Origin: Dethiosulfovibrio faecalis
Lineage (GTDB): Bacteria; Synergistota; Synergistia; Synergistales; Dethiosulfovibrionaceae
Reading direction: 5' to 3'
Length of the DNA: 64,000 bases
Assembly (NCBI RefSeq): GCF_021568795.1
Contig: NZ_JAKGUE010000003.1
Coordinates: 124,001 to 188,000, forward strand
Shown here: piece after piece, positions 1 through 64,000 of the stretch
Layout of the letters: every line of letters begins with the position of its first letter
Numbering within the stretch: the stretch's first letter is position 1
Position numbers and translations under genes: made by a program
The notes under the pieces: model-generated
What the model saw: the letters and a program-made list of their open reading frames with translations, nothing else
Databases searched by the model: none
Told to the model about the DNA's origin: nothing

Positions 1-1462
1 CCATGAACTCGTCGCCGCCCCAGCGCCCGAACAGATCTCCCATCCTCAGACGGCCCGACACCGCCTCGCTGGCCAGCACCAGGGCCCGATCTCCCTCCAG
101 GTGACCTCTGGCGTCGTTCAAATCCTTAAATCGATCGAGGTCGAACATTATGAGGCAAAGAGGAAGCCTTTTCTGATCCATCTTCTCCTGAAGGAGAGAT
201 TCGAACCTCTGGCGGTTCAGTATGCCGGTGAGTTTGTCTATGGAGGCCATCTTCTCCAGCTTTTTGGTGAGCTCCAGCCTTTCCTCCTCTATCCTCTTCC
301 GCCTGTCCACGTCCATGATCGTTCCTACCATCCTGAGAGGAGCCCCGTCGGACCTGCGGTCCACCACCCGGCCTCTCTCCAAAACCCACCGCCATCTTCC
401 GTCGCCTCGGTTCATTCTGTACTCGACCCGATACTCGTCGCCTCTATCCAGGTGCCCCGTAAGGGCCTCATCTATGTCGTCCCGATCGTCCCTATGGGCC
501 ATCTCCCTCCAGACCCGATAGGGGAACCGTTCCTCGACGTCGCCGCTTCCGCCCCAGGAACTGCCGCTGACGTACATTGTCATGGTGGGAACGTCGAGCT
601 CCCACAGACCGTCGTCGTTGGCCTCCATGGCGAGACGCAGCCTCTCCTCGCTACGTCTGAGAGCCCTCTCCGTCTCGACCCTGGAGGTCGTGTCCCTGAC
701 GACCATAACGACGATGGACCGTCCTTCCAGCTCGGTTATCCTGACGCTTATCTCCACCGGGAAGGGACCGGAGGGACCTTTGTGGACGGCCTGGAACAGC
801 CCGCCCTCCTTGGGGCTGGAGTTCACCCTTCGGAGGAAGGCGGTGAGCTCGTCGTCGTCCATGAGGTCGTCCAGACGGGAGTTCAGCATCCTCTCTTCCG
901 ACAGACCGTACATTCGAAGAGCCGCTATGTTGGCCTCCAGTATGGATCTGTCCCATCGGGATGCCATTATTATGGCGTCTCGAGAAGAGGTGAAGAGTAT
1001 GGAGTACCTTCCGGCTGTTATGGGCCCCACGGGAAAGGAGCGGTGGTCCGACTGGGTCCTGTCCGGTATGGAGTGGTGCAGATGCTCCTGGACCCATCGG
1101 CCCTCGACCTTTCGGAATACCACGGTCCTCCTGGTCTCGTATCTTATGGGCTCCCCCTTGACGTTGACACCGTAGACGGCCTGAAAGAAGAGCCAGCCGG
1201 CGTCCCCTCTGGCCTTGACGGTGACGAAGCCGTCTATCAGCCTGAGTTCGTCCAGCTCGCCGAAATCACGGGAGAAGCCCTCCCTTATTGCTTCGGAGCT
1301 TCGGCTGATCTCGTCCCTGCCTGTGCCTACGGATAAAACGTCCGGAGCCATCCACTTCATTATTCCCTCTATGTCGCCTCCGTCGTAGGATGCCATCCAC
1401 TCCTGGAAAGCCCCGTATATCTCCAGCTCCTCCGGAGTGGGGGTCTCGTTGAGCAGTTTCAA
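1..1462 (-). CDS. SnoaL-like/PAS/PAS/GGDEF diguanylate cyclase (3' end outside window)
   Basis: About 487 residues are visible before the gene leaves the window at base 1. Residues 1-140 look like a SnoaL/NTF2-like domain, about 150-265 and 275-395 look like two PAS domains (the second begins near RSEERLRLAMEANDDGLWEL), and a GGDEF domain starts near 410; the catalytic loop GRWGGDEF lies at the very edge of the window. GGDEF proteins make cyclic di-GMP; the NTF2-like and PAS parts probably sense a ligand or redox state. No membrane segment is visible, so it should be cytosolic. The start chosen is the TTG at 1462, preceded by a GGGAGGGGG ribosome site; an in-frame ATG further in is possible. 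It is divergent from the secreted protein at 1563. Confidence 0.85.
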   Translation of the reverse strand, partial: MKLLNETPTPEELEIYGAFQEWMASYDGGDIEGIMKWMAPDVLSVGTGRDEISRSSEAIREGFSRDFGELDELRLIDGFVTVKARGDAGWLFFQAVYGVNVKGEPIRYETRRTVVFRKVEGRWVQEHLHHSIPDRTQSDHRSFPVGPITAGRYSILFTSSRDAIIMASRWDRSILEANIAALRMYGLSEERMLNSRLDDLMDDDELTAFLRRVNSSPKEGGLFQAVHKGPSGPFPVEISVRITELEGRSIVVMVVRDTTSRVETERALRRSEERLRLAMEANDDGLWELDVPTMTMYVSGSSWGGSGDVEERFPYRVWREMAHRDDRDDIDEALTGHLDRGDEYRVEYRMNRGDGRWRWVLERGRVVDRRSDGAPLRMVGTIMDVDRRKRIEEERLELTKKLEKMASIDKLTGILNRQRFESLLQEKMDQKRLPLCLIMFDLDRFKDLNDARGHLEGDRALVLASEAVSGRLRMGDLFGRWGGDEFM

Positions 1463-1562
1463 CGCGAAATGCCCCCTCCCGTCTTTTTCTTTCCATTCAT
1501 TGTCCTTTGCCTACTATGATAAGATACGGAAGACATTACAACAACTAGGAGGGGCGATCAAC

Positions 1563-2330
1563 ATGACGAAGAGTTTCAAGGCCATAGCTCTGGCCGCAGC
1601 ACTGATCACCGTATCGGCGTCTTCCGCCCTGGCGGAGGACCTGGGAGACAGGCTCTTTCGGATGTTCCTGGACGAACTCGATCCACAAAGGGCCCAGATG
1701 GTACTTAGTGAACCTCCGGAGGAATCCGGATTGGTCAAACACGTCTACATGGACATGGAGGGGGCCGATATAGGGGGAGTCCGCATAGACAGGATAACGG
1801 TGGAGGGAATGGACGTGGCTTTCACCTCCCCCGAGACGTGGGGAACAGAGAGCGCCGACGTAACCTCCATACTGGCGACCAACGCCGTGGCGGTGATAAA
1901 GGAAGAGGACATAAACTCACACCTGAGAAGCAAGGAGTTCGGCGACGACGAAAAATGGAACAACCTCGCCCTGGATTTCTCTCCGGGAAAGGTGTACGCC
2001 AAGGGGTACTATCTGGCGGACCTGGTACTTTTGAGGTTGAACATACTGATAGAGATAGACGGAACCTTCAAGGTAAAAGAGGGCAAGCAGGTATGGCTCG
2101 ACGACTACACTCTGAAGGTCAACCGAGCAAAGGTTCCCGAGGGGCTGACCGACAGGGCCATGGCCAAGATACAGCCCATACTGGATCTGGGTAAGTTCAT
2201 GTTCCCGCTGAAGCTATCCGGCATAGAGCTCGATGAGGACAAGGCGGTGGTTAAGAGCGTCTCCGAGCCCAGGCCCTTCGAGGGAATCGTCTACGAATAC
2301 GATGCCGAAACCGTTTCGAGAGATCTGTGA
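1563..2330 (+). CDS. Secreted DUF2993/LmeA-like protein
   Basis: 255 residues with a typical signal peptide (KSFKAIALAAALITVSASSALA, cleavage after ALA near residue 22, sequence shown only as its features: positive start, hydrophobic core, ALA site). The mature part is acidic and beta-rich, with segments such as GGVRIDRITVEGMDV and VWLDDYTLKVNRAKVPEGL resembling the DUF2993/LmeA family of periplasmic lipid-binding proteins. The function here is therefore only a family guess. The ATG at 1563 has a clear AGGAGGGG site eight bases upstream; the longer frame from 1437 would bury the signal peptide. It is divergent from the cyclase gene and 63 bases from the MFS gene, which may have its own -10 (TATAAT at 2368). 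Confidence 0.7.
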   Translation: MTKSFKAIALAAALITVSASSALAEDLGDRLFRMFLDELDPQRAQMVLSEPPEESGLVKHVYMDMEGADIGGVRIDRITVEGMDVAFTSPETWGTESADVTSILATNAVAVIKEEDINSHLRSKEFGDDEKWNNLALDFSPGKVYAKGYYLADLVLLRLNILIEIDGTFKVKEGKQVWLDDYTLKVNRAKVPEGLTDRAMAKIQPILDLGKFMFPLKLSGIELDEDKAVVKSVSEPRPFEGIVYEYDAETVSRDL

Positions 2331-2393
2331 CACAGAGGAGCGGCGGTGTTAAAATGCCCTCCATCCATATAATGAAAGGGGGCAGATCGTCCC

Positions 2394-3575
2394 ATGACGA
2401 CCGCCGGAAAAGCTCTATCATCCAAGACTAAAGTAGCCCTTCTATCCACAGGGCATCTGGTGAACGACGTACACACGGCGTTTCTCGATACCTTCTTGCC
2501 CTATCTGGTCAAGAATCTGGGTCTGTCCTACGCCCAGGCCGGTATACTGACGTCCCTCTCCGGGGTGATCCACACGGTTTTTCAGCCGATAATGGGTCAC
2601 GTGGCGGACAGACACACCAGGCCCTGGCCGATAATGTTCGGCCCCATAGCGGCGGCGTTGGGAGCGTCCATGATACCCCTTTCGACCTCGTACGCCATGG
2701 CCCTGGCAATGGTGACGTTGTGGGGGATAGGGGCTGCCACCTTCCACCCTCAGGGGCAGGGCTCTCTGGGATACGTGGCCCCTCCGTCGGAGCTGGCCTT
2801 CGCCATCTCCCTCTTCGGGCTGGGAGGCATGTCGGGCAGCACCATCAGCTCGCTCTACGCCATAGCCCTCTATCGTTACTTTCCCCACTGGGCCATGCCT
2901 GTGATAGCGGTTATTCCCCCTCTGATACTGGCGGCGGTCTACTACAGAACCATGCCGAGGATAAGGGACAGATCTCCCGAGGAGGACGGAGACGACGTCG
3001 GCATGATAAAAAACCTATCCTCGGTTTTCCGCCGGATATATCCCATATGGGCTGTGACCATCCTGAGAGAATGTTCCCAGAGAGGAGTCCGTTTTCTCCT
3101 TCCCCTTCTTATAGTGTCGGAGGGAGGCTCGATCACCAAGGTGGGAACCTTTCTGTTCTCCCTCTCCCTTACCGCGTCGATACTACCTCTGATAGCGGCG
3201 AGGATAGCCATGAAGACCGGGAACGTAAAGATCGTAAAGATAATAATCCCTCTGGCCTCCACCTTTTTGGTGATAGGATGGGCCACAGAGGGTTTTCTGT
3301 CCCTGGTGATGATAGTTATAGGAGGAGCGTCCATAACGGCCTGCAATCCCGCCACGGACGCCATGGCTCAGGAGTTGGCGCCTGACAAAAGAAGCACCGC
3401 CAGCTCTCTCATGATGGGCTTCTCCTTCGGACTGGCAGGAGTGGCCATGGCCCCTCTGGGATGGTTCACCGACGCTGCGGGACTCCGCGCCGCCCTGGGT
3501 GTCGTGGCCTTTTTGCCCTTTCTGTCCCTTCCGGTGATGTACCTGCTGTGGCCCAAAAAGGGACTTATCCGATAG
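2394..3575 (+). CDS. MFS transporter, fosmidomycin-resistance-like
   Basis: 393 residues with about twelve hydrophobic segments, typical of a major facilitator. The N-terminal half (GHLVNDVHTAFLDTFLPYLV, then a loop HVADRHTRPWPI in the position of the MFS signature between helices 2 and 3) resembles the Fsr/YfnC-type branch, which includes fosmidomycin exporters. The glycine-rich FGLGGMSGSTISSLYA lies near helix 5. The substrate cannot be told from sequence. A ribosome site AAGGGGG lies eleven bases before the ATG. It is followed after 24 bases by the serine dehydratase genes, so a role in moving an amino acid or a fermentation product is possible but unproven. Confidence 0.8.
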   Translation: MTTAGKALSSKTKVALLSTGHLVNDVHTAFLDTFLPYLVKNLGLSYAQAGILTSLSGVIHTVFQPIMGHVADRHTRPWPIMFGPIAAALGASMIPLSTSYAMALAMVTLWGIGAATFHPQGQGSLGYVAPPSELAFAISLFGLGGMSGSTISSLYAIALYRYFPHWAMPVIAVIPPLILAAVYYRTMPRIRDRSPEEDGDDVGMIKNLSSVFRRIYPIWAVTILRECSQRGVRFLLPLLIVSEGGSITKVGTFLFSLSLTASILPLIAARIAMKTGNVKIVKIIIPLASTFLVIGWATEGFLSLVMIVIGGASITACNPATDAMAQELAPDKRSTASSLMMGFSFGLAGVAMAPLGWFTDAAGLRAALGVVAFLPFLSLPVMYLLWPKKGLIR

Positions 3576-3599
3576 GATAGGAGAGAAGGAGGTTTCGAT

Positions 3600-4274
3600 A
3601 TGTCGCTTATGGAGATAATAGGACCGGTCATGATAGGGCCGTCCTCGAGCCACACCGCCGGGGCGGCCAAGCTGGGAAACGTGGCCAGAAGATTATGGGG
3701 CGGAGACATAAAGGAGGCCACCCTTTACCTCAGAGGCAGCTTCGCGGCTACCTACTGGGGACACGGCACAGACAGGGCCCTGGTAGGTGGGCTCATGGGA
3801 TGGCATCCCGACGACGACAGAATACCCAGGGCCTTCGAGATAGCCTCTGAATCGGGCATGATCTACCGTTTCAAGGAGGAGTTCGTGGACGGATCCCACC
3901 CCAACTCGGTCCGTTTCGTCCTCTCCGACGGAGATAGGACCATGGAGATGGTAGGGGCCTCCATAGGTGGAGGCTCGGTGAGGATACAGGAGATAGACGG
4001 TTTTCCGGTGGACATAGACGGAGAGCTTCCGACCCTGGTGATATTCCACAGGGACAAGCCGGGGGTGATGGCGTCCATAACGTCCGAACTGTTCAGGATG
4101 AAGCTGAACATAGCCCAGATGACCCTCAAGAGAAAGGCACGGGGAAAGGACGCCATGGTGTTCATAGAGATGGACGGAGCCCTGGACGAGGAATCCCTGA
4201 AGAGCCTGGAGGGCTTTCATCACGCCTACACCAGGATGTTCCTGCTTCCACCGGCCAGAGAGGAGATCGAATAA
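3600..4274 (+). CDS. sdaAB: L-serine dehydratase, iron-sulfur type, beta subunit
   Basis: 224 residues, the usual length of the separate beta subunit. The N-terminal part has the family signature IGPVMIGPSSSHTAGAAKLG, and an ACT-like domain occupies about residues 145-215 (begins near LPTLVIFHRDKPGVMASITS). With the alpha subunit it forms the oxygen-sensitive [4Fe-4S] enzyme that converts L-serine to pyruvate and ammonia, a central step in amino-acid fermentation. The ribosome site AAGGAGG is seven bases before the ATG. Its stop overlaps the start of sdaAA by one base, indicating translational coupling. The ACT domain may sense or deliver serine, as inferred for this family. Confidence 0.95.
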   Translation: MSLMEIIGPVMIGPSSSHTAGAAKLGNVARRLWGGDIKEATLYLRGSFAATYWGHGTDRALVGGLMGWHPDDDRIPRAFEIASESGMIYRFKEEFVDGSHPNSVRFVLSDGDRTMEMVGASIGGGSVRIQEIDGFPVDIDGELPTLVIFHRDKPGVMASITSELFRMKLNIAQMTLKRKARGKDAMVFIEMDGALDEESLKSLEGFHHAYTRMFLLPPAREEIE

Positions 4275-5155
4275 TGAGGTCCTTCGGCGAGATGCTGGCC
4301 TACATGGAGGAAAACGGGGTTAACCTTCTGGAGGCCATACTGGAGAACGAGGCGGCGGAGCTCGAGTGTTCCACCGAACATGTGCTCCAGGGAATGGCGG
4401 ACAGGCTGGAGACCATGAGACGGTCCATGGACGACGGCGCCAGAAAGGAGATGTACCCCAAGATAGTGGAGCTCGACGCTCCCAAGATGAGACGCTACCG
4501 CATGAAGAGAGACCCCCTGTCGGGATCCATCTCCGCCAGGGCGTCGGAGATAGCCCTGTCCATAAGCACCTGCAACTCCTCCATGGGTAGGGTGGTTGCG
4601 GCCCCTACAGCCGGAAGCTGCGGAATACTGCCGGGAGTTCTCTTCTCCTGGGAGGAGCATAGAAACCCCGAAGGAGACCTCCTATCCGAGGGGCTGACCG
4701 TGGCGGCCTTCATAGGTCAGATAATAGCCGAGAGGGCCACCCTGGCCGGAGCGGAGGGAGGCTGTCAGGCCGAGTGCGGTGCCGCAGGGGCCATGGCCGC
4801 GGGAGCTCTGGTCTGGATGGAGGGAGGATCGGCGGACCAGGTATTCCAGGCCGTCGCTCTGACTCTGAAATCCATACTGGGGCTGGTATGCGATCCTGTG
4901 GCGGGGCTGGTGGAGGTCCCCTGCATAAAGAGAAACGGCATGCTCGTGTCTCTGGCCTTCATAGCGGCCGACATGGCTCTGGCCGGTATAAGGTCGGTGA
5001 TACCGGCCGACGAGGTAGTGGACTCCCTCTACGAGGTCGGGCGATCCCTGCCTCCCAGCCTGAGAGAGACCGGCAGAGGCGGGGTGGCAGCCACATCTAC
5101 AGGAAAGGCCATAACGGCAAAACTTAGAGAATCCGCGCCCTCCCTGGAGGGATGA
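4274..5155 (+). CDS. sdaAA: L-serine dehydratase, iron-sulfur type, alpha subunit
   Basis: 293 residues, full length for the catalytic subunit. Conserved elements are PTAGSCGILPG, AEGGCQAECGAAGAMAAG, CDPVAGLVEVPC and the run of small residues around them; the cysteines are those that hold the [4Fe-4S] cluster in the family. It works with the beta subunit just upstream (one-base overlap). UPF0182 follows after 18 bases, so the three genes and perhaps the MFS transporter form one operon ending at the hairpin at 7988. Nothing suggests damage. Confidence 0.95.
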   Translation: MRSFGEMLAYMEENGVNLLEAILENEAAELECSTEHVLQGMADRLETMRRSMDDGARKEMYPKIVELDAPKMRRYRMKRDPLSGSISARASEIALSISTCNSSMGRVVAAPTAGSCGILPGVLFSWEEHRNPEGDLLSEGLTVAAFIGQIIAERATLAGAEGGCQAECGAAGAMAAGALVWMEGGSADQVFQAVALTLKSILGLVCDPVAGLVEVPCIKRNGMLVSLAFIAADMALAGIRSVIPADEVVDSLYEVGRSLPPSLRETGRGGVAATSTGKAITAKLRESAPSLEG

Positions 5156-5173
5156 TGAGGAAAGGATGGTTCC

Positions 5174-7981
5174 ATGACCTACAGAGATTGGTTCCCAAGC
5201 GGAAAAGGCGACTGGTTCGGACAGGGTGACGGAGGAGGGGAAGGCGGAAACAGGCCTCCCAAGTTCAACTTTCCTCTGAACAAAACCCTTACGATAACCC
5301 TGGTAATCCTGGGCCTCGGTCTGTTTTTGGTACAGGCCTCGGCGGGACTTCTGACCGATTACTACTGGTATCAGGCCCGAGGACTGACCTCGGTGTTCTG
5401 GATGAGGATACTGCCACAATGGGCTCTCTTCGGAGTGGCCTTCGTCCTCTCGTTTATAGCTCTGTCCGGATCTCTGAGGCTCGCCAAAAAGAGGGCCGCC
5501 GATATTCCCCTTCCGGATGAGATAGCACGGATGCTTCCCCTGAGGGCCCCCTTCGCCGGACTGATAATACTGGCGGCGGCGGTGCTGCTCGCCCTGATGT
5601 CGTCAAACGGCGTGAGGGACCAATGGGAGGTGGCGTTGAAGTTCATCAACGGAACCCCCTTCGGCACCTCGGACCCCATCTTCGGGAAGGACGTCGGCTT
5701 CTACGTCTTCACTCTGCCGTTTCTGAGACTGTTCCAGACCTGGCTGATGCAGCTGCTGTTCCTCTGTCTCGCAGGGGCGGCGGCCATATACGTCCTAACC
5801 CTCCTTCCCAAGATACAGCTTGAACGGCGGGCCGACGTACCAAAGCCGGTAAGGGCCCATCTACTGATACTTGCGGCAATGATGGCCCTTAACTGGTCCT
5901 TCGGATATTGGCTGGAGAGGTTCAATCTGCTCTACTCGCCCAGAGGGGTGGCTTTCGGTGCCAGCTACACCGACATACACGCCGACCTGCTGGCCCTCAA
6001 CGTCATGACCGCCCTGTCCGCCATAGTGGCGGTTCTTTTGGTCATAGGAATAGCCAGGAAAACCTGGAAATTCTCGGCGGCTGTGGTCGGAACCCTTTTC
6101 GTGGCCGGGTTCGTCCTGAGAGGCGTATACCCGAACATAATACAGAAATACGTGGTCGTCCCCAACGAGTTCACCAAGGAAAAACCCTACATAGAGAACA
6201 ACATAAAGGCCACCAACGAGGCCTACGACCTGAACGACCTCACCATAATGGAGGTGGAACCGGGAGAAAGGGTAACCGAAAAAAACCTGGAGGCAGACCC
6301 AGACACACTGAGAAACGTACGTCTATGGGAGTACAGCCCTCTTCTCAGAAGCTACAAACAGCTTCAGGAGATAAGGAGCTACTACGACTTCCTCAACGCC
6401 GACATAGACCGCTACTCGGTTGACGGCCGAATAAGACAGGTGATGATAGCCGCCAGGGAGATCAACCTGAGGGAACTTCAAAACCCGACCTGGACAAACA
6501 CCAAGCTGGAGTTCACCCACGGCTACGGAATCGTCATGAACCCGGTCAACGAGGTCAGCGTAAGCGGCCAGCCCATATTGTGGGTGAAGGACCTTCCTCC
6601 GGCGATGTCCATCCCCCTGTCCATAGATAGACCTCAGATATATTACGGGGAGACTCCGGAGAATTACGCCTTCGTCAACACCACGGTAGAGGAGTTCGAC
6701 TATCCTATGGGAAACGCCAACGCCAGGACCGTGTACAGCGGCCTGGGAGGGGTGCCTATGGGATCGATGTGGAGAAGGCTCATCTACGCCCTCGATTTCA
6801 ACGATTCGAAGATAATATTCTCCAACGTCTTCACACCGGACAGCAAAATTATGTACAAGAGAAACATCCAGGGAAGGCTGAGAGAGGTGGCTCCGTTCCT
6901 GATGTACGACGGAGATCCCTATATGGCGGTTATAGACGGCAGGCTTCTCTGGATACAGGACTGCTACACCGCCACAGCGGACTATCCCTACTCCGAACCG
7001 GTACTGATAGGAACCGGAAGAGGGCGGTCCAGGATCAACTACATAAGAAACAGCGTCAAGGCCACCGTGGACGCCTACGACGGCACCATGACCTTCTACG
7101 TGATGAACGAGAACGACCCCCTTATAGATACCTGGAGAAAGATATTCCCCGACCTCTTCACCGACGGATCGAAGATGCCAGCGGAGGTAAAAGAACACAT
7201 CAGGTACCCCAAGGGGCTCTTCTCAATACAGAGCGAGATATACAGGACATACCACATGAAAAACCCCAACACCTTCTACAACAAGGAGGACGTCTGGGAG
7301 ACCATGAGGGACGGCGACGACAGGACGACGATGGACTCGTATTACCTAATGATGAAACTTGCGGGAGAGCAAGAGACCGAGTTCGCTATAATATCCCCCT
7401 TCATGCCTGTGGGGAAGAATAACCTCATAGCCTGGCTGGCAGGAAGGTCCGACGGAGATAACTACGGGGAGCTCTTGGTCTACAAGTTCCCGAAACAGAA
7501 GTTGATCTACGGACCGACCCAGGTAAACGCCCTGGTGGACCAGACCCCGGAGATATCGGCTCAGCTCTCCCTCTGGACCCAGAGGGGATCGGACGTCATA
7601 AGGGGTAACATGCTGGTCATACCGATAGACAACTCTCTTCTCTACGTCCAGCCACTGTACCTGAAGGCAGATAGGGGAGACCTGCCGGAACTCAAAAGGG
7701 TAATAGTCTCCACCGGCGGCAGAGTCGCTTGGGCAGAGGACTTCGGAACAGCCCTGTCCAAGCTGCTGGGACTCTCCGCCCCGCCCGAGATGATTCCATC
7801 CCTCAAAACTGAGACGGGAGTGGGTATGGACATACACCAACTGGCCGAAAGGGCCCAGGAAGCCTGGGAGGAATCCCAGAAGGCCCTTCAAGGAGGGGAC
7901 TGGTCGTCCTACGGAGATTGGATGAAAGAGCTTGAAAAGGCCATAAGGCAGATGACCGACATGGCCGATACAGCCGAGTAG
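5174..7981 (+). CDS. UPF0182 family integral membrane protein
   Basis: 935 residues, matching the usual 850-950 of UPF0182. The first 70 residues are glycine-rich and soluble, then about seven membrane helices run to residue ~320, and the long remainder is a soluble, presumably extracytoplasmic domain with family-like stretches (DYYWYQARGLTSVFWMRI near 60-80; RNIQGRLREVAPFLMYDGDP near 560). The biochemical role of UPF0182 is unknown. The extreme C-terminus is charged and may form a short helix pair (ERAQEAWEESQKALQGGDWS). Ribosome site AAAGGA is seven bases before the ATG. It lies at the end of the serine dehydratase operon and directly before a strong terminator. Confidence 0.9.
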   Translation: MTYRDWFPSGKGDWFGQGDGGGEGGNRPPKFNFPLNKTLTITLVILGLGLFLVQASAGLLTDYYWYQARGLTSVFWMRILPQWALFGVAFVLSFIALSGSLRLAKKRAADIPLPDEIARMLPLRAPFAGLIILAAAVLLALMSSNGVRDQWEVALKFINGTPFGTSDPIFGKDVGFYVFTLPFLRLFQTWLMQLLFLCLAGAAAIYVLTLLPKIQLERRADVPKPVRAHLLILAAMMALNWSFGYWLERFNLLYSPRGVAFGASYTDIHADLLALNVMTALSAIVAVLLVIGIARKTWKFSAAVVGTLFVAGFVLRGVYPNIIQKYVVVPNEFTKEKPYIENNIKATNEAYDLNDLTIMEVEPGERVTEKNLEADPDTLRNVRLWEYSPLLRSYKQLQEIRSYYDFLNADIDRYSVDGRIRQVMIAAREINLRELQNPTWTNTKLEFTHGYGIVMNPVNEVSVSGQPILWVKDLPPAMSIPLSIDRPQIYYGETPENYAFVNTTVEEFDYPMGNANARTVYSGLGGVPMGSMWRRLIYALDFNDSKIIFSNVFTPDSKIMYKRNIQGRLREVAPFLMYDGDPYMAVIDGRLLWIQDCYTATADYPYSEPVLIGTGRGRSRINYIRNSVKATVDAYDGTMTFYVMNENDPLIDTWRKIFPDLFTDGSKMPAEVKEHIRYPKGLFSIQSEIYRTYHMKNPNTFYNKEDVWETMRDGDDRTTMDSYYLMMKLAGEQETEFAIISPFMPVGKNNLIAWLAGRSDGDNYGELLVYKFPKQKLIYGPTQVNALVDQTPEISAQLSLWTQRGSDVIRGNMLVIPIDNSLLYVQPLYLKADRGDLPELKRVIVSTGGRVAWAEDFGTALSKLLGLSAPPEMIPSLKTETGVGMDIHQLAERAQEAWEESQKALQGGDWSSYGDWMKELEKAIRQMTDMADTAE

Positions 7982-7987
7982 AATAGA

Positions 7988-8032
7988 AACGAGAGAGAGG
8001 GGAGGTCCTGAGGACCTCCCCTCTCTCTCGTT
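7988..8032 (+). terminator. Perfect-palindrome terminator after UPF0182
   Basis: Two 22-base arms (7988-8009 and 8011-8032) are exact reverse complements around one central base. Only two T follow, so it may act in either direction or also protect mRNA ends. It closes the sdaAB-sdaAA-UPF0182 unit. Confidence 0.75.
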
Positions 8033-8169
8033 GAAAGTGAAAGAAGAAAAGAGGTATTATCTTAGAAGGGATGGGATACCTTTCTTACTTTTCTTTACTC
8101 TAGCCTTACAACACCGATATAGAAAGCCCTGAACGGTCAGGATATCATGCAGAAGAGAGGGGGAGAAAA

Positions 8170-9537
8170 ATGAAGACAAAAGGATCGAGATGGCTGAGAT
8201 ACGGGGTTCAACTGGGATTTCTGGCTTTTCTGACCTACGTGGGATACATGCATCAGAAACTGGGAGGCGGCCCTCAGGGGGCTCCTCCGGTGGACGCCCT
8301 ATGTCCATTGGGAGGGGCGGAGAGCATCTACGGTTACATCACCTCCGGGACCTGGCTGAGGAGAACCGCTCCCAGCGCATTGATACTGTTCGTAGCTGTG
8401 GCGCTGATGACCGTCTTGCTGGGAAGGATCTTCTGCGGATGGATATGTCCTCTCGGGACCATAGGGGAGTGGTCCTCGAAGATAGGCAAAAAGCTGGGAA
8501 TAAAACAGATAGAGATTCCCGACGGTCCGGACAGAATAATGAGACTGGGTAAGTACGTAGTCATGGCCATAGCGGTGTTCGGAGCCTGGTACTACGGAAC
8601 CCTCCTCTGGAGGGACTACGACCCATGGGTGGCCTGGATGCACATATCCGCCGGATGGGCCGAGGTGGAGGAGAGCCCCTGGGCCTTCGCCGTCCTGTTC
8701 GGGACCGTGATAGGGGCGTCGTTCTTCGTAGAGAGGTTCTGGTGCCGCTATCTGTGTCCTCTGGGAGGGTTACTGAGCATTCTCCAGAAATTCAGCCTGG
8801 TCAAGGTTCGAAGAGACGATTCAACCTGCGTCCACTGCATGAAATGCGACCGTTCCTGTCCCATGGGGCTCAAACCAGAGTCGGTAAAGGTGGTCACTTC
8901 GGGAGACTGCATAGCCTGCGGCGAATGCGTCGAGAGCTGTCCCGTGTCGAACACCCTGGAGACCGGGACATCCGGCCGAAAAATCTCGCCTATGGCGATG
9001 GGGATCGTCGGGCTGATAATCTTCTTCGGAATCTACGGGACGGCCAAGACCACCGGATACTGGCAGACCTACGCATCAGCGCCCAAGGGAGTCACCGTCG
9101 AGGATCCGGCCGAATACGTCTACGGATGGATGAGTCTCGAACAGGTTTCGGATCAGGTGGGCCTTCCCATCGAAAAGCTCGTGGAGATAGGGAACTTGCC
9201 CGAGGGAATCCCCACCGACGTGGCTATGAAGAGGGTAGAGGGGGTGGACGATCACGAATTCACCGAGGCCCTTTCTCTTTGGTTCGAGGCCAACGACGTG
9301 CCGAAGACGGAGATGTCCACTATTCCGGAAAATCCGGACGAGATAAAGGGCAGTCTGACCCTGTTGGAGATAGGAACGATGTACGGGGTGGACCCATCCG
9401 AGATAGTGGATATGCTGAGAGATAAAGGGTGGACAGGCGAGATTTCCCTGGAAGAACCTGTGAAAGACATCGCAAAGAGCAGAGGCGAGGAAGTCCAGGT
9501 GATCAGGGACGCTGTAAAGGATATTTTAGGCAAATAA
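8170..9537 (+). CDS. NapH/MauN-like membrane ferredoxin with C-terminal helical repeats
   Basis: 455 residues. Residues 1-220 carry about four or five membrane helices with the paired motifs GRIFCGWICPLGTIGEW and FWCRYLCPLGGLLS that are typical of NapH/CcoG-like electron-transfer proteins. Residues ~222-265 hold two [4Fe-4S] ferredoxin motifs (CVHCMKCDRSCP and CIACGECVESCP). After another membrane helix (about 275-295) comes an extra 155-residue soluble tail with about three similar helical units (MSLEQVSDQVGLPIEKLVEI; LTLLEIGTMYGVDPSEIVDM; a third at the end). The likely role is moving electrons across or into the membrane; partners are not encoded nearby. Ribosome site GAGGGGGAG precedes the ATG. 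It is a single-gene unit with its own terminator. Confidence 0.85.
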   Translation: MKTKGSRWLRYGVQLGFLAFLTYVGYMHQKLGGGPQGAPPVDALCPLGGAESIYGYITSGTWLRRTAPSALILFVAVALMTVLLGRIFCGWICPLGTIGEWSSKIGKKLGIKQIEIPDGPDRIMRLGKYVVMAIAVFGAWYYGTLLWRDYDPWVAWMHISAGWAEVEESPWAFAVLFGTVIGASFFVERFWCRYLCPLGGLLSILQKFSLVKVRRDDSTCVHCMKCDRSCPMGLKPESVKVVTSGDCIACGECVESCPVSNTLETGTSGRKISPMAMGIVGLIIFFGIYGTAKTTGYWQTYASAPKGVTVEDPAEYVYGWMSLEQVSDQVGLPIEKLVEIGNLPEGIPTDVAMKRVEGVDDHEFTEALSLWFEANDVPKTEMSTIPENPDEIKGSLTLLEIGTMYGVDPSEIVDMLRDKGWTGEISLEEPVKDIAKSRGEEVQVIRDAVKDILGK

Positions 9538-9620
9538 CTTTCGGCAGCCCCTTGAGAAAAAGTTCGAAAGAGGGTATGCTGTTCGAGGTAGATCAAGTTT
9601 TTCTCCATACCAACAACCTC

Positions 9621-9670
9621 CAGACCGACGACGGCGGACCATATGGTCCGCCGTCGTCGGTCTGTTTTTT
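9621..9670 (+). terminator. Strong intrinsic terminator after the ferredoxin gene
   Basis: A 44-base perfect palindrome (9621-9664, 22-base arms) is followed by six T at 9665-9670. It ends the rightward gene at 8170-9537 and may also stop the leftward flavodiiron operon, though the T run is only on the plus side. Confidence 0.9.
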
Positions 9671-9681
9671 AGAGATGCCCT

Positions 9682-10887
9682 CTAGGCTTTCGATACCGCT
9701 TCCGCCATGTTGGCCCCCAACTTATGAGCCTCCTCCAGGTCCTTACGATCGGGACGGCTCAATACCTCCACCTCCGGCTCCACCTTGGTCCAGCAGCTCT
9801 GCTCGGCGAAGGCCCTCATAGGCTTCATCGCGGCACCCTTGCTCCAGGTATAGGAGCCGCATATTCCTACGAAACGGCCGGATACCTTTTTGCCCTCCAC
9901 TATGTCCATGAAGTGTTTTATCTTAGGGAACACACCTCCGTTGTAGCTGCACCCCACGAGGATCAACCCCCTGCACCGCCACAGATCCCTGACCAGCTCG
10001 GAAAGATCCGCCGTGGCGGAGTTTCTGACGGTAACGTCGGTGATGCCTCCGGAGTGAACTCCCTCGGCCACCGCCTCGGCAAGCCGGGCGGTGTTGCCGT
10101 ACATGGATCCGTAGACCACCAACACCGCCCGGTCCGTCTCGTTCCGGGCCATTTTTTCGTAGAAGTCTATTATATAGTCCGGGTCTTTCCTGTAGACCGG
10201 TCCATGAGAGGGACACACTATGGCTATATCCAGCTTCATGTCCCTTATCTTGTTCAGTGCCTTCATCACGAAGGACGAGTATTTGCCCACTATGTTGGCG
10301 TAGTAGCGATAGGTTTCGTCCCTGTAGGAGTCGAGCTCCAACTGGTCGTCGAACACCCCTCCGTCCAGAGCTCCGAAGCTGCCGAAGGCGTCGCAGGAGA
10401 AAAGAGCCTTGGTGGATGTATCGTAGCTAGCCATGGTTTCCGGCCAGTGGACCATGGGGATGAGGGCGAAGGTCAGCTTATGGTCTCCCAGGTCCAGAAC
10501 GTCTCCGTCCTTCACCTCCAGGGATTTTGGCAGAGGACCGTAGAACTGGGTCAAGAACTTCAGGGTCTTGTCGTTTCCGACCACAGTTATGTCCGGGAAG
10601 GCCTGGACCATTACCTCAACGGCTCCCGAGTGGTCCGGTTCAACGTGGTTGACTATCATGTAGTCCACGGTCTTATCCGGACCGAGGATGGCCTTTAGGT
10701 TCTCGACGTACTGGGGATAGAAGTCGGCCTTGACCCCGTCGATGACCGCCACCTTATCGTCCGCTACCATGTAGGAGTTGTAGGATATCCCCCGATCCAG
10801 AGGCCATAGGGCCTCGAAAAGATCGGTGGTCCTGTCGTTGACCCCGACCCACCAGGTTTTATCGGCTATCTGAACAGGTCCCTTCAT
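9682..10887 (-). CDS. fprA: FprA-type flavodiiron protein (A-type flavoprotein)
   Basis: 401 residues, the normal two-domain size. The N-terminal metallo-beta-lactamase-like domain (1-250) has the diiron ligand motif NHVEPDHSG and later H/D ligands (SCDAFGSFG, PSHGP). The C-terminal flavodoxin domain (about 255-400) starts with VLVVYGSMYGNTARLAEAVA, the FMN phosphate loop. Flavodiiron proteins reduce oxygen to water or nitric oxide to nitrous oxide in the cytosol of anaerobes, using rubredoxin or similar donors. The start has a GAGG site. It lies 26 bases downstream of a chemoreceptor gene on the same strand, so the two are probably one transcript, which suggests oxygen or NO avoidance coupled to detoxification. 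Confidence 0.95.
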   Translation of the reverse strand: MKGPVQIADKTWWVGVNDRTTDLFEALWPLDRGISYNSYMVADDKVAVIDGVKADFYPQYVENLKAILGPDKTVDYMIVNHVEPDHSGAVEVMVQAFPDITVVGNDKTLKFLTQFYGPLPKSLEVKDGDVLDLGDHKLTFALIPMVHWPETMASYDTSTKALFSCDAFGSFGALDGGVFDDQLELDSYRDETYRYYANIVGKYSSFVMKALNKIRDMKLDIAIVCPSHGPVYRKDPDYIIDFYEKMARNETDRAVLVVYGSMYGNTARLAEAVAEGVHSGGITDVTVRNSATADLSELVRDLWRCRGLILVGCSYNGGVFPKIKHFMDIVEGKKVSGRFVGICGSYTWSKGAAMKPMRAFAEQSCWTKVEPEVEVLSRPDRKDLEEAHKLGANMAEAVSKA

Positions 10888-10913
10888 TCCTCATCGCCTC
10901 CCTTATTTTTTAG

Positions 10914-13040
10914 TCAACTCTCGACGGGCCTGAGTCCGCCGTCCCTTTCGACCGTGAATTTCCCGACCATGGACTGAAGATCCTCCATCGACTCGGCCAG
11001 AGACTCGGCTTCCTTGGCCACCTTCTCCGCCGCCTTGGTGGTCCTTTCCGTGGCGTCCTGGATGGAGTTCATCGACTCGACAGATTCCATGGTGGAGTCG
11101 GTGACAGACTGTATGGCGGAGGTCATCTCCTCGCTGGAGGCGGCCTGTTCCTCCGCTACCGCCGCTAGGTTCTGTATGGCCTCGTTGACGTTCTCCATCT
11201 GGGCCGTTGCCTTCTGAAGCTGTTCCTCGGCCTCCTTGGCCTCCTTCACGGCCTCGGACAGAATAGAACCGGTGTTCTCAGTGGCCGATATGGACCTCTT
11301 GGAGGTCTCCTGAAGTCCGTCGATGAGGTCGCCTATCTCCTTGGCAGACGCTCCGGACTCCTCAGCCAGCTTGCGGACCTCCTCAGCCACGACCGCGAAT
11401 CCTCGTCCGGCGTCTCCGGCCCGGGCGGCCTCTATGGCGGCGTTGAGGGCCAACAGGTTCGTCTGATCCGCTATGCCGGTGATGGTGGTCACGAATCCGG
11501 CGATGGACTCGACCGCCTCGGCAAGCTCTCTTATGTTATCTATGCTGCGGGAGGACTGATCTCCGGCCTTCTCCATCCTGTCTATGGTGTTGAGCACCTT
11601 CTCCACGGCGTTCTCCGTCTCGGATATGCCCTTCTCCGAGGCCTCGGCGCCGCTGGAGGCGTCCTGTGCGGACTGCTGGGCCCCGGAGGCAACCTCCTCT
11701 ACCGAGGCGTTGCTCTCCTGAAGTGCCGCCGAGTTGCCCTCGGCTATGGTGAGCATCCTCTCCAGGGAGGTATTTACCTCCTCCATGGAGGAGGTAACCT
11801 GCTGGATCATGGAGGACATGGCCTCGGAGCGCCGTGCCGTGGCCTCTGTCTGGTCCACCACGTTCTTGATCGTGCCCCTCATGCTCTCTGTCATACCGGC
11901 CATGGCGTAGGCCAGCTGGACCACCTCGTCTCGGCCCTTTATGAATATGTCCTCTCTGCGAAAGGTCAGGTCTCCATCCTCGATCCTCTTGGCCACACCG
12001 AGCATCCTCTTGAGAGGAGCGGTGATGCTCCTGGATAGCAGGATCGTCAAGACCACGGCCAAGACCAATATCACCAGAGAGGATACACCTACCGCCGCGG
12101 CGAGTCCCTTAAGGTTCGCCAACGCCTCCGAGACGGGAGCGGAAGCGGCCACCACCAGGCCGTTGGACAGCGTATCGAAGGCCACAAACCTGTCCGTTCC
12201 TCCGAAAAATGTGGTGGTTATACCTCTTTTCTTCTCCATCATGGTCCTGTACATGGGGGCTATCTCGCCCTGATCCAAGTCGGCCATGACCGGCCCGTCT
12301 ATGGTCAAGGTGGGATGGGAGAGAAAGCGTCCGTCATCGTCTATCATGTAGACGTAACCGGTCTCCAGGACCTTCCTGCTCTTCAGGGCGTTATCTATGA
12401 AGGAGAAGTCCAGAGACATCCCTATGACCGCGACCTTCTTGCCGTTCATCTCGACCGCCATGTCGTAGTCGATCCTCTTCTCCCCGTTCTCGTCCACGTA
12501 GACCTCGGACCATACGGGGGTGTCGGATCCTACGGCGGAACGGAACCATTTCGTTTCTTCCTTAGAGGTATCCTTAAGGTCCTCTATCGTGAAGGTCTGA
12601 TCCATAACGGGTTGGAGAACACCGTCTTTTTTGGTGAACCATACCTTCTGGACCGACGTAAGATCCGGAAACACCTCGGGGTTGAACACTATGTATATGT
12701 CCCTTACCTCCGCTATCTGCTCGGCCAGACGCCCCACGAAAGAGGTGTTCTGAGAGGCGAACTGATAGAAATAGATCTCCCCGCTCATAGAGGCCAGATC
12801 GACGTTGAAGGTCGAGAGGATGGCCGCCTTAAGGGCCAGCAGCTCGCCGTTGAACTCGTTGAATTTACCCTCTATGAACTCGCCGTTTTTTAAGACTACT
12901 TCCTGACAATAATCCTCCGAGGAGCTCACCAATGCCACCTTGCTTCTCCAATAAGACAGACCTGCCACAAGGGACGTCGTTCCCAACAGCAGGACCACCA
13001 CGAACACGGTGATCTTGGTCCCTATAGTTTTGAAACCCAT
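10914..13040 (-). CDS. Methyl-accepting chemotaxis protein with periplasmic dCache-like domain
   Basis: 708 residues from the ATG at 13040, which has a GGAGGGAGATCGG site; the longer frame to 13088 lacks one. Order: membrane helix near 10-30, a periplasmic ligand domain of ~270 residues (Cache-like; contains [21 protein letters not shown] and [16 protein letters not shown]), second membrane helix near 315-340, HAMP near 340-395, then a long signalling coiled coil with the conserved hairpin tip [20 protein letters not shown]. It should sense an external small molecule and control CheA. The gene precedes fprA on the same strand. A 24-base palindrome at 11774-11797 is coding sequence only. Confidence 0.93.
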
Positions 13041-13132
13041 AATCCGATCTCCCTCCGTAAAACTCAGTTTGGATCCAGTGTAACACATAGGATTACTGCC
13101 TTGTATATTCCGTCTACCTAAAAACTCACGTC

Positions 13133-13171
13133 CGAGTTTTCTCGTAGAGGTCGGCGTTTTAGAGACGCCCT
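13133..13171. repeat. Possible degraded end of the 29054-29301 hairpin element
   Basis: A small hairpin TCCGAG-TTTT-CTCG is followed by GGCGTTTTAGAGACGCC. The same order (TCCGAGGAAACTCGGA then GCGTTTTTAGAGGTGTCC) forms the right end of the element at 29054-29301. Similarity is partial, so this could be chance or a remnant. Confidence 0.35.
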
Positions 13172-13173
13172 AT

Positions 13174-13203
13174 TTGATTCCATCCCTTTTAGTCATGTAT
13201 AAT
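13174..13203 (+). promoter_or_regulatory. Promoter of the lytic transglycosylase gene
   Basis: TTGATT at 13174-13179 and an extended -10 TGTATAAT ending at 13203, with an 18-base spacer. Transcription would start near 13210, which rules out the TTG at 13208 and supports the ATG at 13223. Confidence 0.55.
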
Positions 13204-13222
13204 TCCATTGGGGTGGTACAGT

Positions 13223-13912
13223 ATGGACGTCAAGATGAAAAAGAACATAGCGATGCTGGTACTGGCGGCATCGATAGTTGTCGTTGTCCTCTCTCTGCTG
13301 AAGCTTGAGCTTCAGGGAGAGTTTGTCGATGTCGACATATCGGACAGATTCACACGGTCCGCCTCCGCCTTCGAGAACGCAAGGTCGAGAGAACTGTACA
13401 TCCCGGGATCGGATACAGTCAGGGAGTCCGTCATGGCCTGCCGGACTATAATAAGGTCCGCCGCCGAGGAATCCACCGTCCTGGCGTCCTATATAATCGG
13501 TCAGAACAAGAAAATCCCCCACTCCGTGGCGATGGAGGAGGCCGTCGCCTTTCTCAGATACAGCAGCCTCTACGGAGTACCGCTGGACATAGCTGTAGCT
13601 GTGGCCAACACGGAGAGCCATTTCAACCCCCAGGCCGAGAGCTCCCACGGTTCACTGGGTGTCATGCAGGTTACCTGGAGGGTACACAGAGACCTGCTAT
13701 CGCCCTACGGATTCAAGTCAGACGACGACCTCCACGATCCATCCCTGGGGATAAAGGCGGGATGCATTCTGCTGTCCAGATACATAAAGGCAAACGACGA
13801 CCTGAAGACAGCTCTGGGAAGATATTACGGCGGCTCCCTCGAGGTCTACTGGAGAAGGATATCCAGAAACCTCCGCAGGTACAGGAAATTCGAGGAAAAC
13901 CGCCTAAAATAA
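13223..13912 (+). CDS. Membrane-anchored lytic transglycosylase (SLT domain)
   Basis: 229 residues. One N-terminal membrane segment (about 8-25) is followed by a linker and an SLT goose-lysozyme-like domain from about residue 110. The family motifs are present: VAVANTESHFNPQAESSHGS with the catalytic Glu, then GVMQVTW, a late GIKAGCILLSRYIK and GRYYGG. It should cut glycan strands of peptidoglycan on the outer side of the inner membrane. The start ATG has GGGGTGG six bases upstream and a good promoter at 13174. It is convergent with panF, with only six bases between the stop codons. Confidence 0.85.
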   Translation: MDVKMKKNIAMLVLAASIVVVVLSLLKLELQGEFVDVDISDRFTRSASAFENARSRELYIPGSDTVRESVMACRTIIRSAAEESTVLASYIIGQNKKIPHSVAMEEAVAFLRYSSLYGVPLDIAVAVANTESHFNPQAESSHGSLGVMQVTWRVHRDLLSPYGFKSDDDLHDPSLGIKAGCILLSRYIKANDDLKTALGRYYGGSLEVYWRRISRNLRRYRKFEENRLK

Positions 13913-13918
13913 GCCGTA

Positions 13919-15397
13919 TCACTCCATCCAGAACAGATCGATAACCGAATCATTCGGCCTCTTCGACAACAGACTGACCAGGACGAAGGCCACGAGCCCC
14001 ACCAGCAACGTCGGTATAATTACGTTCATCCCCATGAAGCTCTTCATCGTGGAGGCCATCGATATGTAGGTAATCACCCCTGTAACCATCGAGGCCAAAG
14101 CTCCCTTTCCGTTAGCCCTTTTCCAGTAGAGTCCCAAAACCAGAGGCCATAGAAAGGCGGCCTGCATTCCACCGAAGGCGAAGATATTTATCCACACTAT
14201 CAGCTCCGGAGGCCTGAAAGCCGCCAGCAAGACCACCGTACCTATCATTGCCGTGGCGGCAAGGCTCATTATTCGGACCTTTTTTATGCCTCTCTCGGAG
14301 CGTACCGATTCTGGAGAGACGTAGTTCACGTATATATCCTTCACTATGGTGGCAGATGCCAATATCAGCTGGGAGTCTATTGTCGACATGACCCCCGCCA
14401 AGGGGCCGGCCAGGAATATTCCCGCCACCACCGGAGGCAACACCCTCAGGGACAGTATGGGCATTATGGTATCTCCCACGTCTATCCCCGGCACCACGGC
14501 CCTACCGAGAGCCCCGCAGAGGTGCATCCCCAACATGACAAAGGCTAAAACGAAGGTGCCTATCACCATGGCTCCGTGCATGGATCTCGAATCCCTGTAG
14601 CCCATGCATCTTACTGCGGTGTGGGGCAGACCGACCACTCCGAGACATACCAACACCCAGAAGGAAAGTATGAAGGGCTTGGATATGAATCCGTCCGGCC
14701 CGTGAGGGGTTATCAGGTCCGGGTCTATATTCCTCAAAGTGGCTATGACCTTCTCCATACCTCCTCCCATGGACACTATGCCGAAGAGCAGGGCCGTTGT
14801 CCCTACTATCATGACAACCCCCTGGAGAGCGTCGGTAAGAGCCACCGCCCTAAAACCCCCAACTGTTGTATACACTACCACGGTAACGGCGAATATTGCC
14901 AGTCCCGTGTTGTAGGATAGACCGGTCATGCCCTGAAAGAGCCTGGCCCCCCCTATAAACTGGGCGGTCATGGCTGCCACGAAGAAAGCCAGCAGACTGA
15001 CCGATCCGGCTATGACCACAGCGGGACTCTCGTATCTGGCCCTGAGAAGGTCGTTGACCGTCACAGCCCCTATCCTCCTGGCCACTATGGCGAACTTCTT
15101 CCCCAGGACTCCCAGTGTCAGCCAGGCCGTAGGGACCTGGATCATGGCTAAGAGGACCCATCCGAGCCCCATTTTATAGGCAACTCCCGGACCTCCTATG
15201 AAACTGCTGGCGCTGGTGTAGGTAGCCACCAGCGTCATGGCCAGGACGAAGCCTCCCATGCCGCGACTTCCTATAAAGTACTCCTCCATGAAGTTATCCG
15301 AGCTCGACAGCCTCCTGTTGCAGTAGACCGCCATCGCGTATATTCCTATCAAATAGAGGGCTACGGGGATCACTACGGATACGTTAACCCCTTCCAT
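13919..15397 (-). CDS. panF: Sodium/pantothenate symporter
   Basis: 492 residues with about thirteen membrane segments, the standard SSS family size. The stretch FMEEYFIGSRGMGGFVLAMT followed by YTSASSFIGGPGVAYKMGLG is a close match to PanF as I remember it. PanF imports pantothenate with sodium. It starts inside yhdT (14-base overlap), with GGAGGAAGACG before the ATG; yhdT-panF pairing is the common arrangement. It closes the long leftward operon that begins at dnaN. A panB gene lies far away at 53245, so the cell may both make and import pantothenate. Confidence 0.93.
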   Translation of the reverse strand: MEGVNVSVVIPVALYLIGIYAMAVYCNRRLSSSDNFMEEYFIGSRGMGGFVLAMTLVATYTSASSFIGGPGVAYKMGLGWVLLAMIQVPTAWLTLGVLGKKFAIVARRIGAVTVNDLLRARYESPAVVIAGSVSLLAFFVAAMTAQFIGGARLFQGMTGLSYNTGLAIFAVTVVVYTTVGGFRAVALTDALQGVVMIVGTTALLFGIVSMGGGMEKVIATLRNIDPDLITPHGPDGFISKPFILSFWVLVCLGVVGLPHTAVRCMGYRDSRSMHGAMVIGTFVLAFVMLGMHLCGALGRAVVPGIDVGDTIMPILSLRVLPPVVAGIFLAGPLAGVMSTIDSQLILASATIVKDIYVNYVSPESVRSERGIKKVRIMSLAATAMIGTVVLLAAFRPPELIVWINIFAFGGMQAAFLWPLVLGLYWKRANGKGALASMVTGVITYISMASTMKSFMGMNVIIPTLLVGLVAFVLVSLLSKRPNDSVIDLFWME

Positions 15398-15671
15398 CGT
15401 CTTCCTCCTTCGGAGCGAGGCTGACTTCCTTGAACAGGAGGTTCACCATGGCCCAGGCTATGAAGCAAAAGAGGAAGGGCCCCAACACGCAGCTGAAGAA
15501 AAACCACCCAGGAAGCCCCATGAAATAATGGTAGCCTTCCGGCCCGGAATCGGTACCGTGGTAGGCGAAACCGTACCACCATAAAAAATAAAGAGCGGTT
15601 AGAGCCAGTGAACAGATCGCCTCGAAATGAGCCGTCTTGAACCTTCTATCCTCATGTTTCCCGGGAAACAT
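15384..15671 (-). CDS. yhdT: YhdT family small membrane protein
   Basis: 95 residues with two membrane helices (LALTALYFLWWYGFAYHG and WFFFSCVLGPFLFCFIAWAM) and the PEGYHYFMGLPGWFFFS signature of YhdT/DUF997. It is the usual partner of panF, which overlaps its 3' end. Ribosome site AGGAGG lies before the ATG. The first codons are unusual: ATG TTT CCC GGG AAA CAT is one half of a 20-base palindrome at 15653-15672 (see that entry), so the first residues MFPGKH are dictated by a DNA-binding site. Confidence 0.9.
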   Translation of the reverse strand: MFPGKHEDRRFKTAHFEAICSLALTALYFLWWYGFAYHGTDSGPEGYHYFMGLPGWFFFSCVLGPFLFCFIAWAMVNLLFKEVSLAPKEEDDGRG

Positions 15672-15672
15672 G
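15653..15672. other. parS/NBS hybrid palindrome at yhdT start
   Basis: Perfect 20-base palindrome CATGTTTCCCGGGAAACATG; its central 16 bases TGTTTCCCGGGAAACA (15655-15670) combine the outer bases of parS (TG...CA) with the inner CCCGGG of the Noc-binding site. It is identical over 16 bases to the site at 27715-27730. It overlaps the yhdT start codon. Confidence 0.75.
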
Positions 15673-15673
15673 T

Positions 15674-16423
15674 CTATTTACCTCCTATTATCCAGAAAGG
15701 ATCGTCCGGATCCTTGATCCTGTAGATTTTTCCCTTTACACGGTCCCAGCAATACGGTCCGTTGGATCTAGGGGTTCCCCAGTTATCGAGAAACTGCATT
15801 TCCTCGGACAGGGCCCTGTTGGAGGAAATATAGCCTCTGACAGGCGAAGCCGTTGGTAGATGCCCCCAGGTCCTTAAAGGACTCCAGTCGCCTATGAGGC
15901 CTACGGAGGAAGCTACTTTCTCTATTACAGGAGCCATCTCCTCCGGTGGGTTGACTATGTAAAGATATCTTCCTCTGGGAGAGTCAGCCATCAACTCCAG
16001 AAGCAGCCCTGCCAGTCCCATTCCGTCCTCCATATGGGCCAGACAGGTCAGGGCGACGTAAAATCCGTCCAGCGCTATCAGCACACGGGGGATCTCCTGT
16101 GGCAGCACGAAACCAGATATATCCTCCCATCTGGACGGATCTCCCTCCGGGAAAATTCTGTCTATTATCGCCATGGCCGCGGAACATCGGCTCCTTTCGT
16201 CGCCGGTCCAAAGTAGCCTCCAAAGACCGATTTCGTCCATTTCGGGAGCCTCTGATACGAGTTTATCCCTGATAGCCTCGGCAGTCTCCATGGCGGAGTC
16301 TCTGAAAAGCATGGACTCCACCATATCGTCGAACCTATCTCCGTAATCCCCCTGATAAGCGAAGGATACAGATGATGAGGATAGGAAAAACAGCATAAAA
16401 AGGGAGAAAATAAAACGCATCAC
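15674..16423 (-). CDS. Secreted protein of unknown function
   Basis: 249 residues with a clear signal peptide (FIFSLFMLFFLSSSSVSFA, cleavage near residue 22). The mature protein has an alpha-helical first half (ELM, LLW and similar leucine-rich helices) and a C-terminal half with GDWSPLRTWGHLPTASPVRG and NGPYCWDRVKGKIYRIKDP. I do not recognise the family. It starts at GTG 16423 or ATG 16420; the AAGGAGG site fits either. The stop TAG is only two bases before yhdT, and dciA ends five bases upstream, so it is embedded in the operon. Position in the dnaN-panF operon says nothing clear about function. Confidence 0.75.
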   Translation of the reverse strand: MMRFIFSLFMLFFLSSSSVSFAYQGDYGDRFDDMVESMLFRDSAMETAEAIRDKLVSEAPEMDEIGLWRLLWTGDERSRCSAAMAIIDRIFPEGDPSRWEDISGFVLPQEIPRVLIALDGFYVALTCLAHMEDGMGLAGLLLELMADSPRGRYLYIVNPPEEMAPVIEKVASSVGLIGDWSPLRTWGHLPTASPVRGYISSNRALSEEMQFLDNWGTPRSNGPYCWDRVKGKIYRIKDPDDPFWIIGGK

Positions 16424-16427
16424 GACT

Positions 16428-16901
16428 TCATTCCTCCTTTTCGGGAAAACGCTTCATATACGTGGCCATCAGTCTGGCCAGAGCCTCTGCCACGTCCTCT
16501 CTGTCTATCTTATCGGACGTGTAGCTGAGGCATGCCTTCACCGATCTCTCCGAGGGTATTATCCTGGCAGGCTTCGACTCGGGAATATCCCTCTTGGCCT
16601 CTATCCTGGCAACCACGGCTCTCACCGACTTTACCCCCAAACGCCATCTTTTCTCCACCGAGGAGGCCACCGTACCTGCCTTCATCGATATCATCTTGGC
16701 CACCCCGGGACTCTCGCAGGCCACCACCAAGGTCCCTCTGTCCAGACTTACCGGTCTGCTCTTACGACCAAGGACGGACCCAACTATGGAGGACCACTCC
16801 TTGTCCACCTCCGATATGGACAGTGCCGTGGACAACCCCGGAGGAAGCCTGCCGGAGAGCAGGCCCCTCAGAAGCTCGGGACGGGATCTACGCCGCGCCA
16901 T
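16428..16901 (-). CDS. dciA: DciA-like protein (DUF721), putative replicative helicase operator
   Basis: 157 residues. The segment LSISEVDKEWSSIVGSVLGR followed by SRPVSLDRGTLVVACESPGV is the DUF721 core (about 25-95). Members are DciA, which helps load DnaB helicase in bacteria that lack DnaC/DnaI loaders. The C-terminal tail is charged and probably disordered. It overlaps the end of mnmG by 14 bases and lies in the same operon as dnaN and recF, which fits a replication role. The ATG is preceded by GGAG. Function in this organism is inferred from the family. Confidence 0.75.
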   Translation of the reverse strand: MARRRSRPELLRGLLSGRLPPGLSTALSISEVDKEWSSIVGSVLGRKSRPVSLDRGTLVVACESPGVAKMISMKAGTVASSVEKRWRLGVKSVRAVVARIEAKRDIPESKPARIIPSERSVKACLSYTSDKIDREDVAEALARLMATYMKRFPEKEE

Positions 16902-18768
16902 CTCTCCGTCTCCTGACCGACAGGGCCAGGGACAGAAGCTGCAGGTCCGTAGGGGTTACCCCGGATATGCGTCTGGCCTGTCCCAGGGTCTTAGGACGGA
17001 TCCTCTCGAGTTTTTCCAGGCTCTCTGCCAACATGCCCTTCATCGATCTGTAGTCGAAATCGTCAGGAATGGTCAACGCCTCCATCCTCTCGAACTTCTT
17101 AACGGATCTCTCCTGTCTCGCTACGTAACCGGCGTATTTGATCTCGACCTCCACCCTCCGACGTATGTGTCCCTCCAGATCCTCTCCGGAGGGTATATGT
17201 CGAGACAGGAAGTCGTAATCGACGCCGGGGCGTTTCAGGAGCTCCGCTCCCGTGAGGGACCTGTCCATAGGGGCCTCTCCTATGGAGGCAAGATCGGAGT
17301 TTATCTCCTCCGACGGCTTTATCCTCGTGGATCCCAGTCTTTTTATCTCTCGATCCGTATTCCGCCACCGTTCGACCAGTATCTCCCATCTGCCGTCGTC
17401 CAGAAGACCTAGTTTTCTACCTATGCCGGAGAGTCTTCTGTCGGCGTTGTCGTGTCTCATGAGCAGCCTGTGTTCGCAGCGGCTGGTCAACATACGATAA
17501 GGCTCTCTGGTACCTTTGGTGACAAGATCGTCTATCAGGACCCCTATATAGGCCTCGTGGCGGCCCAATACTAAGTAGGGCTCCCCCCTGAGCCTGAGAA
17601 CGGCGTTTATACCGGCCATAAGACCCTGGGCAGCGGCCTCCTCGTAGCCGGAGGTGCCGTTTATCTGTCCGGCGCAGAAGAGACCCTTTATAGCCTTTGT
17701 CTCCAGCCAGGGAGCGAGCTGGGTCGGGTCCATATAGTCGTACTCTATGGCGTAGCCGGCCCTCATTATCCTGGCCTCCCTGCATCCCGGAAGGGTTCTG
17801 GTCATCTCTATCTGGACGTCGTAGGGCAGGCTGGTGGAGAAGTTCTGAAGGTATATCTCCTTGGATCCCCGAGCTACCGGCTCGAAGAATACGGTGTGAC
17901 TTTCCTTATCGGGAAACTGCATAACCTTGGACTCTATGGAGGGACAGTATCTCGGTCCGGTTCCCGTTATGGTTCCGGAGCTCACCGGCGACCTGTCCAG
18001 GTTCTCCGTTATTATCCTGTGGGTGTCCAGGTTGGTCTTTCCTACGCCGCAGGTTATGTGGCGATATACCTCCGGCTCGTCCCACAGGTCCATGGACTGA
18101 GGCTCCTCCTCGCCCTCCTGGATCTGGAGTTCGCTCCAGTCGATGGAGTCCGAGTGGACCCTGGGGGTGGTGCCGGTCTTGAGCCTTCCCATGCGGAATC
18201 CCAGCTTCAAGAGGTTCTCGCCCAGTCCGTGGGCCGGAATCTGTCCCAGAGGCCCTGACGAGAAGTTGACCGTGCCTATGTGGACCCTTCCGTCCAGATA
18301 TGTCCCTGTGGTCAGTATCACCGATCTGGCGTGGTATGAGAGGCCGTACAGAGTCTCGACTCCCTTGACCTGATCCCCCTCGACTATCAGACCGACCACC
18401 GTGTCCTGATGCAGCTCCAGACGGGGACAGCTCTCTATCACCTCGCGGTAGTGCCAGTGGTAATCGTGGAGGTCGCACTGGGCCCTGAGGGCCCTTACGG
18501 CAGGTCCCTTGGAGGTGTTGAGCCATCTCATCATCAAGGCCGAGCGATCCGTCGCCCTGGCCTGTTCCCCTCCCAGAGCGGATATCTCCCTGACCAGATG
18601 TCCCTTTGCAGGGCCGCCTATGGAGGGATTGCACGGCATCAGGGCTATGTTGTCCAGATACAGGTTCAAAAGGAGCGTGTCGTGGCCCATTCTGGCGGCT
18701 ACCAAGGCGGCCTCGCATCCGGCGTGGCCCGCTCCGACAACTATCACGTCGTATACTTTATTCGTCAT
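16888..18768 (-). CDS. mnmG: tRNA uridine-5-carboxymethylaminomethyl modification enzyme MnmG (GidA)
   Basis: 626 residues, full length. FAD-binding loop VVGAGHAGCEAALVAARMG near residue 11, then the signature MPCNPSIGGPAKGHLVREI, a central Rossmann insertion and the C-terminal helical domain (begins near EPYRMLTSRCEHRLLMRHDN). With MnmE it modifies the wobble uridine of several tRNAs, using FAD and methylene-tetrahydrofolate. The start overlaps the stop of the upstream secreted-protein gene by four bases (ATGA). mnmG is often close to the origin and to rsmG; here rsmG is 13 kb away on the far side of dnaA. Confidence 0.97.
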   Translation of the reverse strand: MTNKVYDVIVVGAGHAGCEAALVAARMGHDTLLLNLYLDNIALMPCNPSIGGPAKGHLVREISALGGEQARATDRSALMMRWLNTSKGPAVRALRAQCDLHDYHWHYREVIESCPRLELHQDTVVGLIVEGDQVKGVETLYGLSYHARSVILTTGTYLDGRVHIGTVNFSSGPLGQIPAHGLGENLLKLGFRMGRLKTGTTPRVHSDSIDWSELQIQEGEEEPQSMDLWDEPEVYRHITCGVGKTNLDTHRIITENLDRSPVSSGTITGTGPRYCPSIESKVMQFPDKESHTVFFEPVARGSKEIYLQNFSTSLPYDVQIEMTRTLPGCREARIMRAGYAIEYDYMDPTQLAPWLETKAIKGLFCAGQINGTSGYEEAAAQGLMAGINAVLRLRGEPYLVLGRHEAYIGVLIDDLVTKGTREPYRMLTSRCEHRLLMRHDNADRRLSGIGRKLGLLDDGRWEILVERWRNTDREIKRLGSTRIKPSEEINSDLASIGEAPMDRSLTGAELLKRPGVDYDFLSRHIPSGEDLEGHIRRRVEVEIKYAGYVARQERSVKKFERMEALTIPDDFDYRSMKGMLAESLEKLERIRPKTLGQARRISGVTPTDLQLLSLALSVRRRRDGAA

Positions 18769-19301
18769 GGTTTGACCGATCCGTCCTCCTCGAAAAGATA
18801 GGTCAGGGTGGTGGTGTGACCCGAGACGGATCGCCCGTCGCAGGCGAGGACTATCCTGGTTCCGTCGACGTTCCAGGTCTGGGTCTCCCCTCCTCCGTGG
18901 GATACTATCTCCCTATCGTAGCCGTATTTAGAACGAAGTTTGAGGGTCAGATCCGAGTAGTTCCCAAACATGGCGCCATCGGCGTCTCCGCTCGTCAGAA
19001 CGTCTTTATTAAGGAAACAGAGACGGAAGGTCTTCATCTTTCCGCCCTCGAAATATACCCGGACCATGCAGGGCCTGCCGAAGAAGTCTCCTCTGTATAG
19101 GACCTCCCTGGCCCGGCCGAAGTCTAGAGACGACTGGTCCAGGATCATAGAACATCCCCTGTCGGACAGAGCGGACGATACCGTATCGAAGGCCGATCCC
19201 GCCGGAATTCCCCAGACCGATTCGACGGCGCAGAAAGCCGGTGTAGTTAAAGTCAGGGTGATTATCGTAGCTGTCAGAGCCTTTATATACCTCAATCTCA
19301 A
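18765..19301 (-). CDS. Small secreted protein of unknown function
   Basis: 178 residues with a signal peptide (KALTATIITLTLTTPAFC, cleavage near residue 24). The mature part has alternating beta-like segments (VLYRGDFFGRPCMVRVYFEG, TQTWNVDGTRIVLACDG) and is otherwise unfamiliar. It begins at TTG 19301, chosen because GGAGG lies nine bases upstream; there is no ATG nearby. It lies between recF (four bases upstream) and mnmG (four-base overlap), so it must be co-transcribed. It resembles small periplasmic proteins common in Synergistota, but this is a guess. Confidence 0.75.
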   Translation of the reverse strand: MRLRYIKALTATIITLTLTTPAFCAVESVWGIPAGSAFDTVSSALSDRGCSMILDQSSLDFGRAREVLYRGDFFGRPCMVRVYFEGGKMKTFRLCFLNKDVLTSGDADGAMFGNYSDLTLKLRSKYGYDREIVSHGGGETQTWNVDGTRIVLACDGRSVSGHTTTLTYLFEEDGSVKP

Positions 19302-19305
19302 ATTT

Positions 19306-20370
19306 TCATTCCTCCCGTCTGGTTATACGCCCTTCCCTCACGGTCCATAGAGATCCGGGCCAGCTAATAAGGTCGTCCTCGGCCGTGGCTGCGAATATCT
19401 GCCACCCAGAGGAGACCAGGGTCTCTACCGTTATGTCCCTGCCGGATCGATCCAGCTCCGAGGCCACCTCGTCCAGCAGCAATATGGGAGACCGCCGCAG
19501 CTTTCTCTCCACGGCCCATCCCGCCGCCATCACCATAGCCAGAGAGGTCCGTCTTCTCTGACCTCTGCTGAATCTGGAAGACGCCTCCATACCGGAGGCC
19601 TCTATCGTCAGATCGTCCCTATGAGGCCCCACCAGAGGCCGTCCCGAGCCGATCTCGGACCGTCTTCTGGACCGGACTCCCTCTACATATCCGCCGGAAG
19701 GGTTTCTGGAAAGATCCACGCCCCCTCTCGAAAGGGCCAGATCTATCGGTCCCGGAAGAAGGTCGGAGAAGCTGTCCAGTCCCATGGTCACGGCCAGGGA
19801 GGCCTTTTCCCTGCAGGTCCATATCCACTCCGCCATAGGAGCCATTACCGAGTCGATAAGCTCGGTGTTTTTGCCCTCGGACAGAAGAGCCCTCTTGTGT
19901 CTGACCGCCCGTCTGTACTCTGTAAGTTTCAGGGCGTAGACCGGGTATAGAAGTGCGCAGAGGACGTCCAGAAACCTCCTCCTGACCGACGGACCTCCTT
20001 CTATGAGTGCCAGGTCCCCCGGCAGAAAGGCCAGAGCCGGAACCCTGAACCTTATGGAGGCGCAGTTACTCCTTTTTCCGTCACATTTCATGGCGCATCG
20101 GGACGTGACCGAGGACTGCACCAGGACGTCCTCTTCGCCTCCGAAGGTCCCCTCCAGGAATCCCCTGGACTCGTCGGAATCCCAGTTCAGAAGAGGCGAT
20201 TTCCTTAGAGACTTGAACGGTCCCCATCCCGTGAGAATGTGAAGGCTTTCGAGAATATTGGTCTTGCCCGCTCCGTTTGGACCTATCAGGAGGTTGAGCT
20301 TTTTATCCCACTTTATCCTTCCGGTCTCGAGGTTTCTGAAGTTTCTGGTTCCGCTCTCGGAGAAGAACAC
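19306..20370 (-). CDS. recF: DNA replication and repair protein RecF
   Basis: 354 residues. Walker A GPNGAGKTNILESLHIL near residue 31, ABC-type signature region FSRGQRRRTSLAMVMAAG near 265, and Walker B PILLLDEVASELD. RecF helps load RecA at stalled forks via RecO and RecR. The start is GTG 20370, with a weak AGGA site, six bases after the dnaN stop. The signature differs somewhat from the common QGQQR type but keeps the fold. It is in the standard order dnaN-recF. Confidence 0.95.
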   Translation of the reverse strand: MFFSESGTRNFRNLETGRIKWDKKLNLLIGPNGAGKTNILESLHILTGWGPFKSLRKSPLLNWDSDESRGFLEGTFGGEEDVLVQSSVTSRCAMKCDGKRSNCASIRFRVPALAFLPGDLALIEGGPSVRRRFLDVLCALLYPVYALKLTEYRRAVRHKRALLSEGKNTELIDSVMAPMAEWIWTCREKASLAVTMGLDSFSDLLPGPIDLALSRGGVDLSRNPSGGYVEGVRSRRRSEIGSGRPLVGPHRDDLTIEASGMEASSRFSRGQRRRTSLAMVMAAGWAVERKLRRSPILLLDEVASELDRSGRDITVETLVSSGWQIFAATAEDDLISWPGSLWTVREGRITRREE

Positions 20371-20376
20371 GATGTC

Positions 20377-21537
20377 CTATAGGTCGTCTCCGCCGTCGTC
20401 CAGACCGTCCAGGTCGGCGCTCTTGAGCTTTATGGGCATAAGCATGTAGAGAAAATCGCTTTCGTTGGGCCTGAGCATCATCATCTGCCCCTCTTGGCCG
20501 TTGAAGGAGAGGGATACCTTGTCTCCGTGGAAGGCCTTCAGTCCGTCTATGAGAAAGCCGACGTTGAAGGCTACCTTGAGGGACTCGCCCTTTATCATTC
20601 CGTCCACTATCTCGGTGGCCTCGCCTATCTCAGGGGCCCTTCCCGAGAGTTTCAGGTCCCCTCCGGGCGACAGTATCAGGACGACCATCCGACTGTGGTC
20701 CCTGACCACCACGTCGACCCTCTCCAGAGCAGATATGAACTGGGATCTATCGACGTCCAACGTGGTGGTGGTGTTGGGGCTCAGTATCCTCTCGTAGTTG
20801 GGAAAGGACGAATCCACCCTTCTCACCGAGAACTCCAGAGAGTCCAGTCGGAAATAGCCCAGAGCGCCGTCTACCGATACGTTCACCTGAAGCTCCTCCC
20901 CAAGACCGGAGAGTATCCTCAGAAATTCCCTCACCGACGCCAGAGGCAGCAACATATCCTGTTCCGGGCTTTCCTTGTCGACGTAGGCCTTGGACAGAGA
21001 GAGCCTTCTGCCGTCGGTGGACACGCAGTGGCATTCTCCGGATTTGACCTGAAGGAGCTCCGCTCCAAGGTATTTGGGGAATTCCTCCCCCATGCTTCCG
21101 GCTATGCCTCCCTCGTCCAGGATCCTGTGCAGCTCGCTCTTTCCCAGTACGCAGAAGGAAGAGGCTCCCTCCGGAGAGGGGAGAGGAGGAAAGTCGTCGG
21201 CGGGATAGGTGGTGAAACGGTATCTGTTTCTACCGGAGAGTAGGGTTCCGGTTCCTCCCTCCGCCACCTCGACCGTAAATATGGAAGTGGGAGCCTTCTT
21301 GAAGAGCTCTCCGACGACCTTTACGGGAAGGACGGCCTTTCCCGGTTCGTCTACCGTGATCCCTTCCGACTTGACCTTGACGGATGTCTTAAGATCCGTT
21401 GCCTGTAGAGTTACGTTTCCATTTTCAGCAGTACAGAGTATTCCGGACAACACGCTAAGGGTGCTCTTCTGTGCCGCGACCCTTTCCGCTACGTTCCAGC
21501 TCTTCATAAAGGCGGTTTTGTCTATGGTGAGTCTCAT
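20377..21537 (-). CDS. dnaN: DNA polymerase III beta subunit (sliding clamp)
   Basis: 386 residues with three clamp domains of about 125 residues. Recognisable parts are VLSGILCTAENGNVTLQATD near 28-47 and the C-terminal LRPNESDFLYMLMPIKLKS, the normal clamp ending apart from an acidic extension (DLDGLDDGGDDL). It is the first gene of the long leftward operon dnaN-recF-unknown-mnmG-dciA-unknown-yhdT-panF. Ribosome site GGGAGG eight bases before the ATG. It is separated from dnaA by 231 bases that carry the origin. Confidence 0.97.
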   Translation of the reverse strand: MRLTIDKTAFMKSWNVAERVAAQKSTLSVLSGILCTAENGNVTLQATDLKTSVKVKSEGITVDEPGKAVLPVKVVGELFKKAPTSIFTVEVAEGGTGTLLSGRNRYRFTTYPADDFPPLPSPEGASSFCVLGKSELHRILDEGGIAGSMGEEFPKYLGAELLQVKSGECHCVSTDGRRLSLSKAYVDKESPEQDMLLPLASVREFLRILSGLGEELQVNVSVDGALGYFRLDSLEFSVRRVDSSFPNYERILSPNTTTTLDVDRSQFISALERVDVVVRDHSRMVVLILSPGGDLKLSGRAPEIGEATEIVDGMIKGESLKVAFNVGFLIDGLKAFHGDKVSLSFNGQEGQMMMLRPNESDFLYMLMPIKLKSADLDGLDDGGDDL

Positions 21538-21570
21538 CGTGGATAGTCCTCCCTCTGTGTTCTTCTATGG

Positions 21571-21608
21571 TCTTTATTATTTAGTTATAAGCAGTCGTCG
21601 TAGTATAG
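21571..21608. other. Candidate DNA unwinding element with triplet run
   Basis: AT-rich stretch (21571-21590) beside dnaN, then a triplet-like run AGTCGTCGTAGTATAG (21593-21608). Read 3' to 5' on the plus strand from the outermost DnaA box it gives GAT, GAT, GCT, GCT, GAC-like triplets, comparable with DnaA-trios described in Bacillus. Inference only. Confidence 0.4.
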
Positions 21609-21610
21609 GC

Positions 21611-21796
21611 TGTGTATAAGTGGATATCCCTCTCGATCCCTTGTCGCCGTGAGTTGTCCACTGTGGATAAGTCTGTGTCGGATCGGAGGATCGTTATTCA
21701 CATTATCCACAGGATTTTTGTGAATAAGCGGAAAGGTCGAGTTATCCACATGGAGTCCCACTGTGATTTCACAGCTTAGACTCGATGTTATCCACA
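21611..21796. other. oriC: oriC part 1: DnaA-box cluster between dnaN and dnaA
   Basis: Boxes matching TTATNCACA on either strand: 21611-21619 (TGTGTATAA), 21662-21670 (TGTGGATAA), 21694-21702 (TTATTCACA), 21703-21711 (TTATCCACA), 21719-21727 (TGTGAATAA), 21742-21750 (TTATCCACA) and 21788-21796 (TTATCCACA, inside the 3' end of dnaA). A weaker TTGTCCACT is at 21654. Seven good matches in 186 bases cannot be chance and mark a replication origin. Confidence 0.92.
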
Positions 21797-23091
21797 ATTC
21801 CCTTCACTCTGGCGTTGTCCTGTAAAAGTTGCTCTATCTTCTTCTGGGCGTGGAGAACCGTAGTATGGTCCTTCTTGTTGAAGGCCGATCCTATCTGTTG
21901 AAGGCTGCTCTCCGTGTGTTTTCTGCATATGAACATGGCTATCTGTCTCGCCAGGGCTATCTCCGAGGTCCTCTTGCTGCTGGTGAGATCCTCCACCGTG
22001 AAGGAGCATTCCTCCGCGACGATCTGCTGTATAAGGTCTATGCTGACCGGTCCCTTGGAGGTATGTCTCACTATGTCCTTGAGCCATTCCGAGGTGTTTT
22101 CCACCGTGACCGGCTCGCTGTTGAGCTCCGCACAGGCTATAACCCTGTTGAGGGCCCCCTCAAGCTCCCTTATGTTGCTCGGTACGTTCTGGGCCAGGTA
22201 GTTTATTACGTCCTCCGGCATGGGGTAATTTCTGAACTCTGCCTTCTTAGTGAGTATGGCTATCCTGGTCTCGTAGTCCGGCGACTGTATGTCCGTCACC
22301 AGACCCCATTCGAAACGGCTGACCAACCTGTCCTCTATGGACTTTATGTCCTTGGGAGGTCTGTCCGAGCTCAGTACTATCTGTTTCTTACCGTCGTGGA
22401 GGCTGTTGAATGTGTGGAAAAACTCCTCCTGGGTGCTTTCCTTCCCTGCGAGAAACTGTATGTCGTCTATCAGCAGGAGGTCCATGGTCCTGTATCTGGC
22501 CCTGAACTCGGCGGTTCTGTTGTTTTTTATGCTGGTTATGAGCTCGTTGGTGAACTTCTCCGAGCTGACGTAGCCTACCTTGAGATTCCTGTCGTTTTGA
22601 AGGGCATGGTGCCCTATAGCGTGCATAAGATGGGTCTTCCCTAGTCCTACCCCTCCCCATATAAACAGGGGGTTGTAGGCGGCTCCAGGGCTCTCGGCGA
22701 CTGCCAGACTAGCGGCGTGGGCCAGCCTGTTGGATTTGCCGACGACGAAGGAGGAAAACAGGTAGTTGGGGTTGAGTCCGTTGACCTTTCCATGCGATTC
22801 GGGTTTTATTGTCTTCTCGGCCCTCTCCTGTTCCTTTCTGTTTTCTCCTGTTCCTACGTTCAGTTTAAGTCCGTCTCCGTAACCGAGATCCCTCATTGTA
22901 TCCTCCAGTATTTTCTGGAAGCGGTTCTGGATCTGCACCTTTATAAAATCGTTGGCTACGTCCAGCAAAAGAACCTCGTCCTCTATGGAGAGGGGGACGC
23001 AGGTCTTCAGCCACACGTCTACCGTTCCGTCCGGAAGTTTAGGCGTAGATGCCGCGACGATGTCTTGCCATAGTTTTTCCACGTCTTTCAC
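21769..23091 (-). CDS. dnaA: Chromosomal replication initiator DnaA
   Basis: 440 residues from the GTG at 23091, chosen because AGAGGTG lies six bases upstream; the longer frame starting at 23139 has no site. Domain I (helical) about 1-80, linker with NGLNPNYLFSSFVVGKSN entering the AAA+ domain, Walker A WGGVGLGKTHLMHAIG, Walker B LLLIDDIQFLAGKE, and the C-terminal DNA-binding domain with the signature NKKDHTTVLHAQKKIE. It binds DnaA boxes and opens oriC in an ATP-dependent way. The stop region overlaps a DnaA box. Boxes on both sides suggest autoregulation as well as initiation. Confidence 0.97.
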   Translation of the reverse strand: MKDVEKLWQDIVAASTPKLPDGTVDVWLKTCVPLSIEDEVLLLDVANDFIKVQIQNRFQKILEDTMRDLGYGDGLKLNVGTGENRKEQERAEKTIKPESHGKVNGLNPNYLFSSFVVGKSNRLAHAASLAVAESPGAAYNPLFIWGGVGLGKTHLMHAIGHHALQNDRNLKVGYVSSEKFTNELITSIKNNRTAEFRARYRTMDLLLIDDIQFLAGKESTQEEFFHTFNSLHDGKKQIVLSSDRPPKDIKSIEDRLVSRFEWGLVTDIQSPDYETRIAILTKKAEFRNYPMPEDVINYLAQNVPSNIRELEGALNRVIACAELNSEPVTVENTSEWLKDIVRHTSKGPVSIDLIQQIVAEECSFTVEDLTSSKRTSEIALARQIAMFICRKHTESSLQQIGSAFNKKDHTTVLHAQKKIEQLLQDNARVKGIVDNIESKL

Positions 23092-23122
23092 AAAATTCAC
23101 CTCTGAAGGGTAATATTTTCGT

Positions 23123-23301
23123 CCACAAAAGTTATCCACATATCCACAGTTATCCTACAACAGCCTGTGAAAAAAGAGAAGTGGCTGTTTCAGTGGCGTT
23201 ACGGATTGTGGATAGTTATCCACTCAATTTGACCAAGCTTCCAGATCCACATCCCATGAGGCTTTGTGGTTTATCCACAGGTTGTCCACTTTGGTGGATA
23301 A
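23123..23301. other. oriC: oriC part 2: DnaA-box cluster upstream of dnaA
   Basis: Matches on either strand: 23132-23140 (TTATCCACA), 23140-23148 (ATATCCACA, one mismatch), 23207-23215 (TGTGGATAG), 23216-23224 (TTATCCACT), 23271-23279 (TTATCCACA), 23282-23290 (TTGTCCACT) and 23293-23301 (GGTGGATAA). With the cluster on the other side of dnaA this gives a bipartite origin like that of Bacillus subtilis. The 360 bases from 23092 to 23451 contain no gene apart from these boxes and the promoter at 23389. Confidence 0.85.
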
Positions 23302-23388
23302 ACTGTTTTCTCAAATCCGGAGCACAAGCACCCTATGATACAACAGGACCGGGGTTTCATGTGCATAGTGGACGGTTGATGTAATCCC

Positions 23389-23418
23389 TTTACAGGAGCT
23401 CTTTTTTGTGAATAATAT
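23389..23418 (+). promoter_or_regulatory. Possible promoter of the class V aminotransferase gene
   Basis: TTTACA at 23389-23394 and TAATAT at 23413-23418, 18 bases apart in an AT-rich stretch, giving a leader of about 27 bases before the ATG at 23452. A second overlapping pair (TTGTGA and TATTAT) would start too close to the ribosome site. Confidence 0.35.
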
Positions 23419-23451
23419 ATAGTAATACTTATTATGAGAAGAGGTATCATT

Positions 23452-24612
23452 ATGTCCGTATATGTGAACAACGCCGCCACAAGTTGGCCCAAGCCGGAGT
23501 GCGTTCCCAGAGCGGTTTTCGATTTCATGACAGGCAGAGGAGCCAACCTGGCCAGAGGGGCTGCGGCTAAGAGGGATGTGGATACTCTGGACATGGTCAT
23601 GGAGTGCAGAGAGGCTCTGGCGGACCTGTTTTGTGGATATCGTGACGGCGATCCCAGATACGTCACCTTCACGTCAAACGTAACCGAATCGTTGAACATA
23701 GTCCTGAAGGGATATCTGCGTCCGGGTATGACAGTGGCTACTACATCGATGGAGCATAACGCCGTGGTCCGTCCTCTTAGGGCTCTGGAAAAAAACGGGG
23801 TTAATTTGGAAATAATTGAATGCGATGATCGAGGAAGGCTGGATCCAAGGTCTCTGGAGCTGTTGATCGAAAGCAAGACCATAGATCTAGTGGTAATGGC
23901 CCATGGAAGCAACCTATGTGGGGTTATACAGGACGTTAAGTCGGTTGGGGACATATGTAGAGACAAAGGCATTCCCTTCGTCCTCGATACGGCCCAGACC
24001 GCAGGAGTTATCCACATATCGGCGTCCGATCTGAGTCTCTCCGCCCTGTGTTTCACCGGCCACAAGGGACTGATGGGGCCTCAGGGGATAGGGGGCATAG
24101 TCTGGGAGCCCTCCTTCGCCGAAAAATGCTCCCCCTTCGTTGAGGGAGGCACAGGAAGCTTTTCCGACGAGGAGTATCAGCCAACGAGGATGCCCGATAA
24201 ATTCGAGGCGGGAACCCCCAACCTACCTGCCATAGCCGGGCTTCTGGCCGCAGTTAGGTGGATAGAGAAGACTGGGATAGACGCTATCCACAGCAGGGAA
24301 ATGGAGCTCGGAGAGAGGCTTCTCAAGGGACTTGTCCACATTAAGGGGATAAAGTTTCACGGTCCTTCCGATATGGAAAGCAGGCTTCCGGTGTTCGCCG
24401 TCAACTTCGATTGTGTGGACAATGGAACCCTGGCGGGGGAACTGGCCGATCTGGGGATAGAGACCAGACCTGGACTTCACTGCGCCCCTCTCGCCCATAA
24501 GACCTTGGGGAGTTTTCCACAGGGAGCTTTGAGGTTGAGCGTCGGCTATTTCAACACCGAGGAGGATGTGGATTCCACCCTGAGCCAGCTGAGTCGACTG
24601 GTGGATAGATGA
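23452..24612 (+). CDS. Cysteine desulfurase-family class V aminotransferase
   Basis: 386 residues. PLP-enzyme marks: start motif VNNAATSWPKP, SMEHNAVVRPL, LDTAQTAGVIHI, the PLP lysine in FTGHKGLMGPQGIGG, and the likely catalytic cysteine in TRPGLHCAPLAHKTLG. It resembles the NifS/SufS-like subfamily seen in anaerobes (IscS-like without its usual C-terminal motif), which takes sulfur from cysteine. No iscU or other scaffold lies nearby. The ATG at 23452 has AAGAGG seven bases upstream; the frame from 23434 is less likely. It is divergent from dnaA and ends at a strong terminator. Confidence 0.85.
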   Translation: MSVYVNNAATSWPKPECVPRAVFDFMTGRGANLARGAAAKRDVDTLDMVMECREALADLFCGYRDGDPRYVTFTSNVTESLNIVLKGYLRPGMTVATTSMEHNAVVRPLRALEKNGVNLEIIECDDRGRLDPRSLELLIESKTIDLVVMAHGSNLCGVIQDVKSVGDICRDKGIPFVLDTAQTAGVIHISASDLSLSALCFTGHKGLMGPQGIGGIVWEPSFAEKCSPFVEGGTGSFSDEEYQPTRMPDKFEAGTPNLPAIAGLLAAVRWIEKTGIDAIHSREMELGERLLKGLVHIKGIKFHGPSDMESRLPVFAVNFDCVDNGTLAGELADLGIETRPGLHCAPLAHKTLGSFPQGALRLSVGYFNTEEDVDSTLSQLSRLVDR

Positions 24613-24635
24613 GTGAGGGATAGACGGTTATGACG

Positions 24636-24672
24636 GCAAACCCGGTGGATATCCGCCGGGTTTGCTTTTTTT
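24636..24672 (+). terminator. Intrinsic terminator after the aminotransferase
   Basis: Stem of 15 bases per arm (24636-24665, one G-T pair) with almost no loop, followed by seven T. Confidence 0.9.
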
Positions 24673-24743
24673 CCACCCCTACTATAAAGTGACATACGTT
24701 GTGTGATAGGTTGTTCTATAAAACGTTTGTCTTGGAGGCCGTC

Positions 24744-26111
24744 ATGAAAGTAGTGATAGTTGGAGCCGGAAACGTGGGCTATTCCATAGCGAGAAGCCTG
24801 TCGTTGGAGGGACACGATATAGTCGTCGTGGAGAGAGATATCGAGGTCGGATCCAAGGTGGAGAACGAGCTTGACGTGTCGGTGGTTATAGGCAACGGAT
24901 CCCGTCCACCGGTTTTGGAACAGGCCGGAATAAAGGCCGGATGCGACGTAGATTTTCTCGTGGCCTGTACCGACAGGGACGAGGTAAACATAATGGCCTG
25001 CTGGGTGGGCAAGAGATGCGGCGTCAAGAGGGTCATCTCCAGGGCCAGAGGTATGGAGTATACCGATACTCCCCAATGGGCCACATTCCTCGGCATAGAC
25101 GTCATGAACTCTCCGGAGAGGTCCGTCGCCAGGGATATAGACGATCTTCTGGCGGTCAGCGCCGCGGTTCACGCCACGGAGCTGTTCGACGGAAAGGCCG
25201 GGTCCTATGCCTTCAGGGTCGGATCCGACTCTCCCATAGTTGGGATGACCCTCAGCGAGGTGGGACAGGAGTACCCTAATCTCTCCGCCGTTATGGTTTA
25301 CGTCGAGAGGGGAAACAAGGGATTCGTCCCCTCCGGCGACTGGGTGGCAATGGAGGGGGATCTGTGTTTCATGGTCTCCTTCAAGGACAGGGTGTTTCAT
25401 CTTCAGGAGCTGTTCCATCCCTCCAGCGGCAAGGGACTCCGCAGGGTGATGATAGTAGGAGGAGGAAAACTTGGAGCCCATCTGGCCAGGAGGCTGGTCA
25501 GGAGATATCCCGGCATAGACGTAAAGATATTGGACAAGAACAGGGAGAAGTGCGACAAGCTGGCGGAGGAGATGCCAAAGGTCACGGTCCTTTTCGGAGA
25601 CGGAACGGACGAGAGACTGCTCCTTCACGAGGGAATAGAGGACATCGACGGTTTCGTAGCCACCACCGACTCGGACGAGCTCAACATGATTCTGACCGTT
25701 CTGGCCGATAGTATGAAGGCCAGAAAGACCGTTGCGGTGGTCCATAAGGAGCTTTACTCCAGGCTGGCCGAGGACATGCCCATAGACTCGGTGGTGAACC
25801 CCAACGAATCCCTGGCCTCCTTGATACTCCGCCACGTCAGGTATCCGGAGACGGCGGGGTCTTTGTCCCTCATAGACAGGATAGGAGCGGAGATGCTGGA
25901 GGTTACGATACCGGAGGACAGCCCGGTGGTGGGCAAGAAGCTGATGGAAGTGGGACTTCCCAAGGGGGTCCTCTTCGCCATGGTCAACAGGAAGGGGAAC
26001 ATCATACTTCCCAGAGGGGACATGGTCATAAAAGAAGACGACACGGTCTCCATCTTCGCCACGGGGGATCTTCTGCCCAGGGCTCTCAGGATTTTGGGGA
26101 TACAGGGATGA
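24744..26111 (+). CDS. trkA: Trk potassium uptake protein TrkA
   Basis: 455 residues made of two tandem RCK units. The first NAD-binding loop is VIVGAGNVGYSIARSL at the start with the acidic VVERDIE after strand 2; the second is MIVGGGKLGAHLARRL near 235 with ILDKNREK. Each is followed by a TrkA-C domain (near 145-215 and 365-455). TrkA is the cytosolic nucleotide-binding regulator of the TrkH channel. The ATG at 24744 has TTGGAGG five bases upstream; the frame from 24699 includes a non-homologous extension. It overlaps trkH by four bases (ATGA). Confidence 0.95.
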   Translation: MKVVIVGAGNVGYSIARSLSLEGHDIVVVERDIEVGSKVENELDVSVVIGNGSRPPVLEQAGIKAGCDVDFLVACTDRDEVNIMACWVGKRCGVKRVISRARGMEYTDTPQWATFLGIDVMNSPERSVARDIDDLLAVSAAVHATELFDGKAGSYAFRVGSDSPIVGMTLSEVGQEYPNLSAVMVYVERGNKGFVPSGDWVAMEGDLCFMVSFKDRVFHLQELFHPSSGKGLRRVMIVGGGKLGAHLARRLVRRYPGIDVKILDKNREKCDKLAEEMPKVTVLFGDGTDERLLLHEGIEDIDGFVATTDSDELNMILTVLADSMKARKTVAVVHKELYSRLAEDMPIDSVVNPNESLASLILRHVRYPETAGSLSLIDRIGAEMLEVTIPEDSPVVGKKLMEVGLPKGVLFAMVNRKGNIILPRGDMVIKEDDTVSIFATGDLLPRALRILGIQG

Positions 26112-27559
26112 GATTCGGTCTGGTATCCAGGGTGCTTGGCCTGCTCTGCGCCATAGTATCCCTCTCCATGACCTGGCCTCTCTACTGGAGCCTGAAGGAC
26201 GGTTCCAACGACATCAGGGCGTTTCTGGCCGCCATAGCTGTAGGATTTATATCGGGAGCGGCTCTCTACCTGGCGGGAAGAGGAGAGGACTACCAGGAGC
26301 TGGGAATAAGGGAGGCCTTCGCCGTGGTCACCCTTTCCTGGGTTTTGGCCTCGGCAGTAGGAGCCTTGCCCTTCTACTTCGCCGGGTCGGTTGATACCTA
26401 CACGGACGGTTTCTTCGAGGCCATGTCGGGTTTCACCACCACGGGAGCGTCCATTTTGACCGATATACAGTCAAATCCCAGGGGGATCCTGTTTTGGCGC
26501 AGTCTGACCCATTGGTTAGGTGGAATGGGGATCATAGTTTTGAGCCTGGCCATCCTTCCCTTTATCGGGGTAGGGGGAATGCAGCTCTTCAAGGCAGAGG
26601 TTCCCGGTCCCACCCCGGAGAAGCTCACCCCCAGGGTTCAGCAGACGGCCGTGCTTCTCTGGGGGGTCTACGTCCTTCTGTCCGGCGCCGAGGTGCTGGC
26701 CCTGGCGGCCGGTGGAATGGATCTGTTCGAATCCCTGACCCACACCTTCGGTACCATGGCGACTGGGGGATTTTCCCCACTCAACGGCAGCATCGGACAG
26801 TACGGGAACCCCTATTTCGACTGGGTCATAACGATTTTTATGTTCCTGGCCGGGGCTAACTTCACTCTGCACTACATGGCTCTTAGAGGGAAGCCCCTCA
26901 GCCTCTGGAGGGACGAGGAATTTCGGTTCTACACCAAGGTAATTCTGTTTTCCACCGTTACGATAACCCTCTCTCTTCTGGTCTTCGGAGGATACGCCTC
27001 GGCGGAGAGGGCTCTGAGGGAAGCGGCCTTTCAGGTGGTCAGCATAGTAACCACAACCGGTTATGCCACGGCGGACTTCGACCTGTGGCCCCAATACTGT
27101 CGGTTTCTTCTGCTCCTTCTGATGTTCGTAGGGGGCTGTGCCGGTTCCACCGGAGGTGGGATGAAGAACGTCAGGATAATGGTCATCCTGCGGAGGGTGG
27201 GCATGGAGATAAAGAGGCTTCTTCATCCCAGACAGGTGATAAAGATCCGGCTCAACGGAACGGTGCTCAGGGACGACGTCATAACCTCGGTTACGGCCTT
27301 CTTTATCCTCTACATCGTGCTCTTCGCTCTGGCGACCCTTGCCATGGCCGCCATGGGGTTGGACCTTACGGCGGCTATATCCAGCGTAGCAGCCACACTC
27401 GGCAACATCGGCCCCGGTCTGGGAATGGTAGGTCCCACCCAAAACTATCACTGGATCTGCGCTCCGGGCAAATGGCTCCTCTCTCTGTGTATGCTGCTCG
27501 GCAGGCTAGAGATATTCACGGTAGTGATGCTCTTTTTCCCCGGTACTTGGAAGAGATAG
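26108..27559 (+). CDS. trkH: Trk potassium uptake membrane protein TrkH
   Basis: 483 residues with about ten to twelve membrane segments and the repeated pore loops expected of the TrkH/KtrB family, for example EAMSGFTTTGASILTD near 105-120, FGTMATGGFSPLNGS, VSIVTTTGYATADFD and ATLGNIGPGLGMVGP, each with the selectivity-filter glycine. It imports potassium with TrkA, whose gene it overlaps. The last genes before the NBS-like sites and repeats of the 27.6 kb region. Confidence 0.95.
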   Translation: MRFGLVSRVLGLLCAIVSLSMTWPLYWSLKDGSNDIRAFLAAIAVGFISGAALYLAGRGEDYQELGIREAFAVVTLSWVLASAVGALPFYFAGSVDTYTDGFFEAMSGFTTTGASILTDIQSNPRGILFWRSLTHWLGGMGIIVLSLAILPFIGVGGMQLFKAEVPGPTPEKLTPRVQQTAVLLWGVYVLLSGAEVLALAAGGMDLFESLTHTFGTMATGGFSPLNGSIGQYGNPYFDWVITIFMFLAGANFTLHYMALRGKPLSLWRDEEFRFYTKVILFSTVTITLSLLVFGGYASAERALREAAFQVVSIVTTTGYATADFDLWPQYCRFLLLLLMFVGGCAGSTGGGMKNVRIMVILRRVGMEIKRLLHPRQVIKIRLNGTVLRDDVITSVTAFFILYIVLFALATLAMAAMGLDLTAAISSVAATLGNIGPGLGMVGPTQNYHWICAPGKWLLSLCMLLGRLEIFTVVMLFFPGTWKR

Positions 27560-27592
27560 GCTGAAACCACACTGCGGCAGGCCTAAAAGACT

Positions 27593-27651
27593 GGCTCGAA
27601 CGGGCTCCACCGAAACGACCTCTCCGAGAAGTAGCGTTTTTAGATATGACC
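27593..27651. repeat. Solo end of the 29054-29301 hairpin element
   Basis: Reads GGCTCGAACGGGCTC, then CCGAAACGACCTCTCCGAG, then GCGTTTTTAGATATGACC. The reverse complement of the left end of the element at 29054 has the same order with about 80 percent identity by eye. No second arm is seen here, so this looks like a truncated copy after trkH. Confidence 0.7.
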
Positions 27652-27671
27652 TTTAGAGATTTCCGTCACAA

Positions 27672-27715
27672 ACGACGAAGGAAGGGACCCAAAACTGGGT
27701 CCCCTCCTTCGTCGT
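27672..27715. terminator. Bidirectional hairpin between trkH and the Sel1 gene
   Basis: 20-base arms (27672-27691 and 27696-27715, one mismatch) around AAAC. It lies between convergent genes. Its last base is the first of the NBS-like palindrome at 27715-27730. Confidence 0.7.
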
Positions 27716-27730
27716 GTTTCCCGGGAAACA
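27715..27730. other. parS/NBS hybrid palindrome after trkH
   Basis: Perfect palindrome TGTTTCCCGGGAAACA, the same 16 bases as at 15655-15670, lying in the intergenic gap between convergent trkH and the Sel1 gene, directly beside the terminator. Confidence 0.75.
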
Positions 27731-27748
27731 TCCCGGTTTTTTAGGAAA

Positions 27749-28129
27749 CTACAGGCTGTTGAGCCCCATCTCCGATATCGATCTGGCCGCACCTATGCAG
27801 CCGTTTCTCTTCGCTGTCTCCAGCCAATGCTCCGCCTTATCCTTTTGCCCCATTTTGGCGTAGAGAGAGGCCAGACTCATCTGAGCGGTAGCGTTGCCCT
27901 GATAGGCCGATAGGCTCAGCCACTTGAGAGCCTGATCCCTGTCGGCGGTGACCAGATAACCGGCGGAATAGGCCTCTCCAAGTACCCTCTGAGCCTCCGA
28001 ATCTCCCTGTTTCGCAAGTTTATGGATCGACTGAAACTCTCGGGAGTCCACCGCACCTACCCAGCCTGGGGCTATAGCACAGAGAGAGAACAACGCGAAT
28101 ATCAAAAACATAGCCTTGAACATATTCAC
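27749..28129 (-). CDS. Secreted Sel1-repeat protein
   Basis: About 126 residues. N-terminal signal peptide (AMFLIFALFSLCAIAPGWVG, cleavage near residue 26-30), then two to three Sel1-like helical repeats: KQGDSEAQRVLGEAYSAGYL and YQGNATAQMSLASLYAKMGQ. Such repeats bind peptides or proteins in the periplasm. The start is uncertain: GTG 28129 has AGAGG eight bases upstream, while ATG 28123 is six bases further. It stands alone, convergent with trkH. Confidence 0.75.
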   Translation of the reverse strand: MNMFKAMFLIFALFSLCAIAPGWVGAVDSREFQSIHKLAKQGDSEAQRVLGEAYSAGYLVTADRDQALKWLSLSAYQGNATAQMSLASLYAKMGQKDKAEHWLETAKRNGCIGAARSISEMGLNSL

Positions 28130-28249
28130 AGAAAACACCTCTTTTGGAGACGTATTTAGGATCTTTTACAGCTCGGATTATACATCTCCTTTTGGCGAAT
28201 GCAATAGAAAGAGAAAAAGAAAGATAAGTGAAACTCGTTTTGTTTGATT

Positions 28250-28423
28250 TTATGTTTTTCTATTGTTCAATCCTATTCCGTCTCTACGTTTAAGTTCCTC
28301 CCTCACTGTTTCGGTTAGAGCCATGGAGGCCTGATCTGTTCGGCCGGATATTTCGTCCAGAAGGTAGAGAAGGTCGGTGGAGCCTATCTTTCTAAGGGAA
28401 ATCCCCTCGTTGTCGTGTGTCAT
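28250..28423 (-). CDS. Small 57-residue protein of unknown function
   Basis: A short frame from the ATG at 28423, with a very strong AAAGGAGGTCTCGAAGCA leader, encodes 57 residues: acidic-basic, predicted two helices (RKIGSTDLLYLLDEISGR and SMALTETVREELKRRDG). No membrane segment or known motif is visible. It is divergent from the nitroreductase at 28475 with 51 bases between the start codons, so the two may share control. Supported only by frame, ribosome site and length. Confidence 0.6.
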   Translation of the reverse strand: MTHDNEGISLRKIGSTDLLYLLDEISGRTDQASMALTETVREELKRRDGIGLNNRKT

Positions 28424-28474
28424 TGCTTCGAGACCTCCTTTCCTGGAAAATGATATCGAAAGGACGTGATATTC

Positions 28475-29005
28475 ATGAATATGCTTAAAGTGATGCTGTC
28501 TCGCAGAAGCGTCAGGGCTTTCGACAGGGATAAGCCGGTCGAAAGCTGGAAGAAGGATGCGGTGATAGCAGCCGCAACCTCGGCACCCAGCGCGAAAAAT
28601 TTGAGGCCCTTCAGGTTCCTGGTGCTGGACGACAGGGAGATACTGGACGATCTCGGAAACGTCCTGTCTCAGGGCAAGCCCTTCAAGGAGTGCGATTTCG
28701 CCGTGGCGGTCTGTGCCGATCTGTCCGATTATCCCGATGGAAGCCTGGGATGGCTGGAGGACTGCTCCGCAGCCCTGGAAAACATGCTTATAGAGGCCAC
28801 CTCGCTCGATCTCGCTTCCTTCTGGTTCGGGGTCTATAGAAGGGATCCCAAGGAAGGACAGGTCCGGTCGGTTCTGGAGGTTCCCTCCCATGTGGAGGTC
28901 CAGGGAATAGGGGTCTTCGGCTACGGTGCCGAGTCCGTTCCGGCCAGAGAGGGAGTCGACAGCTCCGTGGTCAGATACGGCAGATGGGGAGACTTCAAGG
29001 CCTGA
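28475..29005 (+). CDS. Nitroreductase family protein
   Basis: 176 residues. Family marks: LSRRSVRAFDRDKPV near the start (FMN phosphate contact), ATSAPSAKNLRPFRFLVLDD, a middle helix LIEATSLDLASFWFGVYRRD and the late GYGAESVPAREGVDSS. Such enzymes use FMN and NAD(P)H to reduce nitro groups, quinones or similar small molecules. Start ATG 28475 is ten bases after AAGGA; GTG 28466 is possible. It is followed by the hairpin element at 29054. Confidence 0.85.
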   Translation: MNMLKVMLSRRSVRAFDRDKPVESWKKDAVIAAATSAPSAKNLRPFRFLVLDDREILDDLGNVLSQGKPFKECDFAVAVCADLSDYPDGSLGWLEDCSAALENMLIEATSLDLASFWFGVYRRDPKEGQVRSVLEVPSHVEVQGIGVFGYGAESVPAREGVDSSVVRYGRWGDFKA

Positions 29006-29053
29006 TTTTTGGGAAATACAGGGCGACGAAGATCTTGATCTTATTTGACTAAA

Positions 29054-29301
29054 GGCATCTATAAAAAAACACTCCTCGGAGAGGTCGTTTCGGCAGAGCC
29101 CGTTCGAGCCCGTATTCCCGACCGGCCGTCGTGTAGTACGGATGGGGCGACAGGACGTCGCCCCAAGCCGAGGGGGCACAGGACGTGCCCTCCGAGGCGA
29201 TTCGTACGAAACAGGCAGGTCGGGAATACGTTCGGGCGAGACAGGGCGGAGCCGAAATGACCTCTCCGAGGAAACTCGGAAGTGCGTTTTTAGAGGTGTC
29301 C
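29054..29301. mobile_element. MITE-like hairpin element with inner tandem stem-loops
   Basis: 248 bases whose two ends are inverted copies. The left end begins GGCATCTATAAAA and contains CCTCGGAGAGGTCGTTTCGG, then CGTATTCCCGACC at 29111-29123; the right end in reverse complement has GGACACCTCTAAAA, CCTCGGAGAGGTCATTTCGG and the same CGTATTCCCGACC. It is flanked by TAAA on both sides (29050-29053 and 29302-29305), a possible target duplication. The centre has two stem-loops with the same AGGAC loop (29144-29164 and 29172-29192). No transposase or coding frame is visible. It may be a non-autonomous transposon or a structured RNA. This also fills the gap 29006-29321. Confidence 0.65.
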
Positions 29302-29341
29302 TAAAAAGGGATGGGAGGACCTCAAAGGCTCTCCCATCCCT
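29302..29341 (-). terminator. Terminator of the lysR-parAB-yigZ run, overlapping yigZ stop
   Basis: 11-base perfect arms (AGGGATGGGAG at 29307-29317 and its complement at 29331-29341). On the minus strand the stem is followed by five T. The yigZ stop codon lies in the loop. Confidence 0.75.
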
Positions 29342-29948
29342 CTATTATCCCTCTGAGTCTGAGGTCCTCCATGGTCTCTTCCGCCCTACCCAGCAGGGAG
29401 ATGGGGATTTCCACCTTTACCGAGACCTTCTCCCCGAAGGACGGCGCCACGTTTTCCTCCGGTATTCCCAGAGCTGTCAGATGGTGGAGACAGTCTCCGT
29501 AGCCCTCGTATCCGACGGTGAAACCTAGAGGTTCGGTGACGGTCCTCTCCTCTCTGGGACAGGTCTCCAGAACTCCCTGAGCGGAGGCGGAGTAGGCGTC
29601 TATCAGTCCTCTGACCCCCAGCTTCACCCCGCCGAAATATCTGGTCACCACTATGGCCAGATCGTAGAGGTCCGCCTTTACTACCGCCCCCAGTATAGGA
29701 CGTCCAGCCGACCCCGAGGGTTCGCCGTCGTCGGAGCAATGTTCCGTCGTTTTTGGAAATCCGACCCTGTAGGCCCAGCAGTTATGTCTCGCGTCGGAGT
29801 ACTTCTTCGATATAGACTCTATGGCCTCCTTGGCTTCCTCCACCGTATCGGCCGGCACCGCCGTAGCTATGAACTCCGATCTCCTCTCCTTCAGGGAGAA
29901 CCGTCCTTCCTTTATTATCCTGACGTATCTGTCCTCTAATCGGGCCAT
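29322..29948 (-). CDS. yigZ: YigZ/IMPACT family protein
   Basis: 208 residues from the ATG at 29948 (AAGAAGC upstream). The IMPACT N-terminal domain has DARHNCWAYRVG, DDGEPSGSAGRPILG and VVTRYFGGVKLGVRGLIDAY, all hallmarks of YigZ; a DUF1949-like C-terminal domain begins near residue 140. The precise role is uncertain, proposed as a regulator of protein synthesis or a peptide-processing factor. It overlaps the HIT gene by 13 bases and ends within the terminator hairpin. Confidence 0.9.
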   Translation of the reverse strand: MARLEDRYVRIIKEGRFSLKERRSEFIATAVPADTVEEAKEAIESISKKYSDARHNCWAYRVGFPKTTEHCSDDGEPSGSAGRPILGAVVKADLYDLAIVVTRYFGGVKLGVRGLIDAYSASAQGVLETCPREERTVTEPLGFTVGYEGYGDCLHHLTALGIPEENVAPSFGEKVSVKVEIPISLLGRAEETMEDLRLRGIIEGWESL

Positions 29949-30418
29949 GCTTCTTTGAATATCCTGTATGTCTCCTCCAGCGATTGGGGGACCACCCTTA
30001 CGTCTCCCATCACCGGCATGAAGTTGGTGTCCCCGTTCCACCTCGGAACCACGTGCATATGTACGTGATCGGCGACCCCCGCACCGGCTACCTTGCCTAT
30101 GTTTATGCCCAGGTTGAATCCCTCGGGGTTCATCGTCCTCTTTATCACGTCCATGGAGGTGGAGGTAAGACGGTGCATCTCCGCCACCTCCATGGGGTCC
30201 AGGGATCCGTATTCGGAGGTATGCCTGTACGGGACCACCATTAAATGCCCAGAGTTGTATGGGTATCTGTTAAGTATGACGAAGCAGCTTTCCCCTCTAA
30301 AGAGGATAAGGTTCTCCTCGTCGTCTTCCTGTGCCGGAAAAACGCAGAATATACATCCCGAGGGTTTTTCTCCGCTCTGGATATAGGCGGCACGCCAGGG
30401 TGCGAATATCTTCTTCAT
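29936..30418 (-). CDS. HIT family hydrolase
   Basis: 160 residues. N-terminal GCIFCVFPAQ pair of cysteines (zinc-like), NRYPYNSGHLMVVPYRHTSE and the histidine triad HVHMHVVPRWNGDTNF. These features match the diadenosine polyphosphate hydrolase/phosphorylase branch of the HIT family. Ribosome site AGGAGG before the ATG. It lies in the parAB run between atpZ and yigZ. Confidence 0.9.
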   Translation of the reverse strand: MKKIFAPWRAAYIQSGEKPSGCIFCVFPAQEDDEENLILFRGESCFVILNRYPYNSGHLMVVPYRHTSEYGSLDPMEVAEMHRLTSTSMDVIKRTMNPEGFNLGINIGKVAGAGVADHVHMHVVPRWNGDTNFMPVMGDVRVVPQSLEETYRIFKEAWPD

Positions 30419-30442
30419 AATAGTAGGTCCTCCTGATCGCCG

Positions 30443-30462
30443 GATATTTCCCGGGAAATATC
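30443..30462. other. NBS-like palindrome between atpZ and HIT
   Basis: Perfect 20-base palindrome GATATTTCCCGGGAAATATC. The central 16 bases TATTTCCCGGGAAATA (30445-30460) equal the Noc-binding site of Bacillus subtilis as I remember it. It lies upstream of the HIT gene and just past the stop of the atpZ-like gene. Confidence 0.8.
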
Positions 30463-30698
30463 TAGCCCTTTTTCCCGTCTCTCTTGTTCAGTACATCCCT
30501 TACGCCGTAGATCCCGTGGAGGATGCCGACAAAGGTCCCCCCGATCGTGCAGGCGGACAGAGTCCAGTCGGGGTAGCCCTGTCTCAGTAGATATCTCCCC
30601 AAATAGAGGCCCATGAGCACGTATCCTCCGAACAACAACGCCAGAGAGACTATCTTGCCGAAGACGACCAGGTCGCTTAGGTCTATTTTCTGTCTCAT
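30462..30698 (-). CDS. AtpZ/AtpI-like small membrane protein
   Basis: 78 residues with two membrane helices (about 13-35 and 45-65): SLALLFGGYVLMGLYLGRYL and ACTIGGTFVGILHGIYGV. This pattern is that of AtpZ/AtpI-like proteins, some of which help assemble the F-type ATP synthase c-ring or bind divalent cations. No ATP synthase genes are nearby. Good AAAGGAGG site. It follows parB by 15 bases, within which the second NBS-like site sits. Confidence 0.75.
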   Translation of the reverse strand: MRQKIDLSDLVVFGKIVSLALLFGGYVLMGLYLGRYLLRQGYPDWTLSACTIGGTFVGILHGIYGVRDVLNKRDGKKG

Positions 30699-30712
30699 GG
30701 AGAAGGGCCTCC

Positions 30713-30732
30713 TTTATTTCCCGGGAAATAAA
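30713..30732. other. NBS-like palindrome in the 3' end of parB
   Basis: Perfect 20-base palindrome TTTATTTCCCGGGAAATAAA, centre TATTTCCCGGGAAATA (30715-30730), identical over 16 bases to the site at 30445-30460. It encodes the last residues LFPGK and the stop codon of parB, so the gene ends in its likely target. Confidence 0.85.
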
Positions 30733-31562
30733 CGGTCGCTTTCGCGGGAGAGTATATCGCCTATCCTCTCTATCTGGTCTCTGTTCAGTCCCGAGAGGAT
30801 GAGTTTCATCTTTCTTCCTCTTCCCGTCATGGATACCCCGACGTCGTGTCGAGAGAGGCTTTCTCCCCAGGAAGGGACTCTTTTTATCCGTTTTTCCTTG
30901 GGGAGGTCTTTAGTGGCTTCGGCGACCTTTTTTTCCAGTTCCCGAACGGTCCAGTCTTTTTCCGCCGCGGTGTCTCCCATCTTTATCATCGACTCGCTGG
31001 AGTCCAGGGACAGGAGCGCTCTCCCGTGTCTCTCCGATAGGGTGCCCTCGGATATCAGTCTCAATACCTCCGTCGGAAGTTTCAACAGTCTGAGCTTGTT
31101 CGCCACCGCCGGACGGCTCCAACCCACCTTCTCCGCCAGATTGTCCTGAGACAGGGAGAAACGATCCATCAGTTCCTTGAGGGACATGGCTACCTCGACC
31201 GGCGACAGATCCTCTCTCTGTACGTTCTCCACCAGGGAGACCTCCAGTATGGCTCCGTCGTCTCCGTCGAACATGTGAACCGGCACGTCCTTGATCCCGG
31301 CCTCTCTGGCGGCCCTCCATCGTCTTTCTCCTGCGACTATCATGTATCCGCCGTCTTTTTTCGTGACCAGCAGAGGTTGAAGGATGCCGTGTACCTTTAT
31401 GGAAGCGGCCAGTTCCCCTATGCCTTCTTCGTCGAAGTCCTTTCTCGGTTGATCCGGGTTGGGTTTGAGCTCCTTGACCGGGAGGGTCTTGGGTATCGAA
31501 GGGGTCACGTCCTTGGGGAGCAGGGCGTCCAGTCCCTTGCCTAAAGATCTTCTTTGAGCCAT
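30714..31562 (-). CDS. parB: Chromosome partitioning protein ParB
   Basis: 282 residues. N-terminal CTP-binding domain with the GERRWRAAREAG and ENVQREDLSPVE motifs, a helix-turn-helix region at about 145-175 (SLSQDNLAEKVGWSRPAVAN, then KLRLLKLP) and a C-terminal dimer domain. ParB binds centromere sites, slides on DNA as a CTP clamp and works with ParA. The recognition helix GWSRPAVAN differs from the common GKSRSHVAN, which could go with the NBS-like sites in this window. It overlaps parA by 22 bases. The final codons overlap an NBS-like palindrome. Confidence 0.95.
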   Translation of the reverse strand: MAQRRSLGKGLDALLPKDVTPSIPKTLPVKELKPNPDQPRKDFDEEGIGELAASIKVHGILQPLLVTKKDGGYMIVAGERRWRAAREAGIKDVPVHMFDGDDGAILEVSLVENVQREDLSPVEVAMSLKELMDRFSLSQDNLAEKVGWSRPAVANKLRLLKLPTEVLRLISEGTLSERHGRALLSLDSSESMIKMGDTAAEKDWTVRELEKKVAEATKDLPKEKRIKRVPSWGESLSRHDVGVSMTGRGRKMKLILSGLNRDQIERIGDILSRESDRLFPGK

Positions 31563-32314
31563 CGGCCTTCCACCTCTCTTGCCAGATCCCTGTAGGCCAG
31601 GGCTCCTTTGCAGTTTTCCTGATAGTAGCTTATGGGTTTGCCGTAACTGGGCGCCTCCGACAGGGTGACGTTTCGGGGTATCAGGGTCTCGAAAGCGGCA
31701 TTGCCGAATCCCTCCCTTACCTCAGTTACGACGTCGTTGGCCAATCTGGTCCTGCTGTCGAACATGGTAAGCACGACCCCGTCCATGTTGAGGTTTGGAT
31801 TCAGGTACTGTCTTACCAGGTCCACCGTCCTGGCCAGCTGGCCGACTCCCTCCAGGGCGTAGTACTCGCACTGAATGGGGATCAATAGCCGTTTTGCCGC
31901 GACCAGGGCGTTGACGGTAAGAAGCCCCAAGGACGGTGGGCAGTCCACTATGGCTATGTCGTAAAGGTCGTCCACCGTGGATAAAGCCCCCTTCAGCCTG
32001 GACTCCCTGCTTATGGCGGAGGAAAGCTCTACCTCCGCTCCGGCCAGGTTTATGTTGGCTGGGACCAGGGAGACCCCTTCCCATGGGGTCTCCACGACGA
32101 CGTCCTGTACCTCGGAGTCGTCGATAAGTATGTCGTAGAGGCTCTTGGGGGAGTCCCCCTTGTCGTGTCCCAATCCGCTGGAGCAGTTGCCCTGGGGATC
32201 GGTGTCAACCACCAGTACCCTATGTCCCAGCCTTCCCAGCTCCGCCGACAGGTTGACGCAACAGGTCGTTTTTCCTACTCCGCCTTTTTGGTTCGTCACG
32301 GCTATGGTGATCAT
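31541..32314 (-). CDS. parA: Chromosome partitioning ATPase ParA (Soj)
   Basis: 257 residues. Deviant Walker A KGGVGKTTCCVNLSA near residue 9, then VLVVDTDPQGNCSSGLG and DIAIVDCPPSLGLLTVNAL. ParA forms ATP-dependent dimers on DNA and moves ParB-parS complexes. The ATG at 32314 has GGGAGGCGAAGAG; the in-frame GTG at 32329 is less likely. It overlaps the 3' end of rsmG by four bases and the start of parB by 22. Confidence 0.97.
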   Translation of the reverse strand: MITIAVTNQKGGVGKTTCCVNLSAELGRLGHRVLVVDTDPQGNCSSGLGHDKGDSPKSLYDILIDDSEVQDVVVETPWEGVSLVPANINLAGAEVELSSAISRESRLKGALSTVDDLYDIAIVDCPPSLGLLTVNALVAAKRLLIPIQCEYYALEGVGQLARTVDLVRQYLNPNLNMDGVVLTMFDSRTRLANDVVTEVREGFGNAAFETLIPRNVTLSEAPSYGKPISYYQENCKGALAYRDLAREVEGRWLKEDL

Positions 32315-33027
32315 CTCTTCGCCTCCCACCAGGGTTTTTTCTCCGCCTTGCCCGGCCGTCTAGGGTAGACCTCCGGACAGTGGGATTTCTTTCGGAACGC
32401 CAACAGGAATCCCTGACGTTCTCCGTTTACGTAGTCGAATATCCTGGGATAGTCCAGCCCCAAAAGATCCCACCGTCCCTTTATCTTTGCCAGCTCCTCC
32501 CGATATCCCGGACCTTTTATGGACAGAGCGGTGCCCCCTAACTTCACGAGGGGGGAGAGGTACTCTGCCACTATGCCGGCCTCGCTGACCCCTCTTGCCG
32601 CCGCCATGTCGTATACCTCCCTTTCCTCCAGGGCCAGCTGTTCCGACCGTCCCCATATGACCGAGACGTTCTCTACCTCCAACTCGGATACTATTGACTC
32701 CAGAGCTCCGGTTTTCTTGCTCTGGCTGTCCAGAAGGGTTATCTCCAGGTCGGGGCGGCATATTGCCCAGGCGAGCCCCGGAAGCCCGCCTCCCGTTCCC
32801 ACGTCGACGACCCTGCCGGAATGGGGCAGGAGCTCCAGTGCGAAAAGGGAGTCTCTGACGTGGTCCTTCCAAATGGTATCCTCGTCCTTGGGGCCCGTTA
32901 GCCTGACCTTGTCGGAGGACCATCGAGCCAGGATTTCCGAATAGACCCTGAGTTTCGTCTCGATATTCTCGTCCAGAGGGGGGATTTCCACCGTTACGTG
33001 AACCTGATCCGACGTGCAGTAATTCAT
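32311..33027 (-). CDS. rsmG: 16S rRNA (guanine527-N7)-methyltransferase RsmG
   Basis: 238 residues from the ATG at 33027, which has GAGGG nearby; the longer frame to 33105 lies inside lysR. SAM motif DVGTGGGLPGLAWA near 75, then TLLDSQSKKTGALES and RGVSEAGIVAEYLSPL. It methylates G527 of 16S rRNA. The order rsmG-parA-parB is standard; a second ParB-like noc gene, present there in Bacillus, is absent in this window. Overlaps lysR by four bases (ATGA). Confidence 0.95.
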   Translation of the reverse strand: MNYCTSDQVHVTVEIPPLDENIETKLRVYSEILARWSSDKVRLTGPKDEDTIWKDHVRDSLFALELLPHSGRVVDVGTGGGLPGLAWAICRPDLEITLLDSQSKKTGALESIVSELEVENVSVIWGRSEQLALEEREVYDMAAARGVSEAGIVAEYLSPLVKLGGTALSIKGPGYREELAKIKGRWDLLGLDYPRIFDYVNGERQGFLLAFRKKSHCPEVYPRRPGKAEKKPWWEAKR

Positions 33028-33923
33028 AGCGCCGCCCTCTTTTCCAGTATTCTCCTGAAGGCCCAGCCGGCGAAACTCAACCCGGTAGACTGTCTGTAGA
33101 AACATACCACGTCTATTCTCTTCATCTCCAATCCTTCTATAGATAGGGATACCAGATCCCCTTTTCTCAGGTCCTCCGCAACCGTGCCGTGGTTTATGAA
33201 AGCGACTCCCACGCCGGCCTTGACGAAGGCCCTGGCCACGTCCCTGCTGTTGACGAAGGTGCCCCTGTGTTGTCCCACCCTCTGTTCCATCAGATACTCC
33301 TGTACGAAGGGACAGAGGGAGCAGTCCTTCTCGTAGAGTATAAGCTGTTCCTCGTTCAGGTGGGAGGGGGTCACCGACGGCAGAGTTGCGAGGGGATGGT
33401 CTTTCGACGCCACCAGGACTATATGGTCCTCTCCTATTGTGAAGGTCTTCAGGTCCTTGTCGTTGAAGGTCCTGGCGTTCCCCTCCAGTATGGCTATCTC
33501 TATCTCTCCTCTTCGGAGCATCTCCTGTATGTCCGGGTCGTTTCCGGTCTGTACAGTCATGGCCACGTCGGGATGCTCGTTTCTGAACGCCTCCACCAGA
33601 GAGGGAAGGACCATCGTCCCCACGTAGGTGGACACCCCGAGCTCCAGTTTACCGTATCTCATTGCCTGCATCTCCCTGAATTTTCCCGGGATGGAATCGG
33701 CTCTCTGGAGGACGTCCAGCGCCAGTGTGTAGAGGGCGTTCCCCTCGGGGGTGAGGGACAGGCTCCTTCCCCTCCTGTTGAAGAGGACGACGTCGTACTC
33801 TTTTTCCAGAGTCGCGATATGCTGGCTCACCGAGGGCTGAGACAGATATAGCCTTTCGGCTGTCCTGGTGAAGGATCCTTCCTCCACCAGGGTGCAGAAA
33901 GTCCTAAGTTGATGTAGCGACAT
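33024..33923 (-). CDS. LysR family transcriptional regulator
   Basis: 299 residues. Winged helix in the first 60 (FTRTAERLYLSQPSVSQHIATLEKEY) and an effector-binding domain of LysR type after residue 90. It is divergent from the M20-like gene at 34080 with a 156-base gap, and the island at 34-52 kb follows, so it is the best candidate regulator of that island; the effector could be a ureide, a D-amino acid or a hydantoin. It is also translationally coupled to rsmG, an unusual link. The gap contains an imperfect inverted repeat TCCTATA...TATAGGA (about 33955-34004) that could be its operator. Confidence 0.88.
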   Translation of the reverse strand: MSLHQLRTFCTLVEEGSFTRTAERLYLSQPSVSQHIATLEKEYDVVLFNRRGRSLSLTPEGNALYTLALDVLQRADSIPGKFREMQAMRYGKLELGVSTYVGTMVLPSLVEAFRNEHPDVAMTVQTGNDPDIQEMLRRGEIEIAILEGNARTFNDKDLKTFTIGEDHIVLVASKDHPLATLPSVTPSHLNEEQLILYEKDCSLCPFVQEYLMEQRVGQHRGTFVNSRDVARAFVKAGVGVAFINHGTVAEDLRKGDLVSLSIEGLEMKRIDVVCFYRQSTGLSFAGWAFRRILEKRAAL

Positions 33924-34079
33924 TGTCGTCCCTCCTCAGATGGAAATAGGTTCTTCCTATAATAATACTCCAATCTCGATCGGAACGCTTTATATATAGG
34001 ACAACCTGATGGATTGGATTATCTTTTCTTTATTGATACTGATAACGCTCGGTGTATCCTGTAAAAGGAGGTGATGTCC

Positions 34080-35300
34080 ATGGACGAAGCCAGACGGGAC
34101 GATCTGGTCCAACTCTGTCAGGGGCTGGTTAGATATCCCAGCCCCTCCGGAGGGGAGGGCGAGATCGCCGCCTTTTTGCGGTCCGTCATGGTGTCCCTGG
34201 GTTACGACTCCGTCCAGGTCGACGGTTACGGCAGCCTGATAGGCACGGTGGACTTCGGTTCTCCCGGTCCAACTCTGCTCTTGGAGGCCCAGATGGATCA
34301 CGCCGAGTCGGGAGACCCGGGAGAGTGGCGCCATTATCCCTTCGGGGGCCGGGTCGAATCGGGTCGGATCTACGGTCGGGGTGCCACCGATCAGAAGGGC
34401 ATATTGGCCGCCATGGTGCTGGCCCTGGCCTGGCTGAAGCAGGATAGGGGAGATTTACTCTGCGGCAGGGCAGTCATGGCCGCCATGGTGCACCAGGAAA
34501 GCTTCGAGAGGGCCGCCTCCAAACTGGTGGCGGAGAGGGTGAGGCCCGACGGGGTAGTGTCCGGAGAGCCGTCGGACCTGACGGTGGAACGGGGGCAGAG
34601 GGGAAGGGCCTCCATAGCGGTAGAGACCTTCGGCCGTATGGAACACAGCTCCATGGGGGACAACAGCTCGGCTGACATGATGGTCCGACTGGTCTCCCGG
34701 CTCAAGGAGGACTACGTTCCAAAGGTGGACCCCTTCTTCGGAGAGGCTACCATGACTCTAACCAGCCTTCACTCCTATCCGGCGGACGTAAGGACCACCA
34801 TGCCCATCCGTTGCAGGGGCACCTTCGACAGAAGGATCCTTCCCGGCGAGACCGCCCAGTCCGTGATGAGAGATATAGAGGCGTCCATTTCCTCCGCCAT
34901 GAGGGATATCCCGGGCTTGAAGGCTCGGGCCTTTCTGGACGGAGGCGACGGACACTGCTACACCGGAGCGATGATAAGCTCCGAGGGATTCGCTCCGGCC
35001 TGGGAGATCGAGGCGGAGCATCCCTTCGTAGAAATGGTCCTGGACGGCGTCGCCGAGGCGGGGCTGGAACCGGTTCTCTCGAACAGGTCCGGTTTCGGAA
35101 CCAACGGATGTATATATGGAGGAGACATGTCGGTCCCCACGGTGGTCTTCGGCCCCTCAAGGAGGGAGCTCGCCCACGTGGTGGACGAGTACATAGAGGT
35201 GGATCAACTGGCCCTCGGCTGTAAATGCTACGGTTCCATAGCCGAGAAGTTTCTTGCTCGAAAGGAGGAGATCCCAGGTGGGGAAGGCAGTAAAGCTTGA
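34080..35300 (+). CDS. M20 peptidase-like protein with substituted active-site residues
   Basis: 406 residues, M20/ArgE-DapE-YgeY type. Compared with the YgeY gene at 42814, the first metal-ligand histidine ([10 protein letters not shown]) is Gln here (EAQMDHAESG), and the catalytic Glu pair (VQEED) is VHQES. The Asp in GRGATDQKG, the Glu in SGEPSD and the late AHVVDE His are kept. The protein could thus be a weak or non-catalytic homologue that binds the substrate, or it may use different ligands. Start ATG 34080 has AGGAGG eight bases upstream. It overlaps the next gene by 23 bases. Confidence 0.8.
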   Translation: MDEARRDDLVQLCQGLVRYPSPSGGEGEIAAFLRSVMVSLGYDSVQVDGYGSLIGTVDFGSPGPTLLLEAQMDHAESGDPGEWRHYPFGGRVESGRIYGRGATDQKGILAAMVLALAWLKQDRGDLLCGRAVMAAMVHQESFERAASKLVAERVRPDGVVSGEPSDLTVERGQRGRASIAVETFGRMEHSSMGDNSSADMMVRLVSRLKEDYVPKVDPFFGEATMTLTSLHSYPADVRTTMPIRCRGTFDRRILPGETAQSVMRDIEASISSAMRDIPGLKARAFLDGGDGHCYTGAMISSEGFAPAWEIEAEHPFVEMVLDGVAEAGLEPVLSNRSGFGTNGCIYGGDMSVPTVVFGPSRRELAHVVDEYIEVDQLALGCKCYGSIAEKFLARKEEIPGGEGSKA

Positions 35301-36513
35301 GTGCGCCATCTGCGGAAAGATCTACGATCCCGATCCGGAGTTCACCACCTGTCCCGACTGCGGCATAGACGGGACCATGCACGTTCTCTACGATTACGAG
35401 GAAATCAGGGAGACCATGACCGCAGAGTCTCTGGCGAGGGATCCGAACAGGTCCCTGTGGCGCTACCTTTCACTGCTTCCGGTTTCGGACGTCGATGCCG
35501 TCCCGGCACTTCAGGTGGGGTGGACCCCCCTATACGATTCCAAGGCCCTGGCCGAGAGATACGGCGTAGGTCGCCTTCTGGTCAAGGACGACGGAAGAAA
35601 CCCCACGGCGTCGTACAAGGACAGGGCAAGCGCCGTCGCAACCGCCATGGCGAAGGAACTCGGACGGGACGTGGTGGCCTGCGCCTCCACCGGCAACGCC
35701 GCCAGCTCCCTGTCGGGATTCGCGGCTGTCTCCGGGCTGAAAAGCGTGATATTCGTTCCCGAGGCCGCGCCGGAGGCCAAGGTAACCCAGCTTCTGGTCT
35801 ACGGATCCCGGGTGTTCTCCGTCAGGGGAGACTACGAGGAGACGGTCAATCTCGCCATAGAGGCCATAGATTCGGAAGGCTGGTACAACAGAAACTGCGC
35901 CATTAACCCATATCTGGTGGAGGGAAAGAAGACCTGCGCCATGGAGATAGCCGAGCAGATGGGATGGAAGGTCCCGGACAGGGTTATAACCTCCGTCGGA
36001 GACGGCTGCATAATAAGCAGCCTCTACAAAGGATTCCTGGACCTCAAGAGGATCGGCCTGATAGACCGGATTCCGGCCATAACCGGCGTCCAGGCAGAGG
36101 GAGCCTGTCCCATCCACGACGCGGTACTGTCCGGAGCGGATAGGGTGACCTTCGGTCCCGCCGATACCTTGGCGGACAGCATATCGGTTGGCGCTCCCAG
36201 GAACTGGGCCAAGGCGCTGAACGCCGTGAGGTCCAGCGGAGGGACCACCGTGACCGTGTCGGACCAGGAGATACTGGAGGCCATGACGGAGCTGGCCCGG
36301 GCCACAGGGGTCTTCGGAGAGCCAGCCGGCGTGACGTCCTTCGCCGGATTCAGGAAGATGGCGGACCAGGGAACGCTGGGATCGGACGAGACGGTCGCCA
36401 TAGTGGTGACGGGAAACGGACTCAAGGACGCGGCCTCGGCCAGAAAAGCGGTGGAGGCACCTACATCGGTGGATCCGTCGATGGAGTCGTTCCTCAAGGT
36501 GTTGAAACGGTAG
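35278..36513 (+). CDS. Threonine synthase-like PLP enzyme with zinc-ribbon start
   Basis: 411 residues from GTG 35278 (AAAGGAGGA eight bases upstream). First 40 residues carry CAICGK and CPDCG pairs typical of the zinc-ribbon that begins some threonine synthases. Fold-type-II PLP domain: lysine in NPTASYKDRASAVA, STGNAASSLSGF and VTSVGDGCIISSLYKG. The family makes threonine from phosphohomoserine or removes ammonia from diaminopropionate and related amino acids. Its place in the ureide island suggests the second. It could also be a real threonine synthase; no threonine genes lie near. Confidence 0.75.
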   Translation: MGKAVKLECAICGKIYDPDPEFTTCPDCGIDGTMHVLYDYEEIRETMTAESLARDPNRSLWRYLSLLPVSDVDAVPALQVGWTPLYDSKALAERYGVGRLLVKDDGRNPTASYKDRASAVATAMAKELGRDVVACASTGNAASSLSGFAAVSGLKSVIFVPEAAPEAKVTQLLVYGSRVFSVRGDYEETVNLAIEAIDSEGWYNRNCAINPYLVEGKKTCAMEIAEQMGWKVPDRVITSVGDGCIISSLYKGFLDLKRIGLIDRIPAITGVQAEGACPIHDAVLSGADRVTFGPADTLADSISVGAPRNWAKALNAVRSSGGTTVTVSDQEILEAMTELARATGVFGEPAGVTSFAGFRKMADQGTLGSDETVAIVVTGNGLKDAASARKAVEAPTSVDPSMESFLKVLKR

Positions 36514-36581
36514 AGACGTAATCCAATAAATTTTATTTTGTAATATAAAAATACATAAATATGAGGAGAGTGTGTCTAAAG

Positions 36582-38060
36582 ATGTCGTATAACATAATAG
36601 ACCTCACCGTAAACGAGAAACAGCTCGAAAGCGCCGTCGAGAGGGCCAGGGAAAAGGAAATCGTAATTCCCACCTTCGCCGAGATGAAGGACCCCTCGAA
36701 GGTCCCGGCCAAGATAAAGGAAAAGCTGGGCTCGGTGGGACTCTGGGACGTGGATCCTCTGAACCTGTTTCGAATAACCTGGAAGAACGAGCCGGTCAAG
36801 GACGGCGGACTGTACGACGGGGTCAACTTCGTCGAGCTTCCCGAATCACTCACCGGGGTCAAGGCCAGGATCTTCGCCCTGGTGGGAAAGTGGTTCCCCA
36901 CCGGAGCCCACAAGGTAGGGGCGACCTTCGGCTGTCTCGCCCCCAGGCTCGTGACGGGGCAGTTCGACCCGGTGAACCAAAGGGCGGTCTGGCCCTCCAC
37001 CGGAAACTACTGCCGCGGCGGAGCCTACAACGCCCAGCTCCTGGGATGCGAGTCCATAGCCATTCTTCCCGAGGGAATGAGCCGCGAGCGTTTCGACTGG
37101 CTCAAGAAGGTGGCCGGAGAGGTAATAGCCACCCCCGGATCGGAGAGCAACGTCAAGGAGATATTCGACAAGACCTGGGAGCTCAGGAAGACCAGGGACA
37201 ACGTGGTCATCTTCAACCAGTTCGACGAGATGGGCAACCCCCTCTGGCACTACGTCGTGACGGGAAACGCCATAGAGGAGATGCTGAAGCAGGTGATGGG
37301 CAAGGACGACCGCTACTTCGGCTGCGCCTTCACCACCGGGTCCGCCGGGACCATAGCCTGCGGCGACTACATGAAGGAGCTTTTCCCTGCGAGCAAGATA
37401 GCCGCCTCCGAGGCCCTTCAGTGTCCCACCCTTCTATGGAACGGATGGGGAGCCCACAGGATAGAGGGCATAGGGGACAAGCACGTGCCCTGGGTCCACA
37501 ACGTTAAGAACACCGACATGATAATCGACGTGGACGACGAGGACTCCATGGCCTGGATCCGGCTGTTCAACGAGCCAGCCGGAAGGGACTACCTCAAGAA
37601 GAAGGGAGTGCCGGAGGATCTGGTGGATTCCCTCGACCTGGTGGGGATCTCCGGAGCGGCCAACATAATATCCTGCATCAAGATGGCCAAGTACTACGAG
37701 CTGACAGAGAAGGACGTCCTGGTGACCGTCCTCACCGACTCGATGGAGCTGTACAACTCCCGTCTGGCCGAGATGGAGGAGGAGTACGGTCCCTACGGCG
37801 AGATAGACGCCGCGGTGGACTTCCACCAGCACATCAGAGGGCTCTCGGTGGACTACATGCAGGAACTTTCCTACAGGGACAGAAAGAGGGTCCACGACCT
37901 CAAGTACTACACCTGGGTGGAGCAGCAGGGCAAGTCCATGGAGGAGCTGGACGCTCAGTGGTACGACGCCGAGAACTACTGGGGCGAGATCCACGGCATG
38001 GCGGACAAGATAGACGAGAAGATCAGAGAGTTCAACGACAAGACCGGATTGCTGAAATAA
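36582..38060 (+). CDS. TrpB-like PLP-dependent enzyme of unknown reaction
   Basis: 492 residues. The PLP lysine region FPTGAHKVGATFG resembles NHTGSHKxN of tryptophan synthase beta; the GNYCRGGAYNAQLLGC and TTGSAGTIACGDYMKE stretches bind PLP phosphate. Clearly a fold-type-II enzyme but longer than TrpB, with an extra ~70 residues at the end (EIDAAVDFHQHIRGLSVDYM and after). It could be a beta-elimination or deamination enzyme acting on the product of the pathway. ATG 36582 with AGGAGAG eleven bases upstream was chosen over ATG 36561. An AT-rich leader of 68 bases precedes it. Confidence 0.8.
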   Translation: MSYNIIDLTVNEKQLESAVERAREKEIVIPTFAEMKDPSKVPAKIKEKLGSVGLWDVDPLNLFRITWKNEPVKDGGLYDGVNFVELPESLTGVKARIFALVGKWFPTGAHKVGATFGCLAPRLVTGQFDPVNQRAVWPSTGNYCRGGAYNAQLLGCESIAILPEGMSRERFDWLKKVAGEVIATPGSESNVKEIFDKTWELRKTRDNVVIFNQFDEMGNPLWHYVVTGNAIEEMLKQVMGKDDRYFGCAFTTGSAGTIACGDYMKELFPASKIAASEALQCPTLLWNGWGAHRIEGIGDKHVPWVHNVKNTDMIIDVDDEDSMAWIRLFNEPAGRDYLKKKGVPEDLVDSLDLVGISGAANIISCIKMAKYYELTEKDVLVTVLTDSMELYNSRLAEMEEEYGPYGEIDAAVDFHQHIRGLSVDYMQELSYRDRKRVHDLKYYTWVEQQGKSMEELDAQWYDAENYWGEIHGMADKIDEKIREFNDKTGLLK

Positions 38061-38082
38061 AGTCAGCTTAGATCAAGGTCCT

Positions 38083-38117
38083 GACCCCCTCTTGAGGACC
38101 TCGAGAGGGGGCCTTTT
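38083..38117 (+). terminator. Terminator after the TrpB-like gene
   Basis: Stem of 13 bases per arm (about 38085-38097 and 38099-38111, one G-T pair) followed by TTTT. Confidence 0.8.
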
Positions 38118-38158
38118 GTAAGCTATCTCCGAGTTTTTTTATGGAAGGGTGATTCATC

Positions 38159-39736
38159 TTGTTCGACCTCCTTATTACAGGGGCCTCCATAGTGGACGGC
38201 AGCGGAAGAGATCCCTTCGTCGCCGATCTGGCCGTTAAAGACGGCCTCGTCGCAGCCATAGGTTCGAATCTCGGACTGGCGGAGGAGACGATAGAACTCG
38301 CAGGCAAAACCCTGGTCCCGGGGTTCGTGGACGTTCACGGTCACTCGGAGCTGAGGGCCATGACCGACCCCGACGTGTCTCCTAAGCTGCTTCAGGGCTA
38401 CACCTGCGAGCTGGCGGGAAACTGCGGAGTGGGAGTGGCCCCTGTCAGGGAGGAGGAGAAGGCCTCTCTTGCCCAGGAGGTGGCGGGGATATTGGGCAGA
38501 GGTCCCGACGTCTGGAACTGGAACTCCTTCCCCGAGCTGCTGGACCGGATGGAATCGGGGGCCTACGGACTCGACCTGGGGCTTCTGGTGCCTCACGGGC
38601 CTCTGAGGAACTACGTCATGGGAGAGAGGCGTTCCGGCCTCGCATCGGAGAGGGACATCGAGGAGATGACCGCCATTCTTCGGGAGGCCATGGACGCCGG
38701 TGCCTTTGGCCTGTCCACCGGGTTATTCTACGATCCCTGTTGCTACGCCGACTCGAAGGAGCTGACCGCCCTCTTCGAGACGGTCTCCGGCAGAGGCGGC
38801 ATCGTGTCGGTCCACCAGAGAAACGAGGGCGATAGGATACTTGAGTCCCTGGAGGAGATCCTCGCTCCGGCAGAGTCCTCCGGGGTCAGACTTCAGATAT
38901 CCCATCTGAAGGTGGGAGGAGAGAGAAACCGCCATAAGCTGGACAGGGTTTTGGAGACCATCGAGAGATACGCCGAGAGAGGTTGCGACGTTTCCTTCGA
39001 TCAATACCCATATTCGGCCGGGTCCACGTCCCTCTACAGCCTGTTGCCCCCCTCGTATCTCGCCCTTGGATTTAGCGAGGTCAAGCGGCGTCTTGATGAT
39101 AAAGTAGAGAGAGGAAACATCCGAGGACAGATGGAAGAGCCGGAGGGCTGGGACGGCGTCTACTCCATGCTGGGCTGGGACGGGATAATCCTGACCGGTG
39201 CCGATCTGGAGGAGAACCGGAGGTTCCTGGGTCGGACTCTGAGGGAGATAGGCGAGATGAGGGGGCAGGATCCCTTCGATTCCTACTTTGACCTGATCTC
39301 TAAGGAGGGGAAGGCGTTGACCATGATTGACTTTATCACCGACGAGGATTCGGTGGAGAGGATAATGGTCCATCCCCTTCAGTGCTTCGGCACGGACGGC
39401 CTCTATTCCGGCTGTCCTCATCCCAGAACCTTCGGATGTTCCTACCGTGTTCTGGATCGTTACGTGAAGGGCAAAAAACTTTTGACCCTTCCGGAGGCGA
39501 TTCGAAAGCTTTCGTCCCTTCCGGCCCAAAGGGCCGGTTTCGACGACAGGGGACTCCTGTCGGTCGGCTTCAGGGCCGACATGGTCGAGCTGGACCTGGA
39601 CGGTCTGGAGGATCGGGCGGACTACGGTTCCCCCTCTCTGACAGGTAGGGGGATTCCGTCCGTCTGGGTGCGAGGACGACCGGCCGTCAGGGACGGCGAG
39701 GTGGTATCTCGGGAGGGACGTCTCGTCAGGAGGTGA
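38159..39736 (+). CDS. N-acyl-D-amino-acid deacylase family amidohydrolase
   Basis: 525 residues. Amidohydrolase marks of D-aminoacylases: PGFVDVHGHSELRAM, the conserved cysteine in LAGNCGVGVAP, SVHQRNEGDRILESL, LQISHLKVGG, and the late GTDGLYSGCPHPRTFG. It should cleave N-acyl or N-carbamoyl-like groups from D-amino acids. It starts at TTG 38159 with AAGGGTG upstream. It lies between the PLP enzymes and the TRAP transporter, all facing right, so it may free the amino acid that they process. Related dihydropyrimidinase is at 49824. Confidence 0.85.
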   Translation: MFDLLITGASIVDGSGRDPFVADLAVKDGLVAAIGSNLGLAEETIELAGKTLVPGFVDVHGHSELRAMTDPDVSPKLLQGYTCELAGNCGVGVAPVREEEKASLAQEVAGILGRGPDVWNWNSFPELLDRMESGAYGLDLGLLVPHGPLRNYVMGERRSGLASERDIEEMTAILREAMDAGAFGLSTGLFYDPCCYADSKELTALFETVSGRGGIVSVHQRNEGDRILESLEEILAPAESSGVRLQISHLKVGGERNRHKLDRVLETIERYAERGCDVSFDQYPYSAGSTSLYSLLPPSYLALGFSEVKRRLDDKVERGNIRGQMEEPEGWDGVYSMLGWDGIILTGADLEENRRFLGRTLREIGEMRGQDPFDSYFDLISKEGKALTMIDFITDEDSVERIMVHPLQCFGTDGLYSGCPHPRTFGCSYRVLDRYVKGKKLLTLPEAIRKLSSLPAQRAGFDDRGLLSVGFRADMVELDLDGLEDRADYGSPSLTGRGIPSVWVRGRPAVRDGEVVSREGRLVRR

Positions 39737-39819
39737 CGTATGGAAAAATTGGAGGGAGACACTTAAGGGGAGATAGTCCTATGGTTAAAAGAACAGGAGA
39801 AAAGGAGGCGTATTGAGAT

Positions 39820-40852
39820 ATGAAGCGTAGAGTGACGATTATAGCCCTGGCGTTGGTGGTGGCCCTGTGTTCCTCCGCTCTGGCGGGACCTAAGGTCCTC
39901 AAACTGGCCCATCTGAACCCTCAGCAGCCCTTTGAAAACGCAACTGGAGCCATGGCGGCGGTGTTCAAGAGCATGGTCGAGGCCGGTACCAACGGCTCGG
40001 TTCAGGTGAAGATATTCCCGGCGGGACAGCTCGGCAACGAGAGAGAGACCATGGAGCAGGTCAAGGTCGGAGTGGTCCAGAGCTACATAGCCTCCGCCGG
40101 AGGAATGGCCCCCTTCTACCCCCTTTACGGCGTCCTGCGCAGTTCCCAACTACGCGGTGGCCTGGAAGGTCTTCGACGGCCCCTTCGGCGAGTATCTCAA
40201 GGAGGATATCAAAAAGGTCACCGGCTTCAGGGTCCTCGGTTTCGGCGAGGCGGGTGGTTTCTTCCAGCTCTCCAACAGCGTCCGTCCCATAAAGACCGTG
40301 GAGGACATGAAGGGTCTCAAGATGCGCACCATGACCCTTCCCACCCATCAGAACCTCATGAAGACCTACGGAGCCGCCGCTACCCCCATAGCCTGGGCCG
40401 AGGTCTACACGGCGCTCCAGACCGGAGTGGCCGACGGTCAGCATAACCCCCTTCCCATAGTCCTTCTCGGGAAGCTCTACGAGGTTCAGAAGTACCTCAC
40501 CCTGACCAACCACATATACAGCACCTACTGCTGGATCATGAACGACGAGTTCTGGGACGGCCTCAGCGATGACGAAAAAGAGGTAGTCAACTCCTCCGCT
40601 ATAACCGCCATAGTGGCCGGACGGGGCCTCAACAGGATCATCGAGGGCTCCGATAGAGGACTTCCAACCATCATAGAGAAGGGCATGGAGGTCAACACCC
40701 CGACTCCGGAGGCCATGGAACAGTTCCGCGAGATGGGCAAGGACTCGGCAATGGTATTCATAAAGGAGAACTTCGGCGATAAGGGCGTGGAGATAGCGGA
40801 TCTCTATCTCGAGGCCATAGACGAAGCAGTGGACGAGCTGGAAGACGATTAG
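39820..40852 (+). pseudogene. dctP: TRAP transporter solute-binding protein DctP, frameshifted
   Basis: Two overlapping frames together make a DctP-type periplasmic binding protein. The first (from ATG 39820) has a signal peptide ending near LCSSALAG and reads to VGVVQSYIASAGGMAPFYP, LYGVL, then loses homology near 40139. The second frame resumes at about 40142 with AVPNYAVAWKVFDGPFGEY and runs to 40852, ending in IADLYLEAIDEAVDELEDD. Family members read GVLD-LPF-xVPNY here, so about 11 bases are missing between CTG and GCAGTT. It is either a real disruption or a sequencing error; the permeases just after are intact. Confidence 0.85.
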
Positions 40853-40869
40853 TCTTTCCGGACAGGTCC

Positions 40870-41448
40870 ATGACGAAGGATAGAAAAAGCGCGGGCCGGG
40901 GAGTTTTCTCCCTGGCCGAGCGCCTCGGAAACGGTCTGGAGAGGTTCCTGGAGGTCCCGGTACTGATACTGTCGATCGTCATGACCGCATCGGTGCTCGC
41001 CGGGGTCTTCTTCCGATACGTCCTTCGATCCCCACTGGGATGGAGCGAGGAGCTCTCCCGTTACATCATGATATGGATGGCCCTGCTGTCGGTGGCTCTT
41101 TGTATATGGAGGCAGGAGCACGTTGGAGTGACCATGTTCATAAAAAAACTTCCCCGGCTTCTGGCCAAGACCCTCGTCTTCGCCTCCAACGGACTGGTCA
41201 TGTTCTTCCTCTACATACTTCTGGCCTATGGGCTCAAGATGGCCGAGAGGGGCAAGTCCCAGATAGCCACCGGACTTGGGACCACCATGGAATGGTGGCT
41301 CATGGCGGTGCCAGTCAGCGCGGGCATCTGCATGGTGATGCTGGCCTGCAAGATGGTGCTGGACGTCAGACGGAGGGATCTGGACGAAATTCTGATGTCG
41401 GAGGAACTGGTGGACGCGGTCAAGAGAGAGGAAGGACTGGACTTTTAG
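40870..41448 (+). CDS. dctQ: TRAP transporter small permease DctQ
   Basis: 192 residues with four membrane helices, DctQ length and arrangement. Segment FRYVLRSPLGWSEELSRYIM is the family signature between helix 1 and 2, followed by EHVGVTMFIKKLP. It is the small membrane partner of DctM and completes a sodium-driven importer of carboxylates or related acids. Weak ribosome site. It follows the frameshifted dctP by 17 bases. Confidence 0.92.
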   Translation: MTKDRKSAGRGVFSLAERLGNGLERFLEVPVLILSIVMTASVLAGVFFRYVLRSPLGWSEELSRYIMIWMALLSVALCIWRQEHVGVTMFIKKLPRLLAKTLVFASNGLVMFFLYILLAYGLKMAERGKSQIATGLGTTMEWWLMAVPVSAGICMVMLACKMVLDVRRRDLDEILMSEELVDAVKREEGLDF

Positions 41449-41469
41449 CAGTGAACGGGGGGATTTTAT

Positions 41470-42762
41470 ATGACCGGATTCCTTAGCGCCTCCTTCGCCA
41501 TACTGATAGCGGTGGGGATGCCCATAGGGTTCGTCCTGGGAGTGGCGGGACTTCTCGGTATGGTCAAGATGGGCGGTGGAGCCGTCTTGAACCTGGTGCC
41601 TCAGAGGTACTTCGCAGGGGTGGACATGTTTACACTGATGGCCATGCCCTTCTTCATACTGGCGGGAGAGATCATGAACAAGACCGGCATCACCCAGAGG
41701 CTGGTCAAGTTCAGCAACATACTGGTGGGACATCTCCAGGGAGGACTGGCCCACGCCAACATAGTGGCTTCAATATTCTTCGCGGGTATAACCGGAGCGG
41801 CGGTCAGCGACACCGCCGCCATAGGATCCATGCTCATACCGGCCATGGTGGACGAGGGATACGACAAGGACTTCTCGGCGGCCATAACCGCCGCGTCCTC
41901 CATAATCGGCCCCACCATACCGCCGTCGAACATAATGGTTATCTACGGGGCCTTCATGCAGGTCTCCATAGCGGGGCTCTTCATGACAGGGCTCGTCCCG
42001 GGGCTGCTGCTAGGGGTGGCCCTCATGATAATGACAGCCAGGATATCCAAGAAGAGGGGATATCCTGTTGGAGAGAGAAGAGCCACGGTAAAGGAGATGC
42101 TGGTCGGACTGAAGGACGCCATAGTGGCCCTTCTGATGCCCCTGATAATACTGGGGGGAATTCTCTCCGGCATGTTCACCCCCACCGAGGCGGCCGCAGT
42201 AGCCGTGGCCTACGCCATGGTGCTGGGCTTCTTCGTCTACAGAAACCTCACCTTGAGGGACATGGTTCCCCTGTTTCTCAAGATGGCCAGGACCACCGGG
42301 GTGGTCTTTCTGGTCATAGCAGCCGCGTCCATTTTGGGATGGGTGCTCACCATAGAGCAGATCCCGGAGAAGGTCGCCACCTTCATGTTGAGCATAAGCG
42401 ACAATCGCTACGTCATCATGGGGCTCATCCTGATCATGCTCCTGGTGGTGGGTATGTTCATGGACATAGCGGCGGCACTCATAATACTGGGTCCTATCCT
42501 TCACCCTCTGGCGGTGCAGCTGGGATACCATCCGCTTCACTTCGGGATCATCATGGTCCTGGCGCTCAACATAGCCCTGATGACCCCGCCGGTGGGGGCC
42601 TGTCTGTTCGTGGCCTGCGGCATAAGCAAGCTGACCCTGGAGCAGATAAGCCGGGAGATACTGCCCTTCATTCTGGTGGAGCTGGCGGTCCTTTTGCTTA
42701 TAACCTTCGTTCCGGCCATACCTCTGGCCCTTCCGGGAGCCATGGGGCTGCTGGCTCGGTGA
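41470..42762 (+). CDS. dctM: TRAP transporter large permease DctM
   Basis: 430 residues with about twelve membrane segments, normal for DctM. Family stretches are MPFFILAGEIMNKTGITQRL, HANIVASIFFAGITGAAVSD, SSIIGPTIPPSNIMVIYGAF and ALNIALMTPPVGACLFVACG. It transports the solute captured by DctP with sodium. The ribosome site GGGGGG is close to ATG 41470. The substrate is unknown; its setting suggests an N-carbamoyl or acyl amino acid. Confidence 0.95.
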   Translation: MTGFLSASFAILIAVGMPIGFVLGVAGLLGMVKMGGGAVLNLVPQRYFAGVDMFTLMAMPFFILAGEIMNKTGITQRLVKFSNILVGHLQGGLAHANIVASIFFAGITGAAVSDTAAIGSMLIPAMVDEGYDKDFSAAITAASSIIGPTIPPSNIMVIYGAFMQVSIAGLFMTGLVPGLLLGVALMIMTARISKKRGYPVGERRATVKEMLVGLKDAIVALLMPLIILGGILSGMFTPTEAAAVAVAYAMVLGFFVYRNLTLRDMVPLFLKMARTTGVVFLVIAAASILGWVLTIEQIPEKVATFMLSISDNRYVIMGLILIMLLVVGMFMDIAAALIILGPILHPLAVQLGYHPLHFGIIMVLALNIALMTPPVGACLFVACGISKLTLEQISREILPFILVELAVLLLITFVPAIPLALPGAMGLLAR

Positions 42763-42813
42763 ACGAGAAGCAACCTTACATAACATAAAAAATCGAAAGC
42801 GAGGCGTTATCTC

Positions 42814-44025
42814 TTGAAGATCCCTTTTGATCAGGTGGTGGCGAAGGCGGAGGAGTACAAGGACGATATGACCCGTTTCCTCAGGGACATGATAGCCCTG
42901 CCCAGCGAGAGCTGCGGCGAGGAGGCCGTCATAAAGAGGATCAAGGAGGAGATGGAGAAGGTAGGTTTCGACAGGGTGGAGATAGATCCCATGGGCAACA
43001 TCCTGGGATATCTGGGACGGGGCAAGCACCTGATCGCCATGGACGCCCACATAGACACGGTCGGCATAGGGGAGATAAAGAACTGGAAGTTCGATCCCTA
43101 TAAGGGCATGGAGGAAGGCGACGTCGTAGGAGGCCGCGGAGCCAGCGACCAGGAGGGCGGAATGGCCGCCATGGTCTACGCCGGAAAGATAATAAAGGAC
43201 CTGGGGCTCGAGGACGACTACACCCTTCTCGTCACTGGGACGGTCCAGGAGGAGGACTGCGACGGCCTCTGCTGGCAGTACATAATAGAGGAGGACGGAA
43301 TACGTCCCGAGTTCGTCGTCAGCACCGAGCCCACCGACTGCCGGATCTACCGGGGCCAGAGGGGAAGGATGGAGATAAAGGTCGAGACCGGAGGCATAAG
43401 CTGCCACGGCTCCGCCCCTGAGAGAGGGGAGAACGCCATATACAAGATGGCCCCTATCGTCATGGAGCTTAGAGCCCTCCACGAGAACCTGAAGGACGAC
43501 GACTTCCTGGGCAAGGGCAGCCTGACCATATCCCAGATATTCCACAAATCCCCGTCCCGGTGCGCCGTGGCGGACGGATGCACCATATCGATAGACCGCC
43601 GTCTGACCTGGGGCGAGACCTGGGAGGGAGCCCTTCAGGAGGTCAGAAACCTTCCCGCCGTCAAGGAGGCCGAGGCGGAGGTGTCTCTCTACACCTACGA
43701 GAGGCCTTCCTGGACCGGCCTGGTATACCCGACCGACTGCTACTTCCCGGCCTGGAAGCTGGAGGAGGAGCACCCGGCCTGCAGGACCCTTGTGGACGGC
43801 TACAGAAGGCTGTTCGACCGGGAGCCCGTGGTGGACAAATGGACCTTCTCCACCAACGGCGTCTCCATAATGGGCCGCCACGGCATACCGGTCATAGGCT
43901 TCGGACCAGGCAAGGAAGAGGAGGCCCACGCCCCCAACGAGAAGACCTGGAAAAGCCACCTGGTGACCTGCGCCGCCATGTACGCCGTCATCCCGGGAAT
44001 CTACGTGGACGAACACTGCGATTAA
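42814..44025 (+). CDS. ygeY: YgeY-family M20 hydrolase
   Basis: 403 residues, equal to E. coli YgeY. All metal and catalytic residues are kept: [40 protein letters not shown] and the late [10 protein letters not shown]. YgeY acts with YgeW in anaerobic ureide or purine breakdown clusters; its exact substrate is an N-carbamoyl or acyl amino acid by inference. It starts at TTG 42814; GAGGCG lies some ten bases upstream. The next gene is ygeW after 21 bases, the same neighbour order as in E. coli minus ygeX. Confidence 0.9.
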
Positions 44026-44046
44026 AACGAAAGGGGAACTTTACGG

Positions 44047-45042
44047 ATGAACACGATATTTAGAGGCAAGGACTTCATTACACTGGAGGAGTGGACCAAG
44101 GAGGAGATAGACACCCTCCTGGAGGTATCCAAGGACCTGAAAAAGGACTTCGCCATGGGCAAGACGACCCCCTATCTGCCATACCAGACCGTCTTTCTCA
44201 TGTTCTTCGAGCAGTCCACCAGGACCAGAAACTCCATGGAGGCGGGGATAACCCAGCTCGGCGGACACGCCCATTTCCTGGACACCAGCACCATGCAGGT
44301 ATCCCACGGAGAGGTCGCCAAGGACACAGCGGTCATCCTATCCCGTATGGGCCACGCCATAGCCTGCCGCAACTGCTTCTGGGGAATAGGAAACGCCTAT
44401 CTGAGGGACATGGCCAAGTATTCCTCCGCTCCTATCCTCAACCTTCAGGACGACCTGTTCCATCCCATGCAGGGACTGGCGGACCTGTTGACCATACAGG
44501 AGAAGAGGGGCAGCGACGTCAAAAACCTCAAGGTCTCCATCATCTGGGCCTACGCCACAACCCACAAGAAGCCCATCTCCGTGCCTCTGACCCAGAGCCT
44601 TCTGTTCCCTCGATACGGCATGGACGTTACCTTGGCCTATCCCGAGGGCTACGACCTTCCCGACTGGGTCGTCGAGCAGGCCAAGAAGCACGCCGAGAGC
44701 ACCGGCGGATCCTTCAGGATAACCCACGACCAGGAGGAGGCCTACAAGGACGCCGACGTGGTCTTCCCCAAGAACTGGGGCTCCTGGTTCAAGAACCCAA
44801 GCACCGAGGTGGTAGACGCCGGTCTGGAGGCCAACAAGGGCTGGAAGTGCACCGAGGAACGTTTCGCCCTGACGAACAAGGACTGCCTCTACATGCACGC
44901 CCTTCCGGCGGACCGGCAGAACGAGGTGGACGCCTCGGTCATAGACGGCCCCAACTCGGCCATCTACGACGAGGCGGAGAACCGCCTTCACACGGCCAAA
45001 TCGGTCATGGCTCTCACCATGGGAGGCAGAGGCCGCCAGTAG
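44047..45042 (+). CDS. ygeW: Knotted carbamoyltransferase YgeW
   Basis: 331 residues. Carbamoyl-phosphate loop FEQSTRTRNSMEAG near 57 and LDDLFHPMQGLADLLT are typical of aspartate/ornithine transcarbamoylases; the longer middle segment and the PADRQNEVDASVID region fit the knotted YgeW subgroup. It would transfer the carbamoyl group of an N-carbamoyl diamino or amino acid to phosphate. The carbamoyl phosphate can be used by carbamate kinase at 51203. Ribosome site AAAGGGG. It ends at a strong terminator. Confidence 0.93.
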   Translation: MNTIFRGKDFITLEEWTKEEIDTLLEVSKDLKKDFAMGKTTPYLPYQTVFLMFFEQSTRTRNSMEAGITQLGGHAHFLDTSTMQVSHGEVAKDTAVILSRMGHAIACRNCFWGIGNAYLRDMAKYSSAPILNLQDDLFHPMQGLADLLTIQEKRGSDVKNLKVSIIWAYATTHKKPISVPLTQSLLFPRYGMDVTLAYPEGYDLPDWVVEQAKKHAESTGGSFRITHDQEEAYKDADVVFPKNWGSWFKNPSTEVVDAGLEANKGWKCTEERFALTNKDCLYMHALPADRQNEVDASVIDGPNSAIYDEAENRLHTAKSVMALTMGGRGRQ

Positions 45043-45065
45043 ACTCTTCGGATTTCGAAGCGGTT

Positions 45066-45109
45066 CCCCGGGGGAGACGGATTTCATCCGCCTCCCTTCG
45101 GGCTTTTTC
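45066..45109 (+). terminator. Terminator after ygeW
   Basis: Inner stem GGGAGACGGAT/ATCCGCCTCCC (one mismatch) within an outer CCCG/CGGG pair, then TTTTT at 45104-45108. Confidence 0.85.
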
Positions 45110-45202
45110 TATGGAAGGGAGGTGTTGCCTGAGATTTGTCGACTGTAGCAAGAACTAAAGCGTGATGTAGACCATTTTCGAACCGTAAAAGGAGGGAGAT
45201 CC

Positions 45203-46201
45203 ATGAGATTCACCGAAAAGTGCGCCGTATTCTTCATGGCGGTCTGTATAGCCCTGGCCGCGATAGCCCCGGCTATGGCGGAGGCCAAGGCCCCGAAAGA
45301 CCACAAAATAGTACTGATACTGCCGGGCCCCATAAACGACCAGAGCTGGAACGCCACCAACTACGCCGGACTGGTGGCCTGCAACAAAGAGCTCGGAACG
45401 GCCATGGAGTACGTCGAGAACGTCCAGGCCAGCGACTACGAGTCCACCTTCAGAAACTACGCCGAGAGGGGCTACGACCTCATAATGGCAGCCGGGACCC
45501 AGTTCGACGAGGCCGCCAACAGGGTGGCTGCCAAATACCCCGACAGCGTCTTCTGCGTCGTGAACGGCCTAGTATCCCAGGGGCCGAACGTCCGTCCCGT
45601 CCTGCCCAAGGAATACGAGGCCAGCTACCTGGCCGGGATAATAGCCGGATTCACCACCGAGACGGGCAAGGTAGGAATGGTCGGAGGCTTCCCGAACAAG
45701 CTGATGGTCCGTCTGATGAACACCTACGAGTACGGCGTCCGCATCGGGTCTCCCGAGGCCAAGGCCAACAGGGCCTACTCCAACTCCTGGAGCGACGTCG
45801 CTCTGGGCAAGCAGATGGCCACCTCCATGATAGACAAGGGAGCGGACGTCCTCTTCTTCTACGCCAACCAGGTGGGCCTCGGAGCCATCCAGGCCGCCAA
45901 GGAAAAGGGGGTCAAGTTCGTCGGCTTCGCCAGCAACCAGAACGATATAGCCAAGGGCACCGTCGTCGCCAGCGTCTACTTCGACTTCGCCGACATGTAT
46001 AAATGGACCCTGGAGAAGTTCATGGACGGAACCCTGGCCCCCGAGGTAAACCAGGCGGGAGTCGCCGAGGGCATAGTCAAGGTGGCCTACTCGGACCAGG
46101 TTCCGGACGAGGTAAGGGCTCAGGTCGAGAAGGCCGAGAAGGCCATAACCTCCGGAAACCTCCTCTATTTCGCCTCCGAGTTTCCCGAGTCGCTGAAATA
46201 G
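45203..46201 (+). CDS. BMP-family ABC transporter binding protein
   Basis: 332 residues. Signal peptide with cleavage near APAMA (residue 26); there is no lipobox cysteine, so it is a soluble periplasmic protein rather than a lipoprotein. BMP/PnrA-like features: GPINDQSWNATNYAGLVACN, EYEASYLAGIIAGFTTETGK and the late NQNDIAKGTVVASVYFD. Such proteins bind nucleosides, purines or related compounds. With the three genes that follow it forms a complete importer. Strong AGGAGG site. A new transcription unit starts here after the terminator. Confidence 0.92.
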   Translation: MRFTEKCAVFFMAVCIALAAIAPAMAEAKAPKDHKIVLILPGPINDQSWNATNYAGLVACNKELGTAMEYVENVQASDYESTFRNYAERGYDLIMAAGTQFDEAANRVAAKYPDSVFCVVNGLVSQGPNVRPVLPKEYEASYLAGIIAGFTTETGKVGMVGGFPNKLMVRLMNTYEYGVRIGSPEAKANRAYSNSWSDVALGKQMATSMIDKGADVLFFYANQVGLGAIQAAKEKGVKFVGFASNQNDIAKGTVVASVYFDFADMYKWTLEKFMDGTLAPEVNQAGVAEGIVKVAYSDQVPDEVRAQVEKAEKAITSGNLLYFASEFPESLK

Positions 46202-46270
46202 GGTAAATACGAAATACGCCGGGCGGAGACAGCTCTTCGTCCGGCATTTCAGGTGGAGGAGGTGTCCGCG

Positions 46271-47785
46271 ATGCCCGCGGTCGAGCTCAGGGGAATAACG
46301 AAATACTTTCCCGGCACGGTGGCGAACGACGGCGTGGACCTGAAGGTCCCGGCGGGAAAGGTCGTCGCCCTGTTGGGGGAAAACGGAGCTGGAAAGACCA
46401 CCTTGATGAGGATCCTCTACGGAATGTACCGTCCCGACGGCGGGGAGATAGCCGTGGACGGCCAGGTGGTCCATATAGACTCCCCTCAGGACGCCATGGC
46501 CCTGGGGATAGGTATGATCCACCAGCACTTCAGTCTGGTGCCGGTCCATTCCGTGGCGGAAAACGTGGTGTTAGGGCTCGGATCCTCCATGTCGGGACTG
46601 GACCTCGGCAGAGTCTCTCGGGAACTGAAGGAACTGGGAGGAAAATACGGCCTGGAGGTGGATCCGGACGCTCTGGTGGGACAGCTTCCGGTCGGAATGC
46701 AGCAGAGGGTGGAGATAGTGAAGGCCCTCTATCGAAAGGCGAAAATACTGATCATGGACGAGCCCACGGCCGTGCTGACCCCTCAGGAGACCGAGCACCT
46801 CTTCGGTTTCGTCAGGGAGTTCACCTCCATGGGAAACTCGGTGATCTTCATAACCCATAAACTCGGAGAGGTCATGGCCATAGCCGACTCGGTCACGGTC
46901 ATGAGGGACGGAAAACCGGTCGGAACGGTATCTCCCTCCGATTCCACCGAGATGGACCTGGCCAGGATGATGGTCGGGCGGGATCTGGATCTCCTCTCCG
47001 GCGACAGAGACGAGACCACCGGCGGCCCCCTCCTGGAGGTTCTCGAACTGGCGGTGAAGGACGACCGAGGGGCCGCGGCCCTGGACGGCCTTTCCCTGAC
47101 CGTCAGAGAGGGGGAGATCTTCGGAATAGCAGGGGTCAGCGGAAACGGCCAGCAGGAACTGGCCGAGACGATCTGCGGCCTCAGAGAGGCGGTCTCGGGA
47201 AAGATCGTCCTCGACGGTCTGGACGTCACCGGCCTTCCTGCCTCCCGGATGATAGACCTGGGAGTCGGCTACATCCCGGCGGACAGACACAGAGACGGAC
47301 TGGTGCTGGACATGACGGTGGAGGAAAACCTGATGCTCAAGGGAAGCTCCTCCTCCGATCTGTCACGAAACGGGGTCCTCCGGTTGGACCGAATATCCGA
47401 GATGGCCGTGGAGATGATCCGGCGGTTCTCCGTAAAGACCCCCTCTTACGCCACCAAAGCCAAGGCCCTCTCCGGAGGAAACCAGCAGAAGGTGGTCATA
47501 GCCAGGGAGATAGAGGTAGGATCCCGGCTTCTCGTGGCGGTTCAACCCACAAGGGGACTGGACCTCGGAGCGGCGGGATATGTCCACTCCACCCTCATGG
47601 AGGAGAGGGCCAGGGGAAAGGCCATACTGCTTCTCTCGACGGAGCTCTCCGAGGTGCTCAAGCTCTCGGACCGCATAGGGGTCATATATCGTGGTAGGCT
47701 TCTGGAGATATTCGACAGAGGCCGCTTCGACGTGGACCGTATCGGCCTTCTGATGGCCGGCATAGAGGAGGTGCGCCATGGCTGA
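46271..47785 (+). CDS. Sugar/nucleoside-type ABC transporter ATPase (double NBD)
   Basis: 504 residues with two ATP-binding halves. First half: Walker A GENGAGKTTLMRIL, signature LPVGMQQRVEIVKALY, Walker B ILIMDEPTAVLTPQE. Second half: a degenerate GVSGNGQQELAETICGL P-loop, signature ALSGGNQQKVVIAREI and VQPTRGLDLGAAGYV. This duplex layout is that of YufO/RbsA-like ATPases of BMP systems. Start ATG 46271 (GGAGGAGGT seven bases upstream). It overlaps the next gene by eight bases. Confidence 0.93.
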   Translation: MPAVELRGITKYFPGTVANDGVDLKVPAGKVVALLGENGAGKTTLMRILYGMYRPDGGEIAVDGQVVHIDSPQDAMALGIGMIHQHFSLVPVHSVAENVVLGLGSSMSGLDLGRVSRELKELGGKYGLEVDPDALVGQLPVGMQQRVEIVKALYRKAKILIMDEPTAVLTPQETEHLFGFVREFTSMGNSVIFITHKLGEVMAIADSVTVMRDGKPVGTVSPSDSTEMDLARMMVGRDLDLLSGDRDETTGGPLLEVLELAVKDDRGAAALDGLSLTVREGEIFGIAGVSGNGQQELAETICGLREAVSGKIVLDGLDVTGLPASRMIDLGVGYIPADRHRDGLVLDMTVEENLMLKGSSSSDLSRNGVLRLDRISEMAVEMIRRFSVKTPSYATKAKALSGGNQQKVVIAREIEVGSRLLVAVQPTRGLDLGAAGYVHSTLMEERARGKAILLLSTELSEVLKLSDRIGVIYRGRLLEIFDRGRFDVDRIGLLMAGIEEVRHG

Positions 47786-48860
47786 TATGAAGTCCACCGA
47801 GAGAAAGGGAGCCGGAGCGGTGTTCTGGCCTCTCTTCTCCGTGTTCATGGGGCTTGCTGCCAGCGGCTTAATGATGACCCTTCTTGGGGCGGATCCGATA
47901 GAGGTCTACCGCAGGATCTTCGCCATGGCCTTTCGAGACGGATACAACGTGGCGGACATATTCGCCAAGGCCACCCCTCTCATACTCACGGGGCTGGCCT
48001 TTGGATTCGCCTTCAGGGCCAACCTCTTCAACATAGGGGCTCAGGGACAGTTCTACCTGGGCTGCGTCGCCTCTGTATGGTGCGCTCTCAGGCTGGGACA
48101 CCTGTCTCCGTGGCTGGTGCTGCCTCTGTGCGTGCTCCTGGCGGCGGCGGCCGGAGGCGCCTGGGCCTCTCTGGTGGGATTCGCCAAGGCCAGGTTCAAC
48201 TCCAGCGAATTTCTCATAAGCATGATGTCCACCTACGTCGCTCTGGCTCTGATGAACTTTCTCCTCCGAGGTCCCCTGAGGGAGGCCAAGGGAGAGTATC
48301 CCCAGACCGACGTCATATCCGAGGGAAGCTGGATACCTCAGCTGATCCCCCATACCAGACTCCACTGGGGATTCGTACTGGCCCTGGCAGCGGCGGCCCT
48401 CGCCTGGTTCATACTGTGGAGGACCTCTCTGGGCTACAGGATAAGGGCGGTCGGCATGAACAGAGACGCGGCCCGTTACGCCGGAATGGACTCGGGAAAG
48501 ATCTTCGTTATAGTCTTCGCCGTGAGCGGAGCCTTCGCCGGTCTGGCCGGATTCACCGAGGTCAACGGCATACAGCACATGCTGGTGCAGGGATTCAGCC
48601 CCATGGTGGGAGCGGAGGGAATAGGCATAGCCATACTTGGTAACGCCCATCCCCTGGGCATCGTGCTGGCGGCGATATTGTTCGGAGCCCTTCAGGTAGG
48701 GGGAAACCTGGCGGTCCAGACCTCCGGGGTCCCCGCCAGTATCGTAGGGATAATGGAGGGGTTCGTCATGCTCTTCGTCATACTCTCCTACGCTCTCCAG
48801 ATAAGGCTGGCCTCCGCCAGGAGCAAGAGAAAGGCCAGAGAGGAAGGTGACCGACGATGA
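47778..48860 (+). CDS. ABC transporter permease (BMP system, first)
   Basis: 360 residues, ten or so membrane helices in the BPD_transp_2 pattern. Segment GAQGQFYLGCVASVWCALRL and the EFLISMMSTYVALALMNFLL region are typical. It pairs with the second permease at 48857 to form the channel of the BMP-type importer. It starts eight bases before the ATPase stop. Confidence 0.92.
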   Translation: MADMKSTERKGAGAVFWPLFSVFMGLAASGLMMTLLGADPIEVYRRIFAMAFRDGYNVADIFAKATPLILTGLAFGFAFRANLFNIGAQGQFYLGCVASVWCALRLGHLSPWLVLPLCVLLAAAAGGAWASLVGFAKARFNSSEFLISMMSTYVALALMNFLLRGPLREAKGEYPQTDVISEGSWIPQLIPHTRLHWGFVLALAAAALAWFILWRTSLGYRIRAVGMNRDAARYAGMDSGKIFVIVFAVSGAFAGLAGFTEVNGIQHMLVQGFSPMVGAEGIGIAILGNAHPLGIVLAAILFGALQVGGNLAVQTSGVPASIVGIMEGFVMLFVILSYALQIRLASARSKRKAREEGDRR

Positions 48861-49774
48861 TTACCGGACTGCTGGCCGGAGCCCTCCAGATGAGCACCCC
48901 CCTGATGATGGGAGCTCTGGCGGAGGTCTACGCCGAGAGGACCGGGGTCATGATAATCGCCATAGAGGGGATCTTTCTCCTGGGAGCCTGGGGAGGCTTC
49001 GTGGCCGCGTATTCGACCGGAAGCATGATGCTCGGTCTGCTGGCCGCCATGGCCATAGGGACGGCCACGGCCCTGGTCTACGGGATCTTCACGGTAAAGC
49101 TCAAACAGCACCAGATAGTCACGGGCACGGCGATAAACATCTTCGCCGCCGGACTGGGCATATTCCTCTACAGGGTCTTCTTCGGCGTGCCCCTTCTTCC
49201 CCTTACGGTGGATCCCCTCGAGAGGATAGCCGTACCGGGACTGTCGTCCATACCGGTTATAGGTGAGGCCCTGTTCCATCAAAACGCCCTCACCTATCTG
49301 GCCTGGGCCCTCATCCCCGTCGGCTATTGGGTTCTCTATAAGACCCAGCTTGGGCTGATACTGCGTTCAACCGGTGAAAACCCCGAGGCAGTGGACGCCG
49401 CCGGAATAAAGGTGGAGACGGTGCGTTTCGGCACGGTCCTGGCCGCAGGCGCATTGGACGGCTTGGCTGGGGCGTTCTACTCGCTGGGATTTCTGGGCAT
49501 GTACACCAACGACATAATCGGCGGTCGAGGATGGATAGCCTTTGCCATATGTTTCCTGGGAAACTGGAACCCTATGGGGGTCCTGGTGGGGGCTCTGGTG
49601 TTCGGACTGGCCGACGCCATGGCCATTCAGCTTCAGACCTCCGGCGTAACCCTCGTTCCGAACGAGTTTCTAATAGCCATGCCCTACATACTGACCATAG
49701 TGGCCACGGTGGCCAGAAAACGGTTCAACGTCCCCGCCACATTGGGGGTCCCCTACGAGAAGGAGCGGCGGTAG
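48857..49774 (+). CDS. ABC transporter permease (BMP system, second)
   Basis: 305 residues, about eight to ten membrane helices. Family features are LAEVYAERTGVMIIAIEGIF, HQIVTGTAINIFAAGLGIFL, RSTGENPEAVDAAGIKVETV and the late AFAICFLGNWNPMGVLVGAL. It overlaps the first permease by four bases (ATGA). It completes a four-gene importer with neighbours pointing to a ureide, purine or hydantoin substrate. Confidence 0.92.
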   Translation: MITGLLAGALQMSTPLMMGALAEVYAERTGVMIIAIEGIFLLGAWGGFVAAYSTGSMMLGLLAAMAIGTATALVYGIFTVKLKQHQIVTGTAINIFAAGLGIFLYRVFFGVPLLPLTVDPLERIAVPGLSSIPVIGEALFHQNALTYLAWALIPVGYWVLYKTQLGLILRSTGENPEAVDAAGIKVETVRFGTVLAAGALDGLAGAFYSLGFLGMYTNDIIGGRGWIAFAICFLGNWNPMGVLVGALVFGLADAMAIQLQTSGVTLVPNEFLIAMPYILTIVATVARKRFNVPATLGVPYEKERR

Positions 49775-49823
49775 TAAAAATCGAAAAAAACATAAACTTG
49801 ATCTCCCACGGAGGTGATTTTTA

Positions 49824-51182
49824 GTGTATGATCTAGTGGTGCGAAACGGCAGGGTGGTTACCCCGGAAGGACTCTCCTACTGCGATGTAGCGGTGGATGA
49901 AGGTGTAATCGCAGCCGTCGGTTCTAAACTAAAGGGCAGAAAAGAACTGAACGCCGACGGTCTTTTGGTTTTACCGGGAGTGGTGGACGCCCACGTCCAT
50001 ATGGCCCTTCCGGTAAGGGGAGACCGGTCCAGCGACGACTTTCTGTCCGGCAGCATGGCGGCGGCGGCGGGGGGAGTTACCTCCATGGTCGACTTCACCG
50101 TCGGAAGCCCCCGGACCGATCTGGTTCAGGATATAGACGCCAGGCTGGAGACGGCTGCGCCGTCGGTGATAGACTACGGCTTCCACTGCGAGATGGTCGG
50201 ATGGACCCCCGGCAGGGAAAACGAGATACCCTCGGCGATCGAAAAAGGCGTTACCAGCTTCAAGTTCTTCACCGCCTACGGCGACTCGGGACGCCGGTCC
50301 GACAGCGGAGCTCTCTATCGCTGTTTCTCCAAAATAGCCGAGACCGGAGCCGTTGCGGTGGTCCACGCCGAGGACGACGACCTCATAAGATCCCTGACGG
50401 CCGAGCTGTCCGACGACGAGAAATCGTCCATGACGGTCCTGAGCAGGACCAGACCGGATATCTGCGAGGGTGCCGCCATAGATCAGGCGGCATTCTACGG
50501 CGAGGTGACGGGAGCTTCGGTCCACGTGGTGCACGTCAGCTCCGCTCTGGGGGCCTCCAGAATAGAGGCGGCCCGAATGAGAGGGCTCGACATCACCGCC
50601 GAGACCTGTCCGCAGTATCTCTACCTCACCGACCAGGTCTACCGGAGGGAAGACGGCCACCTCTACTCGGCCAGTCCGGCCCTGAGAGGCGAGGACGACG
50701 GCGAATACCTCTGGGGCTGTCTGGGATACGGCGCTCTGGACTTCGTTGCCACCGATCACTGTCCCTTCACGTCGGAACAGAAGGCCTGGAAGGGCTCCTT
50801 CTCCGACCTCCCCTACGGACTTCCCGGGGTGGAGACGTCACTTCCCCTGATTTACTCGGGAGGGGTGGCGACGGGGCGGATTCCTCTGGAGACGCTTCCG
50901 GTCATCATGTCCCAGGCTCCGGCGGAGAGATACGGATTGAAGAGCAAGGGCAGGCTGGCTCCCGGTTACGACGGCGATCTGGTTCTGTTCGACCCAGAGG
51001 CCCGGTGGACGGCGAGGGCCGAGGATCTGCACATGAAGGTGGACTTCTCCCCCTACGAGGGGATGGAGATACAGGGTCGGGTGATTACCACCGTGGCCCG
51101 GGGAGAGATTATCTACTCGGAAGGGCGGCATCTCTGCGAGCCCGGACGGGGTAAATACCTCTTCCGAAATACGAGAGACTAA
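49824..51182 (+). CDS. hydA: Dihydropyrimidinase/hydantoinase
   Basis: 452 residues. Dinuclear zinc amidohydrolase with all usual ligands: VDAHVHMAL, the carboxylated lysine in TSFKFFTAYG, VHAEDDDL, VVHVSSALGASR and VATDHCPF. It should open the ring of hydantoins or dihydropyrimidines to N-carbamoyl amino acids, the presumed input for YgeW. It starts at GTG 49824, with GAGGTG nine bases upstream. It follows the importer by 49 bases and precedes carbamate kinase by 20, so import, ring opening and ATP capture are adjacent. Comparable to HyuA in E. coli. Confidence 0.9.
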   Translation: MYDLVVRNGRVVTPEGLSYCDVAVDEGVIAAVGSKLKGRKELNADGLLVLPGVVDAHVHMALPVRGDRSSDDFLSGSMAAAAGGVTSMVDFTVGSPRTDLVQDIDARLETAAPSVIDYGFHCEMVGWTPGRENEIPSAIEKGVTSFKFFTAYGDSGRRSDSGALYRCFSKIAETGAVAVVHAEDDDLIRSLTAELSDDEKSSMTVLSRTRPDICEGAAIDQAAFYGEVTGASVHVVHVSSALGASRIEAARMRGLDITAETCPQYLYLTDQVYRREDGHLYSASPALRGEDDGEYLWGCLGYGALDFVATDHCPFTSEQKAWKGSFSDLPYGLPGVETSLPLIYSGGVATGRIPLETLPVIMSQAPAERYGLKSKGRLAPGYDGDLVLFDPEARWTARAEDLHMKVDFSPYEGMEIQGRVITTVARGEIIYSEGRHLCEPGRGKYLFRNTRD

Positions 51183-51202
51183 TTTGAACGGGAGGATATA
51201 AC

Positions 51203-52147
51203 ATGAGTAAAAGAGTTGTCGTGGCGTTGGGCGGAAACGCGATCCTTCAGAGAGGCCAGAAGGGAACGGAAGCGGATCAGAGGGAGAACGTCCGCAAGAC
51301 GGTGGCACAGATAGTCAAGATGATAGAGGCGGGCTACGAGGTGGTGCTGACCCACGGCAACGGACCTCAGGTCGGAGCCATACTGATCCAGAACGAGGCT
51401 GGCCGTGGCAGCGTGCCGGCCATGCCGATGGACGTGTGCGGAGCCGAGAGCCAGGGGTTCATAGGCTACATGTTCGTTCAGGAGTTCAAGAAGGCCCTGA
51501 TAGCTCACGGCCTGGATAAAGAGCCGATCTGCATAGTGACCCAGGTGGAGGTGTCCTCGGAGGACCCCGCCTTCAGCAACCCGACCAAGCCGGTGGGCCC
51601 CTTCTACGACGAGGCCACGGCCAAGGCCCGGATCGAGTCGTCCGGCGAGAGCTGGATAGAGGACGCCGGAAGGGGATGGAGAAGGGTAGTCCCCTCGCCG
51701 AAACCCACCAACATAGTGGAGCGCAAGGCGGTCAGAGAGCTTGCCGACAACGGCTACGTCGTCGTGGCCTCCGGCGGAGGCGGCATCCCGGTGGTGAAGG
51801 GCTCCGATGGCAGCTACGGCGGAGTCGAGGCGGTCATAGACAAAGACCTTGCGGGAGAGCTTCTAGCCCAGCAGGTGGACGCGGACCTCTTCATGATCCT
51901 GACCGACGTACCCAAGGTTGCCCTCCGTTACGGAACCCCCGATGAGGAATGGCTCGGCAAGGTGACCATAGACGAGATGAAGGTCTACCAGTCTGAGGGA
52001 CACTTCAAGGCCGGATCGATGGGCCCCAAGGTATCCGCCGCCATGGCCTTCGTGATGAACGGAGGATCCCGTGCGGTCATAGCCAGCCTGAACCAGGCCC
52101 TGGAGGCTCTGGAAGGCACCGAGGGAACCCAGATAGTCAAGAACTGA
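51203..52147 (+). CDS. arcC: Carbamate kinase
   Basis: 314 residues. Family marks: [18 protein letters not shown] at the start, [13 protein letters not shown], a middle [15 protein letters not shown], and [13 protein letters not shown]. It makes ATP from carbamoyl phosphate and ADP, with release of ammonia and carbon dioxide. In this island it probably harvests the carbamoyl phosphate of the YgeW reaction (as yqeA in E. coli). Ribosome site GGGAGG. Last gene of the island, closed by a perfect palindrome. Confidence 0.95.
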
Positions 52148-52177
52148 TTTAAGCTCAACGTAAAATAGAATCTCAAA

Positions 52178-52213
52178 ATAGAGGCCGACGTCCTATAGGA
52201 CGTCGGCCTCTAT
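52178..52213 (+). terminator. Perfect palindrome terminator after arcC
   Basis: 36-base perfect palindrome (18-base arms, 52178-52213) just downstream of carbamate kinase; the T run is weak (TGTGTTT). Confidence 0.7.
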
Positions 52214-52322
52214 GTGTTTAAAACGTATCCCCATCGGCGTGACGACCAGGGGAACGTTCAGCCTGGAAATCTAGATCAGTAAAGATCAGCTTCTATGTAC
52301 TCTAATGATGGATTTGAACGCT

Positions 52323-52350
52323 AAAAAAAGGAGGCCCGATCAGGCCTCCT
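52323..52350 (-). terminator. Terminator of the panB operon
   Basis: On the minus strand a GC-rich stem (arms AGGAGGCC/GGCCTCCT, 52329-52350) is followed by seven T, eleven bases after the stop of the alpha/beta hydrolase. Confidence 0.88.
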
Positions 52351-52360
52351 CTTTCAGCTT

Positions 52361-53215
52361 TCAGCGTATCGGTATATCCGAGCTCAGCCACTTAAGGATC
52401 GCCTCCGCCAGGGCTATCCTCTTGTCGTGAAACGAGTGGGAGGTGGTTATCACCATGTCCTTTGCCGTGGTCACTCCCGCCTTTCTAAGCGCCGTCATCA
52501 GGGGGTTGTGGTGTATCTCCAGATGAGACACGTCGTCTCTGGATCCGGCTATGGTCAGCAGATTTTTGCCCTTGAGGCGGTGTGCCAGGTCTCTTAGATC
52601 CCACTCCTGGGCTTTCTCCTTTATCTCGTCCAGAAGAGTTTCCGGGCTGGTTCCCTTGAGCGGCCTGGTGCAGTTTATGAACATCTCGTAGGTGTTCTTC
52701 GCGTACCTTTCATCCCTGTTCTCCCGTTGCCTTTCTTTTGCCACCGCTCCCAGGTTGTAGGTAGCTATGGTTATTATCCTGTCGATCTCGGTCATCTCCG
52801 CCCCGGTCATCAGGGCGGCGAATCCTCCTATGCTGTGGCCGATCAGGACGAACTTGGAGGGATCTATCATGTATCGCTCCCTGTTGATCGGATCCATGAG
52901 GTATTCTACCGCAGCCCTGGTGTCCTCCAGGACGTGTTCGAAGGAAAAGTCTCCCTCGCTGCCCCACGAGCCTCTGTAGTGAAACACGACCGAGTTGAAG
53001 CCGCCTCTCCTGAGGATCTGGGCCAGGTCCACGTTCTGCTCGCTTCCGGGGAACCCGTGAAGTATCAAAGCCGTGGGATGGGGGCCTCTTCCCTGAGGAG
53101 TGTACATTATTCCGTACAGGTCGCTTCCGTGGCTGGGTATGGTCAGGTCCAGCAGGTCGGCCGGATACCTGACGTCGGGAAATTCGGGATCTTTGCAGAT
53201 ACAGTTGAAGCTCAT
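52361..53215 (-). CDS. Alpha/beta hydrolase
   Basis: 284 residues. The lid-less serine hydrolase core has ALILHGFPGSEQNVDLAQIL (oxyanion HG), the nucleophile elbow GHSIGGFAALMTG and a late Asp/His pair (AGSRDDVSHLEI and TTSHSFHD). Resembles YitV/PldB-like or dienelactone-hydrolase-like esterases; the substrate cannot be told. It is co-transcribed with panB, 29 bases upstream. RBS AAAGGAGAG. No signal peptide, so cytosolic. Confidence 0.85.
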   Translation of the reverse strand: MSFNCICKDPEFPDVRYPADLLDLTIPSHGSDLYGIMYTPQGRGPHPTALILHGFPGSEQNVDLAQILRRGGFNSVVFHYRGSWGSEGDFSFEHVLEDTRAAVEYLMDPINRERYMIDPSKFVLIGHSIGGFAALMTGAEMTEIDRIITIATYNLGAVAKERQRENRDERYAKNTYEMFINCTRPLKGTSPETLLDEIKEKAQEWDLRDLAHRLKGKNLLTIAGSRDDVSHLEIHHNPLMTALRKAGVTTAKDMVITTSHSFHDKRIALAEAILKWLSSDIPIR

Positions 53216-53244
53216 GCTCTCTCTCCTTTACGCCCCCTCTAACG

Positions 53245-54117
53245 TCAAACCACTCCCTTGGGCAGGTCGAACTCTCTCAGCATGGACTGGAATTCCTCCT
53301 CCATTCCCTCGTGAATGTGGTAGACGTGGTCGTCTGTGGGGAAACGGCCTTTCTTTACGTCCTGGACGTATTCCTTGAAGGCGGCTATCTCCACCTCGGC
53401 TACGTTGGCGTATTTCTTGACGAACTTGGGGGTGAAGGCCTGGAAAAGCCCCAGCATGTCGCCGCAGATTATGAGCTGTCCGTCGCAGGGAGCTCCGGCA
53501 CCTATGGAGTAGACGGGTATCTCCAGTTTCTTGGCTATGAACTCGGTAAGCTCCGGCGGAACCGCCTCCAGCAGGAGGGCGTAGGCCCCGGCGTCCTGTA
53601 CCGCGATGGCGTCTTTTATAAGTTCTCTGGCGCTTTCCGGGTCCCTTCCCTGGGCCTTGAAGCCGCCGAGCTGGCCGGAGCTCTGAGGAGTCAGCCCTAT
53701 ATGGCCGCAGACTAGAATGCCCGCGTCGGTTATGGCCTTGATCCTGGAGCAGACCCTGCGGCCTCCCTCCAGCTTGACGCAGTCCATGTCGGCCTCTTTA
53801 AGGAACCGTATGGCGTTGATCACGGCGTCCTCGTCGGATACCTGGTATGACCCGAAGGGCATGTCCCCCACGCACCACAGGTCAGGGGCTCCCCGGCGGA
53901 CCGCCCGGCAGTGTATCAGGCATTCCTCCATGGTGACGGGAACGGTTCCGTCGTAGCCGAGCAGCACCATACCCATGGAATCTCCAACCAGGATCATGTC
54001 CATCCCGGCCTGCTGGGCGAAGGAAGCGGTAGGGAAGTCGTAGGCGGTTATCCAGGTCGCCTTTTCTCCCTCTCGCTTCATCCTCACAAAGTCCAATCGG
54101 GTCTTCTTCTTAGCCAT
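53245..54117 (-). CDS. panB: 3-methyl-2-oxobutanoate hydroxymethyltransferase
   Basis: 290 residues, normal PanB size. Motifs: WITAYDFPTASFAQQAGMD, LVGDSMGMVLLGYDGTVPVT, CVKLEGGRRV, HIGLTPQSSGQLGGF and SIGAGAPCDGQLIICGDMLG. It makes ketopantoate, the first pantothenate step. No panC or panD lies nearby, but panF is at 13919. RBS AAGGAGG. Divergent from the DJ-1 gene with a 222-base gap. Confidence 0.95.
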   Translation of the reverse strand: MAKKKTRLDFVRMKREGEKATWITAYDFPTASFAQQAGMDMILVGDSMGMVLLGYDGTVPVTMEECLIHCRAVRRGAPDLWCVGDMPFGSYQVSDEDAVINAIRFLKEADMDCVKLEGGRRVCSRIKAITDAGILVCGHIGLTPQSSGQLGGFKAQGRDPESARELIKDAIAVQDAGAYALLLEAVPPELTEFIAKKLEIPVYSIGAGAPCDGQLIICGDMLGLFQAFTPKFVKKYANVAEVEIAAFKEYVQDVKKGRFPTDDHVYHIHEGMEEEFQSMLREFDLPKGVV

Positions 54118-54339
54118 GTCGGTTCCTCCTTACGTTATTCATATTACCTACTAGGGGTAACAGGAATATATGTCTTTCGCTTAATTCGGTCAACTGAGAA
54201 AAGAAAATCTTTGCCGACAAAATAGGTATCCGAACGGAGCGGACTCCTCTTTCATCCGTGGTTGGTCGATGAATCCGGTAGTATGATAGGAGATGGCGGT
54301 TTAAACGGCTGCCTAAAACTGTATGAGAGGTGATCCACG

Positions 54340-54888
54340 ATGATCGAAGTTGCGGTTTTTCTGACGGACGGTTTCGAGGAGACCGAGGCCCTCACGACGG
54401 TGGACATACTGCGAAGGGGCGGTGTGGACGTGACCACGACGTCCCTGACCGGATGCATGACCGTCAAGGGGAAGCACGGAGTGCCGGTCATGGCGGACGC
54501 CCTTTTCGACGACGTGGCGGACCGCCCCTTCGATATGCTGGTGGTTCCTGGCGGAACGGTGGCTTATACGGAGCACGAGGGGCTGCTGGATCTGGTGGTC
54601 CGTTATGATTCAAAGGGCAAAAAGCTGGCCGCCATATGCGCGGCTCCGGCGGTCTTCGGCAAGGCGGGAATTCTCAAAGGACGAAGGGCTGTGTGCTACC
54701 CCGGCATGGAGTCATGGCTCACCGGCGCCACGATCGGTTCCGACATGATCGAGACCGACGGTCACATAACCACCGCCAAGGGCCCTGCCGTGACCCCCTT
54801 CTTCGCACTGAGGCTCCTGGAGATCCTGAAGGGAAAGGAAGTTGCCGACGAGGTTGCGAAGGCCTTTTTGATTCCGTTGGTGTTGTAA
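54340..54888 (+). CDS. DJ-1/PfpI family protein
   Basis: 182 residues. Nucleophile elbow AAICAAPAVFGKAGILKG with the expected cysteine near 107, an N-terminal acidic residue in GFEETEALTTVDILRR, and a helical tail. This is the ThiJ/YajL/DJ-1 pattern, linked to glyoxal detoxification or oxidative-stress chaperone roles. Ribosome site GAGGTG. Convergent with the ASCH gene (eight bases between stops). Confidence 0.88.
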   Translation: MIEVAVFLTDGFEETEALTTVDILRRGGVDVTTTSLTGCMTVKGKHGVPVMADALFDDVADRPFDMLVVPGGTVAYTEHEGLLDLVVRYDSKGKKLAAICAAPAVFGKAGILKGRRAVCYPGMESWLTGATIGSDMIETDGHITTAKGPAVTPFFALRLLEILKGKEVADEVAKAFLIPLVL

Positions 54889-54896
54889 GAGTTTAT

Positions 54897-55370
54897 TCAC
54901 CTCGGGTAGACCACGGAGAACTCCTCGCATATCACAGGGGTCTCTTCGTGGAAGACCAGCCCCATGGAGGACAGCTCTCTGGAGAGGGCGGCACGGTGGA
55001 CCTTTTTCCAGTATTCCAGCGAGCCGTCCCCCTCGCCCTCTATTGCGGCGAACTCCTCTGAGACCTGATCGAAGGGCACTACGCTCACCTTCTCGTTCTT
55101 GATCACGCATACGGCGACGCCCTTCCAGTCTGTGACGACCGAGTGATCTCCCGGCTTGGGAACAGGCTCTCCCTCCTGGATCATGGCCTCCAGAGACGAT
55201 GTCGTACCCCTCTTTTGACCGGCCAACACCAGCTTGGCCAGCTTGTTTGCGTCCTTCTCGTTGTCGCAGAAACACCACGTCTCGTGTCCCGGGTCGTTCC
55301 GACGTGATATACCGGCGTTATCCAGATATTCCTTCCACATCTTTCTTACCGAAGGATGATCGAGCTGCAT
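54897..55370 (-). CDS. ASCH domain protein
   Basis: 157 residues from ATG 55370, which has a very strong AAAAGGAGG; the longer frame to 55451 has none. Features: HETWCFCDNEKDANKLAKLV, GQKRGTTSSLEAMIQEGEP, then DWKGVAVCVIKNEKVSVVPF, matching ASCH, a PUA-like fold proposed to bind RNA or modified nucleosides. A hydrolase of N4-acetylcytidine belongs to the same family. Divergent from the ZinT-like gene. Confidence 0.82.
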   Translation of the reverse strand: MQLDHPSVRKMWKEYLDNAGISRRNDPGHETWCFCDNEKDANKLAKLVLAGQKRGTTSSLEAMIQEGEPVPKPGDHSVVTDWKGVAVCVIKNEKVSVVPFDQVSEEFAAIEGEGDGSLEYWKKVHRAALSRELSSMGLVFHEETPVICEEFSVVYPR

Positions 55371-55540
55371 AGTGTAGCCTCCTTTTTGTTCGTTTCCCTT
55401 TGAATTATATAGAATAATCGCTTGACATTCTCTCTCCTGTGTCGTATACATCTTGTCGTGTGTTGAGTTAGTCTTATAAAACTTATTTGGCTAGGCAATC
55501 GAAGGAGCGTGTATCGGCCATAATCGAAAGGAGAGGTAAC

Positions 55541-56686
55541 ATGTCTGTTCTTAAGTTCAGAAACGGCATATTGGCGCTTTTGGTCGCGGTGGCGGCTTTT
55601 TCCTCCGGTGGGTGTGGAGGAGGTGGAGACAGCGATGTCTCTATGGACAAATGGAAAGGGTCTTGGAAAAGCGAGTCCGGATATCTGAAAGATTCCGGTA
55701 TGAACGAAGCCTATTCTGCCGTGGCTTCCCACGTTTCAGGGGTGTCCTCCGAGGACGTCAAGGGAGCTTTCGAAGCGATGTTGTACAGTTCGATAGATTC
55801 CATAAAGATCTCCGGGGGCGCCGCTGTGTTGATCTCTAACGGAGGAGCGGTCAGTTACGATTATTCCCTCGTTGGAACCACCCCTATCCCCGGGTTCGAC
55901 GGTAGTGTATGGAACAAGTTCGAGTCGGAACAGGACGGTCCGTTCAAGTATCTGATCGTGACGGAGGTACACTCCGACGGCCCCGACGCCATGAAACACT
56001 GGCATTTCCGTTACGGGGCCTCCGGATTCGATAGTCTTGTTAGTGGAGATAACTCTCTTTGGTGGCCCACTTTCGTAGCTGCCGACACCTCGATCGAGAA
56101 GGTGGCGAAGGACATGAACGACGAGGCCGAGGCGATGGCCCAGTTCCTCTCTTCCTCCCCCTCCCTTTCCGGTTGGGATGGCGACTGGAAGAGTTTTTCC
56201 TCCTATCTCGACGATCCCGCCATGGATTCCGCCTACGAGGCGATAGCTGCCAAGGGGAAGAATCTGACTGCCGCAGAAGTGGAGACCGCTCTCAAGAATA
56301 TGTACGATTCCAAGGGTGTCACGGCTCTTTCAATAAGGGGAGACGTCATAACCGTCACGTCGGGAGGCGGCTCGATGGCCTACGACTACGAGGGACGGAT
56401 GTTCGCACCCATCTCCGGATTCGACGGGGTCTTTTGGTATAAGTTCGAGGCTCCATCCGCCTCGGATCAGCGTTATATGGTGATGACGTCGGTCCATTCC
56501 GACGGTCCCGACGCTATGAAACACTGGCACGTTCGTTTCGGTGATGCGGGCTTCTCAGCTCTGACCGACAGGACCGATTTTTGGTATCCGACTTTCGTCG
56601 AGAGTTCCACCGAGGTGTCGGATATAGCTAGCGATTTTCTAGCCGAGGCCGACGAGCTGGCTGCTATGATAACTGCTTTGAAATAG
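55541..56686 (+). CDS. Lipoprotein with two tandem ZinT-like metal-binding domains
   Basis: 381 residues from ATG 55541 (AAAGGAGAGG site). Signal peptide with a probable lipobox SSGGC near residue 25. Two similar domains follow (about 35-200 and 205-381). Each starts with a tryptophan-rich W-x-G-x-W segment and a YL...AY helix (MDKWKGSWKSESGYLKDS; LSGWDGDWKSFSSYLDD), continues with a VYDY-like strand and F-D-G turn, and ends with HSDGPDAMKHWHFRYG or HSDGPDAMKHWHVRFG and a WYPTFV/WWPTFV strand. That is the ZinT layout with its His-x-His zinc site, duplicated. Alone with its own terminator. A periplasmic zinc or cadmium binding role is inferred. Confidence 0.82.
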   Translation: MSVLKFRNGILALLVAVAAFSSGGCGGGGDSDVSMDKWKGSWKSESGYLKDSGMNEAYSAVASHVSGVSSEDVKGAFEAMLYSSIDSIKISGGAAVLISNGGAVSYDYSLVGTTPIPGFDGSVWNKFESEQDGPFKYLIVTEVHSDGPDAMKHWHFRYGASGFDSLVSGDNSLWWPTFVAADTSIEKVAKDMNDEAEAMAQFLSSSPSLSGWDGDWKSFSSYLDDPAMDSAYEAIAAKGKNLTAAEVETALKNMYDSKGVTALSIRGDVITVTSGGGSMAYDYEGRMFAPISGFDGVFWYKFEAPSASDQRYMVMTSVHSDGPDAMKHWHVRFGDAGFSALTDRTDFWYPTFVESSTEVSDIASDFLAEADELAAMITALK

Positions 56687-56710
56687 TAGTTTCCATAATC
56701 GAGGAGAAAG

Positions 56711-56747
56711 ACGAAGGGGTCCCGAGCTCGGGGCCCCTTCGTTTATT
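56711..56747 (+). terminator. Terminator after the ZinT-like gene
   Basis: 16-base arms (56711-56726 and 56727-56742, one mismatch) followed by TTATTT. Confidence 0.8.
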
Positions 56748-56865
56748 TCTTGTAAGGCCTTATACTTGTGAAAAGATTCGGGGCAAGCGACGGATGGGAG
56801 GAACTGACGTGGAGCAAATTCTAGAAGATGAACGGCTATGCCGTTTCGGAAAGGACATAGTATAA

Positions 56866-57681
56866 ATGAGCGAACTGGACATCATACAACCCAGGCTGGC
56901 GGTGCTTATAGACGCCGACAACGCTAGGCCGTCGATCACCGAGCCTCTGCTGGCGGAGGTGGCCAAGTACGGAGTTGCGAGCGTCAAGCGCATCTACGGT
57001 GACTGGACCACCCCTAATCTCGGAGGCTGGAAGACCGTGCTTTTGGAGCACTCGATCCAGCCGATACAGCAGTTTCGCTATACCGTGGGAAAGAACGCCA
57101 CCGACAGTGCCATGATAATAGACGCCATGGACCTGCTCTTCACCAACCGTTTCGACGGATTCTGTCTCGTGTCCAGCGACAGCGACTTCACCAGGCTGGC
57201 CGCCAGGATAAGGGAGGCGGGGCTGATGGTCTACGGTTTCGGCGAGAAGAAGACCCCCAAGCCCTTCGTGTCGGCCTGCGACAAGTTCATCTACACCGAG
57301 GTCATATCGGTGAGCAAGGAGGACTCCCCCTCGGCGATAAAGAGAAAGACCACCGACGAGCTCAAGGGAGATACCCAGCTGGTCAACCTGTTGAGATCGG
57401 CCCTCGAGGCGGCTTCGGACGACACGGGATGGGCCCAGCTGGGGACGGTGGGGAGCAACATAGCCAAGCAGTCTCCCGAGTTCGACCCCAGAAACTACGG
57501 CTACGGCAAGCTGGGAGAGCTGGCCTTCGCCATAGGTATATTCGACGTGGACGAGAGGGTCCAGAGCGACGGCCATTCCCGGGTGATATACATCAGAAAC
57601 AAGCCCAAGAGCAGAAAGGTCGCCCGTAGAACCACCAACGGAAACGGCAACGGTAGAAAGACCAGAAAAAAGACCCAGTAA
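56866..57681 (+). CDS. NYN-domain nuclease with OST-HTH/LOTUS domain
   Basis: 271 residues. NYN core (about 10-150): AVLIDADNARPSITEPLLAE with the acidic patch, KNATDSAMIIDAMDLLF and FCLVSSDSDFTRLAARIREA, all typical of Mut7-C-/LabA-like PIN nucleases. A LOTUS-like domain spans about 165-240 (LVNLLRSALEAASDDTGWAQ, YGKLGELAFAIGIFDVDE). The basic end (RTTNGNGNGRKTRKKT) may bind RNA. The substrate is unknown. Ribosome site AAAGGA. It is followed by an FAH gene after 25 bases. Confidence 0.85.
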   Translation: MSELDIIQPRLAVLIDADNARPSITEPLLAEVAKYGVASVKRIYGDWTTPNLGGWKTVLLEHSIQPIQQFRYTVGKNATDSAMIIDAMDLLFTNRFDGFCLVSSDSDFTRLAARIREAGLMVYGFGEKKTPKPFVSACDKFIYTEVISVSKEDSPSAIKRKTTDELKGDTQLVNLLRSALEAASDDTGWAQLGTVGSNIAKQSPEFDPRNYGYGKLGELAFAIGIFDVDERVQSDGHSRVIYIRNKPKSRKVARRTTNGNGNGRKTRKKTQ

Positions 57682-57706
57682 GGTTTGAGTGAGGAGGGAG
57701 CCGCGT

Positions 57707-58594
57707 ATGAAGTTCGTCGCGTTCGAATCTGGAGGAGTTGCGGGGATCGGGGTCATGACGGCAGACGAAGGTGCCGTTTTGGACCTCAGGTCCGCTCTAC
57801 CCGACCGGGAGTATAGGGACATGCAGGATTTCATAGAGAGGTCCTCCGAGAGGGATATCGAGGCCCTGAGGAAGGCCATCGAGTCGTCGGACCGTTTCGG
57901 TGCTTTATCTATGGACAAGGTCCGGATGCTCCCTCCAATAGCCAGGCCGATCCACGACGTGCTCTGCGTCGGGGTCAACTACAGGGATCATCTGGAGGAG
58001 ACCAAGGGAGAGATGAAGGATTTCGCCGAGCCCTCCGCCCCGGTGTTCTTCACCAAGAGGGCGATCCGAATCATTGGCGACGGCGAGCCAATAGAGGCCC
58101 GTCTCGATCTGGACGATCAGCTGGACTACGAGGTCGAGCTGGCCGTCATAATAGGCAAGGCCGGTGCAGATATACCGGCGGAGAGGGTCGAGGAGCACGT
58201 CTTCGGCTATTCCGTGCTCGACGACCTCTCCTCCCGCAGGCTTCAGAAAAGACACGTCCAGTGGTTCCGGGGCAAGAGCCTGGACACCTACACAGCCATG
58301 GGGCCGGTCATACTCCATAAATCGGCCCTGCCCTTTCCCGTGAAGGTGGACGTCAGAAGCTACGTCAACGACGAGCTTCGCCAGAGTTCCAACACCGCCA
58401 TGTTCATCCGCGATATACCGGCCCTGGTTTCGGAGATCTCCGCCGGGATGACCCTGGAACCGGGGGACATAATAGCCACGGGCACCCCGGCGGGGGTCGG
58501 AATGGGTTTCTCCCCTCAGAGGTTCATGAAGAGAGGGGACACGGTGGTCTGCGAGATTCCTCCAATAGGGCGGCTGGTCAACAGGGTGGAGTGA
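57707..58594 (+). CDS. Fumarylacetoacetate hydrolase-family enzyme
   Basis: 295 residues from ATG 57707 (GGAGGGAG upstream). FAH domain: VLCVGVNYRDHLEETKGEMK, APVFFTKRAI, DYEVELAVIIGKAGADIPAE with the metal-binding Glu pair, and PGDIIATGTPAGVGMGFSP. Family members hydrolyse or decarboxylate diketo acids, for example ureidoglycolate-type or hydroxymuconate-type compounds. No pathway is clear here. Convergent with the ABC genes. Confidence 0.88.
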   Translation: MKFVAFESGGVAGIGVMTADEGAVLDLRSALPDREYRDMQDFIERSSERDIEALRKAIESSDRFGALSMDKVRMLPPIARPIHDVLCVGVNYRDHLEETKGEMKDFAEPSAPVFFTKRAIRIIGDGEPIEARLDLDDQLDYEVELAVIIGKAGADIPAERVEEHVFGYSVLDDLSSRRLQKRHVQWFRGKSLDTYTAMGPVILHKSALPFPVKVDVRSYVNDELRQSSNTAMFIRDIPALVSEISAGMTLEPGDIIATGTPAGVGMGFSPQRFMKRGDTVVCEIPPIGRLVNRVE

Positions 58595-58606
58595 CCTGAA
58601 GGCCCC

Positions 58607-60337
58607 TCAGATGGTCCATCCGGCCGACTCCTCCTGGATGGACCAGAGCCTGGCGTAGAGCCCCTTCTTCTCCAGCAGCTCTTTATGTGTTCCGGACTCA
58701 ACCATCTCGCCCTGGTCCAGGACCACTATGGAATCGGCCCGGCAGATGGTCTTTAGCCTGTGTGCCACCACCACGACGGTCCGCCCCTTTATCAGGGTGT
58801 CGATGGCCTTCTGGATGTCCAGCTCGTTCTCCGGGTCCAGAGATGCCGTAGCCTCGTCCAGCAGCACCACCGGGGCGTCCTTCAGAAAGGCCCTGGCTAT
58901 GGAGATCCTCTGTTTCTCCCCTCCGGAAAGGGTGCAGCCTCCCTCTCCCACCATGGTGTCGTAGCCGTCTGGCAGTTTTGTTATGAAATCGTGGCAGCAC
59001 GCCCTCTTGGCCGCCTCCACGACCTCCTCCCTTGTGGCTCCCTCGCGACCGAAGGCGATGTTGTTCGCCACCGTGTCCTGGAACAGATAGACGTCCTGGA
59101 AAACCATTGAGATCCTTCCCATCAGGGCTTCCGGGTCCATCTCCTTCACGTTCTTGCCTCCGAAGAGAACCCGCCCCGAGTCGGGATCGTGGAACCGGGC
59201 CATCATTTTCAAGGTTGTGCTCTTGCCGCTTCCGGAGGGGCCCACCAGGGCTGTGAGGGATCCCTCCGGAACGGACAGTGACAGGTCCTTCAACACCGGC
59301 GATTCGCCGTAGCCGAAGTTCACCTGGTCCAGCCGTATGGAGTGGTTCTGAGGAGGGACCTTCGTCCCGGTCATGACCGGCTCGGATCGGAGTTTCAGTA
59401 TCCTCTCTCCAGCCTGTTCGGCGTAGCGCAGTTCGGCGTAGTTTATCAGGGCCGTCGAGAGAGGGTCGAACACCCTGGAGCCAACCACCAGGAATGTCAC
59501 GAAGACCATCGGGTTCAGGGTTCCCTCGGCCATCAACCATACTCCTGTGATGACCATTATGGTCAGCCCCGTCCTGGCGCAGGCTATGGCGGACATCACT
59601 ATTGGCCCGGCCCCTCCCTCCAGGCGAATGCTCTCCTTCATTAGTTCCCTGAAGGATCTCTCCAGACGCTGAAACCGCCCTCCGGTAAGGTTATAGGCCT
59701 TTATCACCCTGATTCCGTAGAGATATTCCTGAAGCCTGTTGGCGGCGGATATCTTGGCCCTCATGTGTCTGGCACCCATCAGGCGGATGAACCTGGTGGC
59801 TCCTACCAGAATGACAAGTCCTATGGGCAGAGGGGCGAACATGGCAAGGGCCATTCGCCAGTCCAGAAACCAGAGTCCCGCGAAGGCCATCAGAGGCAGC
59901 ACCAGGGCCCCAACCAGCTGAGGCACGAAATGGGACACGGCCTGTTCCAGCAGGGCGAAGTCTCCCATTATCATGTTGGCCATGTCTCCTGGGTCACGGC
60001 TGAACAGGTATCCCAGAGGCAGCTTTCTGAGGTGCTCCGCCAGAGCGGCTCGCCCCTTGGCGGAGGCGGAGTAGGCGCTTCTGTAGCATGTCCGGTAGGC
60101 CGGGATCTCCGCTGCGAATATAAGTAGGGCGTAGGCTGCCAGGCCTATGCAGACCTTCCACAGCCCGCCGATGTCCAGGGTGCCGTTTGTGCCGAATCCC
60201 TCGAAAAGGATCCCTATGGCTCCCAGGGCCATGACGAAGGGGCCCACGTTTACGATGTCCGACAGCACCGTGAAGGAGATGGGTTTTATCAGCTTCCCCG
60301 GAGCTCCGGCGGTTATGTTCTCGAAAAATCTCATCAT
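58607..60337 (-). CDS. ABC exporter half-transporter, second of a pair
   Basis: 576 residues: six membrane helices (to about 310) then an ATPase domain. Walker A GPSGSGKSTTLKMMAR, signature CTLSGGEKQRISIARAFL, Walker B VVLLDEATASLDPEN and the switch His in AHRLKTI. It overlaps the 3' end of the first half by four bases. IrtB-like type; the substrate could be a siderophore, a lipid or the methylated product of the methyltransferase next door. Confidence 0.9.
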   Translation of the reverse strand: MMRFFENITAGAPGKLIKPISFTVLSDIVNVGPFVMALGAIGILFEGFGTNGTLDIGGLWKVCIGLAAYALLIFAAEIPAYRTCYRSAYSASAKGRAALAEHLRKLPLGYLFSRDPGDMANMIMGDFALLEQAVSHFVPQLVGALVLPLMAFAGLWFLDWRMALAMFAPLPIGLVILVGATRFIRLMGARHMRAKISAANRLQEYLYGIRVIKAYNLTGGRFQRLERSFRELMKESIRLEGGAGPIVMSAIACARTGLTIMVITGVWLMAEGTLNPMVFVTFLVVGSRVFDPLSTALINYAELRYAEQAGERILKLRSEPVMTGTKVPPQNHSIRLDQVNFGYGESPVLKDLSLSVPEGSLTALVGPSGSGKSTTLKMMARFHDPDSGRVLFGGKNVKEMDPEALMGRISMVFQDVYLFQDTVANNIAFGREGATREEVVEAAKRACCHDFITKLPDGYDTMVGEGGCTLSGGEKQRISIARAFLKDAPVVLLDEATASLDPENELDIQKAIDTLIKGRTVVVVAHRLKTICRADSIVVLDQGEMVESGTHKELLEKKGLYARLWSIQEESAGWTI

Positions 60338-62139
60338 ATCGCCTCCGCCTTTGCCGGTCTCTCCATGCCCCACTCTCTGGCGCTGGTGTGGGCGGTCCAC
60401 ATCCTTTCGTAGACCCCTCGGTTTTCCAGAAGTTCCCTGTGGGTTCCCTCCTCGGACAGAGTTCCCCCGTCCAGGACCACTATATGGTCGGCTTCTTTTA
60501 TGGTGGACAGCCTGTGGGCTATCACTATGACCGTCTTGTCCTTTATCAGGCTCTTGAGCGCCATCTGCATTCTGTGTTCATTCTCCGGATCGGCGAAGGC
60601 CGTGGCCTCGTCCAGCACCAGTATCGGCGAGTTCTTCAATATGGCCCTGGCGACCGCCACCCTCTGTTCCTCTCCGCCGGACAGATACACGCCGCCCTCT
60701 CCTATGAGGGTGTCGTACCCGTTGGGAAGCCTCTCTATGAAATCGTGACACTGGGCGGCTCTGGCGGCGGCGTGGACCTCCTCCTCCGTGGCGTCGGGTC
60801 TTCCTACCAGTATGTTTTGATACAGCGAGTCGAAGAACAGAAAGGTGTCTTGGAAAACGAAGGAGACCCTGTCCATCAGGTCCTCGGTCCTCATGTCCCT
60901 CACGTCGACCCCGCCTATCTTTATCGACCCGGAATCGACGTCCCAGAATCGGGGGATCAGGTTGGCCGCGGTGGATTTTCCCGACCCGGATGGTCCAACC
61001 AGGGCAGTGACCTCTCCCTCTCTGGCCGAGAAGGACAGCCCGCTCAGGGCATCTACCCTGGTGGATTCGTCCTCCGATCCGTAGGAGAAGGATACGTTCT
61101 CGAATGCTACGTCGTGTCCCTCAGGCAGGGCCGGTCGGGCCGGTTCGGAAACGGCGGGCTGATCCAGTATGTCGTCTATCCTGTTGACCCCCTCGGTGAT
61201 CTGCCTCAGTGTGGCGGACAGATGCATCATCTTGTAGAGAGGGGCGGTCAGTCCGGGGATCATTATTATCGAGAAGAGCACGGTCAGGCCCGTGGACCGG
61301 TCTCCCCCTCTGGAGAGGAGCAGCACCCCTACGGGAAGCACGAAGGCCAGCAGTGACGTCAGCATTGTCTTGAAGAGGATGTAGCCGTTTTGGAAGGAGT
61401 CGGTCCAGTCCGTTACCAGACGGCAGTAGTCCATCATGTCTCCGTAGAACTTGCGGAAGGAGTGAACGGTCCGGCCGAATATCTTCACCGCCGGCATGCC
61501 CCTGACGTACTGCACCGCCGAGCCGTTGATCCTCTCGAGAGAGTCGTAGTAGGCTTTTATGAGGGTCTGGCCTCTTGAGCCTATCATCATGTAGCTCTGG
61601 ACGAAGAAGGCCAGCAGGGCCGCTCCCGTCGCGGCTCCGGCTATCCAGGGGTTCAGTGAGAACAGAGCCGCCGCCATCACCGCCGCCGTCGCCAGTACGC
61701 TCACCAGGTCCGGTATCTTGTGGGCCACGAAGTTCTCTATCTTCTCCACGTTCTGTTCCAGGGTCTTCTTGACCGCTCCGGTGGACGTTCGAGACAGATA
61801 CCCGAGGTGGAGTTTCCCTATATGTTCCGCCAGCCTTACCCTGAGGCCGTAGAGGATCCTGAACGCCGCAACGTGAGAGGCCATGTAACCGGCGTAGAGG
61901 AAGACCATGGAGGCCAGTACCCCGGCCAGGGCCGTGAAGCCCCAGAACCTCATGGACTGGCCGTCCAGGTTCGAGGGATTGCCCCAGTGGACCATAAGTT
62001 CCTCCAGTATTTTGTAGACCGAAAGATAGGGGGTCAGAGCGAGTATGGCGCTCACGACCGACAGAACGCCGGAAAGCACCAGCAGCCCTCTCTTCTCCCC
62101 TGCTATCTCCATAAGTCGGGCCACGCCCTTTTTTCTCAT
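60334..62139 (-). CDS. ABC exporter half-transporter, first of a pair
   Basis: 601 residues with six membrane helices and an ATPase domain. Walker A GPSGSGKSTAANLIPR, signature VYLSGGEEQRVAVARAIL, Walker B ILVLDEATAFADPENE. Both halves keep all motifs, so a heterodimer with two working sites is expected, although the second half of the catalytic Glu run (ATAFAD instead of ATASLD) is slightly altered here. ATG 62139 has AAAGGAGA eight bases upstream. It overlaps the methyltransferase stop by four bases. Confidence 0.9.
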   Translation of the reverse strand: MRKKGVARLMEIAGEKRGLLVLSGVLSVVSAILALTPYLSVYKILEELMVHWGNPSNLDGQSMRFWGFTALAGVLASMVFLYAGYMASHVAAFRILYGLRVRLAEHIGKLHLGYLSRTSTGAVKKTLEQNVEKIENFVAHKIPDLVSVLATAAVMAAALFSLNPWIAGAATGAALLAFFVQSYMMIGSRGQTLIKAYYDSLERINGSAVQYVRGMPAVKIFGRTVHSFRKFYGDMMDYCRLVTDWTDSFQNGYILFKTMLTSLLAFVLPVGVLLLSRGGDRSTGLTVLFSIIMIPGLTAPLYKMMHLSATLRQITEGVNRIDDILDQPAVSEPARPALPEGHDVAFENVSFSYGSEDESTRVDALSGLSFSAREGEVTALVGPSGSGKSTAANLIPRFWDVDSGSIKIGGVDVRDMRTEDLMDRVSFVFQDTFLFFDSLYQNILVGRPDATEEEVHAAARAAQCHDFIERLPNGYDTLIGEGGVYLSGGEEQRVAVARAILKNSPILVLDEATAFADPENEHRMQMALKSLIKDKTVIVIAHRLSTIKEADHIVVLDGGTLSEEGTHRELLENRGVYERMWTAHTSAREWGMERPAKAEAI

Positions 62140-62969
62140 ACGTTTCGTCTCCTTTCCGTCGACTCCGGCTTGAAGCGAAGGCGAACTATGTGGCACGAGG
62201 TCATCCTCTTAAGCTTTGGGATGTACTTGAAGACCCTCATCCAGCGCCATCGGGATCCGCCGTAGTCGTAGAAGTTCCATTTGCCCGCGATCTCTATCGA
62301 CCGGGACCAGCTTGCCATCGTCTCGGGATCTTCCGGGCCCCATAGAAACTCGGGGGTCTCGTCGATCTTGGACAGAGAATCGTGCCATCTCGCCTTTCCC
62401 ACCACGCAGGGGGCGGTGGACTCCAGCAGCATCTCTCCTCTGGGAAAACGATTTGCCAGCTCCACCAGGAGGGATCGTACCTTTTCCTCCGGAAAGTACA
62501 TCAGAAGCCCCTCTGCTATGAAAAGCACCGGCTCACCCCTGGTCTTCACCTCGTCCATCCAGGAGAAGTCGAAAACCGAGCGGGCTATGAATCGTCTGGT
62601 GTCCGTCTCGCGGAAGAACCGCTGTCTGGTCTCTATTCCCTCAGGCAGGTCCAGGTCATACCATCTTGCGGAGTTCTTTCCGAGCCGCTCCATCCTGGAG
62701 CTCAGCCCCGCACCTAGTTCCACGACGGTTCCGTTAGGGTGGTTTCGGAGAAAGCGCTTGGTCTCGCGATCCAGAATCATAGATCTTATCGCGACCCCCA
62801 CCTGGGATTTCCAGCATCCTTCGAAAGTCGAGAAGTCGTAATCTATGGCCTTCATCATCTTTACCGCCTTGGGATCCCTCAATAGCGGTCTCTCCATGCC
62901 GGTTTCCTTCGCCTTGGCCCAGAGGGTTATCAGCATAGTTCTCGGCAGGGCCGACATATCCTTTCCCAT
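62136..62969 (-). CDS. Class I SAM methyltransferase, leucine carboxyl methyltransferase-like
   Basis: 277 residues. SAM loop TVVELGAGLSSRMERLG near residue 83, then LDLPEGIETRQRFFRET and the VLFIAEGLLMYFPEEKVRSL stretch found in LCMT/PPM1-like O-methyltransferases. The acceptor is unknown. It sits between a TetR regulator and two ABC half-transporters in one operon, so it may modify the molecule that the ABC pair exports. RBS GGAGG before ATG 62969. Confidence 0.85.
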   Translation of the reverse strand: MGKDMSALPRTMLITLWAKAKETGMERPLLRDPKAVKMMKAIDYDFSTFEGCWKSQVGVAIRSMILDRETKRFLRNHPNGTVVELGAGLSSRMERLGKNSARWYDLDLPEGIETRQRFFRETDTRRFIARSVFDFSWMDEVKTRGEPVLFIAEGLLMYFPEEKVRSLLVELANRFPRGEMLLESTAPCVVGKARWHDSLSKIDETPEFLWGPEDPETMASWSRSIEIAGKWNFYDYGGSRWRWMRVFKYIPKLKRMTSCHIVRLRFKPESTERRRNV

Positions 62970-62998
62970 GGGAAAATCGCCTCCCTTCAGCCCCGAAT

Positions 62999-63610
62999 CT
63001 ACGGGGTCAGTCCCTTCAATATGATGGCGGTTATCTGCTCGAGGTAATCGTCGTCCTTAACCTCGCTGTAGCTGCCCTGTCTTACGTGTTCCTCCATGTG
63101 TCCGTGAAACTCCCACCATACGTGAACCGTTCCGCACACCATCGCCGTGATCGTGAGGGGCGACACGTCGTTTCTTATCTCGCCACGGCTCTGGGCCTCC
63201 TTGATGGACGATTCGTACCAGTGGTGGATGTCCTCCTCGCCGCCCCAGGGGGCGTCGTCCCCCTCCAGCCTTCCCCAGTTGGCCATGCGGACCATCCTGG
63301 GGTTGTCCCTGTAGAAGGAGAAGGCCACTTCTATCATGTCCGAGACGAACTCCGGCCCCGCCCCGACGGGAATCGGCTTGGGCTGAAGCTTATCCCTCCA
63401 TCGATCGACTATCCCGTCCTTGACCGATTCGTACAGTCCCTCCTTGTTCTGAAAGTGAAACAGTATCAACGGCCCGGAGGCCCCGCTTTTCCTGGATATC
63501 TCGCTTATCGTGGCGCCTGCGAAGCCCTTGTCGGCGAAAACCTCCTCCGCCGCCTTCAATATGGCCCTCTTCGTCCCCTCCGGGTCTCTAGCAACTTTTC
63601 CCTCTTTCAT
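62999..63610 (-). CDS. TetR family repressor of the methyltransferase-ABC operon
   Basis: 203 residues. HTH region AAEEVFADKGFAGATISEIS, then KSGASGPLILFHFQNKEGLY; the remainder is a helical ligand domain. It is the first gene of the leftward operon TetR-methyltransferase-ABC-ABC. Start ATG 63610, nine bases after GAGGTG. An inverted repeat that fits its operator lies just upstream (63626-63647), so it probably represses its own operon until the ligand arrives. Confidence 0.9.
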   Translation of the reverse strand: MKEGKVARDPEGTKRAILKAAEEVFADKGFAGATISEISRKSGASGPLILFHFQNKEGLYESVKDGIVDRWRDKLQPKPIPVGAGPEFVSDMIEVAFSFYRDNPRMVRMANWGRLEGDDAPWGGEEDIHHWYESSIKEAQSRGEIRNDVSPLTITAMVCGTVHVWWEFHGHMEEHVRQGSYSEVKDDDYLEQITAIILKGLTP

Positions 63611-63625
63611 AGTTAGAAACACCTC

Positions 63626-63647
63626 ACTTACTTATCGGTCAGTAAGT
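63626..63647. promoter_or_regulatory. Probable TetR operator
   Basis: Inverted repeat ACTTACT-N8-AGTAAGT (arms 63626-63632 and 63641-63647) starting 15 bases before the TetR start codon. The layout and sequence resemble operators of TetR repressors (for example TTACTGACCGATAAGTAA-like). Confidence 0.65.
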
Positions 63648-63779
63648 TAGTTCATATAAACAAAAATGTCAAGAGGCAAAGAGCCCGTTCCCGCTCAAGC
63701 GGCTGTACGAGATCTCTCGTTGAGGATATAATCTCTATTCGGTTGTGTAATTTATTTAAGGCAGGAGGAGATGGTGCTT

Positions 63780-64000
63780 ATGCGTTTTAGAACAATCGCA
63801 GGGTTCGTCTTTTTTATGGTGTCCTTTTTGTTCCGATCGGTGGCTTTCTCGGAAGAGGTCGACACGAATCGATTGAAAGAACTCGTAAACGGAGGGAACT
63901 GCGTTCTCGTGGATGTCAGGGACAGCGCTGCCTTCAATGGGTGGAAGCTGGATGGTGTCTCCAGAGGAGGCCATATCGCCGGAGCGGTCAATTTTGCCGC
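63780..64000 (+). CDS. Secreted rhodanese-like protein (3' end outside window)
   Basis: The first 73 residues are visible: a signal peptide (TIAGFVFFMVSFLFRSVAF, cleavage near residue 24) and the first rhodanese strand with NCVLVDVRDSAAFNGWKLDG and GHIAGAVNF. The DVRD and GHIxGA motifs are those of rhodanese domains, which carry sulfur on a cysteine further on. Upstream AGGAGGAG nine bases before ATG 63780; ATG 63771 and GTG 63774 are alternatives. Divergent from the TetR gene. Confidence 0.75.
   Translation, partial: MRFRTIAGFVFFMVSFLFRSVAFSEEVDTNRLKELVNGGNCVLVDVRDSAAFNGWKLDGVSRGGHIAGAVNFA

Follow-up and report, generated by a model that had tools for sequence, protein, structure and literature searches.

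The 406-residue protein encoded at positions 34080-35300 of the window (the 64,000-nucleotide stretch of Dethiosulfovibrio faecalis DNA analysed here) is an M20 metallohydrolase homologue in which two residues of the catalytic core have been exchanged for glutamine: the first metal-binding His is Gln71 and the first Glu of the catalytic pair is Gln139. Because both exchanges are fixed in all 42 relatives of this QQ protein found in Synergistota, they represent a preserved change of function, not decay. The explanation preferred here, held with confidence just short of even, is that the QQ protein has lost hydrolysis and, keeping the closed M20 pocket, serves as a non-hydrolytic binding or accessory protein for the pathway of the adjoining PLP enzymes. 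It is not specifically a subunit of YgeY.

The gene lies on the forward strand and its frame is intact in the window, from ATG 34080 to the stop codon at 35298-35300. Translation could alternatively begin at an in-frame GTG (34071); ATG 34080 is preferred because of the upstream AAAGGAGG. The Peptidase_M20 and M20_dimer Pfam models both score above cut-off and span the entire protein, which, with its DapE-like fold, belongs to the M20 superfamily. The best NCBIfam model is that for YgeY, at a score below cut-off (NF009555, 285.5 vs 321 bits); the second YgeY model, TIGR03526, gives 178.2 bits (cut-off 321.5). In the tree the YgeY sequences make up a separate clade (support 100) and the QQ clade falls outside it. 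The QQ protein is rejected as a YgeY on both grounds.

Both exchanges had been proposed from comparison with the intact YgeY of the window, which reads AHID and QEED at these places, and both are borne out by an alignment that also takes in the sister clade and HiDapE (5vo3). Q71 and Q139 were matched to HiDapE H67 and E134 by HMM alignment and by structural matches; Glu134 is the proposed general acid/base of HiDapE (PMC5919655). The two-metal M20 ligand set (HxD, D, E, E, H) is incomplete, its first His being Gln in 42/42 proteins, and the general-base Glu that precedes the ligand Glu is absent, with Gln standing in its place just as uniformly (42/42). The remaining ligands, D73, D104, E140, E163 and H366, are retained, as had been stated, and so is the dimerisation His189. 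Among the 37 aligned QQ orthologues D73, D104, E140, H189 and H366 are invariant and E163 is nearly so. Loop V of DapE is positioned above the metal site, and in M20 dimers each subunit supplies a His194-type residue to the active site of the other (PMC4012986). The coordinates of these residues and of the surrounding genes are collected in Table 1.

Table 1. Positions in the window of the QQ gene, of codons for its active-site residues and of neighbouring features.
Feature	Position	Strand	Remarks
LysR-type regulator gene, divergent	33024..33923	-	adjoins every QQ gene with upstream sequence
QQ-type M20 paralogue, 406 aa	34080..35300	+	subject of this analysis
Q71 (CAG)	34290..34292	+	replaces first metal-ligand His (HiDapE H67); Q in 42/42, H in sister clade and YgeY
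D104-Q105	34389..34394	+	D104 is the bridging Asp, retained; position 105 is Met in sister clade, Gln also in YgeY
Q139 (CAG, 34494-34496) and E140	34494..34499	+	Q139 replaces catalytic Glu (HiDapE E134); E140 metal ligand retained
E163	34566..34568	+	metal-site Glu, retained; Asp in 1/37 orthologues
H189	34644..34646	+	dimerisation-domain His, trans-acting in M20 enzymes (HiDapE H194); retained
GFGTNGC	35091..35111	+	equivalent of DapE loop V over the metal site; T341 corresponds to HiDapE T325
H366	35175..35177	+	last metal-ligand His (HiDapE H349); retained
Threonine-synthase-like PLP enzyme	35278..36513	+	probable GTG start, 23-nt overlap with end of QQ gene
PALP-family PLP enzyme, 499 aa, CysK/CBS-like	36561..38060	+	conserved in the block
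Terminator-like hairpin, 12 pairs then CCTTTT	38085..38111	+	3' of the PALP gene
Intact YgeY (AHID...QEED)	42814..44025	+	TIGR03526 715.8 bits (cut-off 321.5); comparison protein

When 188 Synergistota genomes were searched with the window protein as query and a tree was built, 42 orthologues from six families (f1, f2, f3, f6, f7 and f10) fell into a single clade (SH-aLRT 99); the most distant of them share about 40% identity with the query. Q71 and Q139 are conserved in all 42 and occur in none of the other aligned M20 sequences. The codons at each site vary synonymously between CAG and CAA, and dN/dS between close QQ pairs is 0.07-0.15. With conserved catalytic residues lost, and fold and selection retained, the protein is a candidate pseudoenzyme. 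The sister clade (H-type) retains H71 and E139 and is also found in Bacillota, Acidobacteriota and one Chloroflexota genome. No QQ protein was found outside Synergistota in a contig scan whose seeds favour close relatives, and none among the best loci of 348 genomes of one Bacillota phylum; the first position is His in all 20 best Bacillota loci read. These searches do not prove that the QQ type is absent from other phyla. The most divergent QQ protein (L075, in genome G036) keeps both Gln, with Asp at position 163 and Ala at 344; a weaker SHMT homologue follows its gene.

Only six columns are fixed differently between 37 QQ and 30 H-type sequences: H71Q, M105Q, E139Q, I230L, C340G and S344C. 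Five of these (the exception is I230L) fall within the metal-site motifs or the loop that corresponds to DapE loop V. Q105 alone is not diagnostic, D-Q being found in YgeY as well. In the GFGTNGC loop, G340, C344 and a one-residue insertion are specific to the clade; C344 is present in 36/37 aligned QQ orthologues and is Ser in the sister clade. No shifted His or Glu that might compensate was found in the alignment near Q71 or Q139. H74 and E143 were considered as shifted replacements and rejected, since both occur in sister-clade proteins that retain the usual residues.

An AF2 model built with the family alignment (pLDDT 94.7, pTM 0.92) confidently predicts that the M20 fold and its closed arrangement are intact. 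Its best structural match is product-bound HiDapE (5vo3; Z 40.7, rmsd 2.4 over 363 residues), and 5-nitroanthranilate aminohydrolase is among the nearest folds. To judge by sequence, D104, E140 and H366 would constitute a complete Asp/Glu/His site that could hold one metal. The standard M20 reaction would be expected to fail once a site-1 ligand and the base are gone. Changing the first His of E. coli ArgE (H80A, H80K) gave insoluble protein (PMC4320195); a stable natural His-to-Gln exchange therefore implies adaptation, in which the Gln has been accommodated.

The divergent LysR gene lies upstream at each of the 32 QQ loci where sufficient sequence is available on that side, and downstream come the threonine-synthase-like gene (after the H-type gene where the two M20 genes are in tandem), usually SHMT, and the PALP gene. 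At three loci (L061, L065 and L075) there is no direct linkage to a threonine-synthase-like gene and SHMT directly follows QQ. In the window, the ribosome-binding site of the threonine-synthase-like gene is located inside the QQ gene, GTG 35278 being the probable start. The hairpin 3' of the PALP gene is also present in a close relative (L093) and was looked for and not found in L094 and L095; since only the window and its close relative have it in common, how far the transcription unit extends is uncertain. Tandem QQ and H-type genes occur in f2, f7 and f10, and in some genomes QQ adjoins the threonine-synthase-like gene where others have H-type. The order in the tandems is QQ-H in all three families, an arrangement that suggests tandem duplication in an ancestor and subsequent loss of one copy or the other.

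Several further features of these loci were observed. Most QQ operons (L069, L088, L059, L061 and others) have an SHMT gene inside them or close by, with the window's genus and L090 as exceptions; none was seen in those H-only operons that were read (L072, L077-L080, L087). In two Acidobacteriota loci (L043 and L044) threonine-synthase-like and PALP genes are located ~4 kb upstream of an H-type M20 gene and an N-acyl amino acid deacylase-like gene; the association of the threonine-synthase-like, PALP and H-type genes thus crosses phyla. The gene of the TRAP substrate-binding protein DctP (window 39820-40852) is split into two frames: near 40137-40138 it is without 11 bases that L093 has, by recent frameshift or assembly error.

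The frequent tandem arrangement of the two types argues for an old duplication and a subsequent switch of function. In Synergistota, duplication of an M20 amidohydrolase would have generated a gene pair, one copy (H-type) retaining the two-metal hydrolytic site, the other (QQ-type) exchanging its site-1 metal ligand and general base for Gln and altering the loop over the metal site, changes that would then have been fixed. Ordinary M20 amide hydrolysis would no longer be performed by the QQ protein. It may still bind, with a single metal or without any, a small ligand derived from an amino acid (its N-carbamoyl or N-acyl form), and would serve the pathway of the adjoining PLP enzymes; its likeliest role there is that of a binding or accessory protein without hydrolytic activity, made together with the threonine-synthase-like enzyme. 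What weighs against this explanation is that the other metal-site residues and the trans-acting His have all been retained, which is more than a pure scaffold needs; such full retention would fit an active site still in use, and Cys344 might have taken on a catalytic part. A role in binding or assistance, without hydrolysis, is slightly more likely than a new reaction, which the near-invariance of C344 and the fully retained pocket keep from being dismissed.

The notion that the QQ protein has changed its chemistry is a serious contender, if a tentative one: an active one-metal enzyme (transferase, cyclase, lyase or isomerase) would act on an N-carbamoyl or N-acyl amino acid with its metal on D104/E140/H366, with Q71 and Q139 shaping or polarising the substrate, and with C344 or E143 as the proton-transfer residue or nucleophile. 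The invariance of the three metal-site residues in 37/37 aligned orthologues favours this idea, as does the presence of C344, in place of the sister clade's Ser, in a loop that in DapE lies over the metal site. A precedent is provided by glutaminyl cyclase, an enzyme of related metallopeptidase fold that acts as a one-zinc acyltransferase with its metal on Asp159/Glu202/His330 and its second site empty (PMC11312887). The analogy is only partial, in that glutaminyl cyclase retains its catalytic Glu201 and its second-site residues, and the most divergent QQ protein lacks the Cys. A fuller version, in which the two-metal site has become a one-metal site supporting new chemistry (e.g., carbamoyl/acyl transfer, cyclisation or elimination) via Q71, Q139 and possibly Cys344, in an uncharacterised Synergistota pathway with the threonine-synthase-like enzyme, SHMT and PALP, is somewhat unlikely. 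That the QQ protein continues to work as an ordinary M20 hydrolase, Gln being a usable ligand and the base being supplied by another residue (such as E143), is very improbable. E143 is invariant and near Q139 in sequence, and in some genomes QQ occupies the place of H-type beside the threonine-synthase-like gene; however, the H-type clade, with a Glu139 of its own, has E143 just as invariably, and two separate fixed losses from the catalytic core are unexpected if the reaction is unchanged. Needless to say, the two lost catalytic residues are also what a decaying pseudogene or a sequencing error might leave behind, and nothing else speaks for either. The chance of such an origin is negligible, and it is rejected in view of the recurrence in 42 genomes, the low dN/dS, the intact frame in the window and the confident fold.

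The preliminary description had suggested either a pseudo-enzyme, possibly a partner of YgeY, or a changed chemistry. The fixed and specific substitutions lend good support to a pseudo-enzyme or a changed chemistry; partnership with YgeY finds no support as a general explanation. True YgeY is missing from two 99%-complete QQ genomes (G030 and G031), so that an obligatory YgeY partner is rejected; in the window YgeY is ~7.5 kb off, past the terminator-like hairpin, and the constant linkage of QQ is to the LysR and PLP-enzyme genes instead. An obligatory H-type partner is rejected likewise, H-type being missing from many complete QQ genomes (e.g., G000, G011, G016 and G032). By hand tabulation, 25/42 QQ genomes are without H-type and 15/42 without a YgeY of at least 600 bits; three (G028, G037 and G040), all of them fragmented assemblies, are without both, and the other 39 possess an intact M20 protein of YgeY type or sister type. 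The two types tend to replace each other (Fisher p = 1.8e-4, from hand-tabulated counts that ignore kinship and are not independent of ancestry). A heteromer of QQ with whichever intact M20 is present is thus possible. As the regulatory or structural subunit of such a heterodimer, with H-type where present and otherwise with YgeY, the QQ protein would present His189 in trans to the partner's site, in keeping with the manner in which M20 dimers complete each other's active sites via this His (PMC4012986), with the QQ-H tandems and with the mutual replacement of the candidate partners. Nevertheless, neither partner alone is obligatory, the three genomes without either stand against it, and QQ and YgeY share only about 27-31% identity, which makes a common dimer interface doubtful; the heterodimer is rather unlikely. 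The confidences placed in these explanations overlap in part, a heterodimer subunit also being a non-hydrolytic accessory protein.

More widely, the window carries genes for a hydantoinase-like protein, a carbamoyltransferase, carbamate kinase, YgeY, an N-acyl amino acid deacylase-like protein and transporters. This set is reminiscent of parts of the reductive urate pathway (PMC12507026, PMC12990295), in which YgeY carries out the last-but-one step (PMC12507026). A canonical urate cluster is rejected: SsnA over cut-off was not found in the organism's own genome (best match in G000, 325 vs 455.5 bits), and YgeX (2,3-diaminopropionate ammonia-lyase) over cut-off was found in 0/13 QQ genomes searched, its own included. 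With neither found over cut-off, the pathway substrate is probably best described as some amino acid bearing a ureido or N-acyl group. The Synergistota pathway around the QQ gene, with no SsnA over cut-off in this genus and no YgeX, may represent a new route akin to the degradation of ureides. The carbamoyltransferase gene (window 44047-45042), which adjoins YgeY, reaches the cut-off neither for YgeW nor for ornithine carbamoyltransferase and so may be of a distinct type. In a genus of the same family that has H-type but no QQ (G118), a true YgeX lies beside a second YgeY-like gene (C1:323022-324155 and 324257-325384).

M20 proteins are routinely annotated as peptidase, deacetylase or YgeY by overall similarity, and QQ genes would be mis-annotated if "hydrolase" were assumed. 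The QQ clade constitutes a clean, single-origin rewriting of a catalytic core, often with the ancestral-type hydrolase next door as internal control, and the role of an M20 fold that has lost its base and one metal ligand is testable through QQ/H pairs. A literature search on M20 pseudo-enzymes, in a limited searchable collection, found nothing relevant.

Among known systems, the M28-like glutaminyl cyclase offers an analogy drawn from the literature. By sequence, its Asp/Glu/His one-metal triad is the only part of the site that is surely complete in QQ; the residue after the bridging Asp is changed, and the position of the catalytic Glu (Glu201 in human QC) is occupied by Q139 in 42/42. Glutaminyl cyclase has its own base Glu and second-site residues, and no M20 dimerisation domain. 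With the desuccinylase DapE and the deacetylase ArgE the QQ protein has the closed DapE fold and the metal-site positions in common, whereas its site-1 His and general base have been replaced. YgeY (TIGR03526/NF009555) belongs to the same superfamily and shares the window neighbourhood, at about 30% identity and with AHID and QEED retained. The H-type sister clade, most members of which are 37-45% identical to the window protein, comes with the same fold, the same D73/D104/E140/E163/H366/H189 and the same operon position beside the threonine-synthase-like gene; it differs in having H71, E139, M105, C340 and S344 and in being without the one-residue insertion before loop V, and in Bacillota and Acidobacteriota it is a single gene beside hydantoinase-like and N-acyl amino acid deacylase-like genes.
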